Source of the DNA: Candidatus Borkfalkia avistercoris
GTDB taxonomy: Bacteria > Bacillota > Clostridia > Christensenellales > Borkfalkiaceae
Direction: 5' to 3'
DNA length: 48,536 nucleotides
NCBI GenBank assembly: GCA_019115995.1
Contig: DXCL01000031.1
Span: forward strand, 1 to 48,536
Of this stretch, positions 1-48,536 are shown in pieces. Both the position numbers and the translations under genes were made by a program. The notes beneath the pieces are model-generated. The model did no database searches, was not told the origin of the DNA, and worked only from the letters and a program-made list of their open reading frames with translations. Within the stretch, counting starts at the first letter, position 1, and every line of letters begins with the position of its first letter.

Positions 1-96
1 TCTCCGTTTATAAGAAGGAATGAAAAGGTTGAGCTTTTTTAACGGACGGGATCTTTCAAAGTCATACAGCGTGGGGAATGCGGCATACAATGAGAT

Positions 97-792
97 ATGG
101 CTTATGCGAGCGAATTCCGTTATAAAAAGAGCGGGCACAGAAAAAATCGCCTTTCCTCGCGCAGAAAGGCGTTCATCGTAGCGGCGGTCGTTCTCGCCGT
201 CGTCATTACCGTTACCGTGTTTTTGCAGCGCAACGTTACGGGCATTCTGTACGATCTGAGCGAGGCTTCCGTCCGCGCCATGACCGTTTCCGCCGTCAAC
301 GACGCCGTCGCCGAAACGCTTAAAAACACAGACTACGGATCCTTCGTTACGGTCAGCTACGACGAAGCGGGCAAGGTCAGCGGCATCACGGCGAATTCGC
401 AGAAGGTCAATCTGTTCGCCCGCACCACGGCGAGCGCGGCGATGGCAAAAATTTCGCAGGCGACCTCCGGCGGCATTCAGGTGCCTCTCGGCGCGTTTAC
501 GGGCATCGAATTTTTGGCAGGTTTCGGCCCGAAGGTATCCTTTAAGATCATCTCCGTCGGCAGCGTTACGTGCTCCTTTTCCTCCGCTTTTGCGGGGGCG
601 GGGGTCAATCAGACGCTGCACTCCGTTTATATCTGCGTAGAGGCGGAGGTCAGCGTCGTCCTGCCTTCCGGCACGAAGAACATCGTAACGGACACCGAGG
701 TGCTTGCGGCGGAAAGCGTGATCGTGGGGGAGGTGCCCGACGCGTTTTTCGGCGCGGATATTTTCGGCGACGGGTACAGCCTGGCGCCGTAA
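97..792 (+). CDS. yunB: Sporulation protein YunB
   Basis: This 231-residue protein has a basic N-terminus and one membrane segment at about residues 25-45, followed by an extracytoplasmic domain. The domain matches the YunB family: a SEASVRAMTVSAVNDAV-type helix, a stretch beginning VPLGAFTGIEFLAG, then GPKVSFKIISVGSV, GVNQTLHSVYI and a final ESVIVGEVPDAFF. In Bacillus YunB is made in the mother cell under SigE and is needed for proper spore formation; its biochemical role is unknown. The start is fixed by an in-frame stop at 91-93 directly upstream, although the ribosome site is weak (GGGGAA lies 18 bases away). Bases 1-96 hold no gene I can support. The gene shows that the organism belongs to a spore-forming lineage. 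Confidence 0.85.
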   Translation: MAYASEFRYKKSGHRKNRLSSRRKAFIVAAVVLAVVITVTVFLQRNVTGILYDLSEASVRAMTVSAVNDAVAETLKNTDYGSFVTVSYDEAGKVSGITANSQKVNLFARTTASAAMAKISQATSGGIQVPLGAFTGIEFLAGFGPKVSFKIISVGSVTCSFSSAFAGAGVNQTLHSVYICVEAEVSVVLPSGTKNIVTDTEVLAAESVIVGEVPDAFFGADIFGDGYSLAP

Positions 793-881
793 AAACGGAG
801 CGGAAGGCTTCGCGCGGCGTAATCGGGCGCAAATACGGAAAAAGTTAAAAAGCTTTGGCAAAAATTTTGCCGCGTTTTTCG

Positions 882-910
882 TTGACATTTTCATTTTTTT
901 GCGTTAAGAT
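882..910 (+). promoter_or_regulatory. SigA-type promoter of the pheST T-box transcript
   Basis: TTGACA at 882-887 and TAAGAT at 905-910 are separated by 17 bases. Transcription would start near 917, just before the T-box leader. Confidence 0.75.
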
Positions 911-916
911 ATAAAA

Positions 917-1183
917 AATAACTGAAAGGCTGTGACGAAGACAGACGGCGCAAACGCGCGGTTCCAAGAGAGGGGAGCCCGTCGGCTGCAAAGCTTCCCG
1001 TATCCGCGGGCGCCGTTATTCACTTCCGAGCCGCTTTCCCGAAACTCGCGGGGAGTAAGGAAAGCCGTGTTTTCCGCGCGTTAAGCGGCAACGAGGCAAG
1101 GCGCGCCGCGCCCTGCGAACATAGGTGGTACAGCGTTATAAAAGCGCCCTGTGAGACGGTTCGTCTTACGGGGCGCTTATTTT
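917..1183 (+). promoter_or_regulatory. T-box riboswitch leader, Phe specifier (TTC)
   Basis: The leader has the full T-box layout. Stem I carries the GACGAAGA base motif at 934-941, the AGAGAGG element near 967-973 and a distal GGCTGC loop near 984-989. The 5' strand GACGGCG (944-950) pairs with CGCCGT (1011-1016). The specifier triplet is TTC at 1019-1021, followed by A and CTTCCGAG, the same arrangement as the Trp leader at 22250. The T-box bulge sequence AGGTGGTACAGCG lies at 1123-1135. An intrinsic terminator follows, with AAGCGCCC (1142-1149) pairing with GGGCGCTT (1171-1178) ahead of a T-rich tail. Uncharged tRNA-Phe would stabilise the antiterminator and switch on pheST. Confidence 0.92.
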
Positions 1184-1217
1184 ATCGGTCAAGAAATTTT
1201 AGTTTGGAGAAGGAAAA

Positions 1218-2246
<1,029 letters not shown>

Positions 2247-2262
2247 AGGGAGGACATACGCA

Positions 2263-4650
2263 ATGAAAGTACCTTTCAGCTGGCTCAAAGATTATGTGGA
2301 TATAGACGTTTCCGCCGAACAGTTGCAGGAAAAGCTCTTTTCCTGCGGCTTCGAAGTGGAAGAACTCAGATATGTGGGGGAAGAGATCGACCGCTGCGTG
2401 GCGGGCAGGATCACGCACATCGAAAAGCACCCCGACGCGGACAAGCTCAAAGTGTGCCGGCTCGACTGCGGCGAATACGGGCACGACATTCAGATCGTAA
2501 CGGGCGCAGACAACGTGTTCGAGGGCGCGCTCGTTCCCGTCGCGCTTGACGGTTCCTCCCTGCACGGGGGCGTGAAGATCAAAAAGGGCAAACTGCGCGG
2601 CGTGGAATCGTGCGGCATGCTCTGTTCGGGCGAGGAGCTCGGCATCAACGACGACTGGTATGACGGCGCCGACGTATACGGTATCCTGATCCTGCAAGAC
2701 GACGTGCCCGTGGGAACGGACATCAAAAAGGTGGTCGGGCTCGACGATTATATTTTCGACATCGCCGTTACCGCCAACCGCCCCGACTGTCAAAGTATTT
2801 ACGGCATCGCGCGCGAGGTCGCTGCGGTTCTCAAAAAGCCGTTGAAGCCCGTCGATCTCACCTACGAGGCTTCCGCGTTCAGCACGAGCGACCGCGTTTA
2901 CGTGCATGTGGAGGCGCCCGATCTCTGCCCCCGCTACATCGCGCACTATGTGCGCGGGCTGAAAATCGAAAAGTCCCCCCTTTGGATGCGCAGGAAGCTC
3001 GCGCTTTCGGGGCTGCGCGCCATCAGCAACGTGGTAGACATCACCAACTTCGTGCTGTTGGAGCTGGGGCAGCCCATGCACGCCTTCGACCTTTCCAAAG
3101 TAGAAAAGAACGAGATCTGCGTCCGCCGCGCGCACGCGGGGGAAAAGATCGTTACCCTCGACGAAAAGGAATTTGAATTGGGGGAAAACAATCTCGTCAT
3201 CTGCGACGGCGCAAAGCCGGTGGCGCTCGCGGGCGTCATGGGCGGGCTCAACAGCGGCATTTGCGAAACCACGAGCGAAGTGCTCTTCGAGAGCGCAAAG
3301 TTCGAACGCGCGAATATCCGCCGCACTTCCCGCGCCCTCGGGCAGAAGAGCGATTCCTCCGCACGCTTCGAAAAGGGCGTCGACGCGTATACGACGGGCA
3401 TCGCCATCAACCGCGCGCTCAACCTCATCGAGGCGCTCGGCTGCGGGCAGATCGCCTGCGACCGCTTCGACATCGAGGAGAAAGCCGTCTCGCCCGTCGT
3501 CGTCAGAACGAGCTACTCCAAGATCAACGCTCTCCTCGGCATCGAGGTGCCGAAGGAAGAGATCAAGGGTATCTTAAAGCGCCTCAATTTCAATGTAACG
3601 GCAAGGGGAGACGATATCACCGTTACCGCGCCCGCTTACCGCGAAGACATCGAGGGGTATCCCGATCTCGCGGAAGAAGTGATCCGCATGTACGGCTACG
3701 AGCACATTCGTGGTACCTTCCTTCCCACGGCGCAGGTTACGGGCGGCGGCTATTCGGCGGAACAACGCACGGAAGAGCGCGTAAAGCGCATCGCGCGCGG
3801 GCAGGATTACAACGAGATCATCACCTATTCCTTCATTTCTCCCAAAGATTATGCGCTTTTGCGTATAGGCGAGGAGGCGGAACGCGCGATCCGCATCAAA
3901 AACCCGATCGGCGAAGACATGAGCATCATGCGCACGACCCTCGCGCCGTCTATGCTGCAAACGCTCGTAAGAAATATCCGCCGCGGCAACGCTTGCGCGC
4001 GCCTTTTCGAGCTCGCAAATACGTATATCGCGAAGGAGCTCCCCCTCAAAGACCTGCCCGAGGAGCGCAAAACGCTCTGCTTCGGCGCGTACGGCGCTGC
4101 GGAAGATTTCTTTACCGCAAAGGGCGTATACGAGGCGATCGCCGCGGAATTCGGCATATCTTTTACGTATGAGGCGGCGGAAAGGCCCTTCCTGCACCCC
4201 GGCAAATGCGCCAAGGTGCTTTTGAACGGCGAAGAGGTCGGCTATTTCGGCGAGCTCGCGCCCGACCTTGCGGAGGAACTTGCCGTGGAGACGAACGTCT
4301 ATCTGGGCGAGCTCGACTATGCGCGGCTTCGCGGCCATCTTTCGGATAGGATCCGCTTTAAACCTCTGCCCAAATTTCCCGAAGTTTCCCGCGATCTGGC
4401 GCTCATCGCCGACGAAGGCGTTTTGTGCGCGGATCTCGAAAAGGGGATACGCGAAGCCTCCAAATACGTTACGGCGGTGCGCCTGTTCGACGTGTACCGC
4501 GGCGAACAGATCGGCGCGGGCAAAAAGAGCATGGCGTTCTCCGTCACGTTCACCCCGCACGAGAACGCTTTTAAGCCCGAGGACGTCGACGGCTACGTCA
4601 AGCGTATCCTGAAACATCTCGGAGAAAAATTCGGCGTTGCCCTTCGCTGA
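2263..4650 (+). CDS. pheT: Phenylalanine--tRNA ligase beta subunit
   Basis: This 795-residue protein is the editing and tRNA-binding partner of PheS, at the usual length for bacterial PheT. An EMAP-type tRNA-binding OB domain lies at about residues 40-150, opening with CVAGRITHIEKHPDADKLKV. The B3/B4 editing region follows at about 210-385 (GLRAISNVVDITNFVLLELG and MGG motifs), then B5 at about 400-470, a catalytically inert synthetase-like core, and an FDX-ACB anticodon-binding domain at about 698-795 (FPEVSRDLALI). A GGAGG site lies 9 bases before the ATG. It is co-transcribed with pheS. A clear terminator is not visible behind it; only a weak CGCCG/CGGCG hairpin and A/T-rich repeats lie between 4656 and 4712. 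Confidence 0.97.
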   Translation: MKVPFSWLKDYVDIDVSAEQLQEKLFSCGFEVEELRYVGEEIDRCVAGRITHIEKHPDADKLKVCRLDCGEYGHDIQIVTGADNVFEGALVPVALDGSSLHGGVKIKKGKLRGVESCGMLCSGEELGINDDWYDGADVYGILILQDDVPVGTDIKKVVGLDDYIFDIAVTANRPDCQSIYGIAREVAAVLKKPLKPVDLTYEASAFSTSDRVYVHVEAPDLCPRYIAHYVRGLKIEKSPLWMRRKLALSGLRAISNVVDITNFVLLELGQPMHAFDLSKVEKNEICVRRAHAGEKIVTLDEKEFELGENNLVICDGAKPVALAGVMGGLNSGICETTSEVLFESAKFERANIRRTSRALGQKSDSSARFEKGVDAYTTGIAINRALNLIEALGCGQIACDRFDIEEKAVSPVVVRTSYSKINALLGIEVPKEEIKGILKRLNFNVTARGDDITVTAPAYREDIEGYPDLAEEVIRMYGYEHIRGTFLPTAQVTGGGYSAEQRTEERVKRIARGQDYNEIITYSFISPKDYALLRIGEEAERAIRIKNPIGEDMSIMRTTLAPSMLQTLVRNIRRGNACARLFELANTYIAKELPLKDLPEERKTLCFGAYGAAEDFFTAKGVYEAIAAEFGISFTYEAAERPFLHPGKCAKVLLNGEEVGYFGELAPDLAEELAVETNVYLGELDYARLRGHLSDRIRFKPLPKFPEVSRDLALIADEGVLCADLEKGIREASKYVTAVRLFDVYRGEQIGAGKKSMAFSVTFTPHENAFKPEDVDGYVKRILKHLGEKFGVALR

Positions 4651-4738
4651 GCCGCGCGCCGATTGCGGCGTCCGTTCTGCGTTTTTATGCAAAAATATAA
4701 ATTTTTATGCAGAGCTTGGCGGAAAATGCCGAAAGGGA

Positions 4739-4767
4739 TTGCAACGCGGATAAAAATGTGATAAAAT
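4739..4767 (+). promoter_or_regulatory. Promoter of the paaK-ior cluster
   Basis: TTGCAA at 4739-4744 and TAAAAT at 4762-4767 have a 17-base spacer, with a TG two bases before the -10 (TGTGATAAAAT). It lies 36 bases ahead of the first paaK start. Confidence 0.6.
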
Positions 4768-4803
4768 AGTATTTAACAGGTCTAAGAAAGCGAGGGGAAT
4801 TTT

Positions 4804-6102
4804 ATGCGAATGTTCAGTCCCGAAATCGAAACCATGCCGCGCGTAAAAATACGCGAAATGCAGCTCGAACGGCTCAAACACATCGTGCGCTACGCCTACG
4901 AAAACGTGCCCATGTACAAAGAGCGGTTCGATAAGATAGGGTTAAAGCCCGAGCATATCAAAACGCTCAAAGACATCGAAAAGATACCTTATACCACGAA
5001 GGACGACCTTCGCGACAATTATCCGTTCAAATTGCTCGCCGTGCCGATGAAAAAGATCATTCGCGTGCACGCGTCGAGCGGCACGACGGGCAAACCCATC
5101 ACCTGCGGCTATACGCGCGCCGATCTCGACAACTGGTCTACCTGCATCGCGCGCATACTGACGATGGCGGGCGCGACCGACGAGGATATTTTCCACGTCG
5201 CGTTCGGATACGGGCTGTTCACGGGCGGCTTCGGCCTGCATTACGGCATCGAAAAGCTGGGGGCGACCGTCGTACCCGTCTCTTCCGGCAATACCGAGCG
5301 GCAGATCATGCTCCTGAAAGATTTTGGCGCGACGGCGCTCATCGCCACGCCGAGCTATGCCATGTACCTTGCGGAAACCGCAAAGAAGATGGACGTGCTC
5401 AAAGACCTCAAACTGCGGCTCGTCTGCATGGGGGCGGAGGCGTCCACTGCGGAAATGCACGAGGCTCTTTACCGGATCCTCGGGGCGTTCCCCACCGAAA
5501 ATTACGGGCTTACCGAAGTGGGCGGCCCGGGCGTTTCGGGCGAATGCCGCGAAAAGGCGGGCATGCACATCAACGAGGATATGTACTATCCCGAGATCGT
5601 CAATATCGAAGAGAACAGGGCGCTCCCCGAGGGAGAGCAGGGCGAATTGGTGCTCACCACCCTCACGAAAGAGGGCATGCCTATCCTCAGATACCGCACC
5701 AAAGACATCACCTCTCTTACATACGAGCCGTGCAAATGCGGCAGAACGACCGCGCGCATGGCGCGGGTCGTGGGGCGTACAGACGATATGCTGATCATTC
5801 GCGGCGTAAACGTGTTCCCGTCGCAGATCGAAAGCGTGCTCATGGCGATGCCCGAGCTCGGCAAAACGTACGAGATCATCGTCGACCGCGTGAACTATAT
5901 GGACACGATAGAAGTGCACGTCGAGGTGGAAGACGCGAACCTTCTGACCGACTATTCCAAGCTGGAAGAGCTGGTCGCGAAAATCAAACACAAACTGCGC
6001 GTCGTGGTGCAGCTCGACGTCAAAGTGAAACTTGTAGAACCTTTCTCCATCAAGCGCGCGGAAGGCAAAGTCAAGCGCGTTACCGACCTGAGAAAGCATT
6101 GA
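4804..6102 (+). CDS. paaK: Phenylacetate--CoA ligase, paralogue 1
   Basis: This is a 432-residue member of the PaaK group of adenylate-forming enzymes, which convert aryl acetates, ATP and CoA to aryl-acetyl-CoA. The phosphate-binding loop SSGTTGKP is at residues 91-98. Further motifs are ENYGLTEVGGPG, LRYRTKD and the hinge region GRTDDMLIIRGVNVFPSQIE, which is characteristic of PaaK, followed by the small C-terminal domain. CxC residues precede the hinge (CKCGRT), as is common in this group. It is the first gene of a cluster with iorA, iorB and a second paaK. In anaerobes this arrangement links aryl-pyruvate oxidation to aryl acetates. The preferred acid (phenyl-, 4-hydroxyphenyl- or indoleacetate) cannot be read from the sequence. 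Confidence 0.9.
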   Translation: MRMFSPEIETMPRVKIREMQLERLKHIVRYAYENVPMYKERFDKIGLKPEHIKTLKDIEKIPYTTKDDLRDNYPFKLLAVPMKKIIRVHASSGTTGKPITCGYTRADLDNWSTCIARILTMAGATDEDIFHVAFGYGLFTGGFGLHYGIEKLGATVVPVSSGNTERQIMLLKDFGATALIATPSYAMYLAETAKKMDVLKDLKLRLVCMGAEASTAEMHEALYRILGAFPTENYGLTEVGGPGVSGECREKAGMHINEDMYYPEIVNIEENRALPEGEQGELVLTTLTKEGMPILRYRTKDITSLTYEPCKCGRTTARMARVVGRTDDMLIIRGVNVFPSQIESVLMAMPELGKTYEIIVDRVNYMDTIEVHVEVEDANLLTDYSKLEELVAKIKHKLRVVVQLDVKVKLVEPFSIKRAEGKVKRVTDLRKH

Positions 6103-6147
6103 ATTACAGTAACGGAAAAACACATAGATAGGTAGGTTAGAACAGAT

Positions 6148-7866
6148 ATGAAAAAACTTCTTCTCGGCGATTTCGCCGTCGCGCGCGGCGCGTGGGAGGC
6201 GGGCGTACACGTCGCTTCCGCTTATCCGGGAACTCCCTCTACGGAGATCACGGAGGAGCTCGCGCGCTTTCCCGAAGTATACAGCGAATGGTCTCCGAAC
6301 GAAAAGGTGGCCATGGAAGTGGGCATCGGCGCGTCTATCAAGGGCGCGCGCGCCATCGTTTCCATGAAGCACGTCGGTCTGAACGTGGCGTGCGATCCGC
6401 TCTTTACCGCCTCGTATACGGGCGTGAACGGCGGCCTCGTCATCGCCGTGGCAGACGATCCTTCCGTATTCTCCTCGCAGAACGAGCAGGATACCCGCCT
6501 GACGGCGGTCAGCGCGAAGGTTCCCGTTTTGGAGCCTTCCGACAGCCAGGAAGCGAAAGATTTTACTAAGCTCGCCTTCGAGCTTTCCGAAAAGTACGAT
6601 ACGCCTGTCATTTTGCGCGTAACCACGCGCGTGGCGCACTCGCAGAGCGCGGTGGAGCTTGAAGAGCGCAAAGAACTGCCTCTCCGCCCCTATGAAAAGG
6701 ATATCCCCAAGTATGTCATGATGCCCGCAAACGCGCGCGTCAAGCACGTCGTGGTGGAGCGCCGCACAGAAAAACTTTCCGAAGATTCCAACGAGTTTGC
6801 GATCAACCGCATCGAAGAGGGGAGCAAAGAGCTCGGCATCATCTGCTCGGGCGGCGTGTACGAATATGTGAAGGAAGCTCTGCCCGAAGCGAGCGTGCTG
6901 AAATTGGGCATGGTGTATCCGCTCCCGTTCAAACTCATCGAAAAATTTGCCAAGAGCGTAAAGCGTTGCATCGTGGCGGAAGAGCTCGCCCCGCACATCG
7001 AAACGATGGTCAAGGCGGCGGGCATTCAGGTAGAGGGCAAAAATCTCTTCCCGCTCGAAGGTGAGTTTTCCGCAAAGCTCATCCGCGAAAGGATACTCGG
7101 CGAAAAGCCGTGCGTGTCGTGCGCGAACGTGCCCGCGCGTCCTCCCGTTCTCTGCGCGGGCTGCCCGCACAGGGGAGTGTTCTATATCCTCTCCAAATTA
7201 AAGCTCAACGTGCTCGGCGATATCGGCTGCTATACGCTCGGCGCGGTGCCGCCGCTCTCCGCGATGGACGCGGTCGTGTGCATGGGCGCAAGCATCGGCA
7301 TGGCGATCGGTTTCGATAAAGCCGACCCCGAAGCGCACAAACATTCGGTGGCGGTCATCGGCGATTCCACCTTTATCCACAGCGGCATCACCGGTCTGAT
7401 CGATGCGGTTTACAACAAGGCGAAGATCACCGTCATCATTTTGGACAACCGCACGACGGGCATGACGGGGCATCAGAACCACCCCGCGACGGGCAAGACC
7501 ATCAAAAACGAAGATACATACGAGCTCGACCTCGCCGAGGTCTGCCGCGCGGTGGGCGTTAAAAACGTGCGCACGGTCAACCCCAACGACCTTGCGGAAA
7601 CGGAAAAGGCGGTCAAAGAGGAACTCGCCAAAGACGAGGTTTCCGTCATCATCGCTAAAAAACCGTGCGTGCTCCTCACCAAAAAGCTATATAACGGCTT
7701 CAAAGTCAACGAAAAGTGCAAAAAGTGCAAGGCGTGCTTAAAGCTCGGCTGCCCCGCGATCGTCAACGGCAAAGACGGCATCACGATAGACGTATCCCTT
7801 TGCACGGAGTGCGGGCTCTGCCAGAACGTGTGCAAATTCGGCGCCATCGACGGGGAGGTAAAGTAA
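6148..7866 (+). CDS. iorA: Indolepyruvate ferredoxin oxidoreductase, alpha subunit
   Basis: IorA oxidises aryl pyruvates from Trp, Phe and Tyr transamination to aryl-acetyl-CoA and CO2, reducing ferredoxin; it is oxygen-sensitive and cytoplasmic. The 572-residue protein begins with the pyrimidine-binding domain (YPGTPSTEITEEL, SEWSPNEKVAMEVGIGAS). The thiamine-diphosphate domain follows (GDIGCYTLGAVPPL, VIGDSTFIHSGITGL, DNRTTGMTGHQNHPATG). It ends in a two-cluster ferredoxin domain, with C524, C527, C530 and C535 for the first [4Fe-4S] and C552, C555, C558 and C562 for the second. One base separates its stop from iorB, which implies tight coupling. The ribosome site is weak. The flanking CoA ligases could use the thioester product to make ATP or recycle free acids. 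Confidence 0.95.
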   Translation: MKKLLLGDFAVARGAWEAGVHVASAYPGTPSTEITEELARFPEVYSEWSPNEKVAMEVGIGASIKGARAIVSMKHVGLNVACDPLFTASYTGVNGGLVIAVADDPSVFSSQNEQDTRLTAVSAKVPVLEPSDSQEAKDFTKLAFELSEKYDTPVILRVTTRVAHSQSAVELEERKELPLRPYEKDIPKYVMMPANARVKHVVVERRTEKLSEDSNEFAINRIEEGSKELGIICSGGVYEYVKEALPEASVLKLGMVYPLPFKLIEKFAKSVKRCIVAEELAPHIETMVKAAGIQVEGKNLFPLEGEFSAKLIRERILGEKPCVSCANVPARPPVLCAGCPHRGVFYILSKLKLNVLGDIGCYTLGAVPPLSAMDAVVCMGASIGMAIGFDKADPEAHKHSVAVIGDSTFIHSGITGLIDAVYNKAKITVIILDNRTTGMTGHQNHPATGKTIKNEDTYELDLAEVCRAVGVKNVRTVNPNDLAETEKAVKEELAKDEVSVIIAKKPCVLLTKKLYNGFKVNEKCKKCKACLKLGCPAIVNGKDGITIDVSLCTECGLCQNVCKFGAIDGEVK

Positions 7867-7867
7867 C

Positions 7868-8431
7868 ATGAACGCAAAATACGATATACTCATCGTCGGC
7901 GTCGGCGGGCAGGGAACGCTGCTCGCGAGCCGCGTATTGGGCAAATACGCATTGGATATGGGCTTCGACGTAAAGCTGAGCGAGGTGCACGGCATGGCAC
8001 AGCGCGGCGGCAGCGTCATGACGTATGTGCGCATCGGCAAAAACATCGCCTCTCCCATCATCGACGAGGGCGGCGCAGACCTTATTCTGTCCTTTGAAAA
8101 GCTGGAAGCGCTGCGCTACCGCCATTATCTCAAAGAGGGCGGGCACATTCTGTATTCCACGCAGGAGATCATGCCCATGCCCGTCGTTACGGGTGCGGCG
8201 GAATACCCGCAGGGCATCGAAAAGGAACTTCCCGGAACGGGGGTCGACGCGCTCGCGCTCGCGATAGAGGCGGGCAACAGCAAGTCGGCAAATTCCGTCA
8301 TGCTCGGGGCGCTGTGCAAAAAACTGGGCTTCGACCGCGAAAAATTCGAGGAAGCGCTCATCTCCTGCATTCCGCAGAAGACCATCGAAATGAATAAAAA
8401 GGCGTTCGCGCTCGGCTACGCCGCCGCGTAA
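7868..8431 (+). CDS. iorB: Indolepyruvate ferredoxin oxidoreductase, beta subunit
   Basis: IorB is the gamma-type domain of the 2-oxoacid:acceptor oxidoreductase superfamily and completes the IorAB enzyme by holding CoA and the interface. The 187-residue length is typical. It starts with the nucleotide-fold motif DILIVGVGGQGTLLASRVLG and continues with the family signature SEVHGMAQRGGSVMTYVRIG. It is translated from an ATG one base after the iorA stop, with a GGGGAGG site inside the iorA end. Its neighbours indicate a role in fermentation of aromatic amino acids or in reverse aryl-acetate assimilation. Confidence 0.95.
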   Translation: MNAKYDILIVGVGGQGTLLASRVLGKYALDMGFDVKLSEVHGMAQRGGSVMTYVRIGKNIASPIIDEGGADLILSFEKLEALRYRHYLKEGGHILYSTQEIMPMPVVTGAAEYPQGIEKELPGTGVDALALAIEAGNSKSANSVMLGALCKKLGFDREKFEEALISCIPQKTIEMNKKAFALGYAAA

Positions 8432-8469
8432 AGCACGCCGCACCATCATTAAATAAAGGGGAAGAAGCA

Positions 8470-9789
8470 ATGGCGAAATCAAAATTGAAAGATTATATCT
8501 ACCGCCCCGAATTCGAGTGCATGACGCGCACGGAAATGGAGAACTTGCAGAGCGAGCGGCTGCGCAAAACGGTCGAGCTCGTGTACAACAACTGCAAACC
8601 TTACCGCGCCAAAATGGACGAATTCAAAATAAAGCCGTCCGACATCAAGTCGGTTTCCGACCTTACAAAACTCCCGTTCACAGTCAAGCACGATCTGCGT
8701 GAGGCGTATCCGTTCGGCTTTTATTCCTCGCCCTCGCGCGACATCGTGGAAGTGCACGCGTCCAGCGGCACCACGGGCAAGCTCACCGTGGTCGGCTATA
8801 CGCAGAACGATATAGACGTATGGGCGGAGATCGCGGCGCGCTCGCTCGCAATGGCGGGCGTTACCAAAGACTCGCTCGTGCACGTGGCTTACGGCTACGG
8901 GCTGTTCACGGGCGGCCTGGGCGCGCATTACGGCGCGCAGAAAATAGGGGCGAGCACCGTTCCCGCCAGCGCCGGCAATACGATACGCCAGCTCACCCTT
9001 TTGCGCGATTTCGGCGCCACGCACCTGTGCTGCACCCCCTCGTACGCGATCTTCCTCGGCACGGAAATTGAAAAGGCAGGCATGAATATCGAGGATTTCT
9101 CTCTCATCGGCGGCGCGTTCGGCGCAGAGCCCTGGACGTACCAGATGCGCGACGAACTCGAAAGGCTGCTGCATATCGACGCGCTCGATATTTACGGGCT
9201 TTCGGAAATTTCCGGCCCCGGCGTTTCCATGGAATGCATGCAAAAGCACGGCAACCATATTCAGGAAGACCACTTCATTCCCGAGATCATCGATCCCGAA
9301 ACGCTCGAACCTCTGCCGTTCGGGTGCGAGGGCGAGCTCGTGTTCACGACCATTACCAAAACGGGCCAGCCGCTCATCCGTTACCGCACGCGCGATCTTT
9401 GCACCCTTTCCAACGAAAAGTGCGCCTGCGGCAGAACGACGGTCAAGATGGGCAAGGTCAAGGGCCGTTCGGACGATATGCTCATCATTCGCGGCGTAAA
9501 CGTGTTCCCGTCTCAGATAGAGGCGGCGATCATGAACGTTTCGGGCGTATCTCCGCACTATATGATCTATGTAGACCGCGTAAACAACCTCGACGTGATG
9601 GAAATAGACATCGAGCTGGACGGCAACCTTACGCCCGATAAAGTTTCCGATATCGAATCCATCAAAAAGAAAGTGGAAACGGAAGTCAATTCCTACATCG
9701 GTCTCAGCGCAAAGATCAAACTTTGCGAAAGCGGCACCATCAGGCGCAGCGAAGGCAAAGCGGTGCGCGTGATCGACAGAAGGGAGTAA
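8470..9789 (+). CDS. paaK: Phenylacetate--CoA ligase, paralogue 2
   Basis: This 439-residue second PaaK shares architecture with the gene at 4804: the loop HASSGTTGK at about residues 96-104, DIYGLSEISGPG, RYRTRD, a CACGRT pair and the hinge GRSDDMLIIRGVNVFPSQIE. It clearly diverges elsewhere, so it is an older duplicate and not a recent copy. An AAGGGGAAG site precedes the ATG. It follows iorB by 38 bases and is probably in the same operon. Two ligases around one IorAB suggest different aryl-acid preferences or opposite physiological directions; this is inference. Confidence 0.9.
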   Translation: MAKSKLKDYIYRPEFECMTRTEMENLQSERLRKTVELVYNNCKPYRAKMDEFKIKPSDIKSVSDLTKLPFTVKHDLREAYPFGFYSSPSRDIVEVHASSGTTGKLTVVGYTQNDIDVWAEIAARSLAMAGVTKDSLVHVAYGYGLFTGGLGAHYGAQKIGASTVPASAGNTIRQLTLLRDFGATHLCCTPSYAIFLGTEIEKAGMNIEDFSLIGGAFGAEPWTYQMRDELERLLHIDALDIYGLSEISGPGVSMECMQKHGNHIQEDHFIPEIIDPETLEPLPFGCEGELVFTTITKTGQPLIRYRTRDLCTLSNEKCACGRTTVKMGKVKGRSDDMLIIRGVNVFPSQIEAAIMNVSGVSPHYMIYVDRVNNLDVMEIDIELDGNLTPDKVSDIESIKKKVETEVNSYIGLSAKIKLCESGTIRRSEGKAVRVIDRRE

Positions 9790-9836
9790 AACGCGCGCGC
9801 CGTGCGCCCCGCGGAATAAAAATTTTTTATTTCGGC

Positions 9837-9868
9837 TTGCAAAGCGCGGCGCGGTGTGGTACTATAAT
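9837..9868 (+). promoter_or_regulatory. Possible promoter of the ACT-domain gene
   Basis: A consensus TATAAT lies at 9863-9868 ahead of the ACT-domain gene. TTGCAA at 9837-9842 is 20 bases upstream, a long spacer. TACTAT at 9860-9865 would give 17 bases instead. The -10 is convincing and the -35 less so. Confidence 0.45.
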
Positions 9869-9902
9869 AATATATTAAATCATTCGGATAAGGAGGAGGA
9901 CT

Positions 9903-10325
9903 ATGTTAGTTAAGCAGCTTTCCGTGTTTATGGAAAACAGGCCCGGCAGATTATATAAACTTACCCACGCGCTCGGAAAAGAGGGGATAGATTTCGTTAC
10001 CCTTTCCATAGCCGACACCAAAGATTTCGGCATCGTCCGATTTATCGCGCGCGACAACGAAAAGGCGTACGAAGTCCTCAAAGGCGAAGGCTTTACGGTC
10101 GGTATCACCGAACTGATCGGCGTAGAGGTAGCCGACCGCCCCAACGCGCTCGCCGAAGTTGTGCAGCTTATGGAAGAGAGCAACATCAATATCGAATATT
10201 TATATTCGTTTGTGCTCACCAACCACAATTCCGCAAAAATACTTATGCGCGTGAACGATACCGAAAGAGCCGTCAATCTTCTCGAAGCAAAGGGCATCAA
10301 GTTGCTTTCCGAAAAAATACTTTAA
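9903..10325 (+). CDS. Tandem ACT-domain protein
   Basis: This 140-residue protein consists of two ACT domains and nothing else. The first, at about residues 2-65, has LSVFMENRPGRLYKLTHALG; the second, at about 70-140, has GVEVADRPNALAEVVQLMEE. ACT domains bind amino acids at dimer interfaces. Stand-alone tandem ACT proteins often sit beside paaK and ior genes and are thought to sense aromatic or branched amino acids. No enzyme or DNA-binding domain is attached. A strong AGGAGGAGG ribosome site and its own -10 suggest separate, strong expression. An intrinsic terminator follows immediately. The ligand and partner are unknown. Confidence 0.88.
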   Translation: MLVKQLSVFMENRPGRLYKLTHALGKEGIDFVTLSIADTKDFGIVRFIARDNEKAYEVLKGEGFTVGITELIGVEVADRPNALAEVVQLMEESNINIEYLYSFVLTNHNSAKILMRVNDTERAVNLLEAKGIKLLSEKIL

Positions 10326-10333
10326 AAGAGCAG

Positions 10334-10376
10334 AGCCGCCGTTCCACAACGATATTGCGGAACGGCGGCTTATTTT
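10334..10376 (+). terminator. Intrinsic terminator after the ACT gene
   Basis: AGCCGCCGTTCC (10334-10345) pairs perfectly with GGAACGGCGGCT (10359-10370), followed by TATTTT. Confidence 0.85.
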
Positions 10377-10474
10377 ACAGGTTGTTTGATATCGAAAAAA
10401 GTCGGGTTGAAACAAGAGGAGCCCAAAGCTTTGCCAGAGGTATAGATCCGCGCGAAAACGCACAAAATGCGGGT

Positions 10475-10600
10475 ATGAAGCAAAGAGTTCGCGTGTACGA
10501 CCCGGAAGGGGTGAGAACGAGAGAGGAAAGGGAAAGTTTTGTAAAAAAATTTTCTCCGGAAGAGGCAAAAAACGCGGAGGGGATACATGGCGTCCGGTGA
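10475..10600 (+). CDS. Possible 41-residue ORF overlapping the spoVAC start
   Basis: An ATG-initiated frame encodes a 41-residue, highly charged peptide (including EERESFVKKFSPEEAKNAE) whose stop lies 14 bases inside spoVAC. Its amphipathic, Glu/Lys-rich composition looks protein-like and the overlap would suit translational coupling. No strong ribosome site precedes it and I know no family match. It may equally be leader sequence. The rest of the 10377-10586 gap shows nothing else I can name. Confidence 0.15.
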   Translation: MKQRVRVYDPEGVRTREERESFVKKFSPEEAKNAEGIHGVR

Positions 10601-11120
10601 AATGAAGTCGGCGCAGAATACCGCCCTGCAAAAGGGAGGCCAGTCGGTGGCGGGCGCTTCGTCTAACGTGCCCGCGTCGCAAGGGGTCAACCAAAACTAT
10701 CTCAATTACGTCCGTTCCTTTGCCGCGCCCACAAAGCATTTTCATAATTGTCTGCGCGCCTTTATGGTGGGCGGCGGCATCTGCTGCGCAGGGCAGTTCA
10801 TACGCGTGATGCTCGAAAACTGGGCGCGCCTGTCCGGAGACGAGCTTGCGGGCGCGGTATCCGTCGTGCTCATCTTTTTGGGGTGTCTTCTGACCGGCCT
10901 CGGCGTGTACGACAGGATCGGCAAAGCGGCGGGCGCGGGTTCCATCGTGCCCATTACGGGTTTTGCCAACAGCGTCGCCTCGCCCGCGCTCGAATTTAAG
11001 GCGGAAGGGCTTGTAACGGGGCTCGCGGCAAAAATGTTTGTCGTAGCGGGGCCGATCATCGTGTACGGCGTTCTTTCGGGCGCGGCTGTCGGGCTGATCT
11101 ATTATTTTTTAGGCTTGTAA
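10587..11120 (+). CDS. spoVAC: Stage V sporulation protein AC
   Basis: SpoVAC is an inner spore-membrane channel component of the SpoVA system, which moves Ca-dipicolinate into and out of the spore core. The 177-residue protein has a polar N-terminal ~50 residues and then the recognisable family core: NCLRAFMVGGGICCAGQFIR, LLTGLGVYDRIGKAAGAGS, VPITGFANSVASPALEFKAE, and a last hydrophobic segment with AKMFVVAGPIIVYG. Three to four membrane segments are visible. A GGAGGGG site precedes the ATG. The usual partners spoVAD and spoVAE do not follow; a terminator closes the gene, so it is transcribed alone here. Confidence 0.92.
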   Translation: MASGEMKSAQNTALQKGGQSVAGASSNVPASQGVNQNYLNYVRSFAAPTKHFHNCLRAFMVGGGICCAGQFIRVMLENWARLSGDELAGAVSVVLIFLGCLLTGLGVYDRIGKAAGAGSIVPITGFANSVASPALEFKAEGLVTGLAAKMFVVAGPIIVYGVLSGAAVGLIYYFLGL

Positions 11121-11128
11121 GCTGAGGG

Positions 11129-11154
11129 GCGCGAAAAATCATCGCGCTCTTTTT
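11129..11154 (+). terminator. Terminator after spoVAC
   Basis: GCGCGA (11129-11134) pairs with TCGCGC (11142-11147), followed by TCTTTTT. The stem is short but GC-rich and correctly placed. Confidence 0.6.
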
Positions 11155-11193
11155 CGTTTTTAAACGCGATACGCAGTTTTTATATTTTTTATC

Positions 11194-11222
11194 TTGCTTT
11201 TTCAAAAGGGTTATGGTATACT
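11194..11222 (+). promoter_or_regulatory. Promoter of the structured RNA
   Basis: TTGCTT at 11194-11199 and TATACT at 11217-11222 are 17 bases apart, with an upstream TGG giving an extended -10. Transcription would begin about 11229, exactly at the foot of the long hairpin. Confidence 0.7.
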
Positions 11223-11229
11223 TATATCT

Positions 11230-11369
11230 GCGCTATAATTTAATCACCACTCAGTAGGTTACATCGGCACAGGTGTACCCTTTATTTCCTATTGAGTGGA
11301 AATTATAGCGCAACGAATTAAGGGTTACATTCTTTGCGGGCGTTCCCTTAATTGGGAGCGCTCTTTTTT
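11230..11369 (+). ncRNA. Structured RNA of unknown class (leader or small RNA)
   Basis: Two stacked stems form a long hairpin. The foot is 12 perfect pairs, GCGCTATAATTT (11230-11241) with 11300-11311. The upper stem is 12 pairs with one G-U, CCACTCAGTAGG (11247-11258) with 11288-11299. They are separated by a five-base bulge, AATCA. The apical region contains GGTTACAT (11257-11264) and GTGTACCC (11273-11280). Downstream, AATTAAGGG (11316-11324) pairs perfectly with CCCTTAATT (11345-11353). That pairing excludes a second hairpin, 11338-11347 with 11354-11363, which ends in six T residues and is a typical terminator. GTGTACCC could also pair with GGGTTACAT at 11322-11330. The layout resembles a riboswitch with antiterminator and terminator, but a terminated small RNA is equally possible. 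I do not recognise the class. Confidence 0.6.
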
Positions 11370-11384
11370 ATGCCGAGGTATACC

Positions 11385-13004
11385 ATGGAAAAAACGCAGA
11401 ACAAAGTGCTGTGCAGGGTCAGGGACATTTTAAAAACGTCGCTGGATACCGCGGAAAGAGAATGCCGGCTGTTTTGGGAATATATCCGTCGGAACTATCT
11501 TTCCTTAGCCGTTTTCAGCGCGCTTTATTTGCTCCTGTTCGGGAGCTGGCTGTATCATACGAATCCGCGCGTCGATACCGACGCATTGATCAATGTTCCG
11601 AACAGTTATTTTAATTGGGAAGTTATCGGAAGACAATTCGGCGTTTTTACGAAATATGTATTCGGCTTACAGTGGTTCGATCCGCAGTTTGCGGCGTTTG
11701 CGGGCTATTTTCTCTTCTGCGTTGCGGGCGTCCTGTTCGGGTATCTGTTCTGGCGGTGTTTGCGCGAGAAAGGAGCGCTTTGCGCCGCATTCGCTTTGGC
11801 AATGTTTGCTTCGCCCATCATGGCGGAGCAGTATTATTTTGATTTGCAGATATTCGAGATCGCCTTGGCTTTTATCCTGTGCGCGGTCTCGGCCGGCCTC
11901 ACGCTGTACGGCGCTTTTCGCCGCCGTTGGTTTTCTCTCGTGCTCGCGGCTCTGGCGCTGCTTTGGTCTGTGGGGACTTATCAGAGCTTTGCGTTTTTAT
12001 ACGTCGCGCTGATCGCGTTCTGCTTTATGCTGCTGTATCGCAGATACACCGTTTTTAAGGAACGTACCGTTTCTGTCGGGCAATACGGCGCGGCGGCGGG
12101 GCTTTCCGTCGCGGTGTTTGCGGCGGCGGTCATCGTCTATTGCGTGATCACGTATTTCTGGTTTTCGGGGAACGCCTATGCGCAGGAGCAGCTGCGCTGG
12201 TTTTACGATCCGCTGCCGCATATACGCCGTATCATCGGAGAAAATATGCGGGAAGGCTTCACCGGTACGGGCATTTATTATACGGCATTTTACGGAGTAT
12301 TTGCCTTGCTTGCGGCAGGGGTTTCCGTCTGGGACGGAGTCGTTTCAAAAAACAGGTTCAGCCTCGTATATGTTGCGGCGGCAATATTTTTGCAATTCGT
12401 GCCTTTTCTGCTCACCGTGCTGTTCGGCGGCGTTAAGCCCGTTCGGTCGCAGTTTACCTATTCCTTCGTGCTGGCGGCGGACATGCTCTTTTTGGCGAGC
12501 AGACCGTGGAAGTATAAGCTGCACAGGGCTTGCAATTTCGGCACCGTGTTTATCGTATTGGCGGCAGTGGCGCTCTTTTCGCAGTTGCAGGTGACCGCCC
12601 GCCTCGTCTACACCGAAAATATCCGCGCGCAGGAGGATCTGCGCGTGGCAACGGAAATCGAGGAGGAGATCAACCGCCTTTCCGATCTCAACAAACCCGT
12701 CGCATTTATCGGGGAATATGATCAGAAGCTGAACAATGCCTGTTACACCCCGCAGCATGTCTATGACGGAGTAACTGTAATCGGGTATTCGGTTTTTAAT
12801 TTTTTCATATCCAGAAACGATAATTATTATGAAAATTCCAACCGCATTTGTTCGTTTTTGCAGACGGTGGGATTTTCCTTCCAACCGATCTCGGCGGAGT
12901 TGATGGCGGAGGCGAACGTAACTGCGCAGTCAATGCCGTGCTGGCCGCAGGCGGGCAGCGTCGTAGACGCGGGCGCGTACACGGTCGTCAAATTTTCCGA
13001 ATAA
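11385..13004 (+). CDS. GtrII-like polytopic membrane protein
   Basis: This protein of about 539 residues has roughly ten hydrophobic segments. It resembles GtrII-type glucosyltransferase-domain proteins, which are thought to use undecaprenyl-linked sugars on the outer face of the membrane. Supporting features are the conserved-looking early stretch HTNPRVDTDALIN, with acidic residues in the first periplasmic loop, and the topology. The ATG at 11385 with GAGG at 11375-11378 is preferred; ATG 11370 and a TTG at 11352 lie within or against the terminator hairpin of the upstream RNA. The C-terminal ~130 residues are soluble. The substrate and acceptor are unknown. A role in cell-surface glycan decoration is inferred. 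Confidence 0.6.
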   Translation: MEKTQNKVLCRVRDILKTSLDTAERECRLFWEYIRRNYLSLAVFSALYLLLFGSWLYHTNPRVDTDALINVPNSYFNWEVIGRQFGVFTKYVFGLQWFDPQFAAFAGYFLFCVAGVLFGYLFWRCLREKGALCAAFALAMFASPIMAEQYYFDLQIFEIALAFILCAVSAGLTLYGAFRRRWFSLVLAALALLWSVGTYQSFAFLYVALIAFCFMLLYRRYTVFKERTVSVGQYGAAAGLSVAVFAAAVIVYCVITYFWFSGNAYAQEQLRWFYDPLPHIRRIIGENMREGFTGTGIYYTAFYGVFALLAAGVSVWDGVVSKNRFSLVYVAAAIFLQFVPFLLTVLFGGVKPVRSQFTYSFVLAADMLFLASRPWKYKLHRACNFGTVFIVLAAVALFSQLQVTARLVYTENIRAQEDLRVATEIEEEINRLSDLNKPVAFIGEYDQKLNNACYTPQHVYDGVTVIGYSVFNFFISRNDNYYENSNRICSFLQTVGFSFQPISAELMAEANVTAQSMPCWPQAGSVVDAGAYTVVKFSE

Positions 13005-13014
13005 ACGACTGAGT

Positions 13015-13056
13015 AAAAAAGCTCCCTGCAGCATGCTGCCGCAGGGAGCGGTTTAT
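13015..13056. terminator. Shared terminator between convergent genes
   Basis: GCTCCCTGC (13021-13029) pairs with GCAGGGAGC (13041-13049). A run of A residues on the left gives the minus strand a strong T tail for azlD, while the plus-strand tail is TTTATTTT, so it can serve both genes. Confidence 0.8.
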
Positions 13057-13057
13057 T

Positions 13058-13378
13058 TTATGCAAACAGTTGTATCAGCTGCTCCGCGACGAACACCGCC
13101 GCGATGCTCGAAACGGATACGACCAAAAGCCCGCGCTTGAAATAAGACAGAACGAGCGCCACCGCCGTGCCTGCAATGCCCGACCACAGGCTCGCCGTAG
13201 AGAACAATATCCCCGGAAACACCATCACCGCGAGCACGCTGTAAGGGATATAATATAAAAAGGACTGCACGTATTTGTTGGTGATTTTTTTTCTTACCAG
13301 CAACAGCCCCGCCGCCTTGGTGATATAGGTCACCGCGAACATGACCAGGCAGCCGATCAGCATGCTTTTCAGCGTCAT
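13058..13378 (-). CDS. azlD: AzlD-type branched-chain amino acid transport protein
   Basis: AzlD is the small membrane partner of AzlC in branched-chain amino acid export (AzlCD and the related YgaZH). The 106-residue protein has four hydrophobic segments and family-like stretches such as VMFAVTYITKAAGLLLV, YIPYSVLAVMVFPGILF and a final VAEQLIQLF. Its ATG overlaps the azlC stop by four bases (ATGA), which indicates coupled translation. The pair is transcribed opposite to its neighbours from a promoter at 14162-14190. Confidence 0.88.
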   Translation of the reverse strand: MTLKSMLIGCLVMFAVTYITKAAGLLLVRKKITNKYVQSFLYYIPYSVLAVMVFPGILFSTASLWSGIAGTAVALVLSYFKRGLLVVSVSSIAAVFVAEQLIQLFA

Positions 13379-14121
13379 TTGTCTTCCTCCTTTTCTTGCG
13401 CGGCCGCATTTTCGGCAGGGGTGGTTTCTTCGCCGCTTTCCTTTCTGGGAAACAGAAATGCGACGACGGCCGTGCATACGACGGAGCAGATGATGATGAC
13501 CCATCCGTCGGAAAGGCGGTTGAGCACGGGCGTAAAGTAAAAGAGGCAGCTCGCCGCCGTGGAAAGCGCCACGAGCAGCAGCACCTTTCCGTCGTCTCTC
13601 GAAGCGGGTATGATGATGGCGACGAACATCGCAAAGAGGGCGATGCCGAGCGCGCTCAGAAGGGAAGCGGGCAGAATATCTCCCAACACCGCGCCGAGCG
13701 CGGTGCCGCCCACCCAACCCGCAAAGGAACAGCTCATCAGCCCCATAAGATAGGGGAAGGTGAGCTTTTTCGGGCTTGCCATCGCCACGGCGTAATTTTC
13801 GTCCGTCACGCCAAAGGAGAGTATGGCTCTTTGCCAGAGCGGAAAGCCCGCGCCCATCTTCTGCGAGAGGGAAACGGACATCAGCGTATAGCGAATATTT
13901 ATGATGAGCATGGTGGTAAACAGTTCCAAAAGCCCGGCGCCCGCGGCGATCAGGTTCGTGCCCGCAAACTGCCCCGTCCCGGTAAAGTTGGTCAGAGATA
14001 CCAGTATGGGGAACCAGGCGGGAAAACCCGCGCTCACCGCCGTGATCGCATAGGCAAAGGCGACGGATATGTAGCCGAGAGCGATGGATATTCCGTCTTT
14101 GAGCCCGTTTGCAAATTTCAT
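13375..14121 (-). CDS. azlC: AzlC-type branched-chain amino acid exporter, large subunit
   Basis: This 248-residue polytopic protein carries the AzlC family signatures FANGLKDGISIALGYISVAF, FTGTGQFAGTNLIAAGA, NIRYTLMSVSLSQK, FGVTDENYAVA and SCSFAGWVGGTALGA. With AzlD it is expected to export Leu, Ile, Val or analogues. The start at 14121, preceded by GAGAAGG, gives the normal family length; a longer frame upstream crosses the promoter and is unlikely. The last ~30 residues are acidic (GEETTPAENAAAQEKEEDK), a soluble tail that is not essential to the fold. Confidence 0.92.
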   Translation of the reverse strand: MKFANGLKDGISIALGYISVAFAYAITAVSAGFPAWFPILVSLTNFTGTGQFAGTNLIAAGAGLLELFTTMLIINIRYTLMSVSLSQKMGAGFPLWQRAILSFGVTDENYAVAMASPKKLTFPYLMGLMSCSFAGWVGGTALGAVLGDILPASLLSALGIALFAMFVAIIIPASRDDGKVLLLVALSTAASCLFYFTPVLNRLSDGWVIIICSVVCTAVVAFLFPRKESGEETTPAENAAAQEKEEDK

Positions 14122-14161
14122 AAAAAAGCCTTCTCGTAAAAACAGAGTGAAAACGAATGTC

Positions 14162-14190
14162 ATTATAACACAATCGCCGCGGTTTGTGAA
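14162..14190 (-). promoter_or_regulatory. Promoter of azlCD
   Basis: On the minus strand TTCACA (14185-14190) and TATAAT (14162-14167) are separated by 17 bases, 41 bases ahead of the azlC start. Confidence 0.7.
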
Positions 14191-14250
14191 AGGATTTCGC
14201 CGAAAATTTATAAATCTGTCCGAAAATCTGCTTATTTTCCGTCCGTCGGT

Positions 14251-14279
14251 TTGATTTGTAGCCCGCAATATGTTATAAT
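14251..14279 (+). promoter_or_regulatory. Promoter of the lysyl-tRNA synthetase gene
   Basis: TTGATT at 14251-14256 and TATAAT at 14274-14279 have a 17-base spacer. The start codon lies 33 bases downstream, leaving no room for a T-box. Confidence 0.75.
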
Positions 14280-14311
14280 AGGGGAAATTTCAGTGAAACA
14301 GAGGTTTATCT

Positions 14312-16336
14312 ATGTATTGGGCTGACAAGCTGGCGGACGAAGTGATCCGCCGCAAACCGGACAAAGAAGAATACGTCTGCGCGGCGGGCATTTCCCCCTC
14401 CGGCTCCGTGCACATCGGCAACTTCCGCGACATCGCCACGAGCTGGTTCGTATGCCGCGCCCTGCAAAAGAAGGGCAAAAAGGCGAAGCTGCTCTTTTCG
14501 TGGGACGAGTTCGACCGCCTCCGCAAAGTGCCCAAAAACGTTTCCGATCATCTCGGCAACGATTCGTTTGAACAGTATATCGGGTATCCGTACGTCGATA
14601 TCCCCGACCCGTTCGGGCAGGACGAGTCTTATGCGGAGCATTTCGAAAAGGAATTCATGGCGGCGGTGGAAAAGTTCGGCATTCATATGGAGTACCGCTA
14701 TCAGGCGAAGGAGTATCGCTCGGGCAGATACGCCGAATACGTTGTTTTCGCGCTCAAAAACCGCAAAAAGATCTTTGAGATCCTCGATAAGCACCGCACG
14801 CAGGACGCGACCGAAGAAGAGCGGGAAAATTATTATCCCGTGAGCATTTTCTGCCCGCACTGCCATAAAGACAGCACAAAGATCGTTTCGCTCTCGGAAG
14901 ACTGCACCAAAGCGCATTACGTGTGCGAGTGCGGGCATGAAGGGGATTTCGATTTCACGAAAGACTTTAATTGTAAATTGCAGTGGAAGGTAGACTGGCC
15001 GATGCGCTGGCTCGCCGAGGGGGTGGATTTTGAGCCGGGCGGCAAGGATCACGCCTCCAAAAACGGCAGCTACGATACCGCCAAGGATATTTCGCGCGAA
15101 GTGTTCGGTTACGAGCCGCCCCTGTTCCAGGGCTATGAATTTATCGGCATCAAGGGGAGCGTGGGCAAAATGAGCGGCTCTTCGGGGCTCAACATGACGC
15201 CCGATTTCCTGTTGAAGCTGTACCCGCCCGAGCTCATCTTGTGGCTGTATGCGAAAACCGAGCCGCTCAAAGCGTTCGACTTCTGCCTTTCCGACGAAAT
15301 TTTACGGCAGTATTTCGAGTTCGGCAAAATGCTTACCTCCTATCGCGAGGGTACGGCAGACGAGAACACGAAGCGCATCATCGAAAACAGCCTCGTGGAG
15401 GGCAGAAACTTCATTTCCGTTCCCATGAGCCAGCTCGTCGACCTCGGCAGCGTCGTCAACTTCAATGCCGATATGATGGAAAAGCTGTTTGAAAAGATCG
15501 GCACGCCGTATAAAAAAGAGGATTTTAAGGAACTCTTCGAAAAGGCGAAATTCTGGCTGCGCACCTGTTCGCCCGAAAGCGAATATATCATTTTGGAAAA
15601 GCGCAACTGGAAGTACTGGCGCACCATGAACGAAAAGGAGCGCGAATGTATCCGCCTCTTGAAGGAATACATCGAAAAGGGCGGCTACACGCTCGAATCT
15701 CTGCAAGCGGAGCTGTACGCCATTCCCAAGCGCGTATTCCCCGACATCGCGGAGGATAAAAACGCCCTCAAAACGGTGCAGAGCAAGTTCTTTAAAGACG
15801 TTTACAACCTTACGCTCGCGCGCGATAAAGGGCCCCGCCTGTATTTGTATCTCTTTGCGGTCGATCCTTCCCGCTATTTGAAGCTTCTCGACTTTTCTCT
15901 GCCCGAATCGGAAGACCCCGACGCGAAGGAGGAGGCTCCCGCGCCCGCAGAGGAGATAAAAGAGGAGATCGAGAAAGAGGTGTTCGTCAGGTCTCCCGCG
16001 CCCGTTAAGGAACAGATCAAATTAGACGATTTTTCCAAGCTCGATCTGCGCGTTTGCAAGGTGCTTGCGGCAAAGCCCATGCGCAAGACGAACAAGCTCA
16101 TGAAGATCACCCTGCACGACGGCATGGGAGAGCGCGTCATCGTCTCTTCCATCGCCGGCGAATACGCGCCCGAAGATCTCATCGGCAAAAAGATCGTCGT
16201 GCTGATCAATCTCGAACCGCACAAATTCGGCAACGAATATTCCAACGGCATGCTTTTGGCACCCGTAAACGAAGACGGCAAATGCAGGGTGCTCTTTGCC
16301 CCCGCCGGCGCCGAGATCGGTTCGTGCGTACACTGA
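14312..16336 (+). CDS. lysS: Class I lysyl-tRNA synthetase fused to a Trbp111-type domain
   Basis: The first ~530 of 674 residues are a class I (archaeal-type) LysRS. HIGN is at residues 34-37 within AAGISPSGSVHIGN, the KMSKS-type loop is KMSGS at 286-290, and Cys/His pairs at 181-184 and 205-209 could bind zinc. This enzyme charges tRNA-Lys and replaces the usual class II LysRS of Firmicutes in some lineages. An acidic Pro/Ala/Glu linker at about 528-560 leads to a C-terminal OB domain at about 568-674 (FSKLDLRVCKVLAAKPM, NGMLLA), the tRNA-binding module normally found on MetRS C-termini or as free Trbp111. Annotation pipelines may call it MetG because of this tail, but the catalytic part is LysRS. 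Confidence 0.88.
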   Translation: MYWADKLADEVIRRKPDKEEYVCAAGISPSGSVHIGNFRDIATSWFVCRALQKKGKKAKLLFSWDEFDRLRKVPKNVSDHLGNDSFEQYIGYPYVDIPDPFGQDESYAEHFEKEFMAAVEKFGIHMEYRYQAKEYRSGRYAEYVVFALKNRKKIFEILDKHRTQDATEEERENYYPVSIFCPHCHKDSTKIVSLSEDCTKAHYVCECGHEGDFDFTKDFNCKLQWKVDWPMRWLAEGVDFEPGGKDHASKNGSYDTAKDISREVFGYEPPLFQGYEFIGIKGSVGKMSGSSGLNMTPDFLLKLYPPELILWLYAKTEPLKAFDFCLSDEILRQYFEFGKMLTSYREGTADENTKRIIENSLVEGRNFISVPMSQLVDLGSVVNFNADMMEKLFEKIGTPYKKEDFKELFEKAKFWLRTCSPESEYIILEKRNWKYWRTMNEKERECIRLLKEYIEKGGYTLESLQAELYAIPKRVFPDIAEDKNALKTVQSKFFKDVYNLTLARDKGPRLYLYLFAVDPSRYLKLLDFSLPESEDPDAKEEAPAPAEEIKEEIEKEVFVRSPAPVKEQIKLDDFSKLDLRVCKVLAAKPMRKTNKLMKITLHDGMGERVIVSSIAGEYAPEDLIGKKIVVLINLEPHKFGNEYSNGMLLAPVNEDGKCRVLFAPAGAEIGSCVH

Positions 16337-16347
16337 ACGCAATAAAA

Positions 16348-16377
16348 ACGGCCCTGCGTAGGCAGGGCTGTTTTTTT
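16348..16377 (+). terminator. Terminator after lysS
   Basis: GCCCTGC (16351-16357) pairs with GCAGGGC (16362-16368) around a GTAG loop, followed by TG and seven T residues. Confidence 0.85.
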
Positions 16378-16473
16378 CGGCAAAAAGAGAAAAAAAAGGT
16401 CATAAAACGGCATTTTCCCCGCAAAAAAAGGCGGTATAATGATATGTGAAAGAATTTATCGCGGAGGGTAGCC

Positions 16474-17247
16474 GTGGCAAGAAAGATCGTTTTTACATCG
16501 GGCAAGGGCGGCGTGGGAAAAACAACGGTCGCCGTCAATCTCGGCGCCTGCCTCGCCGCGGCAGGGGAACGCGTCGTGCTCGCAGATACCGATTTCGGGC
16601 TGAACAATATAGACGTCGTATGCGGAGCCGAGGATCTGATCCATTACGACATTGTAGACGTGATCGAGGGCAGATGCCGCGCGAAGCAGGCGTTGGTGCG
16701 GCACCCGCGCTGCCCCAACCTCTTTATCCTCGCTTCCAATCACACCGATCCGGAAAAATACATATCCCCGCAGGCAGTGCGCCTCGTGCTCGAAGGGCTT
16801 TCCCGCTCTTTCGACTATATCCTCATCGACTGCCCCGCGGGGATCGACGCGGGCTTTCACCGCGCGGTCGCTTCCGCGGAGGAGTCCATCGTCGTCACCA
16901 CGCCGCACGTGTCGTCTCTGCGCGATGCCGACAAGGTGATCTCCGTTTTGAAGAGTTATCGCCTGAAAAGCGTTGAACTCGTCGTGAACATGGTGCGCGG
17001 CGACATGATCGTAGACGGAGAAATTTTATCCCCGCGCGAGATCGCGGAGGCGCTCAAAACGCCCTTATTGGGCGTCGTCCCGCAAGACGACGGCGTGTTT
17101 TTGGGCGAGCGCGCGGGCAGCGCGCAAAAAGCGTTCCGCCTTCTGGCGGGCAACGTGATGAAGGGCACCCGCCGCATCTATAACGCCGCGAGCAAGTACG
17201 GCGGTTTTTTCGGCAGTATCCGCAGGAGCCTGAAAAAGAATCTTTAA
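16474..17247 (+). CDS. minD: Septum site-determining ATPase MinD
   Basis: MinD is a membrane-binding ParA-type ATPase that helps position division by recruiting MinC. The 257-residue protein has the deviant Walker A KGGVGKT at residues 11-17, a switch region with DTDFGLNNID, and Walker B as DYILIDCPAGID. The last residues (GGFFGSIRRSLKKNL) form the amphipathic membrane-targeting helix that distinguishes MinD from Soj/ParA. A GTG start follows GGAGGG. A TATAAT at 16434-16439 is a likely -10. No minC adjoins it; a possible minE lies 760 bases downstream beyond an opposed gene. Its stop overlaps the end of the convergent gene by four bases. Confidence 0.93.
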   Translation: MARKIVFTSGKGGVGKTTVAVNLGACLAAAGERVVLADTDFGLNNIDVVCGAEDLIHYDIVDVIEGRCRAKQALVRHPRCPNLFILASNHTDPEKYISPQAVRLVLEGLSRSFDYILIDCPAGIDAGFHRAVASAEESIVVTTPHVSSLRDADKVISVLKSYRLKSVELVVNMVRGDMIVDGEILSPREIAEALKTPLLGVVPQDDGVFLGERAGSAQKAFRLLAGNVMKGTRRIYNAASKYGGFFGSIRRSLKKNL

Positions 17248-17876
17248 TACAGATCGAGATGTGCGCCCGTGCCGCACAGCCAAACGATATTGAACGCAAA
17301 GTCCGCCAGAACGAGCGCGGCAAGCACGCATGCAACGGCCTTTGCCGCGCGCGGCGGTATCTTCTTTATCAGTGAAAAGAGCGGATCCCATAAAAAAGTC
17401 ATCGCAAGGGTGATCATCGCGCCCCATTGCAGGGTCTGATCCAGGCTCACGTAGCCGAACAGATCGAATTTTTTATAACTGTAATCCCACAGGTTGACGC
17501 CGAGAACCTTGTCGAAAAAGGCGCCCGTGGCAAGCTCCGCTGCGGTAGGCAGCAGCGCGGCGATCACAAAATACAGCAAAAAGAGCCCCGCATACGCGAG
17601 CGCGCGCACCGCCGTTTTTTGCCCTTTCGCCCGCTCGAACAGCGGCGCGAGCCGCCCTCGCAGCGGCGTGCCGAGCGCCAGATAGATTCCGATCAGGCAA
17701 AACCCGTATATCGGGCAGAGGGGCATGCTCAAAAAGCCGCGGTCTATAAAGGTATCCCAGCGGATCACAAAATATATCGTTTCCAGCCCCCAGCCGATCA
17801 GGGAAACGATAAAAAAGAGGATCGTAAGATAAAAAAAGATCTCTCTCCCGTCCTGCCTCGTCATATATTTTCCCAT
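17244..17876 (-). CDS. CmpB-type putative ABC transporter permease
   Basis: This protein of about 210 residues has five to six hydrophobic segments and matches the CmpB-like family of putative ABC permeases. It has a first segment with SLIGWGLETIYFVI, then FIDRGFLSMPLCPIYGFCLIG, and later a TGAFFDKVLGVNLWDYS region. No ATPase or binding protein is nearby, so actual transport is unproven for it. The start at 17876 with GGGAAA upstream is preferred; ATG 17864 is possible, and an upstream extension to 17978 lacks support. Its terminal stop codon overlaps that of convergent minD, with no terminator between them. Confidence 0.75.
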   Translation of the reverse strand: MGKYMTRQDGREIFFYLTILFFIVSLIGWGLETIYFVIRWDTFIDRGFLSMPLCPIYGFCLIGIYLALGTPLRGRLAPLFERAKGQKTAVRALAYAGLFLLYFVIAALLPTAAELATGAFFDKVLGVNLWDYSYKKFDLFGYVSLDQTLQWGAMITLAMTFLWDPLFSLIKKIPPRAAKAVACVLAALVLADFAFNIVWLCGTGAHLDLY

Positions 17877-18005
17877 TGCTTTCCCATTGTCCGCGGAACA
17901 CGCCGCGTAACTTATTGTACTATCTATATAGTATAACAAATATCCGCAAAAGTAAACCGAAACAGGGGAGCAAACCAAAAAATCACAGGAGATTCACAAA
18001 CCGCC

Positions 18006-18233
18006 ATGAGAAAATTGACTGACAGCGCCCGCCGCGCCCGCGACGTTCTCGCCCGCGAGAACGCCGTTTTGCCCGCAGAATGCGAACGCGTCGCCGTGCG
18101 CGAGCTCGAAAAAACGCTTTCCGAATTCTTCGTCTTGACGGGCGGGGTCTCTTTAAAGGTGGAGCGCGGAGATAAGCTCGTGATCAGCGTTTCGGCAAAG
18201 GCGGAGAGGATCAAGCCCTTCGGCGTGCTGTAA
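18006..18233 (+). CDS. Possible divergent MinE
   Basis: This 75-residue protein follows the MinE layout. An N-terminal amphipathic Arg-rich helix (SARRARDVLARENA) stands where MinE has its AKxRLxxVL segment. A helix (VAVRELEKTLSEFF) and two strand-like stretches (SLKVERG, KLVISVSAKAE) then match the C-terminal topological-specificity domain. MinE stimulates MinD ATPase and drives pole-to-pole oscillation. The nearness of minD supports the reading, but sequence similarity is weak and a small unrelated alpha/beta protein is possible. AGGAG lies 14 bases before the ATG, which is far. A strong terminator at 18323-18352 ends the transcript. Confidence 0.5.
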   Translation: MRKLTDSARRARDVLARENAVLPAECERVAVRELEKTLSEFFVLTGGVSLKVERGDKLVISVSAKAERIKPFGVL

Positions 18234-18267
18234 CGGCGTTTCGATCGTTTTCGTCCGTTCTGCGCTT

Positions 18268-18315
18268 TTGCCATATTTAGATCAAAGTTTGTAAAAAATA
18301 TACAAGATATAGTGC
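18268..18315. promoter_or_regulatory. Candidate tandem NrdR boxes upstream of nrdD
   Basis: ATACAAGATATAGTGC at 18300-18315 matches 13 of 16 positions of an NrdR box written as ACACAATATATAGTGT. A weaker box with core CCATATTTAG lies at 18268-18283, offset 32 bases, close to the three-turn spacing usual for NrdR pairs. NrdR represses ribonucleotide reductase genes. A terminator lies between the boxes and the likely nrdD promoter, so their position is unusual. Confidence 0.4.
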
Positions 18316-18322
18316 TTTCGTT

Positions 18323-18352
18323 AAAACTGTTGCAAATGCGGCAGTTTTTTTT
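18323..18352 (+). terminator. Intrinsic terminator ahead of nrdD
   Basis: AAAACTGTTGC (18323-18333) pairs with GCGGCAGTTTT (18338-18348) around AAAT, within a run of eight T residues. It ends the minE-like transcript, or attenuates one begun near the NrdR boxes. Confidence 0.85.
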
Positions 18353-18360
18353 CTTGAACG

Positions 18361-18369
18361 TGGTATAAT
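18361..18369 (+). promoter_or_regulatory. Extended -10 promoter of nrdD
   Basis: TGGTATAAT is a full extended -10. The -35 position (18341-18346, GCAGTT) is poor, as is usual for extended -10 promoters. It lies 35 bases before the nrdD ATG. Confidence 0.6.
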
Positions 18370-18404
18370 AAATAGCGATTCAAATTTACGAGAGGTTTTT
18401 TACG

Positions 18405-20528
18405 ATGCAGGTGATCAAGAGGGACGGCGCCGTCGTCGATTATGACAGGGCAAAGATCGCAATCGCCATCGGCAAAGCGAATGCCGAAATGGAGGAGAGC
18501 GAAAGGGCGTCGGAGGAAGAAGTGGAGCAGATCCTCGGCTATATCGAGGGGAAAAAGAAAAAGCGCATGCTCGTGGAGGACATTCAGGACATCATCGAGC
18601 AGAAACTGATGGAGCAGGGGCACTACGAACTCGCCAAAACGTACATCATCTACCGCTACAACCGCGCGCTCGTCAGAAAGGCGAACACGACGGACGAAGC
18701 GATCCTGAGCCTCATCAGCAATTCCAATAAAGACGTAATGGAGGAGAACTCCAATAAAAACGCGCTCGCGGCGGCGACCCAGCGCGATCTCATCGCGGGA
18801 GAGGTGTCGAAGGATCTCACCCGCCGCATCCTCCTGCCCGAAAAGATCTCCAAGGCGCACGACGAGGGCGTTCTGCACTTCCATGACGCAGACTATTTCG
18901 TGCAGCCCATTTTCAACTGCTGCCTCATCAACATTGAAGACATGCTCGACAACGGCACCGTGATGAACGGCAAAATGATCGAGAGCCCCAAGAGTTTTCA
19001 GGTCGCCGGCACGGTCGTCACGCAGATTATCGCGGCGGTCGCCTGCTCGCAGTACGGCGGCCAGTCGGTGGATATGCGCCATTTGGGAAAATATCTCAGA
19101 AAGAGCCGCGTAAAATTCGAAAAGCATTTCCGCGAGGCATGCCCCGAGCTGTCCGACGAGGAGATCAAAAAACTGGTCGACGACCGCATTCAGGACGAGC
19201 TCAAAAGCGGCGTGCAGACCATTCAGTACCAGATCAACACCCTTATGACGACGAACGGGCAGTCTCCCTTCGTCACGCTGTTCCTGTATCTGGATAAAGA
19301 CGACGAGTACCTCGAAGAAAACGCGCAGATCATAACCGAGATCCTGCGCCAGCGCTACGAGGGCATCAAAAACGAAAAGGGCGTGTATATCACCCCCGCG
19401 TTCCCCAAACTCGTGTACGTGCTCGACGAGATCAACTGCCTCAAAGGAGGCAAGTACGATTATGTTACCGAGCTTGCGGTAAAGTGCTCTTCCAAGCGGC
19501 TGTATCCCGACTACATCTCCGCCAAAAAGATGCGCGAGATCTACGAGGGCAACGTGTTCAGTCCCATGGGCTGCCGTTCCTTCCTTTCCCCCTGGAAAGA
19601 CGAAAACGGCAACTATAAATTCGAGGGCCGCTTTAATCAGGGCGTCGTTTCCATCAACCTGCCGCAGATCGGCATCATCGCCAAGGGCAACGAGGAGAAG
19701 TTCTGGAAGCTGTTTGACGAAAGGCTCGACCTCTGCCGCGAGGCGCTCATGTGCCGCCACCGCGCGCTGCTGGGCACCAAGTCAGACGTATCTCCCATTC
19801 ACTGGCAGTACGGCGCCATCGCCCGCCTCGACAAGGGAGAAACGATAGACAAGCTCCTGTTCAACGGCTATTCCACCCTGTCGCTCGGCTATATCGGGCT
19901 GTACGAGGTCACCAAGCTGATGAAGGGCGTCCCGCAGACGGATCCCGTCGGCGAGGAGTTCGCCCTGCGCGTCATGCAGCACATGCGCGACAAAACGGAT
20001 CAGTGGAAAAAGGAAACGGGGCTCGGTTTCGCGCTGTACGGCACGCCGGCGGAATCGCTGTGCTACCGCTTTGCCCGCATCGACAAGGAGCGCTTCGGCA
20101 CGATAGAAGACGTTACCGACAAGGGCTATTATACCAATTCTTATCATGTAGACGTGCGCGAACATATCGACGCGTTTTCCAAATTCTCGTTCGAGGCGCA
20201 GTTCCAGCGCATCTCTTCGGGCGGCTGCATTTCGTATGTGGAGATCCCCAACATGCAGAACAACCTCGAAGCGATGCAGGAAGTCGTCCGCTTCATCTAC
20301 GACAATATCCAGTACGCGGAGTTCAACACCAAGAGCGATTACTGCCACGTCTGCGGGTGGGACGGCGAGATCATCATCAATGAAAACAACGAATGGGAAT
20401 GCCCCAACTGCCACAATAAAGACCACCGCAAGATGAACGTGACCCGCCGCACCTGCGGGTATTTGGGCGAAAATTTCTGGAACCTCGGCAAGACCAAGGA
20501 GATCAAGGCGAGGGTGCTGCATTTGTAA
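18405..20528 (+). CDS. nrdD: Anaerobic ribonucleoside-triphosphate reductase
   Basis: NrdD is the class III glycyl-radical reductase that makes dNTPs from NTPs without oxygen. The 707-residue protein starts with an ATP-cone allosteric domain (MQVIKRDGAVVDYDRAKIAI). The ten-stranded barrel core follows, including the stretch FHDADYFVQPIFNCC and a YQINTLMTTNGQSPFVTLF segment. Near the C-terminus a zinc site uses CHVCG and CPNC. The glycyl radical is G685 in RTCGYLGENFWNLG, the invariant motif. The length is typical. It is followed by nrdG, but from a separate promoter after a terminator-like region. The sequence supports a strictly anaerobic or facultative lifestyle. Confidence 0.97.
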   Translation: MQVIKRDGAVVDYDRAKIAIAIGKANAEMEESERASEEEVEQILGYIEGKKKKRMLVEDIQDIIEQKLMEQGHYELAKTYIIYRYNRALVRKANTTDEAILSLISNSNKDVMEENSNKNALAAATQRDLIAGEVSKDLTRRILLPEKISKAHDEGVLHFHDADYFVQPIFNCCLINIEDMLDNGTVMNGKMIESPKSFQVAGTVVTQIIAAVACSQYGGQSVDMRHLGKYLRKSRVKFEKHFREACPELSDEEIKKLVDDRIQDELKSGVQTIQYQINTLMTTNGQSPFVTLFLYLDKDDEYLEENAQIITEILRQRYEGIKNEKGVYITPAFPKLVYVLDEINCLKGGKYDYVTELAVKCSSKRLYPDYISAKKMREIYEGNVFSPMGCRSFLSPWKDENGNYKFEGRFNQGVVSINLPQIGIIAKGNEEKFWKLFDERLDLCREALMCRHRALLGTKSDVSPIHWQYGAIARLDKGETIDKLLFNGYSTLSLGYIGLYEVTKLMKGVPQTDPVGEEFALRVMQHMRDKTDQWKKETGLGFALYGTPAESLCYRFARIDKERFGTIEDVTDKGYYTNSYHVDVREHIDAFSKFSFEAQFQRISSGGCISYVEIPNMQNNLEAMQEVVRFIYDNIQYAEFNTKSDYCHVCGWDGEIIINENNEWECPNCHNKDHRKMNVTRRTCGYLGENFWNLGKTKEIKARVLHL

Positions 20529-20648
20529 ATATGTTCACGCGTTTCTCGGCAAGCTGATGCCTGCGAAACGCCGTGATTTGAGGGGAAACGAACGTTTTTC
20601 TTTGAGCAAAGTAAAAACGATTTGTTGTCTGTTTTAAAAATAAACCCG

Positions 20649-20702
20649 ATCGCCGCGCGCGGCAAGCGCGCGGCATTTTTCGGAAATCGGCGATTTTTTT
20701 TG
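20649..20702 (+). terminator. Nested terminator region after nrdD
   Basis: ATCGCCG (20649-20655) pairs with CGGCGAT (20688-20694) ahead of eight T residues. An inner CCGCGCGC/GCGCGCGG hairpin fills the loop and is itself followed by ATTTTT. Confidence 0.75.
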
Positions 20703-20710
20703 ATTTGGGG

Positions 20711-20739
20711 TTGCACACCCGCAAAAACTGTGTTAAAAT
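20711..20739 (+). promoter_or_regulatory. Promoter of nrdG-dut
   Basis: TTGCAC at 20711-20716 and TAAAAT at 20734-20739 have a 17-base spacer, with TG two bases before the -10. It lies 20 bases ahead of the nrdG start. Confidence 0.7.
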
Positions 20740-20759
20740 AATATAGGAGCATCGGCGGC

Positions 20760-21290
20760 ATGAATTTTGCGACCATCAAAAAATACGACGTTGCCAACGG
20801 CGTCGGCGTGCGCGTTTCGCTGTTTGTCAGCGGCTGCACCCATCGCTGTAAGGGCTGCTTCAATGCGGAAGCGTGGGATTTTTCCTACGGCTCTCCCTAC
20901 ACGGAGCAAACGGAAGAGGAAGTGCTTTCCGCGATCGATAAGAGCTTTATCGCGGGGCTTTCGCTCCTCGGCGGCGAACCGTTCGAGCCGTGCAATCAGC
21001 GCGCGCTCCTTCCGCTTTTGCGCAAGTTCAGGGCGTGTTTCCCGCAAAAAACGGCGTGGTGCTATTCCGGCTACACGTTCGATCGCGACCTTCGTCCCGG
21101 CGGCAGGGCGTATTGCGAGGCGACGGACGAAATGCTCTCCCTCCTCGACGTTCTCGTCGACGGCGAATTCATCGAGGAATGCAAGGATCTGAAACTCAGG
21201 TTCCGCGGCTCTTCCAACCAGCGCATCATCGACGTGCCCCGCTCGCTTGCGGAGGGAAACGTCGTTCTTTGGAAAAACGGCGAATACTGA
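20760..21290 (+). CDS. nrdG: Anaerobic ribonucleotide reductase activating protein
   Basis: NrdG is the radical-SAM activase that installs the glycyl radical on NrdD, using a [4Fe-4S] cluster and S-adenosylmethionine. The 176-residue protein has the CxxxCxxC cluster motif as C26, C30 and C33 (SGCTHRCKGC), and the SAM-binding GGEP motif in LSLLGGEPF. The C-terminal IDVPRSLAEGNVVLW fits NrdG proteins. The ATG follows GGAGCATCGG, a modest ribosome site. It has its own promoter and is followed by dut, so nucleotide metabolism genes are grouped here. Confidence 0.95.
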   Translation: MNFATIKKYDVANGVGVRVSLFVSGCTHRCKGCFNAEAWDFSYGSPYTEQTEEEVLSAIDKSFIAGLSLLGGEPFEPCNQRALLPLLRKFRACFPQKTAWCYSGYTFDRDLRPGGRAYCEATDEMLSLLDVLVDGEFIEECKDLKLRFRGSSNQRIIDVPRSLAEGNVVLWKNGEY

Positions 21291-21342
21291 TCGCGGCAAT
21301 TTATGCGCCTTCTGGCGCGTCGAACATAAAGGGGAACGAAAC

Positions 21343-21789
21343 ATGCAGAAAATTCAATTAAAAATCAAAAAGCTTTTACCCGAAGCAAAGCTGCCCGTGT
21401 ACGGCAGCGCGAGCGCCGCGGGAGCGGATCTCTATGCGCTCAGCGAACACGCGATCCGTATCGGCGCGAACGAAACGGCGATCGTTCACACGGGGCTCGC
21501 CGCGGAAATCCCGGAAGGTTACGTCGGGCTCATCTTCGCGCGCAGCGGCCTTGCGACCAAAAAGGGCCTCGCCCCCGCCAATAAGGTGGGCGTGATCGAC
21601 AGCGATTACCGCGGTGAGATCCGCGTGGCGCTGCACAACGATTCCAAGTACATGCAGAGCGTCGAGCCATACGAACGGGTCGCGCAGCTGGTCATCATGC
21701 CCTATGTGTGCGCAGACATCGTTGAGGCGGACGAGCTTTCCGATACGGAAAGGGGCGAAGGCGGCTTCGGTTCTACGGGCAGCAAATGA
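21343..21789 (+). CDS. dut: dUTP diphosphatase
   Basis: Dut hydrolyses dUTP to dUMP and diphosphate, keeping uracil out of DNA and feeding dTMP synthesis; it acts as a cytoplasmic trimer. The 148-residue protein has the five trimeric dUTPase motifs in order: ASAAGADLYA, the Ser-loop ARSGLATKKGL, GVIDSDYRGEI with the catalytic Asp, YERVAQLV, and the C-terminal Gly-rich RGEGGFGSTG. The start at 21343 follows AAGGGGAA and gives the normal length; an upstream in-frame start at 21247 would overlap nrdG and is unlikely. Confidence 0.95.
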   Translation: MQKIQLKIKKLLPEAKLPVYGSASAAGADLYALSEHAIRIGANETAIVHTGLAAEIPEGYVGLIFARSGLATKKGLAPANKVGVIDSDYRGEIRVALHNDSKYMQSVEPYERVAQLVIMPYVCADIVEADELSDTERGEGGFGSTGSK

Positions 21790-21836
21790 TTTTTTGCGGA
21801 AAATGCGCGCGCGGCGCAACTATTTTCGCGCGGCGC

Positions 21837-21864
21837 TTGTTTTTCCCGCAATATTTGATATAAT
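21837..21864 (+). promoter_or_regulatory. Promoter of the rubredoxin gene
   Basis: TATAAT at 21859-21864 is preceded by TTGTTT at 21837-21842 with 16 bases between. The -10 is strong and lies 33 bases before the ATG. Confidence 0.6.
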
Positions 21865-21897
21865 AGTACTATAAAAAATTGAAAAGGAGAGGTTCTT

Positions 21898-22056
21898 ATG
21901 GCTAAGTATGTTTGCTCCGTATGCGGTTACGAGTACGACGAAGCGCTCGGCGATCCCGATAACGGCATCGCTCCCGGCACCAAGTGGGAGGATATCCCCG
22001 AAGATTTCACCTGCCCCCTCTGCGGCGTAGGCAAAGACCAGTTCGAAGAAGCATAA
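21898..22056 (+). CDS. Rubredoxin
   Basis: This 52-residue protein is a classical rubredoxin. A single iron is bound by two cysteine pairs, CSVCG at residues 6-10 and CPLCG at 39-43, with the conserved [17 protein letters not shown] start, [12 protein letters not shown] linker and aromatic core. Rubredoxins carry single electrons to rubrerythrin, superoxide reductase or flavodiiron oxidases, the oxygen-defence enzymes of anaerobes. The gene is monocistronic, with its own promoter, a GGAGAGG ribosome site and a strong terminator directly after the stop. Confidence 0.97.
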
Positions 22057-22059
22057 AAC

Positions 22060-22092
22060 AAAGCGGCGGCACGCACCGCCGCTTTGTATTTT
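22060..22092 (+). terminator. Terminator after rubredoxin
   Basis: AAAGCGGCGG pairs with CCGCCGCTTT around CACGCA, followed by GTATTTT. Confidence 0.85.
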
Positions 22093-22119
22093 AAATTTTT
22101 GGTTTTTCATAAAAATCGT

Positions 22120-22148
22120 TTGACATTTTTCTTCCTTAGTGGTATAGT
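22120..22148 (+). promoter_or_regulatory. Promoter of the Trp T-box transcript
   Basis: TTGACA at 22120-22125 and TATAGT at 22143-22148 are 17 bases apart, with a TGG extension before the -10. Confidence 0.8.
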
Positions 22149-22154
22149 ATCAAA

Positions 22155-22441
22155 AAATAAATCAAACCGTTGAGGCAGAAGAGTAGCTTAGAGGTTCGGT
22201 TTTCAGAGAGCTTTTGGCTGGTGTAAAAAAGCAACCGATTTTAAGTGAATGGACTGCCGAGGGCGTCTTCGAGCTTGCATCGCAAGGGTAGCGGACGACG
22301 CGGCTTTCGCGTTACAGAAAGGGGATATAATCTTTGCCGCGCGGCAAAGACGTATTCAGTAAAGAGGCAGCGCTTTGCGGCGCTGTGAATTTGGGTGGCA
22401 ACACGGCATATTCGTCCCAAGCGAATGCGCCGTGTTTTTTT
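22155..22441 (+). promoter_or_regulatory. T-box riboswitch leader, Trp specifier (TGG)
   Basis: Stem I includes CAGAGAG at 22204-22210 and the distal TGGCTGGTG loop. The specifier is TGG at 22250-22252 in the context GTGAATGGACTGCCGAG, with the purine after the triplet and the CCGAG kink-turn side typical of T-boxes. The antiterminator bulge TGGGTGGCAACACGG lies at 22392-22406. The terminator pairs ACACGGC (22401-22407) with GCCGTGT (22429-22435), with an inner ATTCG/CGAAT, and ends in a run of seven T residues. Uncharged tRNA-Trp should permit transcription of the ABC transporter behind it. Confidence 0.92.
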
Positions 22442-22448
22442 GTTTTCC

Positions 22449-22545
22449 GATAAAAAAGGAGCGCGCTCCTTTTTCCGCCTGAAAAGGCGGAAAAAGTTGA
22501 TCTGTTTTTTCGGAGGGCGGAAACGCCGAAAATTTTTTATCCGAG
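22449..22545 (+). other. Extra hairpins between the T-box and trpX
   Basis: After the T-box terminator come an AAAAAGGAGC/GCTCCTTTTT hairpin (22454-22475), a TTTCCGCC/GGCGGAAA hairpin with a TGAAAA loop, and a GGCG-GAAA-CGCC stem flanked by TTTTC/GAAAA and followed by six T residues. The first and last resemble weak terminators. Their role is unknown. Confidence 0.5.
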
Positions 22546-22555
22546 GTACATCGCA

Positions 22556-23533
22556 ATGAAAAAGTTTATAGCCGTCGTCATGGCGGCGCTCACGCTTTGC
22601 CTGTTTGCGGTCGGCTTTGCCGGCTGCGATGGCGGCAAGATCACCATAGCGGTTCTCCAATACGCCGAACACGGCTCGCTCGATAACTGTTATCAGGGCG
22701 TGCGGGAGGGGCTTGCCGAGCGCGGCTACGGCGAAAACGAGGTCAGCTACACCTTCTATAACGCGCGCGGCAGCGACAGCACGAACACCACCTACGCAAA
22801 CACGCTCATCAACATGATGCCCCGCGTCGCCGTCGGCATCGCCACTCCCGCCGCTTATGCGCTGGCGAGCGCCGCAGGGGGCGACGTGCCCGTCGTATTT
22901 ACCGCCGTTTCCGATCCCGAAGCGGAGAGCGCCGATTTCAGGGCGTTCGAAAATGTTACGGGCTCTTCCGACAAACTCCCCGTCGCAAGCCAGATCGACC
23001 TCATCAAAGCGTTTTTGAATAAGGGCGACCAAACGGTAAAGATCGGCATTCTGTATACGAAAACGGAAGCCAATTCCGTGTCGCAGATCGCCGAGTTTGA
23101 AGCGCTGGAAGCGGAAAAGAACGTAGAGATCGTTTCCGTCGGGGTCAACACGGCAAACGAGCTTCCTTCCGCGATCGAATCGCTCATCACGCGGGGAGTA
23201 GACTGCTTCAACAACCTTACGGACAATACGGTGGTGCAGAACCTCACGACCCTTCTCGACAAGGCGAACGCGAAAAATATCCCCGTATTCGGCAGCGAGA
23301 TCGAACAGGTGGAAAACGGCTGCCTCGCGAGCTGCTCGCTCGATTACGTCGAGCTTGGCAGGCAAACGGGGTACATGATCGCCGACATTCTGGAGGGCGC
23401 GAGCGCAGACGATATAGAGTATCTGTATCTCGACGACGGGTATACCGTAGACTACAACAGCGAAGTTTTGTTAAAATTCGGGCTGTCGCTCCCTTCCTCT
23501 TATGCGGACGCAAACGACGTGAAAGCCGCGTAA
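22556..23533 (+). CDS. trpX: ABC transporter substrate-binding lipoprotein, predicted tryptophan-specific
   Basis: This 325-residue binding protein belongs to the family that includes TrpX-type periplasmic-binding-fold proteins. A signal peptide ends at a lipobox with C24 (VGFAGC), so it is anchored to the outer face of the membrane. The body has the two-lobe fold, opening with ITIAVLQYAEHGSLDNCYQG and containing GVDCFNNLTDNTVVQNL. It heads a three-gene operon with a permease and an ATPase. The substrate call rests on the Trp-specific T-box directly upstream and on knowledge that such T-boxes control trpXYZ transporters; the protein sequence alone would not decide it. Confidence 0.8.
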   Translation: MKKFIAVVMAALTLCLFAVGFAGCDGGKITIAVLQYAEHGSLDNCYQGVREGLAERGYGENEVSYTFYNARGSDSTNTTYANTLINMMPRVAVGIATPAAYALASAAGGDVPVVFTAVSDPEAESADFRAFENVTGSSDKLPVASQIDLIKAFLNKGDQTVKIGILYTKTEANSVSQIAEFEALEAEKNVEIVSVGVNTANELPSAIESLITRGVDCFNNLTDNTVVQNLTTLLDKANAKNIPVFGSEIEQVENGCLASCSLDYVELGRQTGYMIADILEGASADDIEYLYLDDGYTVDYNSEVLLKFGLSLPSSYADANDVKAA

Positions 23534-23618
23534 ACGGCTCTCTCGTCAGAACCTACATCACGCGCGGGGGCGCGCACAAAGCGCCCTTGCAGAAAATAAC
23601 GGCAAAAGAAGGTAAAAG

Positions 23619-24560
23619 ATGTTTTTTCTCAATCAGACCGGCACGATCCTGGAAATGGGCTTCATTTACGCGGTCGTGGCGCTCGGCGTGTACATCACTT
23701 ATAAGATCCTCGATTTTCCCGACCTTTCGGTAGACGGCACCTTCCCTTTGGGAGGGGTCGTCTTCGCCGTGTTGGTCACGGCGGGCTGCCCGTGGGCGGT
23801 CGCCATGATCGTTTCCTTTGTCGCAGGCTGTGCGGCGGGGCTCGTTACGGGGCTTTTGCACGTCAAGCTGAAAATAAACGGGCTTCTTTCGGGCATCATT
23901 ACGATGACGGCTCTCATTTCCGTAAACTACCTGATCGCGGGCGGACCCATGGTTTCCTTTTCGCAGGAAACGACCATGCTGCACAACTCGTTCGTGAACG
24001 GTTTTCCCCGCCTTGCGTCCAACTTCGTGCAGGTGTGGCTCACGCTCGTCCTGCTGGCGGCGTGCAAAATATTGCTCGATCTGTATTTGAAAACGAAGTC
24101 GGGCTTTTTGCTCCGCGCCACGGGAGACAATCCGCAGATGGTCACCCAGCTCGGAAAAAACATCGACAATTATAAAATGCTCGGCTTGTCTTTGGCGAAC
24201 GGGTTGGTCGCGCTTGCGGGCAGCCTGTACTGCCAGTACAACTCCGTTTTCAATTCCAGCATGGGCACGGGCACGGTCGTCATCGCGCTCGCCTGCGTCA
24301 TCATCGGCTGCGTCATCGCAAAGCATATCCGCGTCATGAAGGATACGACGGGCGTCATCATCGGCGCGGTCATCTATTACGCCATTCTCACCGTCGCCAT
24401 GCTCCTGCTGGGCAGCGATTACACGCAGCTCATCGTCGCCGTCCTCTTCGTCGTCGTTCTCATTTTCGACAGCGGTCTCATCGGCAGAACGGTCAAAAAG
24501 ATATTCGGGCGCAAGCCGAAGGAGGAAGGTTCGTCCAAAGGAGGGGAAAGCAATGCTTGA
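23619..24560 (+). CDS. trpY: ABC transporter permease, predicted tryptophan-specific
   Basis: This 313-residue protein has about eight to nine membrane segments of the branched-chain amino acid/ribose-type permease superfamily, with GFIYAVVALGVYITYKILDF at its start and a mid-protein MLGLSLANGLVALAGSLYC that would contact the ATPase. The polar, basic tail (GRKPKEEGSSKGGES) is cytoplasmic. It overlaps the ATPase gene by eight bases, so translation is coupled. The 85-base gap after trpX holds no clear terminator. Confidence 0.85.
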   Translation: MFFLNQTGTILEMGFIYAVVALGVYITYKILDFPDLSVDGTFPLGGVVFAVLVTAGCPWAVAMIVSFVAGCAAGLVTGLLHVKLKINGLLSGIITMTALISVNYLIAGGPMVSFSQETTMLHNSFVNGFPRLASNFVQVWLTLVLLAACKILLDLYLKTKSGFLLRATGDNPQMVTQLGKNIDNYKMLGLSLANGLVALAGSLYCQYNSVFNSSMGTGTVVIALACVIIGCVIAKHIRVMKDTTGVIIGAVIYYAILTVAMLLLGSDYTQLIVAVLFVVVLIFDSGLIGRTVKKIFGRKPKEEGSSKGGESNA

Positions 24561-25326
24561 ACTTGTCGGGATCAGAAAGGCGTTCAACAAGGGCACGCCC
24601 GACGAAGCCGTGCTCTTCGACGATTTCAATTTCAGCGTAAAAAAGGGAGAATTCGTTTCCATCGTCGGCTCCAACGGTTCCGGCAAAACGACCCTTCTGA
24701 ACCTCGTCGGCGGCGCCGTGCTCCCCGATGCGGGCAAGGTCGTGCTCGACGGCGAGAACATCACAGACCAAAAGGAATTTATCCGCGCCCGCAAGATCGG
24801 CAGGGTCTTTCAGGATCCGTCGGGCGGCACCGCGAATCACATGACCATTGCCGAAAACATGGCGCTTGCCGAAAACAAGGGCAAGCGTTACGGGCTCGGC
24901 GCGGGGCTCGGCAAAAAGCGCGGGGAGTACTACCGCGAGCTGCTGCGCCCTTTGGGGTTGGGGCTGGAAGATAAGCTCAACGTTCCCGTCGGCTCGCTTT
25001 CGGGCGGGCAGCGCCAGCTTTTAACGCTTATCATCGCCACGATGACGCCCATCGATCTGCTCCTTTTAGACGAGCATACCGCCGCGCTCGATCCGAAAAC
25101 GGCGGAGGAAACGATGCGCCTGACCGATCAGATCGTGCGTGAAAAGCAGATCACCACGCTCATGGTCACGCACAATCTGCGCTTTGCGGTGGAGTACGGC
25201 ACGCGCATCTGCATGTTCGACAAGGGGCACGTCGTGCTCGACAAGGCGGGAGAGGAAAAAAAGAACATCGACGTAGACGAGCTCCTGCGCATTTTCAACG
25301 AAATTTCCATCGAATGCGGCAATTGA
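24553..25326 (+). CDS. trpZ: ABC transporter ATPase, predicted tryptophan-specific
   Basis: This 257-residue ATPase powers the transporter encoded with trpX and trpY. Walker A is GSNGSGKT at residues 39-46, the Q-loop lies in GRVFQDPSGGTANHMT, the signature is GSLSGGQRQLL, Walker B is IDLLLLDEHTAAL, and the switch His lies in LMVTHNLRFAVEYG. A His follows the catalytic Glu (LLLDEH), which is common in this subfamily. The overlap with trpY and its own AAAGGAGGGG site support co-expression. The operon ends in a long perfect palindrome. Confidence 0.9.
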   Translation: MLELVGIRKAFNKGTPDEAVLFDDFNFSVKKGEFVSIVGSNGSGKTTLLNLVGGAVLPDAGKVVLDGENITDQKEFIRARKIGRVFQDPSGGTANHMTIAENMALAENKGKRYGLGAGLGKKRGEYYRELLRPLGLGLEDKLNVPVGSLSGGQRQLLTLIIATMTPIDLLLLDEHTAALDPKTAEETMRLTDQIVREKQITTLMVTHNLRFAVEYGTRICMFDKGHVVLDKAGEEKKNIDVDELLRIFNEISIECGN

Positions 25327-25344
25327 ACCGAAAAACCGTTCGCG

Positions 25345-25391
25345 CGCCGCGGGGATACGGCATGCCGTATCCCCGCGGCGGCCGTGCACGG
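25345..25391. repeat. 36-bp perfect palindrome plus a smaller palindrome
   Basis: Bases 25345-25380 are exactly self-complementary with no spacer (18 + 18, centred on GGCATGCC), and CCGTGCACGG at 25382-25391 is a second palindrome. There is no adjacent T run, only ACAAAAAAATT downstream. It could be a factor-independent stop, an mRNA 3' shield or a protein-binding site. Confidence 0.8.
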
Positions 25392-25433
25392 ACAAAAAAA
25401 TTAAAAAATTTTTGAATTTCATGGCCAAAACGA

Positions 25434-25462
25434 TTGAAAAATTTTTGAATTTACTATATACT
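25434..25462 (+). promoter_or_regulatory. Promoter of tRNA-Ala
   Basis: TTGAAA at 25434-25439 and TATACT at 25457-25462 are 17 bases apart, about 30 bases ahead of the mature tRNA 5' end. Confidence 0.65.
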
Positions 25463-25493
25463 ATTATAGCGTTCCAAAAGGAGCGCGCCGTAT

Positions 25494-25569
25494 GGGGATG
25501 TAGCTCACCCGGTAGAGCGATACGTTCGCAACGTATAGGTAGTCAGTTCGAGTCTGATCATCTCCACCA
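25494..25569 (+). tRNA. tRNA-Ala (anticodon CGC)
   Basis: The 76-base sequence folds into a full cloverleaf. The acceptor is GGGGATG/CATCTCC with the G3-U70 wobble that is the alanine identity element. The D arm is GCTC/GAGC, and the anticodon stem ATACG/CGTAT holds the loop TTCGCAA, giving anticodon CGC for GCG codons. The T arm is GTCAG-TTCGAGT-CTGAT. CCA is encoded at 25567-25569. It is a single-gene unit with its own promoter and terminator. Confidence 0.95.
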
Positions 25570-25573
25570 GATC

Positions 25574-25606
25574 AAAGCGTGCACTAATTTGGTGCGCGCT
25601 TTTTAT
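25574..25606 (+). terminator. Terminator after tRNA-Ala
   Basis: AAAGCGTGCAC (25574-25584) pairs with GTGCGCGCTTT (25592-25602) with one G-U pair, ending in TTTTATTT. Confidence 0.8.
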
Positions 25607-25732
25607 TTGTCTTAATAAATTTTTATGTTTTGCGGCAGACGGGCCGCCGCGTTCGCCGCCTGTAAGAGCGGGCAGTCCGACGCGGCATTTTTGCCTGCAT
25701 GCGATACGGAAAATCAAAACGGAGGAAAGAAT

Positions 25733-26455
25733 ATGAAGCCGATTTTTATCGAAGACAAAAGGAACACGCAGATCGTCGCGCACCGGGGGCTTTCCGGCAT
25801 CGAGCGCGAAAACACCCTGCCCGCATTCGTCGCCGCGGGCAACCGCAGCTGTTTCGGTATCGAGTGCGACGTACACGTCACCAAAGACGGGCAGTATCTC
25901 GTCTATCACGACGACACCACCGGAAGGCTTTGCGAAAAGGATATTTCGCTCGAAGCGAGTACGGCGGAACAGCTGCGCGGCCTGCGCATAAAGGACGCGC
26001 AGAGCGATAAGTTTACAGATTCTCTCAAAATGCCCGCGCTTTCCGAATATCTGGCGGTATGCGCGCGGTATGAAAAGACGGCGGTCGTGGAGCTGAAAAA
26101 TCCGATGAGCGCCGGGCATATCGCAAAAATAGTGGAGATCTGCGGCAATGTTTACGATCTGCGCCGCGTCGTGTTCATTTCCTTCTGTTTTGAGAATCTC
26201 GTCGAAGTGCGCAAGATCAAAGAGGATCAGACGGTGCAGTTTTTGTGCGACAAATACGGCGCCGACCTTTTGGAAAGGCTGAAACGGCACAAATTCGATT
26301 TAGACATTTATTATCGTGCGCTTACGCGCGAAGCGGTATCCGAGCTTCATGCCGCGGGCGTCAAGGTCAACTGCTGGACGTGCGACGACAAAAAAGACGC
26401 AGAGGAACTGATTTCCTGGGGCGTAGACTATATCACGTCGAACATCTTGGAGTAA
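25733..26455 (+). CDS. Glycerophosphodiester phosphodiesterase
   Basis: This 240-residue cytoplasmic enzyme of the GDPD family hydrolyses glycerophosphodiesters to glycerol 3-phosphate and an alcohol. Catalytic and metal residues are visible in VAHRGL (H17, R18), ENTLPAF, GIECDVHVTKDG with the Glu/Asp pair, and VYHDDTTGR with the second His. The C-terminal VNCWTCDDKKDAEELISWGVD and ITSN are typical of UgpQ-like proteins. The start at 25733 follows GGAGG and gives the standard length; the upstream in-frame extension to 25625 has no family match. No signal peptide is present. Confidence 0.92.
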   Translation: MKPIFIEDKRNTQIVAHRGLSGIERENTLPAFVAAGNRSCFGIECDVHVTKDGQYLVYHDDTTGRLCEKDISLEASTAEQLRGLRIKDAQSDKFTDSLKMPALSEYLAVCARYEKTAVVELKNPMSAGHIAKIVEICGNVYDLRRVVFISFCFENLVEVRKIKEDQTVQFLCDKYGADLLERLKRHKFDLDIYYRALTREAVSELHAAGVKVNCWTCDDKKDAEELISWGVDYITSNILE

Positions 26456-26560
26456 ATTGTATGGAAAAGGGCGGCGGGGCTGTCCGTCGCGCTCGGGGCG
26501 CGTGCAGAAAAGAGAATGAGACGGCGCTTTGAGGCGGCGTGTTTGGAGAATGAAAAAAAT

Positions 26561-26604
26561 AAATCGGCGCTTTCGGATCATATTCCGAAAAGCGCCGATT
26601 TTTA
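26561..26604 (+). terminator. Terminator after the phosphodiesterase gene
   Basis: AAATCGGCGCTTTCGG pairs almost perfectly with CCGAAAAGCGCCGATT around a short ATCATATT loop, followed by TTTT. Bases 26456-26560 before it hold no gene I can support. Confidence 0.85.
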
Positions 26605-26752
26605 TGATTTTAAAAGACGATCAAAAATGAACTTTGCGTCGCGCAGAGCTCATTTTTTTGTTCGGGAAGGCGTTTCCCTTATTCGGTTCATGGAACGGCC
26701 GGTTTTATATTAGTTAATATATAAAATAAAAAGTGGCTGAAAAACATCGAAT

Positions 26753-26818
26753 AAAGTCAATATATGAAATAAATTGCGTTATATATGATATGAAAAAGTC
26801 AAAATAGTCGGTTATAAT
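26753..26818 (+). promoter_or_regulatory. Promoter and candidate activator sites of the glycan locus
   Basis: TATAAT lies at 26813-26818 with a weak -35 (ATGAAA, 26790-26795, 17-base spacer). Two near-identical 11-mers, AAAGTCAATAT (26753-26763) and AAAGTCAAAAT (26795-26805), are in direct orientation 42 bases apart, four helical turns, the second touching the -35. Such spacing suits an AraC-type activator, and one is encoded in the locus. The surrounding 26690-26890 is very A/T-rich and contains no other gene. Confidence 0.4.
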
Positions 26819-26905
26819 GAAAATCGAAAAATATAAAAGCGAAGAGTTTTTTACTGAATTTTTTGGGGACGGCAAAGCGCTTTTGTATCCAATAAGGAGG
26901 AAAAA

Positions 26906-29900
26906 ATGAAAAAGTTGCTCGTGGTTATGATGTTGGCGTTGCTTGCCTTTTTTGCCGTCGGGTGCGGCGAAAACAGCTATACCGTGACCTATATGGCAGA
27001 CGGCGAAGTGTATGAAATTACAGAGGGCGTCGCACCCGGTACATCTTCGGAATTTCCCGCGCAGCCTTCAAAAACGGGGTATCGTTTTACGGGTTGGTAT
27101 GAAGAGGGCGCCGAAGAACCGTTTTCCGAGGATACGGCGATCGACGGAGATCTCGTGTTATACGCGGGGTTTGACGAAAACGAATATACGTTGACGTTTT
27201 CGGCTAACGGCGGTACAGGGTCTATGGACTCGGTAAGTTTGACCTATACGCAGGAATATAAGCTGCCGGCGTGTGCCTTCACGAATACAGACAATCTTTT
27301 TGTCGGCTGGGCGCTGAGCGCGGACGGGGAAGCCGTATATAACGACGAGGCGACAATAAGCAAACTTGCTACGGAAAACGATGCGGCCGTAACGCTGTAT
27401 GCGGTATGGGACAGCCAGTCGTATACGGTCGTTTTTAACGGGAACGGCGGGCTCGGCGCCATGGAGCCCTTAACGGTTGCGATGAGCAGGGAATTTTCCC
27501 TTACGCGGTGCGCGTTTGTAAAACAGGGCTGGCACTTTGCGGGCTGGGCTTTAAGCGCGGAAGGCGAGATTGTTTATGACGACGGCGAAACGGTAAGCGG
27601 GCTTGCCTCGGAAAAGGGTGCGACGGTCGATCTGTACGCAATATGGGAGCAGGATTCGTATACCGTAAAATTTGACAAAAACGACGCCGCCGCAACGGGA
27701 ACGATGGCGGATCAGATCTTTGCGTTGGGAGAAGAAAAGGCGCTTCCCCGAAATGCGTTTTCGAAAACCGGATTCAACTTTATGGGCTGGGCTCTCAGCG
27801 CAGACGGCGAAGTCGTTTATGAAGACGGAGAAACGGTAAGCGGACTTGCAACGGAACACGGCGCAGTCATAACGCTGTACGCGGTGTTCAGGGGCGCGCC
27901 CGAAACTTATACGATCACGACCAGAACGGAACAGGCAGACGGCTCTTTTAAAGAAGATTCCCAAACAAAGAACGGATACTTTGGCGATGTGATCACCGTC
28001 ACCGCCGATCCGATTACCGGGTACACCGTCGGCATAGCCGGCAACGGTGCAAAACTTGACGGCGGAGACGATACGGTCATCACCGTTACTTATTCGCTGA
28101 CCGACTATACGGCAAAGCTGATCGGCGTGTACGGCGAAGAAGAATTTGAAGTCGACAGCCAGACGTTTACATATCTTTCTGAAAAATTTTCGCTGGAAGC
28201 TCTCGACCGTGTGGAAGTAAGCGGCGTGGCTTACAGATACATCGATAAGGGCGTTTCCCTTGAAATCGCCGAAAATACTTCGGAAAACGTAACGATCGAA
28301 GTCGAATACGGCATTGAAGTTACAGACGCGGCCGGCCTCGTCAGCGCGATGCGCAACAATGCGGATAAGAGCGTCGTACTCGCAAACGACATCGACATGC
28401 GCGATTACCTCACGGAAAATCCCTGGAACAGTACGGTCACGGAGAACGGCGAGGGCGCCTTCTTCAACCGGGCGTTTTCGGGCACGCTTGACGGAAAGGG
28501 GCATTCGATCCTCAACCTCAATTCCACGGCGGGGCTGATTGCGCGCTATACCAACACGGTGTTCAAAGAGATCTCCGAAAACGGCACGGTCAAAAACCTG
28601 CACATGCAGATCTCCGTCGGGCTTTCGGCGGGCGGTGAAGGAGCCAGAATGGGGCTCCTGTTCGGCGACATGTACGGAACGATAGACAACTGCTTCTTCG
28701 AGGTGGACGCGCAGTTCAATGTGGATTGGTATATGTACGGCGCGGCGCCCATCTATAACCTCGGCGAAAATTCGAAGGTTACGAACACCGTATTTTATAT
28801 CCCCAACGCGGCGGGGCTTCGCATGATCTGCTCTACCTCTTGGGGAGGCGCTTTTGAGGGATACGGCATTTTCGACAACGTCGCGTTCGTCTACGGCGAT
28901 TCGAGCGTGAACAATTCTCTGCCCAACAAATACAATCCGAACATAACCGATATTTACGTGATCAAAGCCGATTACTCTACGGGTACGTTTAACGACGCAA
29001 AGGTCCTCAACGCGGAAAAATATGCCGCCGGTTATGAAGCCACAAAAGACAGTGAAAACGTCGCTTACAACAGCGCCGACTATTGGGACGCCGTTTCGTT
29101 TGAAGACATCACGGCAGCCATGAGCGGCTTCACCTTTACGGAAAGCGTTTTGAAATTCGGCGACCGCACCGTCATGAATTTTGAAGAGGCGGTCGAGGTT
29201 TCCGACGCGTACGAATTTGTGGAGGCGATGACGAACAAGCCCTGGGCGAACATCGTTCTCCAAAACGATATCGACATGAGCGAATACCTTGCGGAAAACC
29301 CCTGGAACGATGCAAATGCCGATACGGGCGCGTTCTTCAACTTCACGTTCTCGGGCACGCTTGACGGGCAGGGGCATTCGATCCTCAACCTCGATTCCGC
29401 GGCGGGCGTGATCGACCATTGGGAAAACGTGGTGATCCGCGAGATCTCCCCGAGCGGTGTGATCAAAAATCTGCATCTGCAAGTTTCGCTGGGATTGAAG
29501 GCGACGGAATACGACCGCGCGCTGCTGTTCGGCAATATGTACGGCACGATCGAAAACTGCTTCTTTGAGATCGATGTGCAAACGGATTCGGATTGGGGCT
29601 ACTATGCCTCGGCAGCGTTTTACAGGCTTGCGGAAACGTCGCATGTGAGCAATTCGGTATTCTATATCCCCGCGCCGGTCGATTTCCGCCTGATGTGCGC
29701 GAGCACGGGCGATGCCTCTTTCGTCGGCACGTTCGAAAACGTAGCGTATGTTTACGGAGGTTTCAATTATAAAGGGCTGCTTCCGGATAAGGTAAATCCC
29801 GATATAGAAGGCATCTATCTGATCAAAGCAGACGCGCAAAACAGCGTATTCACCGGAAGCCAAAAACTTGCCGACGGTTATGCGGAAGGTTCTGTCGTAA

Positions 29901-31723
29901 ACGATGAATCGCTGTGGGAGGAAATATCTCTCGAAAATATCACCGAGAACATGCAGGGCTTCACCTTTACGGAAAGCGTTTTGAAATTCGGCGACCGCAC
30001 CGTCATGAATTTTGAAGAGGCGGTCGAGGTTTCCGACGCCTATGAATTTGTGGCGGCGATGACGAATAAGCCTTGGGCGAACATCGCTCTCACGAACGAC
30101 ATCGACATGAGTGATTACCTTGCGGAGAATCCCTGGAACGATACAAATTCCGCTACGGGCGCATTTTTCAACTTCACGTTCTCGGGTACGCTTGACGGGC
30201 AGGGGCATTCGATCCTCAACCTCAATTCCGCGGCGGGCGTCGTCGAAAGGTGGGAAAACGTCGTATTCCGCGAACTGGCGGAAACGGGCGTTATCAAAAA
30301 CCTGCACTTGCAGGCGTCGCTCGGCGTGCAATCCAGTACGGGCGACCGCTCGTATCTGTTCGGGAATGTGTACGGTACGATCCAAAATTGCTTCTTCGAA
30401 GTCTATCCCGAAACCAACAGTTCCGAGTGGGACGGCTGCGTATACTACGGAACGGGCGCAATTTACAGGCTGAAAGAGAGCGCCCTGATCGAAAACACGG
30501 TGTTCTACGTGCCCAATCCTGCGGGCTTCCGCCTGATCGCTTCCAACGCGAGCCTCGATTCGAATACCGGTGCGTCTTCGTATGTGGGAACTTTCCGCAA
30601 CGTGGCGTACGTATACGGCAGCTTCGATTACAATAATTTGCTGCCCACGCAGGTAAATCCCGGCATTTCGGATATTTATATCATCAAAGCGGACGCCGCG
30701 GCGAACAGCTTTACGCAGCCGAAGGAACTCGTCGGCGGTTATGCAGGCGGCGCGACCGTAAACGGAGAGGAACTGTGGACGGATACGACGCTCCAAGCGA
30801 TCAACGGAGCGATGACCGGGTTCACCTTTACGGAAACGTCGGTCAGCTTCGGCGATAAAGTGATCGTCAGCGAGCTTGCGGAAACGATCGAGGCAACCAC
30901 GGCGGAACAGTTGGTGAACAGCCTGCGCTACAAACCGTGGGCAAACATCAAACTCATGAACGATATCGACATGAGCGCATATCTCGCGAAGTACCCGTGG
31001 AACAATACGGATACAAAGTCGGGCGCTTTCATCAATACAGAATTTACCGGAACGCTTGACGGGCAGGGACATTCTGTCCTCAACCTCGATTCCGCGGCGG
31101 GCGTGATAGACCGTTGGGAAAAGAATTCTTTTATCCGTAAAATTTCTTCTTCGGCGGTGATCAAAAATCTGCATTTGCAGCTATCGATCGGCGTAAATTC
31201 CTCCGGGCAGGACCGCGCGTTTTTGATCGGCAACATGGAAGGTACGATCGAAAACTGCTTCTTCGAGATCGACGTCGCAACGAATGAAGGTGCTGGTTAC
31301 TACGGCACGGCGGCGTTCTATACGCTCGCGGATACTTCCGCAGTGAAAAATACGGTGTTCTACATTCCCGCCCCCGCGGGCTTCCGCCTGATGTGCGCGA
31401 GCACGGGCGACTCTTCTCGGGTAGGCACGTTCGAAAACGTGACGTACATATACGGCAGCTTCGATTACGAGAACCTGCTGCCCGACGCGGTCAACCCGAA
31501 CATTTCCGGCATCTATCTGATCAGAGAAGATTCGTCGACGGGTACATTTACCGACGCGAAAGCGCTTTCCGCGGATTATGCGGGCGGCTCGGCCGCAAAC
31601 GGCGAATCGCTGTGGACGGCTTCGACGGTCAGCGACGTCACGGCGGCGATGAACGGCTTTACCTTTACAGAAAAAACGCTCTCGTTCGGCGATACCATTA
31701 TAGCTGATTTAAATGTTGCATAA
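26906..31723 (+). CDS. Large surface lipoprotein with InlB-type repeats and four beta-helix-like modules
   Basis: The 1605-residue protein has a lipoprotein signal (AFFAVGC, C20). Four InlB/Listeria-Bacteroides repeats cover about residues 24-330 (for example FTGWYEEG and FMGWALSADGEVVY). A beta-rich MucBP-like stretch follows to about 470. Then come four tandem modules starting near residues 472, 765, 1042 and 1327. Each module carries NDIDM, NPWN, SGTLDGQGHSILN, a KNLHLQ motif, MYGTIENCFFE, NTVFYIP, FENVAYVYG, LLP..VNP and GFTFTE. These G/N-rich turns suggest right-handed beta-helix folding, used for binding or cleaving polysaccharides. No catalytic site is identifiable. GGAGG precedes the ATG. 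It opens the glycan locus and shares its module with the lipoprotein at 41369. A binding or tethering role is inferred. Confidence 0.75.
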   Translation: MKKLLVVMMLALLAFFAVGCGENSYTVTYMADGEVYEITEGVAPGTSSEFPAQPSKTGYRFTGWYEEGAEEPFSEDTAIDGDLVLYAGFDENEYTLTFSANGGTGSMDSVSLTYTQEYKLPACAFTNTDNLFVGWALSADGEAVYNDEATISKLATENDAAVTLYAVWDSQSYTVVFNGNGGLGAMEPLTVAMSREFSLTRCAFVKQGWHFAGWALSAEGEIVYDDGETVSGLASEKGATVDLYAIWEQDSYTVKFDKNDAAATGTMADQIFALGEEKALPRNAFSKTGFNFMGWALSADGEVVYEDGETVSGLATEHGAVITLYAVFRGAPETYTITTRTEQADGSFKEDSQTKNGYFGDVITVTADPITGYTVGIAGNGAKLDGGDDTVITVTYSLTDYTAKLIGVYGEEEFEVDSQTFTYLSEKFSLEALDRVEVSGVAYRYIDKGVSLEIAENTSENVTIEVEYGIEVTDAAGLVSAMRNNADKSVVLANDIDMRDYLTENPWNSTVTENGEGAFFNRAFSGTLDGKGHSILNLNSTAGLIARYTNTVFKEISENGTVKNLHMQISVGLSAGGEGARMGLLFGDMYGTIDNCFFEVDAQFNVDWYMYGAAPIYNLGENSKVTNTVFYIPNAAGLRMICSTSWGGAFEGYGIFDNVAFVYGDSSVNNSLPNKYNPNITDIYVIKADYSTGTFNDAKVLNAEKYAAGYEATKDSENVAYNSADYWDAVSFEDITAAMSGFTFTESVLKFGDRTVMNFEEAVEVSDAYEFVEAMTNKPWANIVLQNDIDMSEYLAENPWNDANADTGAFFNFTFSGTLDGQGHSILNLDSAAGVIDHWENVVIREISPSGVIKNLHLQVSLGLKATEYDRALLFGNMYGTIENCFFEIDVQTDSDWGYYASAAFYRLAETSHVSNSVFYIPAPVDFRLMCASTGDASFVGTFENVAYVYGGFNYKGLLPDKVNPDIEGIYLIKADAQNSVFTGSQKLADGYAEGSVVNDESLWEEISLENITENMQGFTFTESVLKFGDRTVMNFEEAVEVSDAYEFVAAMTNKPWANIALTNDIDMSDYLAENPWNDTNSATGAFFNFTFSGTLDGQGHSILNLNSAAGVVERWENVVFRELAETGVIKNLHLQASLGVQSSTGDRSYLFGNVYGTIQNCFFEVYPETNSSEWDGCVYYGTGAIYRLKESALIENTVFYVPNPAGFRLIASNASLDSNTGASSYVGTFRNVAYVYGSFDYNNLLPTQVNPGISDIYIIKADAAANSFTQPKELVGGYAGGATVNGEELWTDTTLQAINGAMTGFTFTETSVSFGDKVIVSELAETIEATTAEQLVNSLRYKPWANIKLMNDIDMSAYLAKYPWNNTDTKSGAFINTEFTGTLDGQGHSVLNLDSAAGVIDRWEKNSFIRKISSSAVIKNLHLQLSIGVNSSGQDRAFLIGNMEGTIENCFFEIDVATNEGAGYYGTAAFYTLADTSAVKNTVFYIPAPAGFRLMCASTGDSSRVGTFENVTYIYGSFDYENLLPDAVNPNISGIYLIREDSSTGTFTDAKALSADYAGGSAANGESLWTASTVSDVTAAMNGFTFTEKTLSFGDTIIADLNVA
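28629..28695 (+). repeat. 67-bp tract identical to 42522-42588
   Basis: This stretch inside the first module is identical base for base to 42522-42588 in the first module of the second lipoprotein, although flanking sequence differs at many silent sites. It points to recent gene conversion or strong constraint. Confidence 0.85.
29126..29208 (+). repeat. 83-bp direct repeat, copy 1 (copy 2 at 29957-30039)
   Basis: The sequence spanning the end of one module and the start of the next is identical in both copies, 831 bases apart, within the 1605-residue lipoprotein gene. Unequal crossing-over here would add or remove one whole module in frame. Confidence 0.9.
29957..30039 (+). repeat. 83-bp direct repeat, copy 2 (copy 1 at 29126-29208)
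   Basis: This is the second copy of the perfect repeat at the module junction. The 831-base distance is 277 codons, one module length. Confidence 0.9.
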
Positions 31724-31733
31724 CGGAGGACTT

Positions 31734-33407
31734 ATGAAAAAATTATTGTGCATGTTCCTTGCTGTCGCTCTCTTGCTGGGGCTCAGCGCCTGCAAACCGC
31801 CTTTGGCCGTCGATGATATCGACCCGACAAAGACGCAGATCTACATCGCCATCGGCGATAACGGCGTCGGTACGGAATTTTTGTATGACCTGAAAGCGGC
31901 GTATGAAGCGTACAACTCCGAGGTCGAGATCGTTCCCGTACAGAAAGACGCAGAGCTTTCGAACGGGGTCGATTATATGCGTTCCGCCACGGAAGACATC
32001 ATTTATGTAAACGGCTCCAACGATTTTTCGCAGTACGAAAATTATATCATGGATCTGACCGACCTTACGAATATAAAGGCGTACGACGAAAGCGGCGAAT
32101 ATGTCGGAAAGGGAAACGGAGTAAAATCGCTTGCCGACAAAATGAAGGTATACGAGAACAGCTATAAAATGTTCAACGTCGGAACGGCGGAACAACCGAA
32201 ATTCATGTCGCTGCCCTGGTTCAGCTCGGTATTCGGGCTCTGGTACGACATCGACCTCTTTGAAAGCGGGCACTTGTACAATTTGCAGGGCTATACCGGA
32301 ATCGACGGGATTTCCGGCACCGAGGACGATTTTTACGGGCCTGACGGACAACCCGACACCTATGACGACGGCCTTCCCGGCACTTGGGAAGATATGAAGC
32401 TTCTGCTGAACGAAATGAAAGGAAAGGGCTTCAAGCCGTTTACGTTTTCGGGCATGCATTCCTGGATGAGAAACTGGTGGCTGGAAACGGTCATTCTCAA
32501 CTATGAAGGCTTGAACGACTATGCGCTGAATTACTCTTTCGACGGCGTCGATTCCGATTTCGGCACGATCGATTCCACCAACGGGTACCAACTGAAACAG
32601 CAGGAGGGCAAAAAGGCGATGCTCCTCGTCGCCGAAGAGATCGCCAAGGGCGGATTGTACAGCAACGGGTCGCTCAAAACCACACAGACGCATCTCATGG
32701 CGCAGTCTGAATTTCTCGACAGCACTACGACCGACGAGCCGAGCGCGTTTCTGATCGACGGAAACTGGTGGGAATATGAGGCGCGCGATACCTTTGAGCG
32801 TATGGCGAAGATCAATAAAAAATTTGCCAGAGGGGAAAGGCGTTTCGGATACTTCCCCGTGCCGCGGTTCATCGGAACGGAGGGTCTGAAAGATCAGGAG
32901 AACACCGTTCAATACGTGCGCGACGTTTCCGGGTATCTGATCCTCGTAAACAAGAACACGAAAGTCAAAGAGGAGGTGGAAGATTTCCTGCTGTTTGCGC
33001 ATTCGGAAACGAGCCTCAGAAACTTTACGAAAACGACCAACCTGTTCTGCTCTTACGATTACGACATGAGCAACGATCTCAAAAGCCTTACCCCGCTCGC
33101 CCGCAGCGTATATGAGCTGATTCACGACGACAACGTGGAAATGGCATATTGCGGACCGGAAGTATTATGTGTCTCCGACGGCCTTACGGCGCAGGAGAGC
33201 CTGCTTTCTCTGCGCGGCAAGAACAATACCTTTTTCGACAATTGGGAGTGGCTCGCTACGATCGGAGAGGGCATCAACGCGAGAAGTTACAATGACCCGA
33301 TCCGCGATATGGCGTTTGACGAGAACGGCCAAATAACCGCCGCCACTTGGTTCGAAGGATACGCAGAGGCATGCTCTGAGCAGACGTGGAATACGTATTT
33401 CCATTAA
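31734..33407 (+). CDS. Extracellular sugar-binding lipoprotein (CUT1-type)
   Basis: This 557-residue solute-binding protein has a lipobox at C20 (LGLSAC), so it is tethered outside the membrane. It fits the family 1 extracellular binding fold used by CUT1 oligosaccharide transporters: an early IYIAIGDNGVGTEFLYDLK, an aromatic cluster LPWFSSVFGLWYDIDLFE, and later MAKINKKFARGERRFGYFPVP and VSGYLILVNKNTK. Insertions rich in DG/DD near residues 190-220 (GTEDDFYGPDGQ) might bind calcium. GGAGGA precedes the ATG, 10 bases after the lipoprotein gene. Two permeases follow. The ligand is an oligosaccharide by family; which one is unknown. Confidence 0.88.
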   Translation: MKKLLCMFLAVALLLGLSACKPPLAVDDIDPTKTQIYIAIGDNGVGTEFLYDLKAAYEAYNSEVEIVPVQKDAELSNGVDYMRSATEDIIYVNGSNDFSQYENYIMDLTDLTNIKAYDESGEYVGKGNGVKSLADKMKVYENSYKMFNVGTAEQPKFMSLPWFSSVFGLWYDIDLFESGHLYNLQGYTGIDGISGTEDDFYGPDGQPDTYDDGLPGTWEDMKLLLNEMKGKGFKPFTFSGMHSWMRNWWLETVILNYEGLNDYALNYSFDGVDSDFGTIDSTNGYQLKQQEGKKAMLLVAEEIAKGGLYSNGSLKTTQTHLMAQSEFLDSTTTDEPSAFLIDGNWWEYEARDTFERMAKINKKFARGERRFGYFPVPRFIGTEGLKDQENTVQYVRDVSGYLILVNKNTKVKEEVEDFLLFAHSETSLRNFTKTTNLFCSYDYDMSNDLKSLTPLARSVYELIHDDNVEMAYCGPEVLCVSDGLTAQESLLSLRGKNNTFFDNWEWLATIGEGINARSYNDPIRDMAFDENGQITAATWFEGYAEACSEQTWNTYFH

Positions 33408-33418
33408 AAGGCAAATAT

Positions 33419-33460
33419 CCGCCGGGAGAGGCAAAGCGGCTGTGCAGCCTCTTTCGGCGG
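33419..33460 (+). other. Hairpin between the binding-protein and permease genes
   Basis: CCGCCG (33419-33424) pairs with CGGCGG (33455-33460), and inner GAGGC (33428-33432) pairs with GCCTC (33447-33451). There is no following T run. Such hairpins often protect the 3' end of binding-protein mRNA so that it is made in excess over the permeases. Confidence 0.65.
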
Positions 33461-33480
33461 TAAACCTCGGAGGGGTTTTT

Positions 33481-34533
33481 ATGGAAGGAAATGATGAGAA
33501 AAAGACCTTAGGAGAGAGAATAGGCGGCGTTATAAGCCGTCCCTTCGCAAAAGTCTGGCGCGCCGTTAAGGATAAAATGTATGACGCAAGCGTGTGGCTG
33601 CATCATAAGTCGGGCGCGGATAAACGAAAGAAAAAGTTTTCCGGCTATAAAAAGAGCGAGCTTCGCTTTTTATGGGCGATTTTTATCTGGCCGATCGTTT
33701 GCTTTTTTGTCGGGTACGTCGCCACGAACATCAACTCGTTCTTTCTCGCGTTTCAGGAATATAACGTAGAAACGGATGAGTTTACGTTTATCGGAGATTT
33801 CAGGAATTTTACCCGCATCTTCGATGAATTGCGCATCGTGCCCGGCATGATGCAGATGATATTCAACTCCATCATCTATTATCTGTTCACCACGGTAATA
33901 TGCGGGGCGATTTCCCTGTATATATCTTTCATGATTTATAAAAACGTACCTTGCGGAAAGTTCTTTGTCGTCATTCTGTTCTTGCCGGCGATCGTATCGA
34001 ACATAGTATGGGTGCTGATTTATAAATATTTTATCGAGTACGGCCTTCCCGTGTTGGTGGGGGATTCGGACATGATGAGCCTCATTCTGAATCCGAACAG
34101 TTCCTTTGAAATGCTGCTTCTCTTTCAGCTGTGGCTGGGTTTCGGCGGGAACCTGCTCATAAACACGGGCGCTATGATGCGCGTGCCGAGAGATTGCTTG
34201 GAGGCTGCAAGCTTGGAAGGCTGCTCTCTTTGGCGCGAATTTTGGCAGATCACTTTTCCCGTCATTTTTCAGACGTGGGGCGTCGGGATCATCTGCGGCG
34301 TCATCACTTTGTTTTCGGGTTCTCCCTCCACGTATGCGTTTTTCGGCAACGATGCGCCGATGGAAACTTACACGTTCGGCTACTACTTCTTTCAGATCAT
34401 CGTCGGCGGTAAAGATACGGAATTGAATTATCCGTATGCCGCCGCTGCGGGGCTCATGTTTACGGCGGTTGTCGCTCCGATTACCTTTTTTGTAAAATGG
34501 CTGTTCGGCAAAGGGCCGAACGTCGAGGTGTGA
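33481..34533 (+). CDS. Sugar ABC transporter permease (MalF/LplB type)
   Basis: This 350-residue permease has a long basic cytoplasmic N-terminus (about 65 residues, with RKKKFSGYKKSEL) and six membrane segments. The EAA loop EAASLEGCSLWREFWQITFP identifies it as a CUT1 permease that docks a MsmK/UgpC-type ATPase. The ATG at 33481, after GGAGGGG, is chosen over an upstream in-frame start at 33442 that lies within the hairpin. It pairs with the permease at 34535, one base after its stop. No ATPase is encoded in the window for it. Confidence 0.92.
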   Translation: MEGNDEKKTLGERIGGVISRPFAKVWRAVKDKMYDASVWLHHKSGADKRKKKFSGYKKSELRFLWAIFIWPIVCFFVGYVATNINSFFLAFQEYNVETDEFTFIGDFRNFTRIFDELRIVPGMMQMIFNSIIYYLFTTVICGAISLYISFMIYKNVPCGKFFVVILFLPAIVSNIVWVLIYKYFIEYGLPVLVGDSDMMSLILNPNSSFEMLLLFQLWLGFGGNLLINTGAMMRVPRDCLEAASLEGCSLWREFWQITFPVIFQTWGVGIICGVITLFSGSPSTYAFFGNDAPMETYTFGYYFFQIIVGGKDTELNYPYAAAAGLMFTAVVAPITFFVKWLFGKGPNVEV

Positions 34534-34534
34534 T

Positions 34535-35416
34535 ATGGCGAAAATCAGAAAAAGAGAATTGATCAACGATCACCCCGTTATGAAGTGGACGGGCTTCGCG
34601 ATCCTCATGCTCTATACCGTTACGATCCTGTTTGCTTTGGTCTGGGCGCTGATCAGTGCCTTGAAAGATTTTTACGAATTCCGGAAAAATCTTTTCGGCC
34701 TGCCGCAGACGTGGATGTTTTCTAACCTCAAACTCGCCTTCGAAAATTTATTTGTGCCGGTAGAGGGAAGAGAATATACATTGATCTATCTGATCGGCAA
34801 TTCGCTTGCGTATGCGTTCCTCTATACGGTGATCCCCGTGTTCGCCAACATCATCGTGGCGTACGGCTGCGCAAAATATAAATCGAAGCTGTGCGATATC
34901 GTCAAAGCGGTCGTTATTCTCCGCATGGTGATCCCGATCGTTGGCGGGCTTGCGTCCGGCCTGACGGTATCCAAGTTTATCGGCACCTACGATAATCTCC
35001 CGCTTGCCGCGATCTTCCAGTTTACGCCGCAGGGCGCGCATTTCCTTATTTTTCTTGCAACGTTCAGCGGAATTTCCAATGAATATATGGACGCCGCCAA
35101 AATAGACGGAGCGGGGCACGCGAAGATCTTTTTCTCCGTTATGCTGCCGCTTGCGCGCAATACGATCATCGCGGTCGGCATCATGGTATTTATAGGCTGT
35201 TGGAACGATTGGGAAACCGCAATGGTCTGGTTCCCTTCCTATCCTACGCTCGCGTACGGGCTCTATCGCTTCCAGTTTTCAACGGCAAATGCCACGGCGA
35301 GTATCCCGTTGCAGTTGATGGCATGTATCATCGCCATGATACCGATGCTGATCATTTTAATGTTTTTTAAGGATAAACTTGTCGGAAATATCAGCATGGG
35401 AGGCATTAAGGGCTGA
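34535..35416 (+). CDS. Sugar ABC transporter permease (MalG type)
   Basis: This is the second half of the membrane channel, 293 residues with six membrane segments. The EAA loop is MDAAKIDGAGHAKIFFSVML. The C-terminal FKDKLVGNISMGGIKG is a hallmark of MalG-like permeases. The start codon lies one base after the preceding stop. It would form a heterodimer with the product of 33481 and take oligosaccharides from the lipoprotein encoded at 31734. Confidence 0.93.
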   Translation: MAKIRKRELINDHPVMKWTGFAILMLYTVTILFALVWALISALKDFYEFRKNLFGLPQTWMFSNLKLAFENLFVPVEGREYTLIYLIGNSLAYAFLYTVIPVFANIIVAYGCAKYKSKLCDIVKAVVILRMVIPIVGGLASGLTVSKFIGTYDNLPLAAIFQFTPQGAHFLIFLATFSGISNEYMDAAKIDGAGHAKIFFSVMLPLARNTIIAVGIMVFIGCWNDWETAMVWFPSYPTLAYGLYRFQFSTANATASIPLQLMACIIAMIPMLIILMFFKDKLVGNISMGGIKG

Positions 35417-35420
35417 AAGT

Positions 35421-38400
35421 ATGATAACGTCTTATAAAATAAAAATCAGATCATTTTTAATCGCACTGCTTTCGCTGATCGCCGTTTTATCGGTATGCGC
35501 GTTTATCGGCGTACGCAAAAGTTCGGCGGAAACGAAGCCCATGTCGGAATTGTTTACCGCAGACGGATTCGTTTGCGAATACGGCGCGCACGATTCCGCC
35601 GCGGATCGGACGGGCGCGCTGCTCTCAACGCAGACAAATTATTCCAAAGCGGTTTTTTCCGATTTTTCTGCGTCGTTTGCATTGGATTTCGGCGTCGTCG
35701 GAAAGGACGGTAAGGGTACATTCGGATCTCTCGCCTTTGATTTTGCGGATCAGGCGACGGGCCGTTCGTTTACATTGACTTTATTGGAGTCGGGGCAATA
35801 CGGAAACGTATGCGTGACGCATCAGGGCGTCAACGTGTATTCGCAGCTGGAAGGAATATCCTTTGCGGGCGGTGCGCTCGGGGTCAATTTTGACGGGAGA
35901 GACATGCGCCTTTCCGTCGATACGGTAAACGGGAACACGGCGCTGTTCAATTTCTCTTCCGAAAGCGACATGTCGCGCATGGGCGCGGAGTATACGCTGG
36001 ATCCGTTCGATATCTACGATGTGACGATAACGGTTTCCTCCGTTGCGGAAAACGAAACGGCGCAGATTTATTTATACGAGCTTTCGGGCGAACCTCTTTC
36101 GCAGGAGACGCTCGCCGATTCGTCGGGCGCGGCAATTTACGGCACCCCCGCGCTTTACAGAGGTACGGCAGGGGAAAAATATTTTGTCTCCGATAAAGGC
36201 CTTTACAGCTTCGATCTCGTAGACGGACGAGCGCTTTTCGAAGGGTCAATAAGCGTGAAGGATAAAAACGGCGAAGCGGTCGTTCTTGACGGAGAAAACG
36301 CCTTCGTTCCGCAGAGCGCAGGGGTCTACACCGCGGAATACCGCGCGGAGGATTCCGCCGGGAAATACGGCGAAGCCGCTTCCTTTTCGTTCGTCGTATC
36401 CTCGCAGGCGTCCGTCGCACAATGGGATATGCAGTTCCCCGTATACGAGGGAGAGGTGCCGGCGGGCACGCAGGTCGTGCTTCCTTCCGTCGCCGCGGTT
36501 TCTTCGGCGGCAACGGAATACACTTCGCCGTTGGAAACGAGGATAGAGATCGTATCTCCCGGCGGCGTGCAGGCTTTGGAACAATCCGCTTCGGGCGCTA
36601 CGGCGTTCGTCTTTTCGGAAACGGGCACTTATACCGTGAACTATACGGCAAAGGATTACGGCGGCAAAACATTCTCTCTGAATTTTTCCGTACCGATAGT
36701 ACAGGGGGATCCGGTCGTACGGGCGGAACTGAACAGAGAAATGCTTACCGGGTCCTATCTGTATCTGAACGACGCTTCTCAGGGGGATAAAACGCTGTCT
36801 GCGGAGGCGATCTCTCCGAGCGGGGCAAAAACAAATTATCCGAAAGTGTTGCTCGACTGCGCCGGGGTCTGGACGGTGCGCTATTACGACGGAAACTCCG
36901 CCGTTTTTGAAGAGTATGTGCGCGTGCGCCACTCTTCCGAGGCGTTTTGGGAAACCCAAAACGGCATCGACCTGGAAGCGGGCGCCGAAACGCCTGAATA
37001 TTACGATTTCAGCGCAACAGGGCTCGGCATATCGGCGTCTTTACCCTCAGGGCAGGCTTTCTTTAAAAACTCCGTCGATCTGAACGGAAAAACAAAAGAC
37101 GATAAGCTGTTGGAGTTTTTGGTCGTCCCGGAAAACGAGGAGGTTTTGGAACTCGACCGTCTGGAACTGGTGATCCGCGACGCATATGACGAAAGCAATT
37201 ACATTACGATCGCGTTCGAGCCGAACGTATGGGGATACCGGCAGCTGACGGCCGTGTTTGTAAGCACGTCCGACGGGCATGAATATGGCGGAGAGATATT
37301 CCTTTCAACCACGTTATACGGCAAATTTACGGGCGGAAAGATCAGTACCGATCCGATCGATTACGATCCTATTATAACAAAACCCTTCTCCCTCTACTGG
37401 GACGGGCAGGAGAACGCCATCTATATGTCTCCCGCAAGATCCGGTTACGGCAAGTTTTTGGTGGCGGATCTTGACGCTCCCGAAACTTTCGGCGTCGGTA
37501 ACGAATGGAAGGGCTTTACGACGGGCGAGGCGGAAATCGGGTTTATATTCAGGGAGATCAACGATACCGCGCATATCATCGTCACCGAATTCGACGGATT
37601 GGATTTCGGCGGCGGTGAGATCGCAGACGTGTCGGCGCCGTCCGTACTCATCGAGGGAGAGGGCGCGGCAGGCCTTGCGGGGAGCAACTATAATTGCCCC
37701 GCCGCTTACGGCGTTGACTCCGTCGACGGGTTGATCAACGATGTTTTCGTCGAGGCGCGCTATGTGGAAGGCACCCGTAAAACGTCCGTCCCGATGACGG
37801 ACAGGTTTTCTTTCACGCCGCAGCAAGCGGGAAGATACGAACTCGTATATACCGCCTGCGACCGCGCGGGGAATACGGGCACGCGGGTCATTTATATAGA
37901 CGTTGTAACGCAACTCGATCCGATCGAACTTACGCAGGATCTGAGCGATGTGTACGCTTCGAAAATGACCGTGGGAGACAGACTTTCCCTGCGCGATATA
38001 GAGGCCGTCGGCGGAAGCGGAACGCTGAACTGCGTAAAATATCTGTTTGCTGAAAACGGTATACGGGAACTGACGCAAAAATCAGTCCTCCTCACGGAAG
38101 CCGGCGATTACATGCTCCGCTACGCGGTCACAGACTATTTGGAAAATACGGTAAATTTCGATTTCTATTTTACGGTAAAGGAAAGCGAGGGCCCCGTATT
38201 TTCGGAAACAACGGTGCCGTCGTATATAGCGGCAAACAAGTCTTTTACGATCCCTGAGATCACGGCCGTCGATTATGCGAACAACGGTGCATCGGCAGAG
38301 GTCGAAATATATGCAGACGGCGTAAAGGTACAGGCAGGGGAAATCATTTCTCCCGAAAGCGATTTCATTTTGAAGGCGGTCGCTGTCGGGGCAGACGGAA

Positions 38401-39518
38401 AGGAGAGCGTAAAAAAATACCCCGTTCGTGTGATTTCACCGAGAAACGATGAAAATTTTATAGCCGATCATTTTATAACGGCAGGGAATATGGCAAAAGA
38501 GGTATCCGCGGACGGCATAAGGTTTACCGCGTACGAAGATGCAGGTTTTGCTTTTCTGAACAGCCTGCCGATGGGTCGGTTTACGCTCGCCTTCTCTTCC
38601 GACAGCGCTTCTTTCGGCAGCGGCGCGTTTGTGTTGGAATTTACGGACAGCGCAGATGCTTCCGCAGTCATTCAGCTTCGCTTTAAATTGGAAGAAGGCA
38701 GGATACTTTACAGCGTCAACGGCGGTACGTATCGGCAGATCAGCGGCTCCATGACCGTATCGGGCGGATTTACGTTCGCGATATCGGGTACGCAATTGCA
38801 GGATTCTGACGGCAATTTGGTAGCGGAACTTTCCGAAACTCTCATCGGCGAGCCGTTTGAAGGGTTTACGCAGGGCAGGGCATACGTCTCCTTCGGGTTT
38901 GAAGAAGTGCAGGGCAGCGCGTCTGTCGTGATGCATCAACTTTGCAATCAGGTGCTCGGCAACGCCTCGTCAGACAGGATCCGCCCGATGATCGTCTTCG
39001 CGGAGGAATTGGTGAGAAATGCCTCGAAAGGAGACACGGTCGTTTTGCCCGATGTGATCGGTGCAGACGTTCTTGACGGCGATGTGTCTTTGAGCCTGCT
39101 GATAACGGCTCCGGACGGCAGCGTCATTTTTGAAGGCGACCCGAATGAATGCAAAAGCTTTATTGCGGATCAGTTCGGCGTGTATTATTTAACGTATACG
39201 GCAGAAGATTCGTCGGAGAATACGGTCGACAGTTATGCTTCCGTGCAGGTTTTGGATTACGAGGTGCCTCAGATCGAAATATCCGGAAGTTTGCCCGCAA
39301 CGCTGCGCCAAGGGGAGAGCTTTACCGTTCCGTCGGCGTCCGTAAAAGAGGGCATCACACTGAAAATTTATCTCGTCTCTCCCGACGGCGTCCGCAGTGT
39401 GGTCTCCGCAGGAGAAACGGTCGTCGCGGAAAAGGCGGGCATTTACAGGATCATGTTTTACGCCTATAATTCGGATTACAACAGCAATATCATAGTGAAA
39501 GACGTGGTCGTTTCCTGA
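35421..39518 (+). CDS. Large secreted multidomain protein of unknown function
   Basis: This 1365-residue protein starts with a basic/hydrophobic signal sequence (residues ~8-36, VRKSSA before the likely cleavage) and lacks a lipobox, LPXTG motif or C-terminal membrane anchor. The rest is beta-rich. There are several lectin-like sandwich regions (residues ~40-230 and ~540-780, and another near 1010-1180). Between them are Ig-like units ending in motifs such as GVYTAEYRAEDSAG, GRYELVYTACDRAGNTG, GDYMLRYAVTDYLENT and GVYYLTYTAEDSSENT. Such units build extended stalks in gut-bacterial surface proteins. No catalytic motif was recognised. It begins 4 bases after the permease gene, so it belongs to the operon. 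Glycan binding at the surface is inferred from composition and context. Confidence 0.65.
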   Translation: MITSYKIKIRSFLIALLSLIAVLSVCAFIGVRKSSAETKPMSELFTADGFVCEYGAHDSAADRTGALLSTQTNYSKAVFSDFSASFALDFGVVGKDGKGTFGSLAFDFADQATGRSFTLTLLESGQYGNVCVTHQGVNVYSQLEGISFAGGALGVNFDGRDMRLSVDTVNGNTALFNFSSESDMSRMGAEYTLDPFDIYDVTITVSSVAENETAQIYLYELSGEPLSQETLADSSGAAIYGTPALYRGTAGEKYFVSDKGLYSFDLVDGRALFEGSISVKDKNGEAVVLDGENAFVPQSAGVYTAEYRAEDSAGKYGEAASFSFVVSSQASVAQWDMQFPVYEGEVPAGTQVVLPSVAAVSSAATEYTSPLETRIEIVSPGGVQALEQSASGATAFVFSETGTYTVNYTAKDYGGKTFSLNFSVPIVQGDPVVRAELNREMLTGSYLYLNDASQGDKTLSAEAISPSGAKTNYPKVLLDCAGVWTVRYYDGNSAVFEEYVRVRHSSEAFWETQNGIDLEAGAETPEYYDFSATGLGISASLPSGQAFFKNSVDLNGKTKDDKLLEFLVVPENEEVLELDRLELVIRDAYDESNYITIAFEPNVWGYRQLTAVFVSTSDGHEYGGEIFLSTTLYGKFTGGKISTDPIDYDPIITKPFSLYWDGQENAIYMSPARSGYGKFLVADLDAPETFGVGNEWKGFTTGEAEIGFIFREINDTAHIIVTEFDGLDFGGGEIADVSAPSVLIEGEGAAGLAGSNYNCPAAYGVDSVDGLINDVFVEARYVEGTRKTSVPMTDRFSFTPQQAGRYELVYTACDRAGNTGTRVIYIDVVTQLDPIELTQDLSDVYASKMTVGDRLSLRDIEAVGGSGTLNCVKYLFAENGIRELTQKSVLLTEAGDYMLRYAVTDYLENTVNFDFYFTVKESEGPVFSETTVPSYIAANKSFTIPEITAVDYANNGASAEVEIYADGVKVQAGEIISPESDFILKAVAVGADGKESVKKYPVRVISPRNDENFIADHFITAGNMAKEVSADGIRFTAYEDAGFAFLNSLPMGRFTLAFSSDSASFGSGAFVLEFTDSADASAVIQLRFKLEEGRILYSVNGGTYRQISGSMTVSGGFTFAISGTQLQDSDGNLVAELSETLIGEPFEGFTQGRAYVSFGFEEVQGSASVVMHQLCNQVLGNASSDRIRPMIVFAEELVRNASKGDTVVLPDVIGADVLDGDVSLSLLITAPDGSVIFEGDPNECKSFIADQFGVYYLTYTAEDSSENTVDSYASVQVLDYEVPQIEISGSLPATLRQGESFTVPSASVKEGITLKIYLVSPDGVRSVVSAGETVVAEKAGIYRIMFYAYNSDYNSNIIVKDVVVS

Positions 39519-39543
39519 CGGTTATAGTAAAAAAGGAGTTTGC

Positions 39544-41352
39544 ATGAAAAAGATCATTGCGATAATTATTGCCGCCGTTATAAGTATAACGATTTGTGCG
39601 GGATGCGATAAAAAAACGTCGCAGACGGAAAATGAAAACATTTATTCAGAGATAGATCTTGTAACGGGCGGGCAGACGGAGTACAGCATTTTATTGCCGG
39701 AAACGCCGCAGCCGTACGAGGAGACCGCCGCGGAAGAGTTGCAAACATTTTTTGAAACGGCTACGGGCATCTCGCTGGACATTCATTCAGGCGGAGACTT
39801 TTCATTGGGAGACCCTGTGTTCGCGCTCGGAGATACCGCTTTGAAATCAGAAGCGGGGATAGATACTTCCGGGCTGGATAAGCACGGCTTTATCGTCAGA
39901 AGGTCAGACCGCACGGTCATTATAGCCGGGCAGGACGATCGCGGCACGGTCTACGGCGTGTACGAGTTTTTGGAAAGGCAATTCAATTATCATTACTATA
40001 CCGGCGACGAGATCGTCATAGACCGGGTATCGGATTGCAAATTGATCGATGCCGACATTTCCGACGCGCCTTTCATGCCCGATTATTGGATCGGTTATGA
40101 AACCTCGGAATCATTTTACAATTCGAGATTGCGCTATCGCGCGGATCACGATTTTGACATTTCGCGCTGGCCTCATTCGCATTTCAGTTTTCTCCCGCCC
40201 GACGTATACAGCGCCGAGCATCCGCTGTGGTACAATTCGGGTAAAACCGCTCTGTGCCTGACCAATCCGGAGGTCATGGAAGAAATGGCAAAGGTGGTCA
40301 TTCAGTTCGCGGAAGAAAATCCGGAAGTCGAGTACGTCATGCTCGGCGCGGAAGACAGCTGGGCGAAATGTACTTGCAGCAATTGCTATCAAAGCGATGC
40401 GCAGTATACCAGCACCGGTACGGACATAATCTTCAACAATTATGTCGCGGATAAGCTCAAAGAGCATTTTGACCCTCTCGGGCGCACGGTGGATGTGGTC
40501 TCGCTGAATTATTTTAACACCGAAAAGCCGCCCGTCGTATTCAATGATGCAACGGGAAAGTATGAAGCCGTCGATGAAAAGGTCATTCCGCACGACAACG
40601 TATACGTGCATGTCTGTTATATTTCCGCGGATTATTCCGCGTCTCTGACGGACAGCAAGCGCAATGCGGCGCAGATCGTCAATCTGGACGGCTGGAAGGC
40701 GCTCACCGACAATCTCACGGCGTATACGTACAACGGTCTTTTCATCAACGAAGGGCTGGTGTTCTTTGACGACTTCGCCTACAAGTCCGACTATATCAAG
40801 ACGTTCGGCGAATACGGATACAAATTTGTCTTTATGGAAGGCTCTCCGACGCGCGTGGCGACCTTCGAGCCGATGCGCGCATACGTGACGGCGGAGCTTT
40901 TCTGGGATCCCGATCAGGACGTGAACGCCTTGACCTCCGATTTCATCGAGAACTATTACAAGGCGGCGGCTCCGTATATACAGGAGTATTACAACAAGAT
41001 CAGCCTGCATATGTCGGAAATGAAAGCGATGTACGAGGCGGAAAATAAAAATTTCGGCGCATACGTACAGTTTGAAATGAACGATTATCTGCGTACCGCC
41101 CGCACATGGCCGCAGCGCGTGCTCGAACAATATCTGGAACTGTTCGATTCCGCTTATGAGGCCGTGGAGCAGGCGGGGTACGATACGGATCTGTACGAAA
41201 AGATGATGTATCGCCTGAGAGCGGAGGAACTTTCGCCCAGGTACCTGCTGCTGTTGCTGTACAAATCATCGTTTACGGCAAGCGAATATGACCGTTTGGT
41301 TCAGGAATTCAACGAAGATTCCGCAAGCCTCGGTTCGGTAATAAGATTGTAA
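39544..41352 (+). CDS. DUF4838-type lipoprotein, glycosidase-like
   Basis: This 602-residue protein has a lipobox at C21 (ITICAGC). Residues ~45-165 match the N-terminal domain seen in alpha-glucuronidases and hexosaminidases (ETAAEELQTFFETATGISL, RGTVYGVYEFLERQFNY). The rest matches DUF4838, a predicted TIM barrel, with SHFSFLPPDVYS, VEYVMLGAEDSWAKCTCSNC and FINEGLVFFDDFAYKSDYI. Acidic residues in GAEDSW are candidate catalytic groups by analogy; this is inference. Related proteins are found in polysaccharide-use loci. It sits 25 bases after the large secreted protein and 16 before the second modular lipoprotein. Confidence 0.75.
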   Translation: MKKIIAIIIAAVISITICAGCDKKTSQTENENIYSEIDLVTGGQTEYSILLPETPQPYEETAAEELQTFFETATGISLDIHSGGDFSLGDPVFALGDTALKSEAGIDTSGLDKHGFIVRRSDRTVIIAGQDDRGTVYGVYEFLERQFNYHYYTGDEIVIDRVSDCKLIDADISDAPFMPDYWIGYETSESFYNSRLRYRADHDFDISRWPHSHFSFLPPDVYSAEHPLWYNSGKTALCLTNPEVMEEMAKVVIQFAEENPEVEYVMLGAEDSWAKCTCSNCYQSDAQYTSTGTDIIFNNYVADKLKEHFDPLGRTVDVVSLNYFNTEKPPVVFNDATGKYEAVDEKVIPHDNVYVHVCYISADYSASLTDSKRNAAQIVNLDGWKALTDNLTAYTYNGLFINEGLVFFDDFAYKSDYIKTFGEYGYKFVFMEGSPTRVATFEPMRAYVTAELFWDPDQDVNALTSDFIENYYKAAAPYIQEYYNKISLHMSEMKAMYEAENKNFGAYVQFEMNDYLRTARTWPQRVLEQYLELFDSAYEAVEQAGYDTDLYEKMMYRLRAEELSPRYLLLLLYKSSFTASEYDRLVQEFNEDSASLGSVIRL

Positions 41353-41368
41353 AAATCGGGGGATCGGT

Positions 41369-43906
41369 GTGAAAAAACTAATTGTGATATTCATGGCCGC
41401 TTTGTTTTTGATCTCGGCGGCGGCCTGTTCGGAAAAGACGCCCGCGGCCTCTCCGTATACGGTCAGCTTGAACAGAAGCGAGGCAAATCTTGAAGAGGGA
41501 GAGAACGTAGAGCTAAGCGCAACGGTCGCAGAGAACGGAGAAGCGGTGGAGGCGTCCGTTACATGGAAAAGTTCCGACCTTTCCGTTGCCACTGTGCAGG
41601 AAGGCGTCGTAACGGCAGTGGGCGTAGGCACGGCAACGGTATCCGCCGAGTATGAAGGCGCGTCCGCTGCCTGCGTAGTGAACGTTTCAAAATATTATGA
41701 GCCGCAGATGCATGTCGAGCTGAATTATTCCGAGATCCGTTTTACGGAAAGCGGACAAACTGCGCAGCTGACGGCCCGCGCGCTGATCGGGGAAGAGGAA
41801 CAGGCCGTACGTGCGGTGTTTTCCTCCTCCGCGCCCGAGATCGCTTCCGTATCGGCGGAAGGACTGGTTACGGCGGTATCCGAAGGCAGCGCGGAAATTT
41901 ACGCAAAGGCGGAAGCGGGCGGTTATTATGCGGAGAGCGTGTGCCGCGTCTCCGTTGCATGGTTCGAAGAGAGCACAGAGGTGGAAACGGCCGAAAAGTA
42001 TTATATATACGATTGGTCTCCCGAACGCAGCGGCGGAATTTCGTTTACGGAAAACGTCATTCGCGTACGCGATATCGAAACGGGCAGCGAGCTGCCTTAC
42101 GAATATGCGGACGGACAGGTCAAAATTCTTTCCGGAAACGGGCTGTTCGGCGAGAGAAAAATCGCCGTCGACGGCGAACGGCTGAGCTTGATCGCAACAG
42201 GTATTTTTGTTTCGGGAGAGATCAGAACGGCGGAAGACCTCGTTTCGATGATGAACGGAAATAACAATCAGTATCTCGTCCTTGCTGACGACGTCGATAT
42301 GAGCGATTATCTGAAAGCTCACCCCTGGAACAGCACGGATACAGCCACAGGCGCCTTCTTTAACCGGGCGTTTGCGGGCACGTTAGACGGGCAGGGGCAT
42401 TCCATACTCAATCTCACCTCTTCCGCCGGGCTGATCCCGCGCTACACCAATACGGTCTTTAAAGAGATTTCTGCGGGCGGCACGATCAAAAACCTGCATA
42501 TGCAGATCTCCATCGGGCTTTCGGGCGGTGAAGGAGCCAGAATGGGGCTCCTGTTCGGCGACATGTACGGAACGATAGACAACTGCTTTTTTGAAGTAAA
42601 TGCGCAGTTTAACGTAAACTGGTACATGTACGGGGCCGCTCCGATCTATAACCTTGCGGATACCTCTAAGGTCACGGACACGGTTTTCTTTATTCCGAAT
42701 GCGGCAGGGCTGCGCATGATCTGCTCAACTTCGTGGGGCGGCGATTTCGAAGGGCTCGGCGTTTTCGAAAACGTAGCGTTCGTTTACGGCGATTCGGGCG
42801 TGAACAATTCTTTGCCGAACAAATACAATCCCTCTATCTCCGATATCTATGTAGTGAGGGCAGACGGTGCCGCAGGGGAATTTAACGACGCCAAAGTGCT
42901 GAATTCCGAAAAGTATGCGGCAGCAGGTACGGGCGGCAATACGAACGATCCCGCGTATTGGGATTCCACGACGCTGGAAGAGATTTCGGCGGCGATGCCG
43001 GGGTTTGTCTTTACGGAAAGCACCCTCGGCTACGGAGACAAGATCATCGTAGACTATAACGAGCAGATCGAGATCACCGACGCATACGAACTGGCGGAAG
43101 GACTGTCAGCCAAGCCGTGGGGCAACTTTGTCCTCATGAACGACATAGACATGCGCGAATATCTCGAAGAAAATCCCTGGAACTGGGGAACGGGCGCGAA
43201 CAATACCGATATCCGCGCACTGTTCAACGAAACATTCAGCGGAACGTTAGACGGGCAGGGGCATTCCATTTTGAACGTAACGTCTTCCGCCGGCATCATA
43301 GAGCGGTGGGAAAACGTCCTTTTCCGGGAAATTTCTTCGACCGGCGTGATCAAAAATGTGCACATACAGCTGACTTTGGGCATCAAGTCGGCGGGGGCGT
43401 GGGATCGTGCGCTCATGTTCGGCAACATGTACGGAACGCTCGAAAACTGCTTCTTCGAGATCCATGCGGAAACAGACGCGTCTTCGGGTTATTCGGGTAC
43501 GGCAGCTATTTACAGGGTCTCCGATACATCTATCGTAAAGAATACGGTGTTTTATATCCCCGAGCCCGCGGGATTCCGCCTGATGTGCGCGAGCACGGCA
43601 GAATCGAAGCAGGGCGTATTTGAAAACGTGGCTTACGTTTACGGAGCATTCGATTATGCCAACCTGCTCCCCGCCGCCGTCAATCCGGATATTTCGGGCA
43701 TTTATCTGATCGCGGAAAAGGACGGCTCGTTCACCGATGCGAAAGCGCTTGCCGGCGATTATGCGTCGGGCAGCACCGCCAACGGGGAAACGCTCTGGGA
43801 AGGCACAAGTTTAAGTGCGATAACCGCCGCGATGGAGGGCTTTACGTTCACAAACGAGAGCCTTTCGTTTGGCGAAACGGTCATCAGATCGTTGGAAACG
43901 GCGTAA
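41369..43906 (+). CDS. Second modular lipoprotein: Ig-like domains plus two beta-helix-like modules
   Basis: This 845-residue protein starts at GTG, with a lipobox at C20 (ISAAAC). Two BIG2-type Ig-like domains follow (residues ~30-110 and ~112-195; VTWKSSDLSVATVQEGVVTAVGVGTA is the typical pattern, here split for length as VTWKSSDLSVATVQ and GVVTAVGVGTATV). A short linker leads to two copies of the ~270-residue module shared with the 1605-residue protein (residues ~290 and ~570 onward), with DDVDMSDYLKAHPWN, NDIDM, SGTLDGQGHSILN and NTVFYIP. Part of module one is identical at DNA level to the first lipoprotein gene. The stalk differs but the head is shared, so the module is probably the functional, ligand-binding or enzymatic part. 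Confidence 0.75.
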   Translation: MKKLIVIFMAALFLISAAACSEKTPAASPYTVSLNRSEANLEEGENVELSATVAENGEAVEASVTWKSSDLSVATVQEGVVTAVGVGTATVSAEYEGASAACVVNVSKYYEPQMHVELNYSEIRFTESGQTAQLTARALIGEEEQAVRAVFSSSAPEIASVSAEGLVTAVSEGSAEIYAKAEAGGYYAESVCRVSVAWFEESTEVETAEKYYIYDWSPERSGGISFTENVIRVRDIETGSELPYEYADGQVKILSGNGLFGERKIAVDGERLSLIATGIFVSGEIRTAEDLVSMMNGNNNQYLVLADDVDMSDYLKAHPWNSTDTATGAFFNRAFAGTLDGQGHSILNLTSSAGLIPRYTNTVFKEISAGGTIKNLHMQISIGLSGGEGARMGLLFGDMYGTIDNCFFEVNAQFNVNWYMYGAAPIYNLADTSKVTDTVFFIPNAAGLRMICSTSWGGDFEGLGVFENVAFVYGDSGVNNSLPNKYNPSISDIYVVRADGAAGEFNDAKVLNSEKYAAAGTGGNTNDPAYWDSTTLEEISAAMPGFVFTESTLGYGDKIIVDYNEQIEITDAYELAEGLSAKPWGNFVLMNDIDMREYLEENPWNWGTGANNTDIRALFNETFSGTLDGQGHSILNVTSSAGIIERWENVLFREISSTGVIKNVHIQLTLGIKSAGAWDRALMFGNMYGTLENCFFEIHAETDASSGYSGTAAIYRVSDTSIVKNTVFYIPEPAGFRLMCASTAESKQGVFENVAYVYGAFDYANLLPAAVNPDISGIYLIAEKDGSFTDAKALAGDYASGSTANGETLWEGTSLSAITAAMEGFTFTNESLSFGETVIRSLETA
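42522..42588 (+). repeat. 67-bp tract identical to 28629-28695
   Basis: This is the partner of the identical tract in the first module of the 1605-residue lipoprotein gene, about 13.9 kb upstream. Confidence 0.85.
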
Positions 43907-43954
43907 AGGAAAAAGCGTTTCCGGAAAAGAAGATAACAGCTCTGAGGAGAGATT

Positions 43955-45115
43955 ATGGAAAAATTTGACGTAAACGATTATCAAATAAGCTTTTGGAACT
44001 ATGTGGCGTCGCACCTGCAAGGGGCGGAAATGGTGGATCTCATGCGTTCTATGGGTTGCACGCTGTACATGTCTCCCGAGCATAAGCAACCCTCGGGGCG
44101 CAACAACATGCTTGCCGTATTGCAAAGGTGCGAAACCTTGCATATGCCTTGCATCGTGTACGATCACCGCGTTGTTTTAAGGGTTTTGCAGGAAAGGGGC
44201 GAAGAGGCGTATATCCGCAATCTGAAAGAAGTATACGGCGAATATAAAGAATTTTCGTCCGCGGCATATTGTTTTATTTGCGATGAACCGAATTCCGATG
44301 CCGAATACGAAGCGACTTTTCGGGCATGCGAACTGATGCGGAAGTTTATGCCCGCAATACGTCCCTTTGTGTCGCACAACCACGTCGGAATGCGCAGCGA
44401 AAAAGACGGCGAACGCGTTTTAGAGCGTTTCATGCAGAAGATGAAGCCGGATTTTCTGTTGTATAATTGTTACAGTCAGTGTATGGAGGAACCCGAAGAT
44501 AAAATACAGGGGCTGGAAAATTATTTCCATAATCTGTATAAATTTGAAAAAGTGAGCAAGCGCTATAAGGTCCCTCTGTGGCAGTCTCTGTTGCTGTGCG
44601 GGCATTTATGCCTTGCAGACCCCACGCAGGCGCAGCTGCGCTGGCAGCTGAATGTCGGCGCGGCGCACGGGGTCACCGGCTTTTTCTGGTTTCACCCGTT
44701 GGAACTCGGGTTTTCCTACGATGCGCGCGGGCATGCCGTCGATAACAGAGGGGTAAAAACGCAAAAATACGATCAGGTCGCTTACGAAAGCGCTCGTTTT
44801 ATGAATGATATTGCGCCGCGGTTACGCCATTATGACCATGAAAAAACCTACCATTTGCATATGGCGGCGAGCGAATTTGAAAGCTTTTACCGGGATTGCG
44901 ACGACGTGATCGCCGACCTGTCTTCCTTAAAAAATCGGCCCCTGGTCGTCGGCAAATTCAGGCATAAAGAGGATCCTTCTCGGTGTGCGGTCATGCTTGT
45001 GAACGGCTCGCAGGAAAATATGTGCCATGCAAGCATTGAATTTAATAAAGGCGGGATAGGCAAAGATTCGCTTTATTTGGCTCCGGGAACGGCAAAAATA
45101 TACGAGGTTCGATAA
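43955..45115 (+). CDS. Cytoplasmic TIM-barrel, glycosidase-like protein of unknown family
   Basis: The 386-residue protein has no signal peptide. It alternates strands and helices like a TIM barrel: SFWNYVASHLQGAEMVDLM, MGCTLYMSPEH, MPCIVYDHRV, AYCFICDEPNSDAEYE, MKPDFLLYNCYS, VPLWQSLLLCG and GVTGFFWFHPLELGFSY. The acidic CDEPN after the fourth strand stands where glycosidases of this fold carry the acid/base Glu. A short C-terminal beta domain follows (RCAVMLVNGSQENM, SLYLAPGTAKIYEV), as in alpha-amylase-like or GH42-like enzymes. I cannot assign a family. Position between a lipoprotein gene and GH3 supports an intracellular role in breaking down imported sugars. GAGGAG precedes the ATG. Confidence 0.55.
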   Translation: MEKFDVNDYQISFWNYVASHLQGAEMVDLMRSMGCTLYMSPEHKQPSGRNNMLAVLQRCETLHMPCIVYDHRVVLRVLQERGEEAYIRNLKEVYGEYKEFSSAAYCFICDEPNSDAEYEATFRACELMRKFMPAIRPFVSHNHVGMRSEKDGERVLERFMQKMKPDFLLYNCYSQCMEEPEDKIQGLENYFHNLYKFEKVSKRYKVPLWQSLLLCGHLCLADPTQAQLRWQLNVGAAHGVTGFFWFHPLELGFSYDARGHAVDNRGVKTQKYDQVAYESARFMNDIAPRLRHYDHEKTYHLHMAASEFESFYRDCDDVIADLSSLKNRPLVVGKFRHKEDPSRCAVMLVNGSQENMCHASIEFNKGGIGKDSLYLAPGTAKIYEVR

Positions 45116-45132
45116 CCGAAGGAAATGGCGTC

Positions 45133-47370
45133 ATGAAAGAAAAACAGATATGGCAGCTGATCGACAGAATGACGATCGAGCAGAAGCTCGGGCAGATGTC
45201 CGTATGCGAATACGGAGATCTGATGAAGGGGGGCGATAATGTATATACCGGGCCGAAAGGTGAATTTGCGCTTACGGAAGAGCAGAAAAAAATCGTAGGA
45301 GGCGTTTTGAATTTCAAAGACGCTTCCGCGATGATCGCGTTGCAGAAAAAACATCTGGAAGAAGACCCGAACAAGATCCCTCTTCTTTTTATGCTTGACG
45401 TGATCCATGGGTATAAAACGACTTTCCCGATCCCTTTGGCGATAGGGTGCAGTTTTGACACCGATCTCGCCGAGCGCTGCGCGCGGGCGGCGGCGGTCGA
45501 AAGCGCCGTAAGCGGCGTGCAGGTCACATATTCGCCCATGGCGGATCTGTGCCGAGACGCCCGTTGGGGAAGGGTGATGGAAGGGTTCGGGGAGGATCCG
45601 CATCTGTGCGCGGAAATGTCTGCGGCATTTGTAAACGGTTATCAGCGGAATGCCGATAAAAATTACGAGATAGCCAGCTGTATAAAACATTTTGCATGTT
45701 ACGGCGCGGCGGAGGCGGGCAGAGATTATAACTGCGTAGATATGTCATCGTATACGATGGACGAATACTATATGCCCGGATATAAAGCGGGGGTGAACGC
45801 GGGGGCTGCAATGGTCATGACGGCGTTCAACTCGCTGAACGGAACCCCCTGTACCGCAAATACGATGCTGCGCGACAAGCTCCGTACGGAATGGGGCTTC
45901 AACGGTGTCGTGATCAGCGATTACAATTCCGTTGCGGAGCTTGTCAATCACGGCTGTGCGCGCGATCTGCGCGAGGCGGCAAAGCTTGCGATTGCCGCCG
46001 AATGCGATATGGAAATGGTGTCCACAACATATTTGCAGGAGGGCGCCGCCCTCGTCGAGAGCGGGGAAATTTCTATGGAGCAGATCGATCGGGCGGTATT
46101 TCGCATTCTTTCTCTAAAAAACCGTCTCGGCTTATTTGAAAATCCTTACGCCGCGGCAGACGTACAGGCGGAAAAACGGTTTTGCCGATGCGCGGGTTTT
46201 TTGTCTCTTGCCCGCAAAGCGAGTACGGATTCATGCGTCCTCTTAAAAAACGACGGCATATTGCCGCTGAAAAAGCGGAACGGGATCGCTCTGATCGGGC
46301 CGTTTGCCGATAGTAAAGAGATCATCGGCGCATGGTCGTGCAATGCAGATCCTGCGCATGCCGTCACCATACGGGAAGCTTTTTGCGAAGAGAATATAGA
46401 GTTTGAGTATGCGCGCGGGTGCGGAGATTCTCTCGAAGAGAGCGATCGCCGCGGTTTTTCGGAGGCGATCGCCGCGGCAAAGAGGTGCGAAACGGTCGTG
46501 CTGTGCATCGGCGAAAGCATGCGCTATTCGGGAGAATGCAGATCGCGGACGGAGATCTGTTTGCCCCCGCTGCAAACGGAACTGTTTGAAAAAATTTATG
46601 AGACGAATCCGAATGTCGTCGTTGTATTATTCCAGGGCAGGCCTCTGCATATCCGCGCGCTTCTGAAATCCCGCGCCGTTTTTACGATGTGGCAGCCGGG
46701 TGCGGAGGGCGGTCACGCTTGTGCGGATCTGTTGTTCGGCAAAAGTAATTTCAGCGGAAAGCTCGCCATGTCTTTGCCTCATTCCGTCGGGCAGCTTCCT
46801 CTGTATTACAACCATTACGAAACGGGCAGACCATTCGATCCGAACAATGCGGGCGCTTGGACGTCAAAATATATCGATGCCCCCAACGAACCGCTTTTCC
46901 CATTCGGTTATGGGTTGAGCTATTCAAAGTTTGTCTTTTCAGATGCAAAAATAACGGCCTGCGGAGTGAAAAAGGAAAACAAAATGCGCGTCAGCGTGCG
47001 GGTGCGGAACGAAAGCGATATTGACGGGAGCGAGGTCGTACAGCTTTACGTCAGAGATGTCGCCGCCACGATGGTCAGACCGGTACGCGAGTTGAAGAAG
47101 TTTAAAAAAATCTGTCTGTCCGCGCATACGGAAACCGTCGTTGAATTTATGATCGGGCCAAAAGATTTGGGCTTCGTGCATAGCGACGGCAGTTTTTATG
47201 CGGAACCGGGTGAATTTCAGGTCTTGATCGGAGGCGACCCGCGCGGGCTTCTTCGGCTTGATCTTATTTACAAAGAAGATAAAATGCGGTATAATATTTC
47301 CCGAATAGCGATGAGGGAGATGGCAGAGCCGTATGTCGAAGCGCAAAATGAACAGCAACGGATACTATGA
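45133..47370 (+). CDS. GH3 family beta-glycosidase
   Basis: This 745-residue GH3 enzyme, likely a beta-glucosidase or beta-xylosidase type exo-hydrolase, has no signal peptide and so should act in the cytoplasm. The N-terminal barrel has DVIHGYKTTFPIPLA, SPMADLCRDARWGRVMEGFG, SCIKHFACYGAAEAGRDYN and the nucleophile D263 in VVISDYNSVAEL. The second domain carries the likely acid/base E468 in YSGECRSRTEI. A fibronectin-III-like C-terminal domain follows (GSEVVQLYVRD, RPVRELKKFKKI). The linkage specificity is not evident. The 3' end overlaps the araC-type gene by 38 bases. Confidence 0.93.
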   Translation: MKEKQIWQLIDRMTIEQKLGQMSVCEYGDLMKGGDNVYTGPKGEFALTEEQKKIVGGVLNFKDASAMIALQKKHLEEDPNKIPLLFMLDVIHGYKTTFPIPLAIGCSFDTDLAERCARAAAVESAVSGVQVTYSPMADLCRDARWGRVMEGFGEDPHLCAEMSAAFVNGYQRNADKNYEIASCIKHFACYGAAEAGRDYNCVDMSSYTMDEYYMPGYKAGVNAGAAMVMTAFNSLNGTPCTANTMLRDKLRTEWGFNGVVISDYNSVAELVNHGCARDLREAAKLAIAAECDMEMVSTTYLQEGAALVESGEISMEQIDRAVFRILSLKNRLGLFENPYAAADVQAEKRFCRCAGFLSLARKASTDSCVLLKNDGILPLKKRNGIALIGPFADSKEIIGAWSCNADPAHAVTIREAFCEENIEFEYARGCGDSLEESDRRGFSEAIAAAKRCETVVLCIGESMRYSGECRSRTEICLPPLQTELFEKIYETNPNVVVVLFQGRPLHIRALLKSRAVFTMWQPGAEGGHACADLLFGKSNFSGKLAMSLPHSVGQLPLYYNHYETGRPFDPNNAGAWTSKYIDAPNEPLFPFGYGLSYSKFVFSDAKITACGVKKENKMRVSVRVRNESDIDGSEVVQLYVRDVAATMVRPVRELKKFKKICLSAHTETVVEFMIGPKDLGFVHSDGSFYAEPGEFQVLIGGDPRGLLRLDLIYKEDKMRYNISRIAMREMAEPYVEAQNEQQRIL

Positions 47371-48163
47371 ATTAAAATCTGATCTTTATACGGATATAAA
47401 GCTTGAAAGGCGTAGGCTGGACTATGACATGCCCATGCATTTTCATCGCAATCTGGAATTTCAGTATATCGAGAGCGGTGAATACCGTACCGTGATCGAC
47501 GGAAAGGAGCATGTTTTTAAAAAGGACGAAATGGTTTTTATTCCGTATTGTCTGCAACACAAAGCGGACGCAAGCGAGGCGGAGTCTATCCTTGTGATCA
47601 TACCTTATGCCGTCAGTCAGGATTTTGCGCCGTTTTTTAAGCATAAAACGCTGAATATCGAGCTGAAAGATGCAGAATTCAATCGCAAAAGCATTCTCCC
47701 CGTTATGGAACTGATCCTTTCCGATCCATCGTGCCTGCACAATTCTCTTGTGGCAAAAGGCTATATTAACGTCATTTTCGGGCTTTTGGCACAGCGCTAC
47801 GGGTATGTAAAGTACGAAAATTTTTCCGACCAGAATTTCATTCTCAGCTTGATCATGTATATCGAGGAGCACAGCGCGGAGAATTTGACGCTGGAACGTC
47901 TGGCGGAGCAGTTCGGCTACAACAAGTTTTATCTCAGCAGGATCTTTAATAGAACTTTGGGAGCGTCGCTGTCCGACTATATCAACCAGGTTCGCGTGCA
48001 GAAATTTGTAAAGCTGTATCGCGATCAGAGCGGCAGCAATATAGCGGAATTTGCTTTTTCATGCGGGTTTGAAAGTATCCCTTCCTTTTACAGGGCGTTC
48101 AAACGTGTGTTTTCCATGTCGCCCAAGGAATACTTCGAACTCGAAAAGGAAATCTTTTGGTAA
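47333..48163 (+). CDS. AraC-family transcriptional regulator
   Basis: The 276-residue protein has an N-terminal cupin sensor domain (residues ~25-95; MPMHFHRNLEFQYIESGEY and KDEMVFIPYCLQHK) that would bind a sugar signal. The C-terminal double helix-turn-helix (residues ~175-276) has LERLAEQFGYNKFYLSRIF and IAEFAFSCGFESIPSFYRAF, then the typical ending MSPKEYFE. It probably activates this locus; direct repeats near 26753-26805 are candidate sites. The ATG at 47333 lies inside the GH3 gene; ATG 47348 is an alternative. It lies between the GH3 and GH112 genes, consistent with control of galactoside use. Confidence 0.9.
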   Translation: MSKRKMNSNGYYELKSDLYTDIKLERRRLDYDMPMHFHRNLEFQYIESGEYRTVIDGKEHVFKKDEMVFIPYCLQHKADASEAESILVIIPYAVSQDFAPFFKHKTLNIELKDAEFNRKSILPVMELILSDPSCLHNSLVAKGYINVIFGLLAQRYGYVKYENFSDQNFILSLIMYIEEHSAENLTLERLAEQFGYNKFYLSRIFNRTLGASLSDYINQVRVQKFVKLYRDQSGSNIAEFAFSCGFESIPSFYRAFKRVFSMSPKEYFELEKEIFW

Positions 48164-48210
48164 AACTTTTATTCAACACGAATATAATTTAACATTTCAG
48201 AGAGGAAATC

Positions 48211-48536
48211 GTGTATAAAGGCAGAGTAACGATCCCCACGGACGAGAGCTTTGTGGAGGGGACGAAAGAGATAGCGGCAATGTGGGGAGCGGACGCGGTG
48301 CGCGACTGCGACGGAACGGAGCTTCCGAAGAACGTGAAGGAATTGGCGGAAAAGGTATACAACACCTATTTCATCGTGCGGGGCGACAACGAATGGGCGG
48401 AAAAACACCCGGAAGAGACGCACCGCACCTTCCTCATGAGCGCGCGGAACCTCGCGGAAAGCGATACGCTCTCCATCGATCCCATGCAGGGGTATTTTCC
48501 GCAGCAGATACAGCCGGATGCGGAAAACCTCTCCTA
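48211..48536 (+). CDS. GH112 phosphorylase, 5' end (cut by window end)
   Basis: The GTG-initiated frame stays open to the end of the window, giving 108 residues. GRVTIPTDESFVEGTKEIAA, WGADAVRDCDGTELP, KVYNTYFIVRGDNEW and LAESDTLSIDPMQGYFPQQI match the N-terminus of GH112 enzymes such as 1,3-beta-galactosyl-N-acetylhexosamine phosphorylase. These cleave lacto-N-biose or galacto-N-biose with phosphate to galactose 1-phosphate; some relatives act on galactosyl-rhamnose, and the fragment cannot separate these. AGAGGAA precedes the GTG. It is intracellular and depends on import by an ABC transporter like the one upstream. Confidence 0.9.
   Translation, partial: MYKGRVTIPTDESFVEGTKEIAAMWGADAVRDCDGTELPKNVKELAEKVYNTYFIVRGDNEWAEKHPEETHRTFLMSARNLAESDTLSIDPMQGYFPQQIQPDAENLS

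Follow-up and report, generated by a model that had tools for sequence, protein, structure and literature searches.

Strand-exchange platforms of transcriptional riboswitches (PMC9756952, PMC10907184, PMC7707468), such as those of Bacillus subtilis yxjA and pbuE, combine a leader, an intrinsic terminator and a co-transcriptional competition between strands. In platforms of this type, one strand of the aptamer P1 helix is shared with the switch. T-box leaders (RF00230) are likewise terminator/antiterminator leaders of Firmicutes, and ANTAR-target and PRD/LicT leaders are hairpins that block an overlapping terminator. Riboswitches for c-di-GMP occur in several copies per genome upstream of surface-protein genes. 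Here we describe an element that is likely, in the absence of transcript data, to be a cis-acting transcription attenuator of a strand-relay design and a member of a large promoter-leader family of Clostridia. It resembles the yxjA and pbuE platforms in its leader, its terminator and its proposed strand competition. Unlike them, it keeps P1 outside the switch and draws its anti-antiterminator from the apical hairpin, and it has no known ligand.

The leader RNA and its promoter lie at 11194-11369 on the forward strand of the window (the whole stretch of Candidatus Borkfalkia avistercoris DNA that was analysed, 48,536 nucleotides), the leader itself being promoter-proximal at 11229-11369 (Table 1). 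The promoter, called good in the preliminary description, has an extended -10 (TATACT at 11217-11222, with its TG at 11214-11215); its -35 is weak (3/6 to consensus) and was absent from the output of a simple promoter scan. Transcription is predicted to start at about 11229. The preliminary description had also placed two stems, two mutually exclusive hairpins and a pairing between a loop and the switch, and its element coordinates all held on inspection of the window sequence. The first stem, given as a perfect 12-bp helix, proved slightly longer (P1, 13 bp), and the second, also of 12 bp, was confirmed (P2), as were the antiterminator and the terminator. The loop element GTGTACCC (11273-11280) pairs as proposed with GGGTTACAT (11322-11330), with one bulge, and the full computed loop+L:S duplex exceeds this contact (11264-11287/11314-11341, -18.6 kcal/mol).

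Table 1. Features of the leader locus, in window coordinates.
Feature	Position	Strand	Details and basis
Promoter	11194-11222	+	-35 TTGCTT at 11194-11199, 17-bp spacer, extended -10 TG-TATACT at 11214-11222
P1, 5' arm	11229-11241	+	13 bp with 11300-11312; fold and covariation
5-nt bulge at the P1/P2 junction	11242-11246	+	Fold; 143 of 173 copies could be parsed with a bulge or asymmetric loop on the 5' side
P2, 5' arm	11247-11258	+	12 bp with 11288-11299; fold and covariation
Strand a, 5' side of apical hairpin P3	11255-11266	+	Overlaps the top of P2
Apical loop and strand L	11264-11287	+	Partner is a (P3) or S
P2, 3' arm	11288-11299	+	Fold and covariation
P1, 3' arm	11300-11312	+	Fold and covariation
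Switch strand S	11314-11341	+	Partners are loop+L (proposed OFF) or, via 11316-11324, T (proposed ON)
Antiterminator hairpin	11316-11353	+	9 bp, 11316-11324/11345-11353
Intrinsic terminator and T6	11338-11369	+	10 bp (11338-11347/11354-11363), 6-nt loop; T6 at 11364-11369
GtrII-family glucosyltransferase gene	11385-13004	+	PF14264, E 1.9e-19; 539 aa

The computed fold energy is -60.4 kcal/mol, compared with -32.6 kcal/mol (sd 3.8) for 200 shuffled sequences, none of which equals it (z -7.4). The reverse strand also folds well (z -6.1), which is to be expected of inverted repeats; we assign the RNA to the forward strand because the promoter, the T-run and the gene all lie on it. Since the element is conserved in relatives, as shown below, a chance origin is ruled out. 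Within the window copy, the a:L duplex (11255-11266/11271-11282) is computed at -10.0 kcal/mol, and the terminator hairpin at -18.2 versus -10.5 kcal/mol for the antiterminator. The downstream gene had been described as GtrII-like, and this held; its likely start by the RBS rule is the ATG at 11385, which lies 15 nt beyond the T-run, while the listed ORF opens at a TTG at 11352. Upstream lies a gene (10587-11120) that we take, by resemblance, to encode a SpoVA-type sporulation protein. It is followed immediately by a terminator-like hairpin of its own (11124-11152), and the promoter-leader unit therefore probably stands alone.

The statement that the element matches no known class held against Rfam. 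At the gathering threshold, Rfam 15 places no family at the leader in the whole window and returns only a tRNA (25494-25566) and a genuine T-box leader (RF00230, 22161-22422, 117.2 bits); thus, a T-box in the same window is detected, though no T-box match falls at the leader. In 20 relatives sampled at family, order and class level, no family was found at the RNA, and the only match was one tRNA. The best sub-threshold match at the leader, to the DUF3800-I RNA (RF02969), is a weak full-length alignment to 11281-11373 that scores 17.9 bits where the gathering threshold is 44.2 (E 4.8), which is chance level. In E-value mode, 12 loci gave six sub-threshold matches, five of them to microRNA models; the only one to overlap the RNA was MIR1428 on L160 (39.1 bits against 79, E 0.00058), and a weak match to c-di-GMP-I-GGC on L155 (E 0.19) lies outside it. 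We therefore reject membership in a known Rfam family. We met no description of the RNA in the open-access literature that we searched, including passages of PMC11109978, PMC8632094 and PMC8040213 (supplements excluded); the last reports 3161 candidates, among which a fragment of the leader family may be present. Judged against Rfam 15 and the open literature without supplements, the family is likely to be undescribed. The element is real, and the preliminary description understated it: it is very probably one member of a large and apparently undescribed family of attenuator leaders.

Conservation of the element is seen at several taxonomic depths. Using blastn on 60 relatives, we found copies in 17 of 36 genomes of the same genus (E <= 1.1e-6) and in none of 24 of the same order. 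A search of public genome contigs with a loop pattern returned 31 stretches, the great majority in Clostridia or Firmicutes MAGs and three on contigs named Candidatus Borkfalkia; one match, in Longitalea, is likely to be due to chance, because it is not recovered by the first covariance model. This first model, built from seven sequences, recovered further diverged copies, several of them in tandem; whole genomes were then searched with a second model, built from 36 sequences. Matches were obtained in 31 of 40 genomes of the genus (E <= 0.01; three only at E 5e-5 or weaker), 170 of 301 genomes and 13 of 18 genera of the family (E <= 0.01), 46 of 297 genomes of the order (E <= 1e-4; 30 of them outside the family) and 36 of 341 genomes of the class (E <= 1e-3; 32 of them outside the order). 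Every draw includes the genome of the window, which was the single match among 299 genomes of the phylum draw; the other 298, of which nine or more belong to its own class, gave none. Searches over more than 40 genomes used stricter filters, and weak matches were lost.

Copy number reaches 10 per genome, a value held by three genomes of the family draw, while the genome of the window has one copy. This single copy, together with the persistence of pairing among other copies despite differing stem sequences, led us to reject a mobile repeat. Phage cargo as the main home of the element was also rejected, on the basis of pattern searches of viral contigs that gave no match for the type I pattern and one for the class-level pattern. 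A class-level copy is present on an IMG/VR contig (L264:1047-1207, reverse strand, 59.4 bits), and the module may thus ride on phage-like DNA, which remains a possibility; an uncharacterised ORF of up to 205 aa overlaps the 3' end of this leader and continues downstream. In six tandem pairs (L040, L042, L045, L048, L071 and L074), a type I leader ends 56-102 nt before a type II leader, and the type II copy (e.g., L048:5211-5351) has its own promoter-like sequence and is followed by a surface-protein gene. Further close pairs of leaders occur on L136, L177, L178, L219, L224 and L247.

The position of the promoter is fixed relative to the RNA. In 142 of 173 copies, the 5' end of P1 follows the best -10 at a distance of 5-6 nt, a spacing seen in 17 of 516 control windows. 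A -35 matching at four or more of six positions is found in 128 copies, with a 17-bp spacer in 114 of these, and the extended -10 TG is common. Because the covariance model begins at P1, this register is independent evidence that most distant matches are real.

The leaders also precede genes. An RBS and a same-strand ORF start are found within 160 nt of the leader in 136 of 170 copies, versus 36 of 168 controls taken upstream on the reverse strand; the median distance is 28 nt among the copies with a gene, 34 copies have no clear gene within this range, and three of the 173 were left out for want of sequence. A terminated small RNA had been offered as the simpler alternative. In favor of an independent small RNA are the compact promoter-to-terminator unit, the strong terminator and the promoter-like sequence carried by each tandem copy. 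Against it are the close downstream genes and the antiterminator pairing, which is kept specific across divergent copies (see below) and would have no role in a plain small RNA. We consider an independent small RNA unlikely, and the reading as a leader held over it because of the excess of downstream genes over the control.

The downstream genes are diverse, with 127 of 136 non-redundant by 4-mer overlap. A lipobox-like N-terminus is encoded by 58 of the 136, compared with 34 of 300 other ORFs. We scanned 117 of the non-redundant genes; ten were excluded on visual inspection because the short ORF or the gene call looked doubtful. The downstream proteins, the long ones cut at 450 aa, were aligned solely to carry out these family scans. 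Matches were to LRR_5 of the BspA type (26), Listeria-Bacteroides repeats (7), Zn_Ribbon_1 (5) and LytTR (2). Look-alike proteins of 53-67 aa, in two class-level families, lie behind several copies (L173:4292-4486, L169, L170, L174 and L199), and small cysteine-rich proteins of 61-82 aa lie directly behind others (L164:4227-4472, L157, L167 and L188). One protein of each kind was scanned, those of L173 and L164, and neither had a Pfam match. Ribosome-mediated attenuation through a leader peptide was also considered. Possible start codons after position 8 of S are common but mixed among the 173 RNAs (AUG in 48, otherwise GUG in 79, otherwise UUG in 27, none in 19), and for this reason, judging by start codons alone and not by reading-frame conservation, we regard such a peptide as unlikely.

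The P1 and P2 stems covary across relatives. In a structure-free MAFFT alignment of 25 copies, made from sequence only, nine of the 13 pairs of P1 have changed on both sides and 94.3% of cells are paired; for P2, both-sided change is seen in 10 of 12 pairs, but only 63.5% of cells are paired, the alignment being faulty in this region. A model-fitted alignment of 36 sequences (A5), which is biased toward the structure, has 96.3% of cells paired overall and 96.2% in the main P2 helix, with both-sided change in 11 of 13 pairs of P1 and 11 of 11 of the main P2 helix; sliding this alignment by one column lowers pairing to about 40%. In the 25-copy set, the antiterminator is paired in 88.6% of cells with both-sided change in two of nine pairs, and L:S, among these type I copies, is paired in 88.2% of cells with no both-sided change in 10 pairs.

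To examine the alternative pairings of S, we used an alignment-free test in which the strands of 173 distinct RNAs (what remained of 193 matches once duplicates and one match in antisense were removed) were paired with their own or with swapped partners. Neither L:S nor S:T was part of the models that found these members, a few of which are doubtful or degenerate (L203, L122 and L123). For L:S, the mean energy was -10.67 kcal/mol for native, -7.44 for swapped and -5.14 for shuffled partners, and the corresponding values for S:T were -13.35, -8.23 and -6.98 kcal/mol. The native duplex was stronger than the mean of the swapped ones in 151 of 173 RNAs for L:S and in 165 of 173 (a fraction of 0.954) for S:T. 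At the levels of genus, family, order and class, a:L, L:S and S:T each beat swaps made within the group (p <= 1.3e-3), with p <= 1.8e-4 at all four levels for L:S and S:T, and with a:L weakest at the class level (p 1.3e-3); these p-values ignore shared ancestry. Both alternative pairings of S are thus specific across taxonomic levels.

The extended loop+L:S duplex behaves similarly, with means of -14.56 (native), -10.48 (swapped) and -8.00 kcal/mol (shuffled), and with the native form better in 156 of 172 RNAs. When the loop is tested by itself for pairing with the tail of S, the result is mixed: the native pairing is better in 93 of 172 overall, being favorable in the genus (32/41) and order (27/42), nil in the family (22/45) and reversed in the class (12/44). 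We therefore claim only the extended pairing and not a toehold made by the loop. By eye, at least five sequence versions preserve the alternative pairings, among them loop/S combinations of GCAUAG/CUUUGC, GCAU/AUGC, GCCAA/UUGG and UAAAAG/CUUUUU. According to the preliminary description, a known Rfam hit, or relatives in which the alternative stems do not covary, would have refuted it. No Rfam family reached its threshold at the RNA, and the stems and the alternative pairings passed, the support for the two alternative pairings coming mainly from the comparison of different sequence types. The L:S pairing would form a pseudoknot, which is proposed here without a model of its geometry. Downstream of the T-run, a GCCCGCA-like segment looks by eye able to pair with a UGCGGGC before the terminator (L038, L044, L047, L049, L052 and L058); across 172 RNAs, the mean energy of this duplex is -8.4 kcal/mol, versus -5.7 for shuffles.

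With mutually exclusive antiterminator and terminator hairpins before a gene, both of them conserved, the element has the arrangement required of a transcription attenuator, regulated termination itself being inferred. We propose that it works as a relay of the strands a-L-S-T-T', in which transcription would start at the base of P1, and P3 (a:L), P2 and P1 would fold before S emerges. In the OFF state, S would invade the apical hairpin and pair with loop+L, leaving T free, so that the terminator forms and transcription stops. In the ON state, the apical hairpin would be held closed, S would pair with T, the terminator would be blocked and the gene would be read. The conserved loop would join the pairing with S. 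P1 and P2 would stay formed as spacers with the bulge between them; among the 143 copies in which a 5' bulge was parsed, the length of P1 falls at 11-14 bp in 124 and that of P2 at 10-14 bp in 112, and two arms of similar length on either side of a bulge could return the apex to the foot of P1, the point from which S starts. The order of events, the assignment of ON and OFF, the fold-back and the existence of a factor (a small molecule, protein or RNA) that sets the choice are all inferred. Of the two competing hairpins, the terminator is the stronger in 135 of 173 copies, pointing to a default OFF state, an inference that rests on energies.

The preliminary description had suggested a riboswitch or a protein-sensed leader; the leader part is supported, and riboswitch status and a ligand have not been shown. 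A new class of small-molecule or ion riboswitch, in which a ligand on P1-P2-P3 fixes P3 and so sets the relay, would be a special case of the strand-relay explanation. The coupling of an expression platform to a structured domain that is conserved meets a criterion for riboswitches, and the terminator with its antiterminator, the conserved loop and bulge, and the many copies per genome before genes with a common theme all speak for this reading. Against it, the conserved loop sits within the duplex with S, so that its conservation alone requires no ligand; few conserved unpaired bases remain by eye, and the loop sequence varies by type (GGCAU, GCCAA, GGUAAAAG). On balance we lean slightly against a new riboswitch class, while noting that there are no ligand-binding data and that a ligand would be needed to place the RNA among riboswitches. 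For the genus, we set c-di-GMP aside as an unlikely ligand: the leader has no Rfam match to these riboswitches, and GGDEF (PF00990) was found in 0 of 40 draft genomes of the genus, the only level searched, with 8 of 14 control genomes positive.

A protein-sensed leader, whose hairpin is recognized by an RNA-binding protein or a polymerase-bound antiterminator, is a less likely possibility that is also compatible with a strand relay. It is favored by the presence of one leader family over many genes, by the fixed promoter register and by the P1 sequence UGCGACACAA, which is common by eye at the class level; against it, P1 varies freely within the genus of the window. A RAT leader of the PRD/LicT type was rejected, since the LicT/SacY-type CAT_RBD domain (PF03123) was found in 0 of 40 genus genomes, with 4 of 14 control genomes positive. 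The distribution of ANTAR proteins does not follow that of the RNA, which tells at most weakly against ANTAR control. Each is found in 31 of the 40 genus genomes, but in differing sets, with the RNA and no ANTAR match in G007, G008, G024, G025 and G030, and with ANTAR and no RNA match in G004, G010, G011, G014, G019 and G022; these drafts are incomplete, and the ANTAR search was positive in 0 of 14 control genomes.

Returning to the strand relay, we compared its codes among copies. For 80 RNAs in 26 genomes with at least two fetched copies (not every copy per genome was included), partners swapped within a genome retained 88% of native energy for loop+L:S, 78% for S:T, 75% for a:L and 50% for P1. 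With partners from other genomes, the values were 73% for L:S, 63% for S:T, 56% for a:L and 46% for P1. Copies within a genome thus share much of the loop/switch code and keep P1 private; copies of different type are less compatible (e.g., in G028). One reading is crosstalk, in which terminated leaders act in trans and their apical loops pair with the S strand of siblings, terminating these too. The retention of loop+L:S energy within genomes favors it, but part of this is plain conservation, as the 73% retained for L:S with other-genome partners indicates, and the same pattern would follow from slow drift under a four-strand constraint, from a shared trans factor or from recent copying of leaders. 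We consider crosstalk unlikely, and also unlikely is the bolder reading of a genome-wide switch network that coordinates surface-protein expression with no small-molecule ligand. If it were true, up to ten modules per genome, with private P1 stems and a common loop/switch code, would recognize one another in trans within a type, and types I, II and III, some of them in tandem, would be partly separate channels in gut Clostridia.

The proposed strand-relay leaders constitute an RNA family without an Rfam entry that extends across a class of gut Clostridia for which most knowledge comes from metagenomes. In their design, the proposed anti-antiterminator is the apical loop and not the closing stem. 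The loop code common to copies raises a testable question of RNA crosstalk, and the genes downstream, which encode lipoproteins, leucine-rich-repeat adhesin-like proteins, GtrII and LytTR regulators, make the family a handle on the control of the surface in these bacteria.
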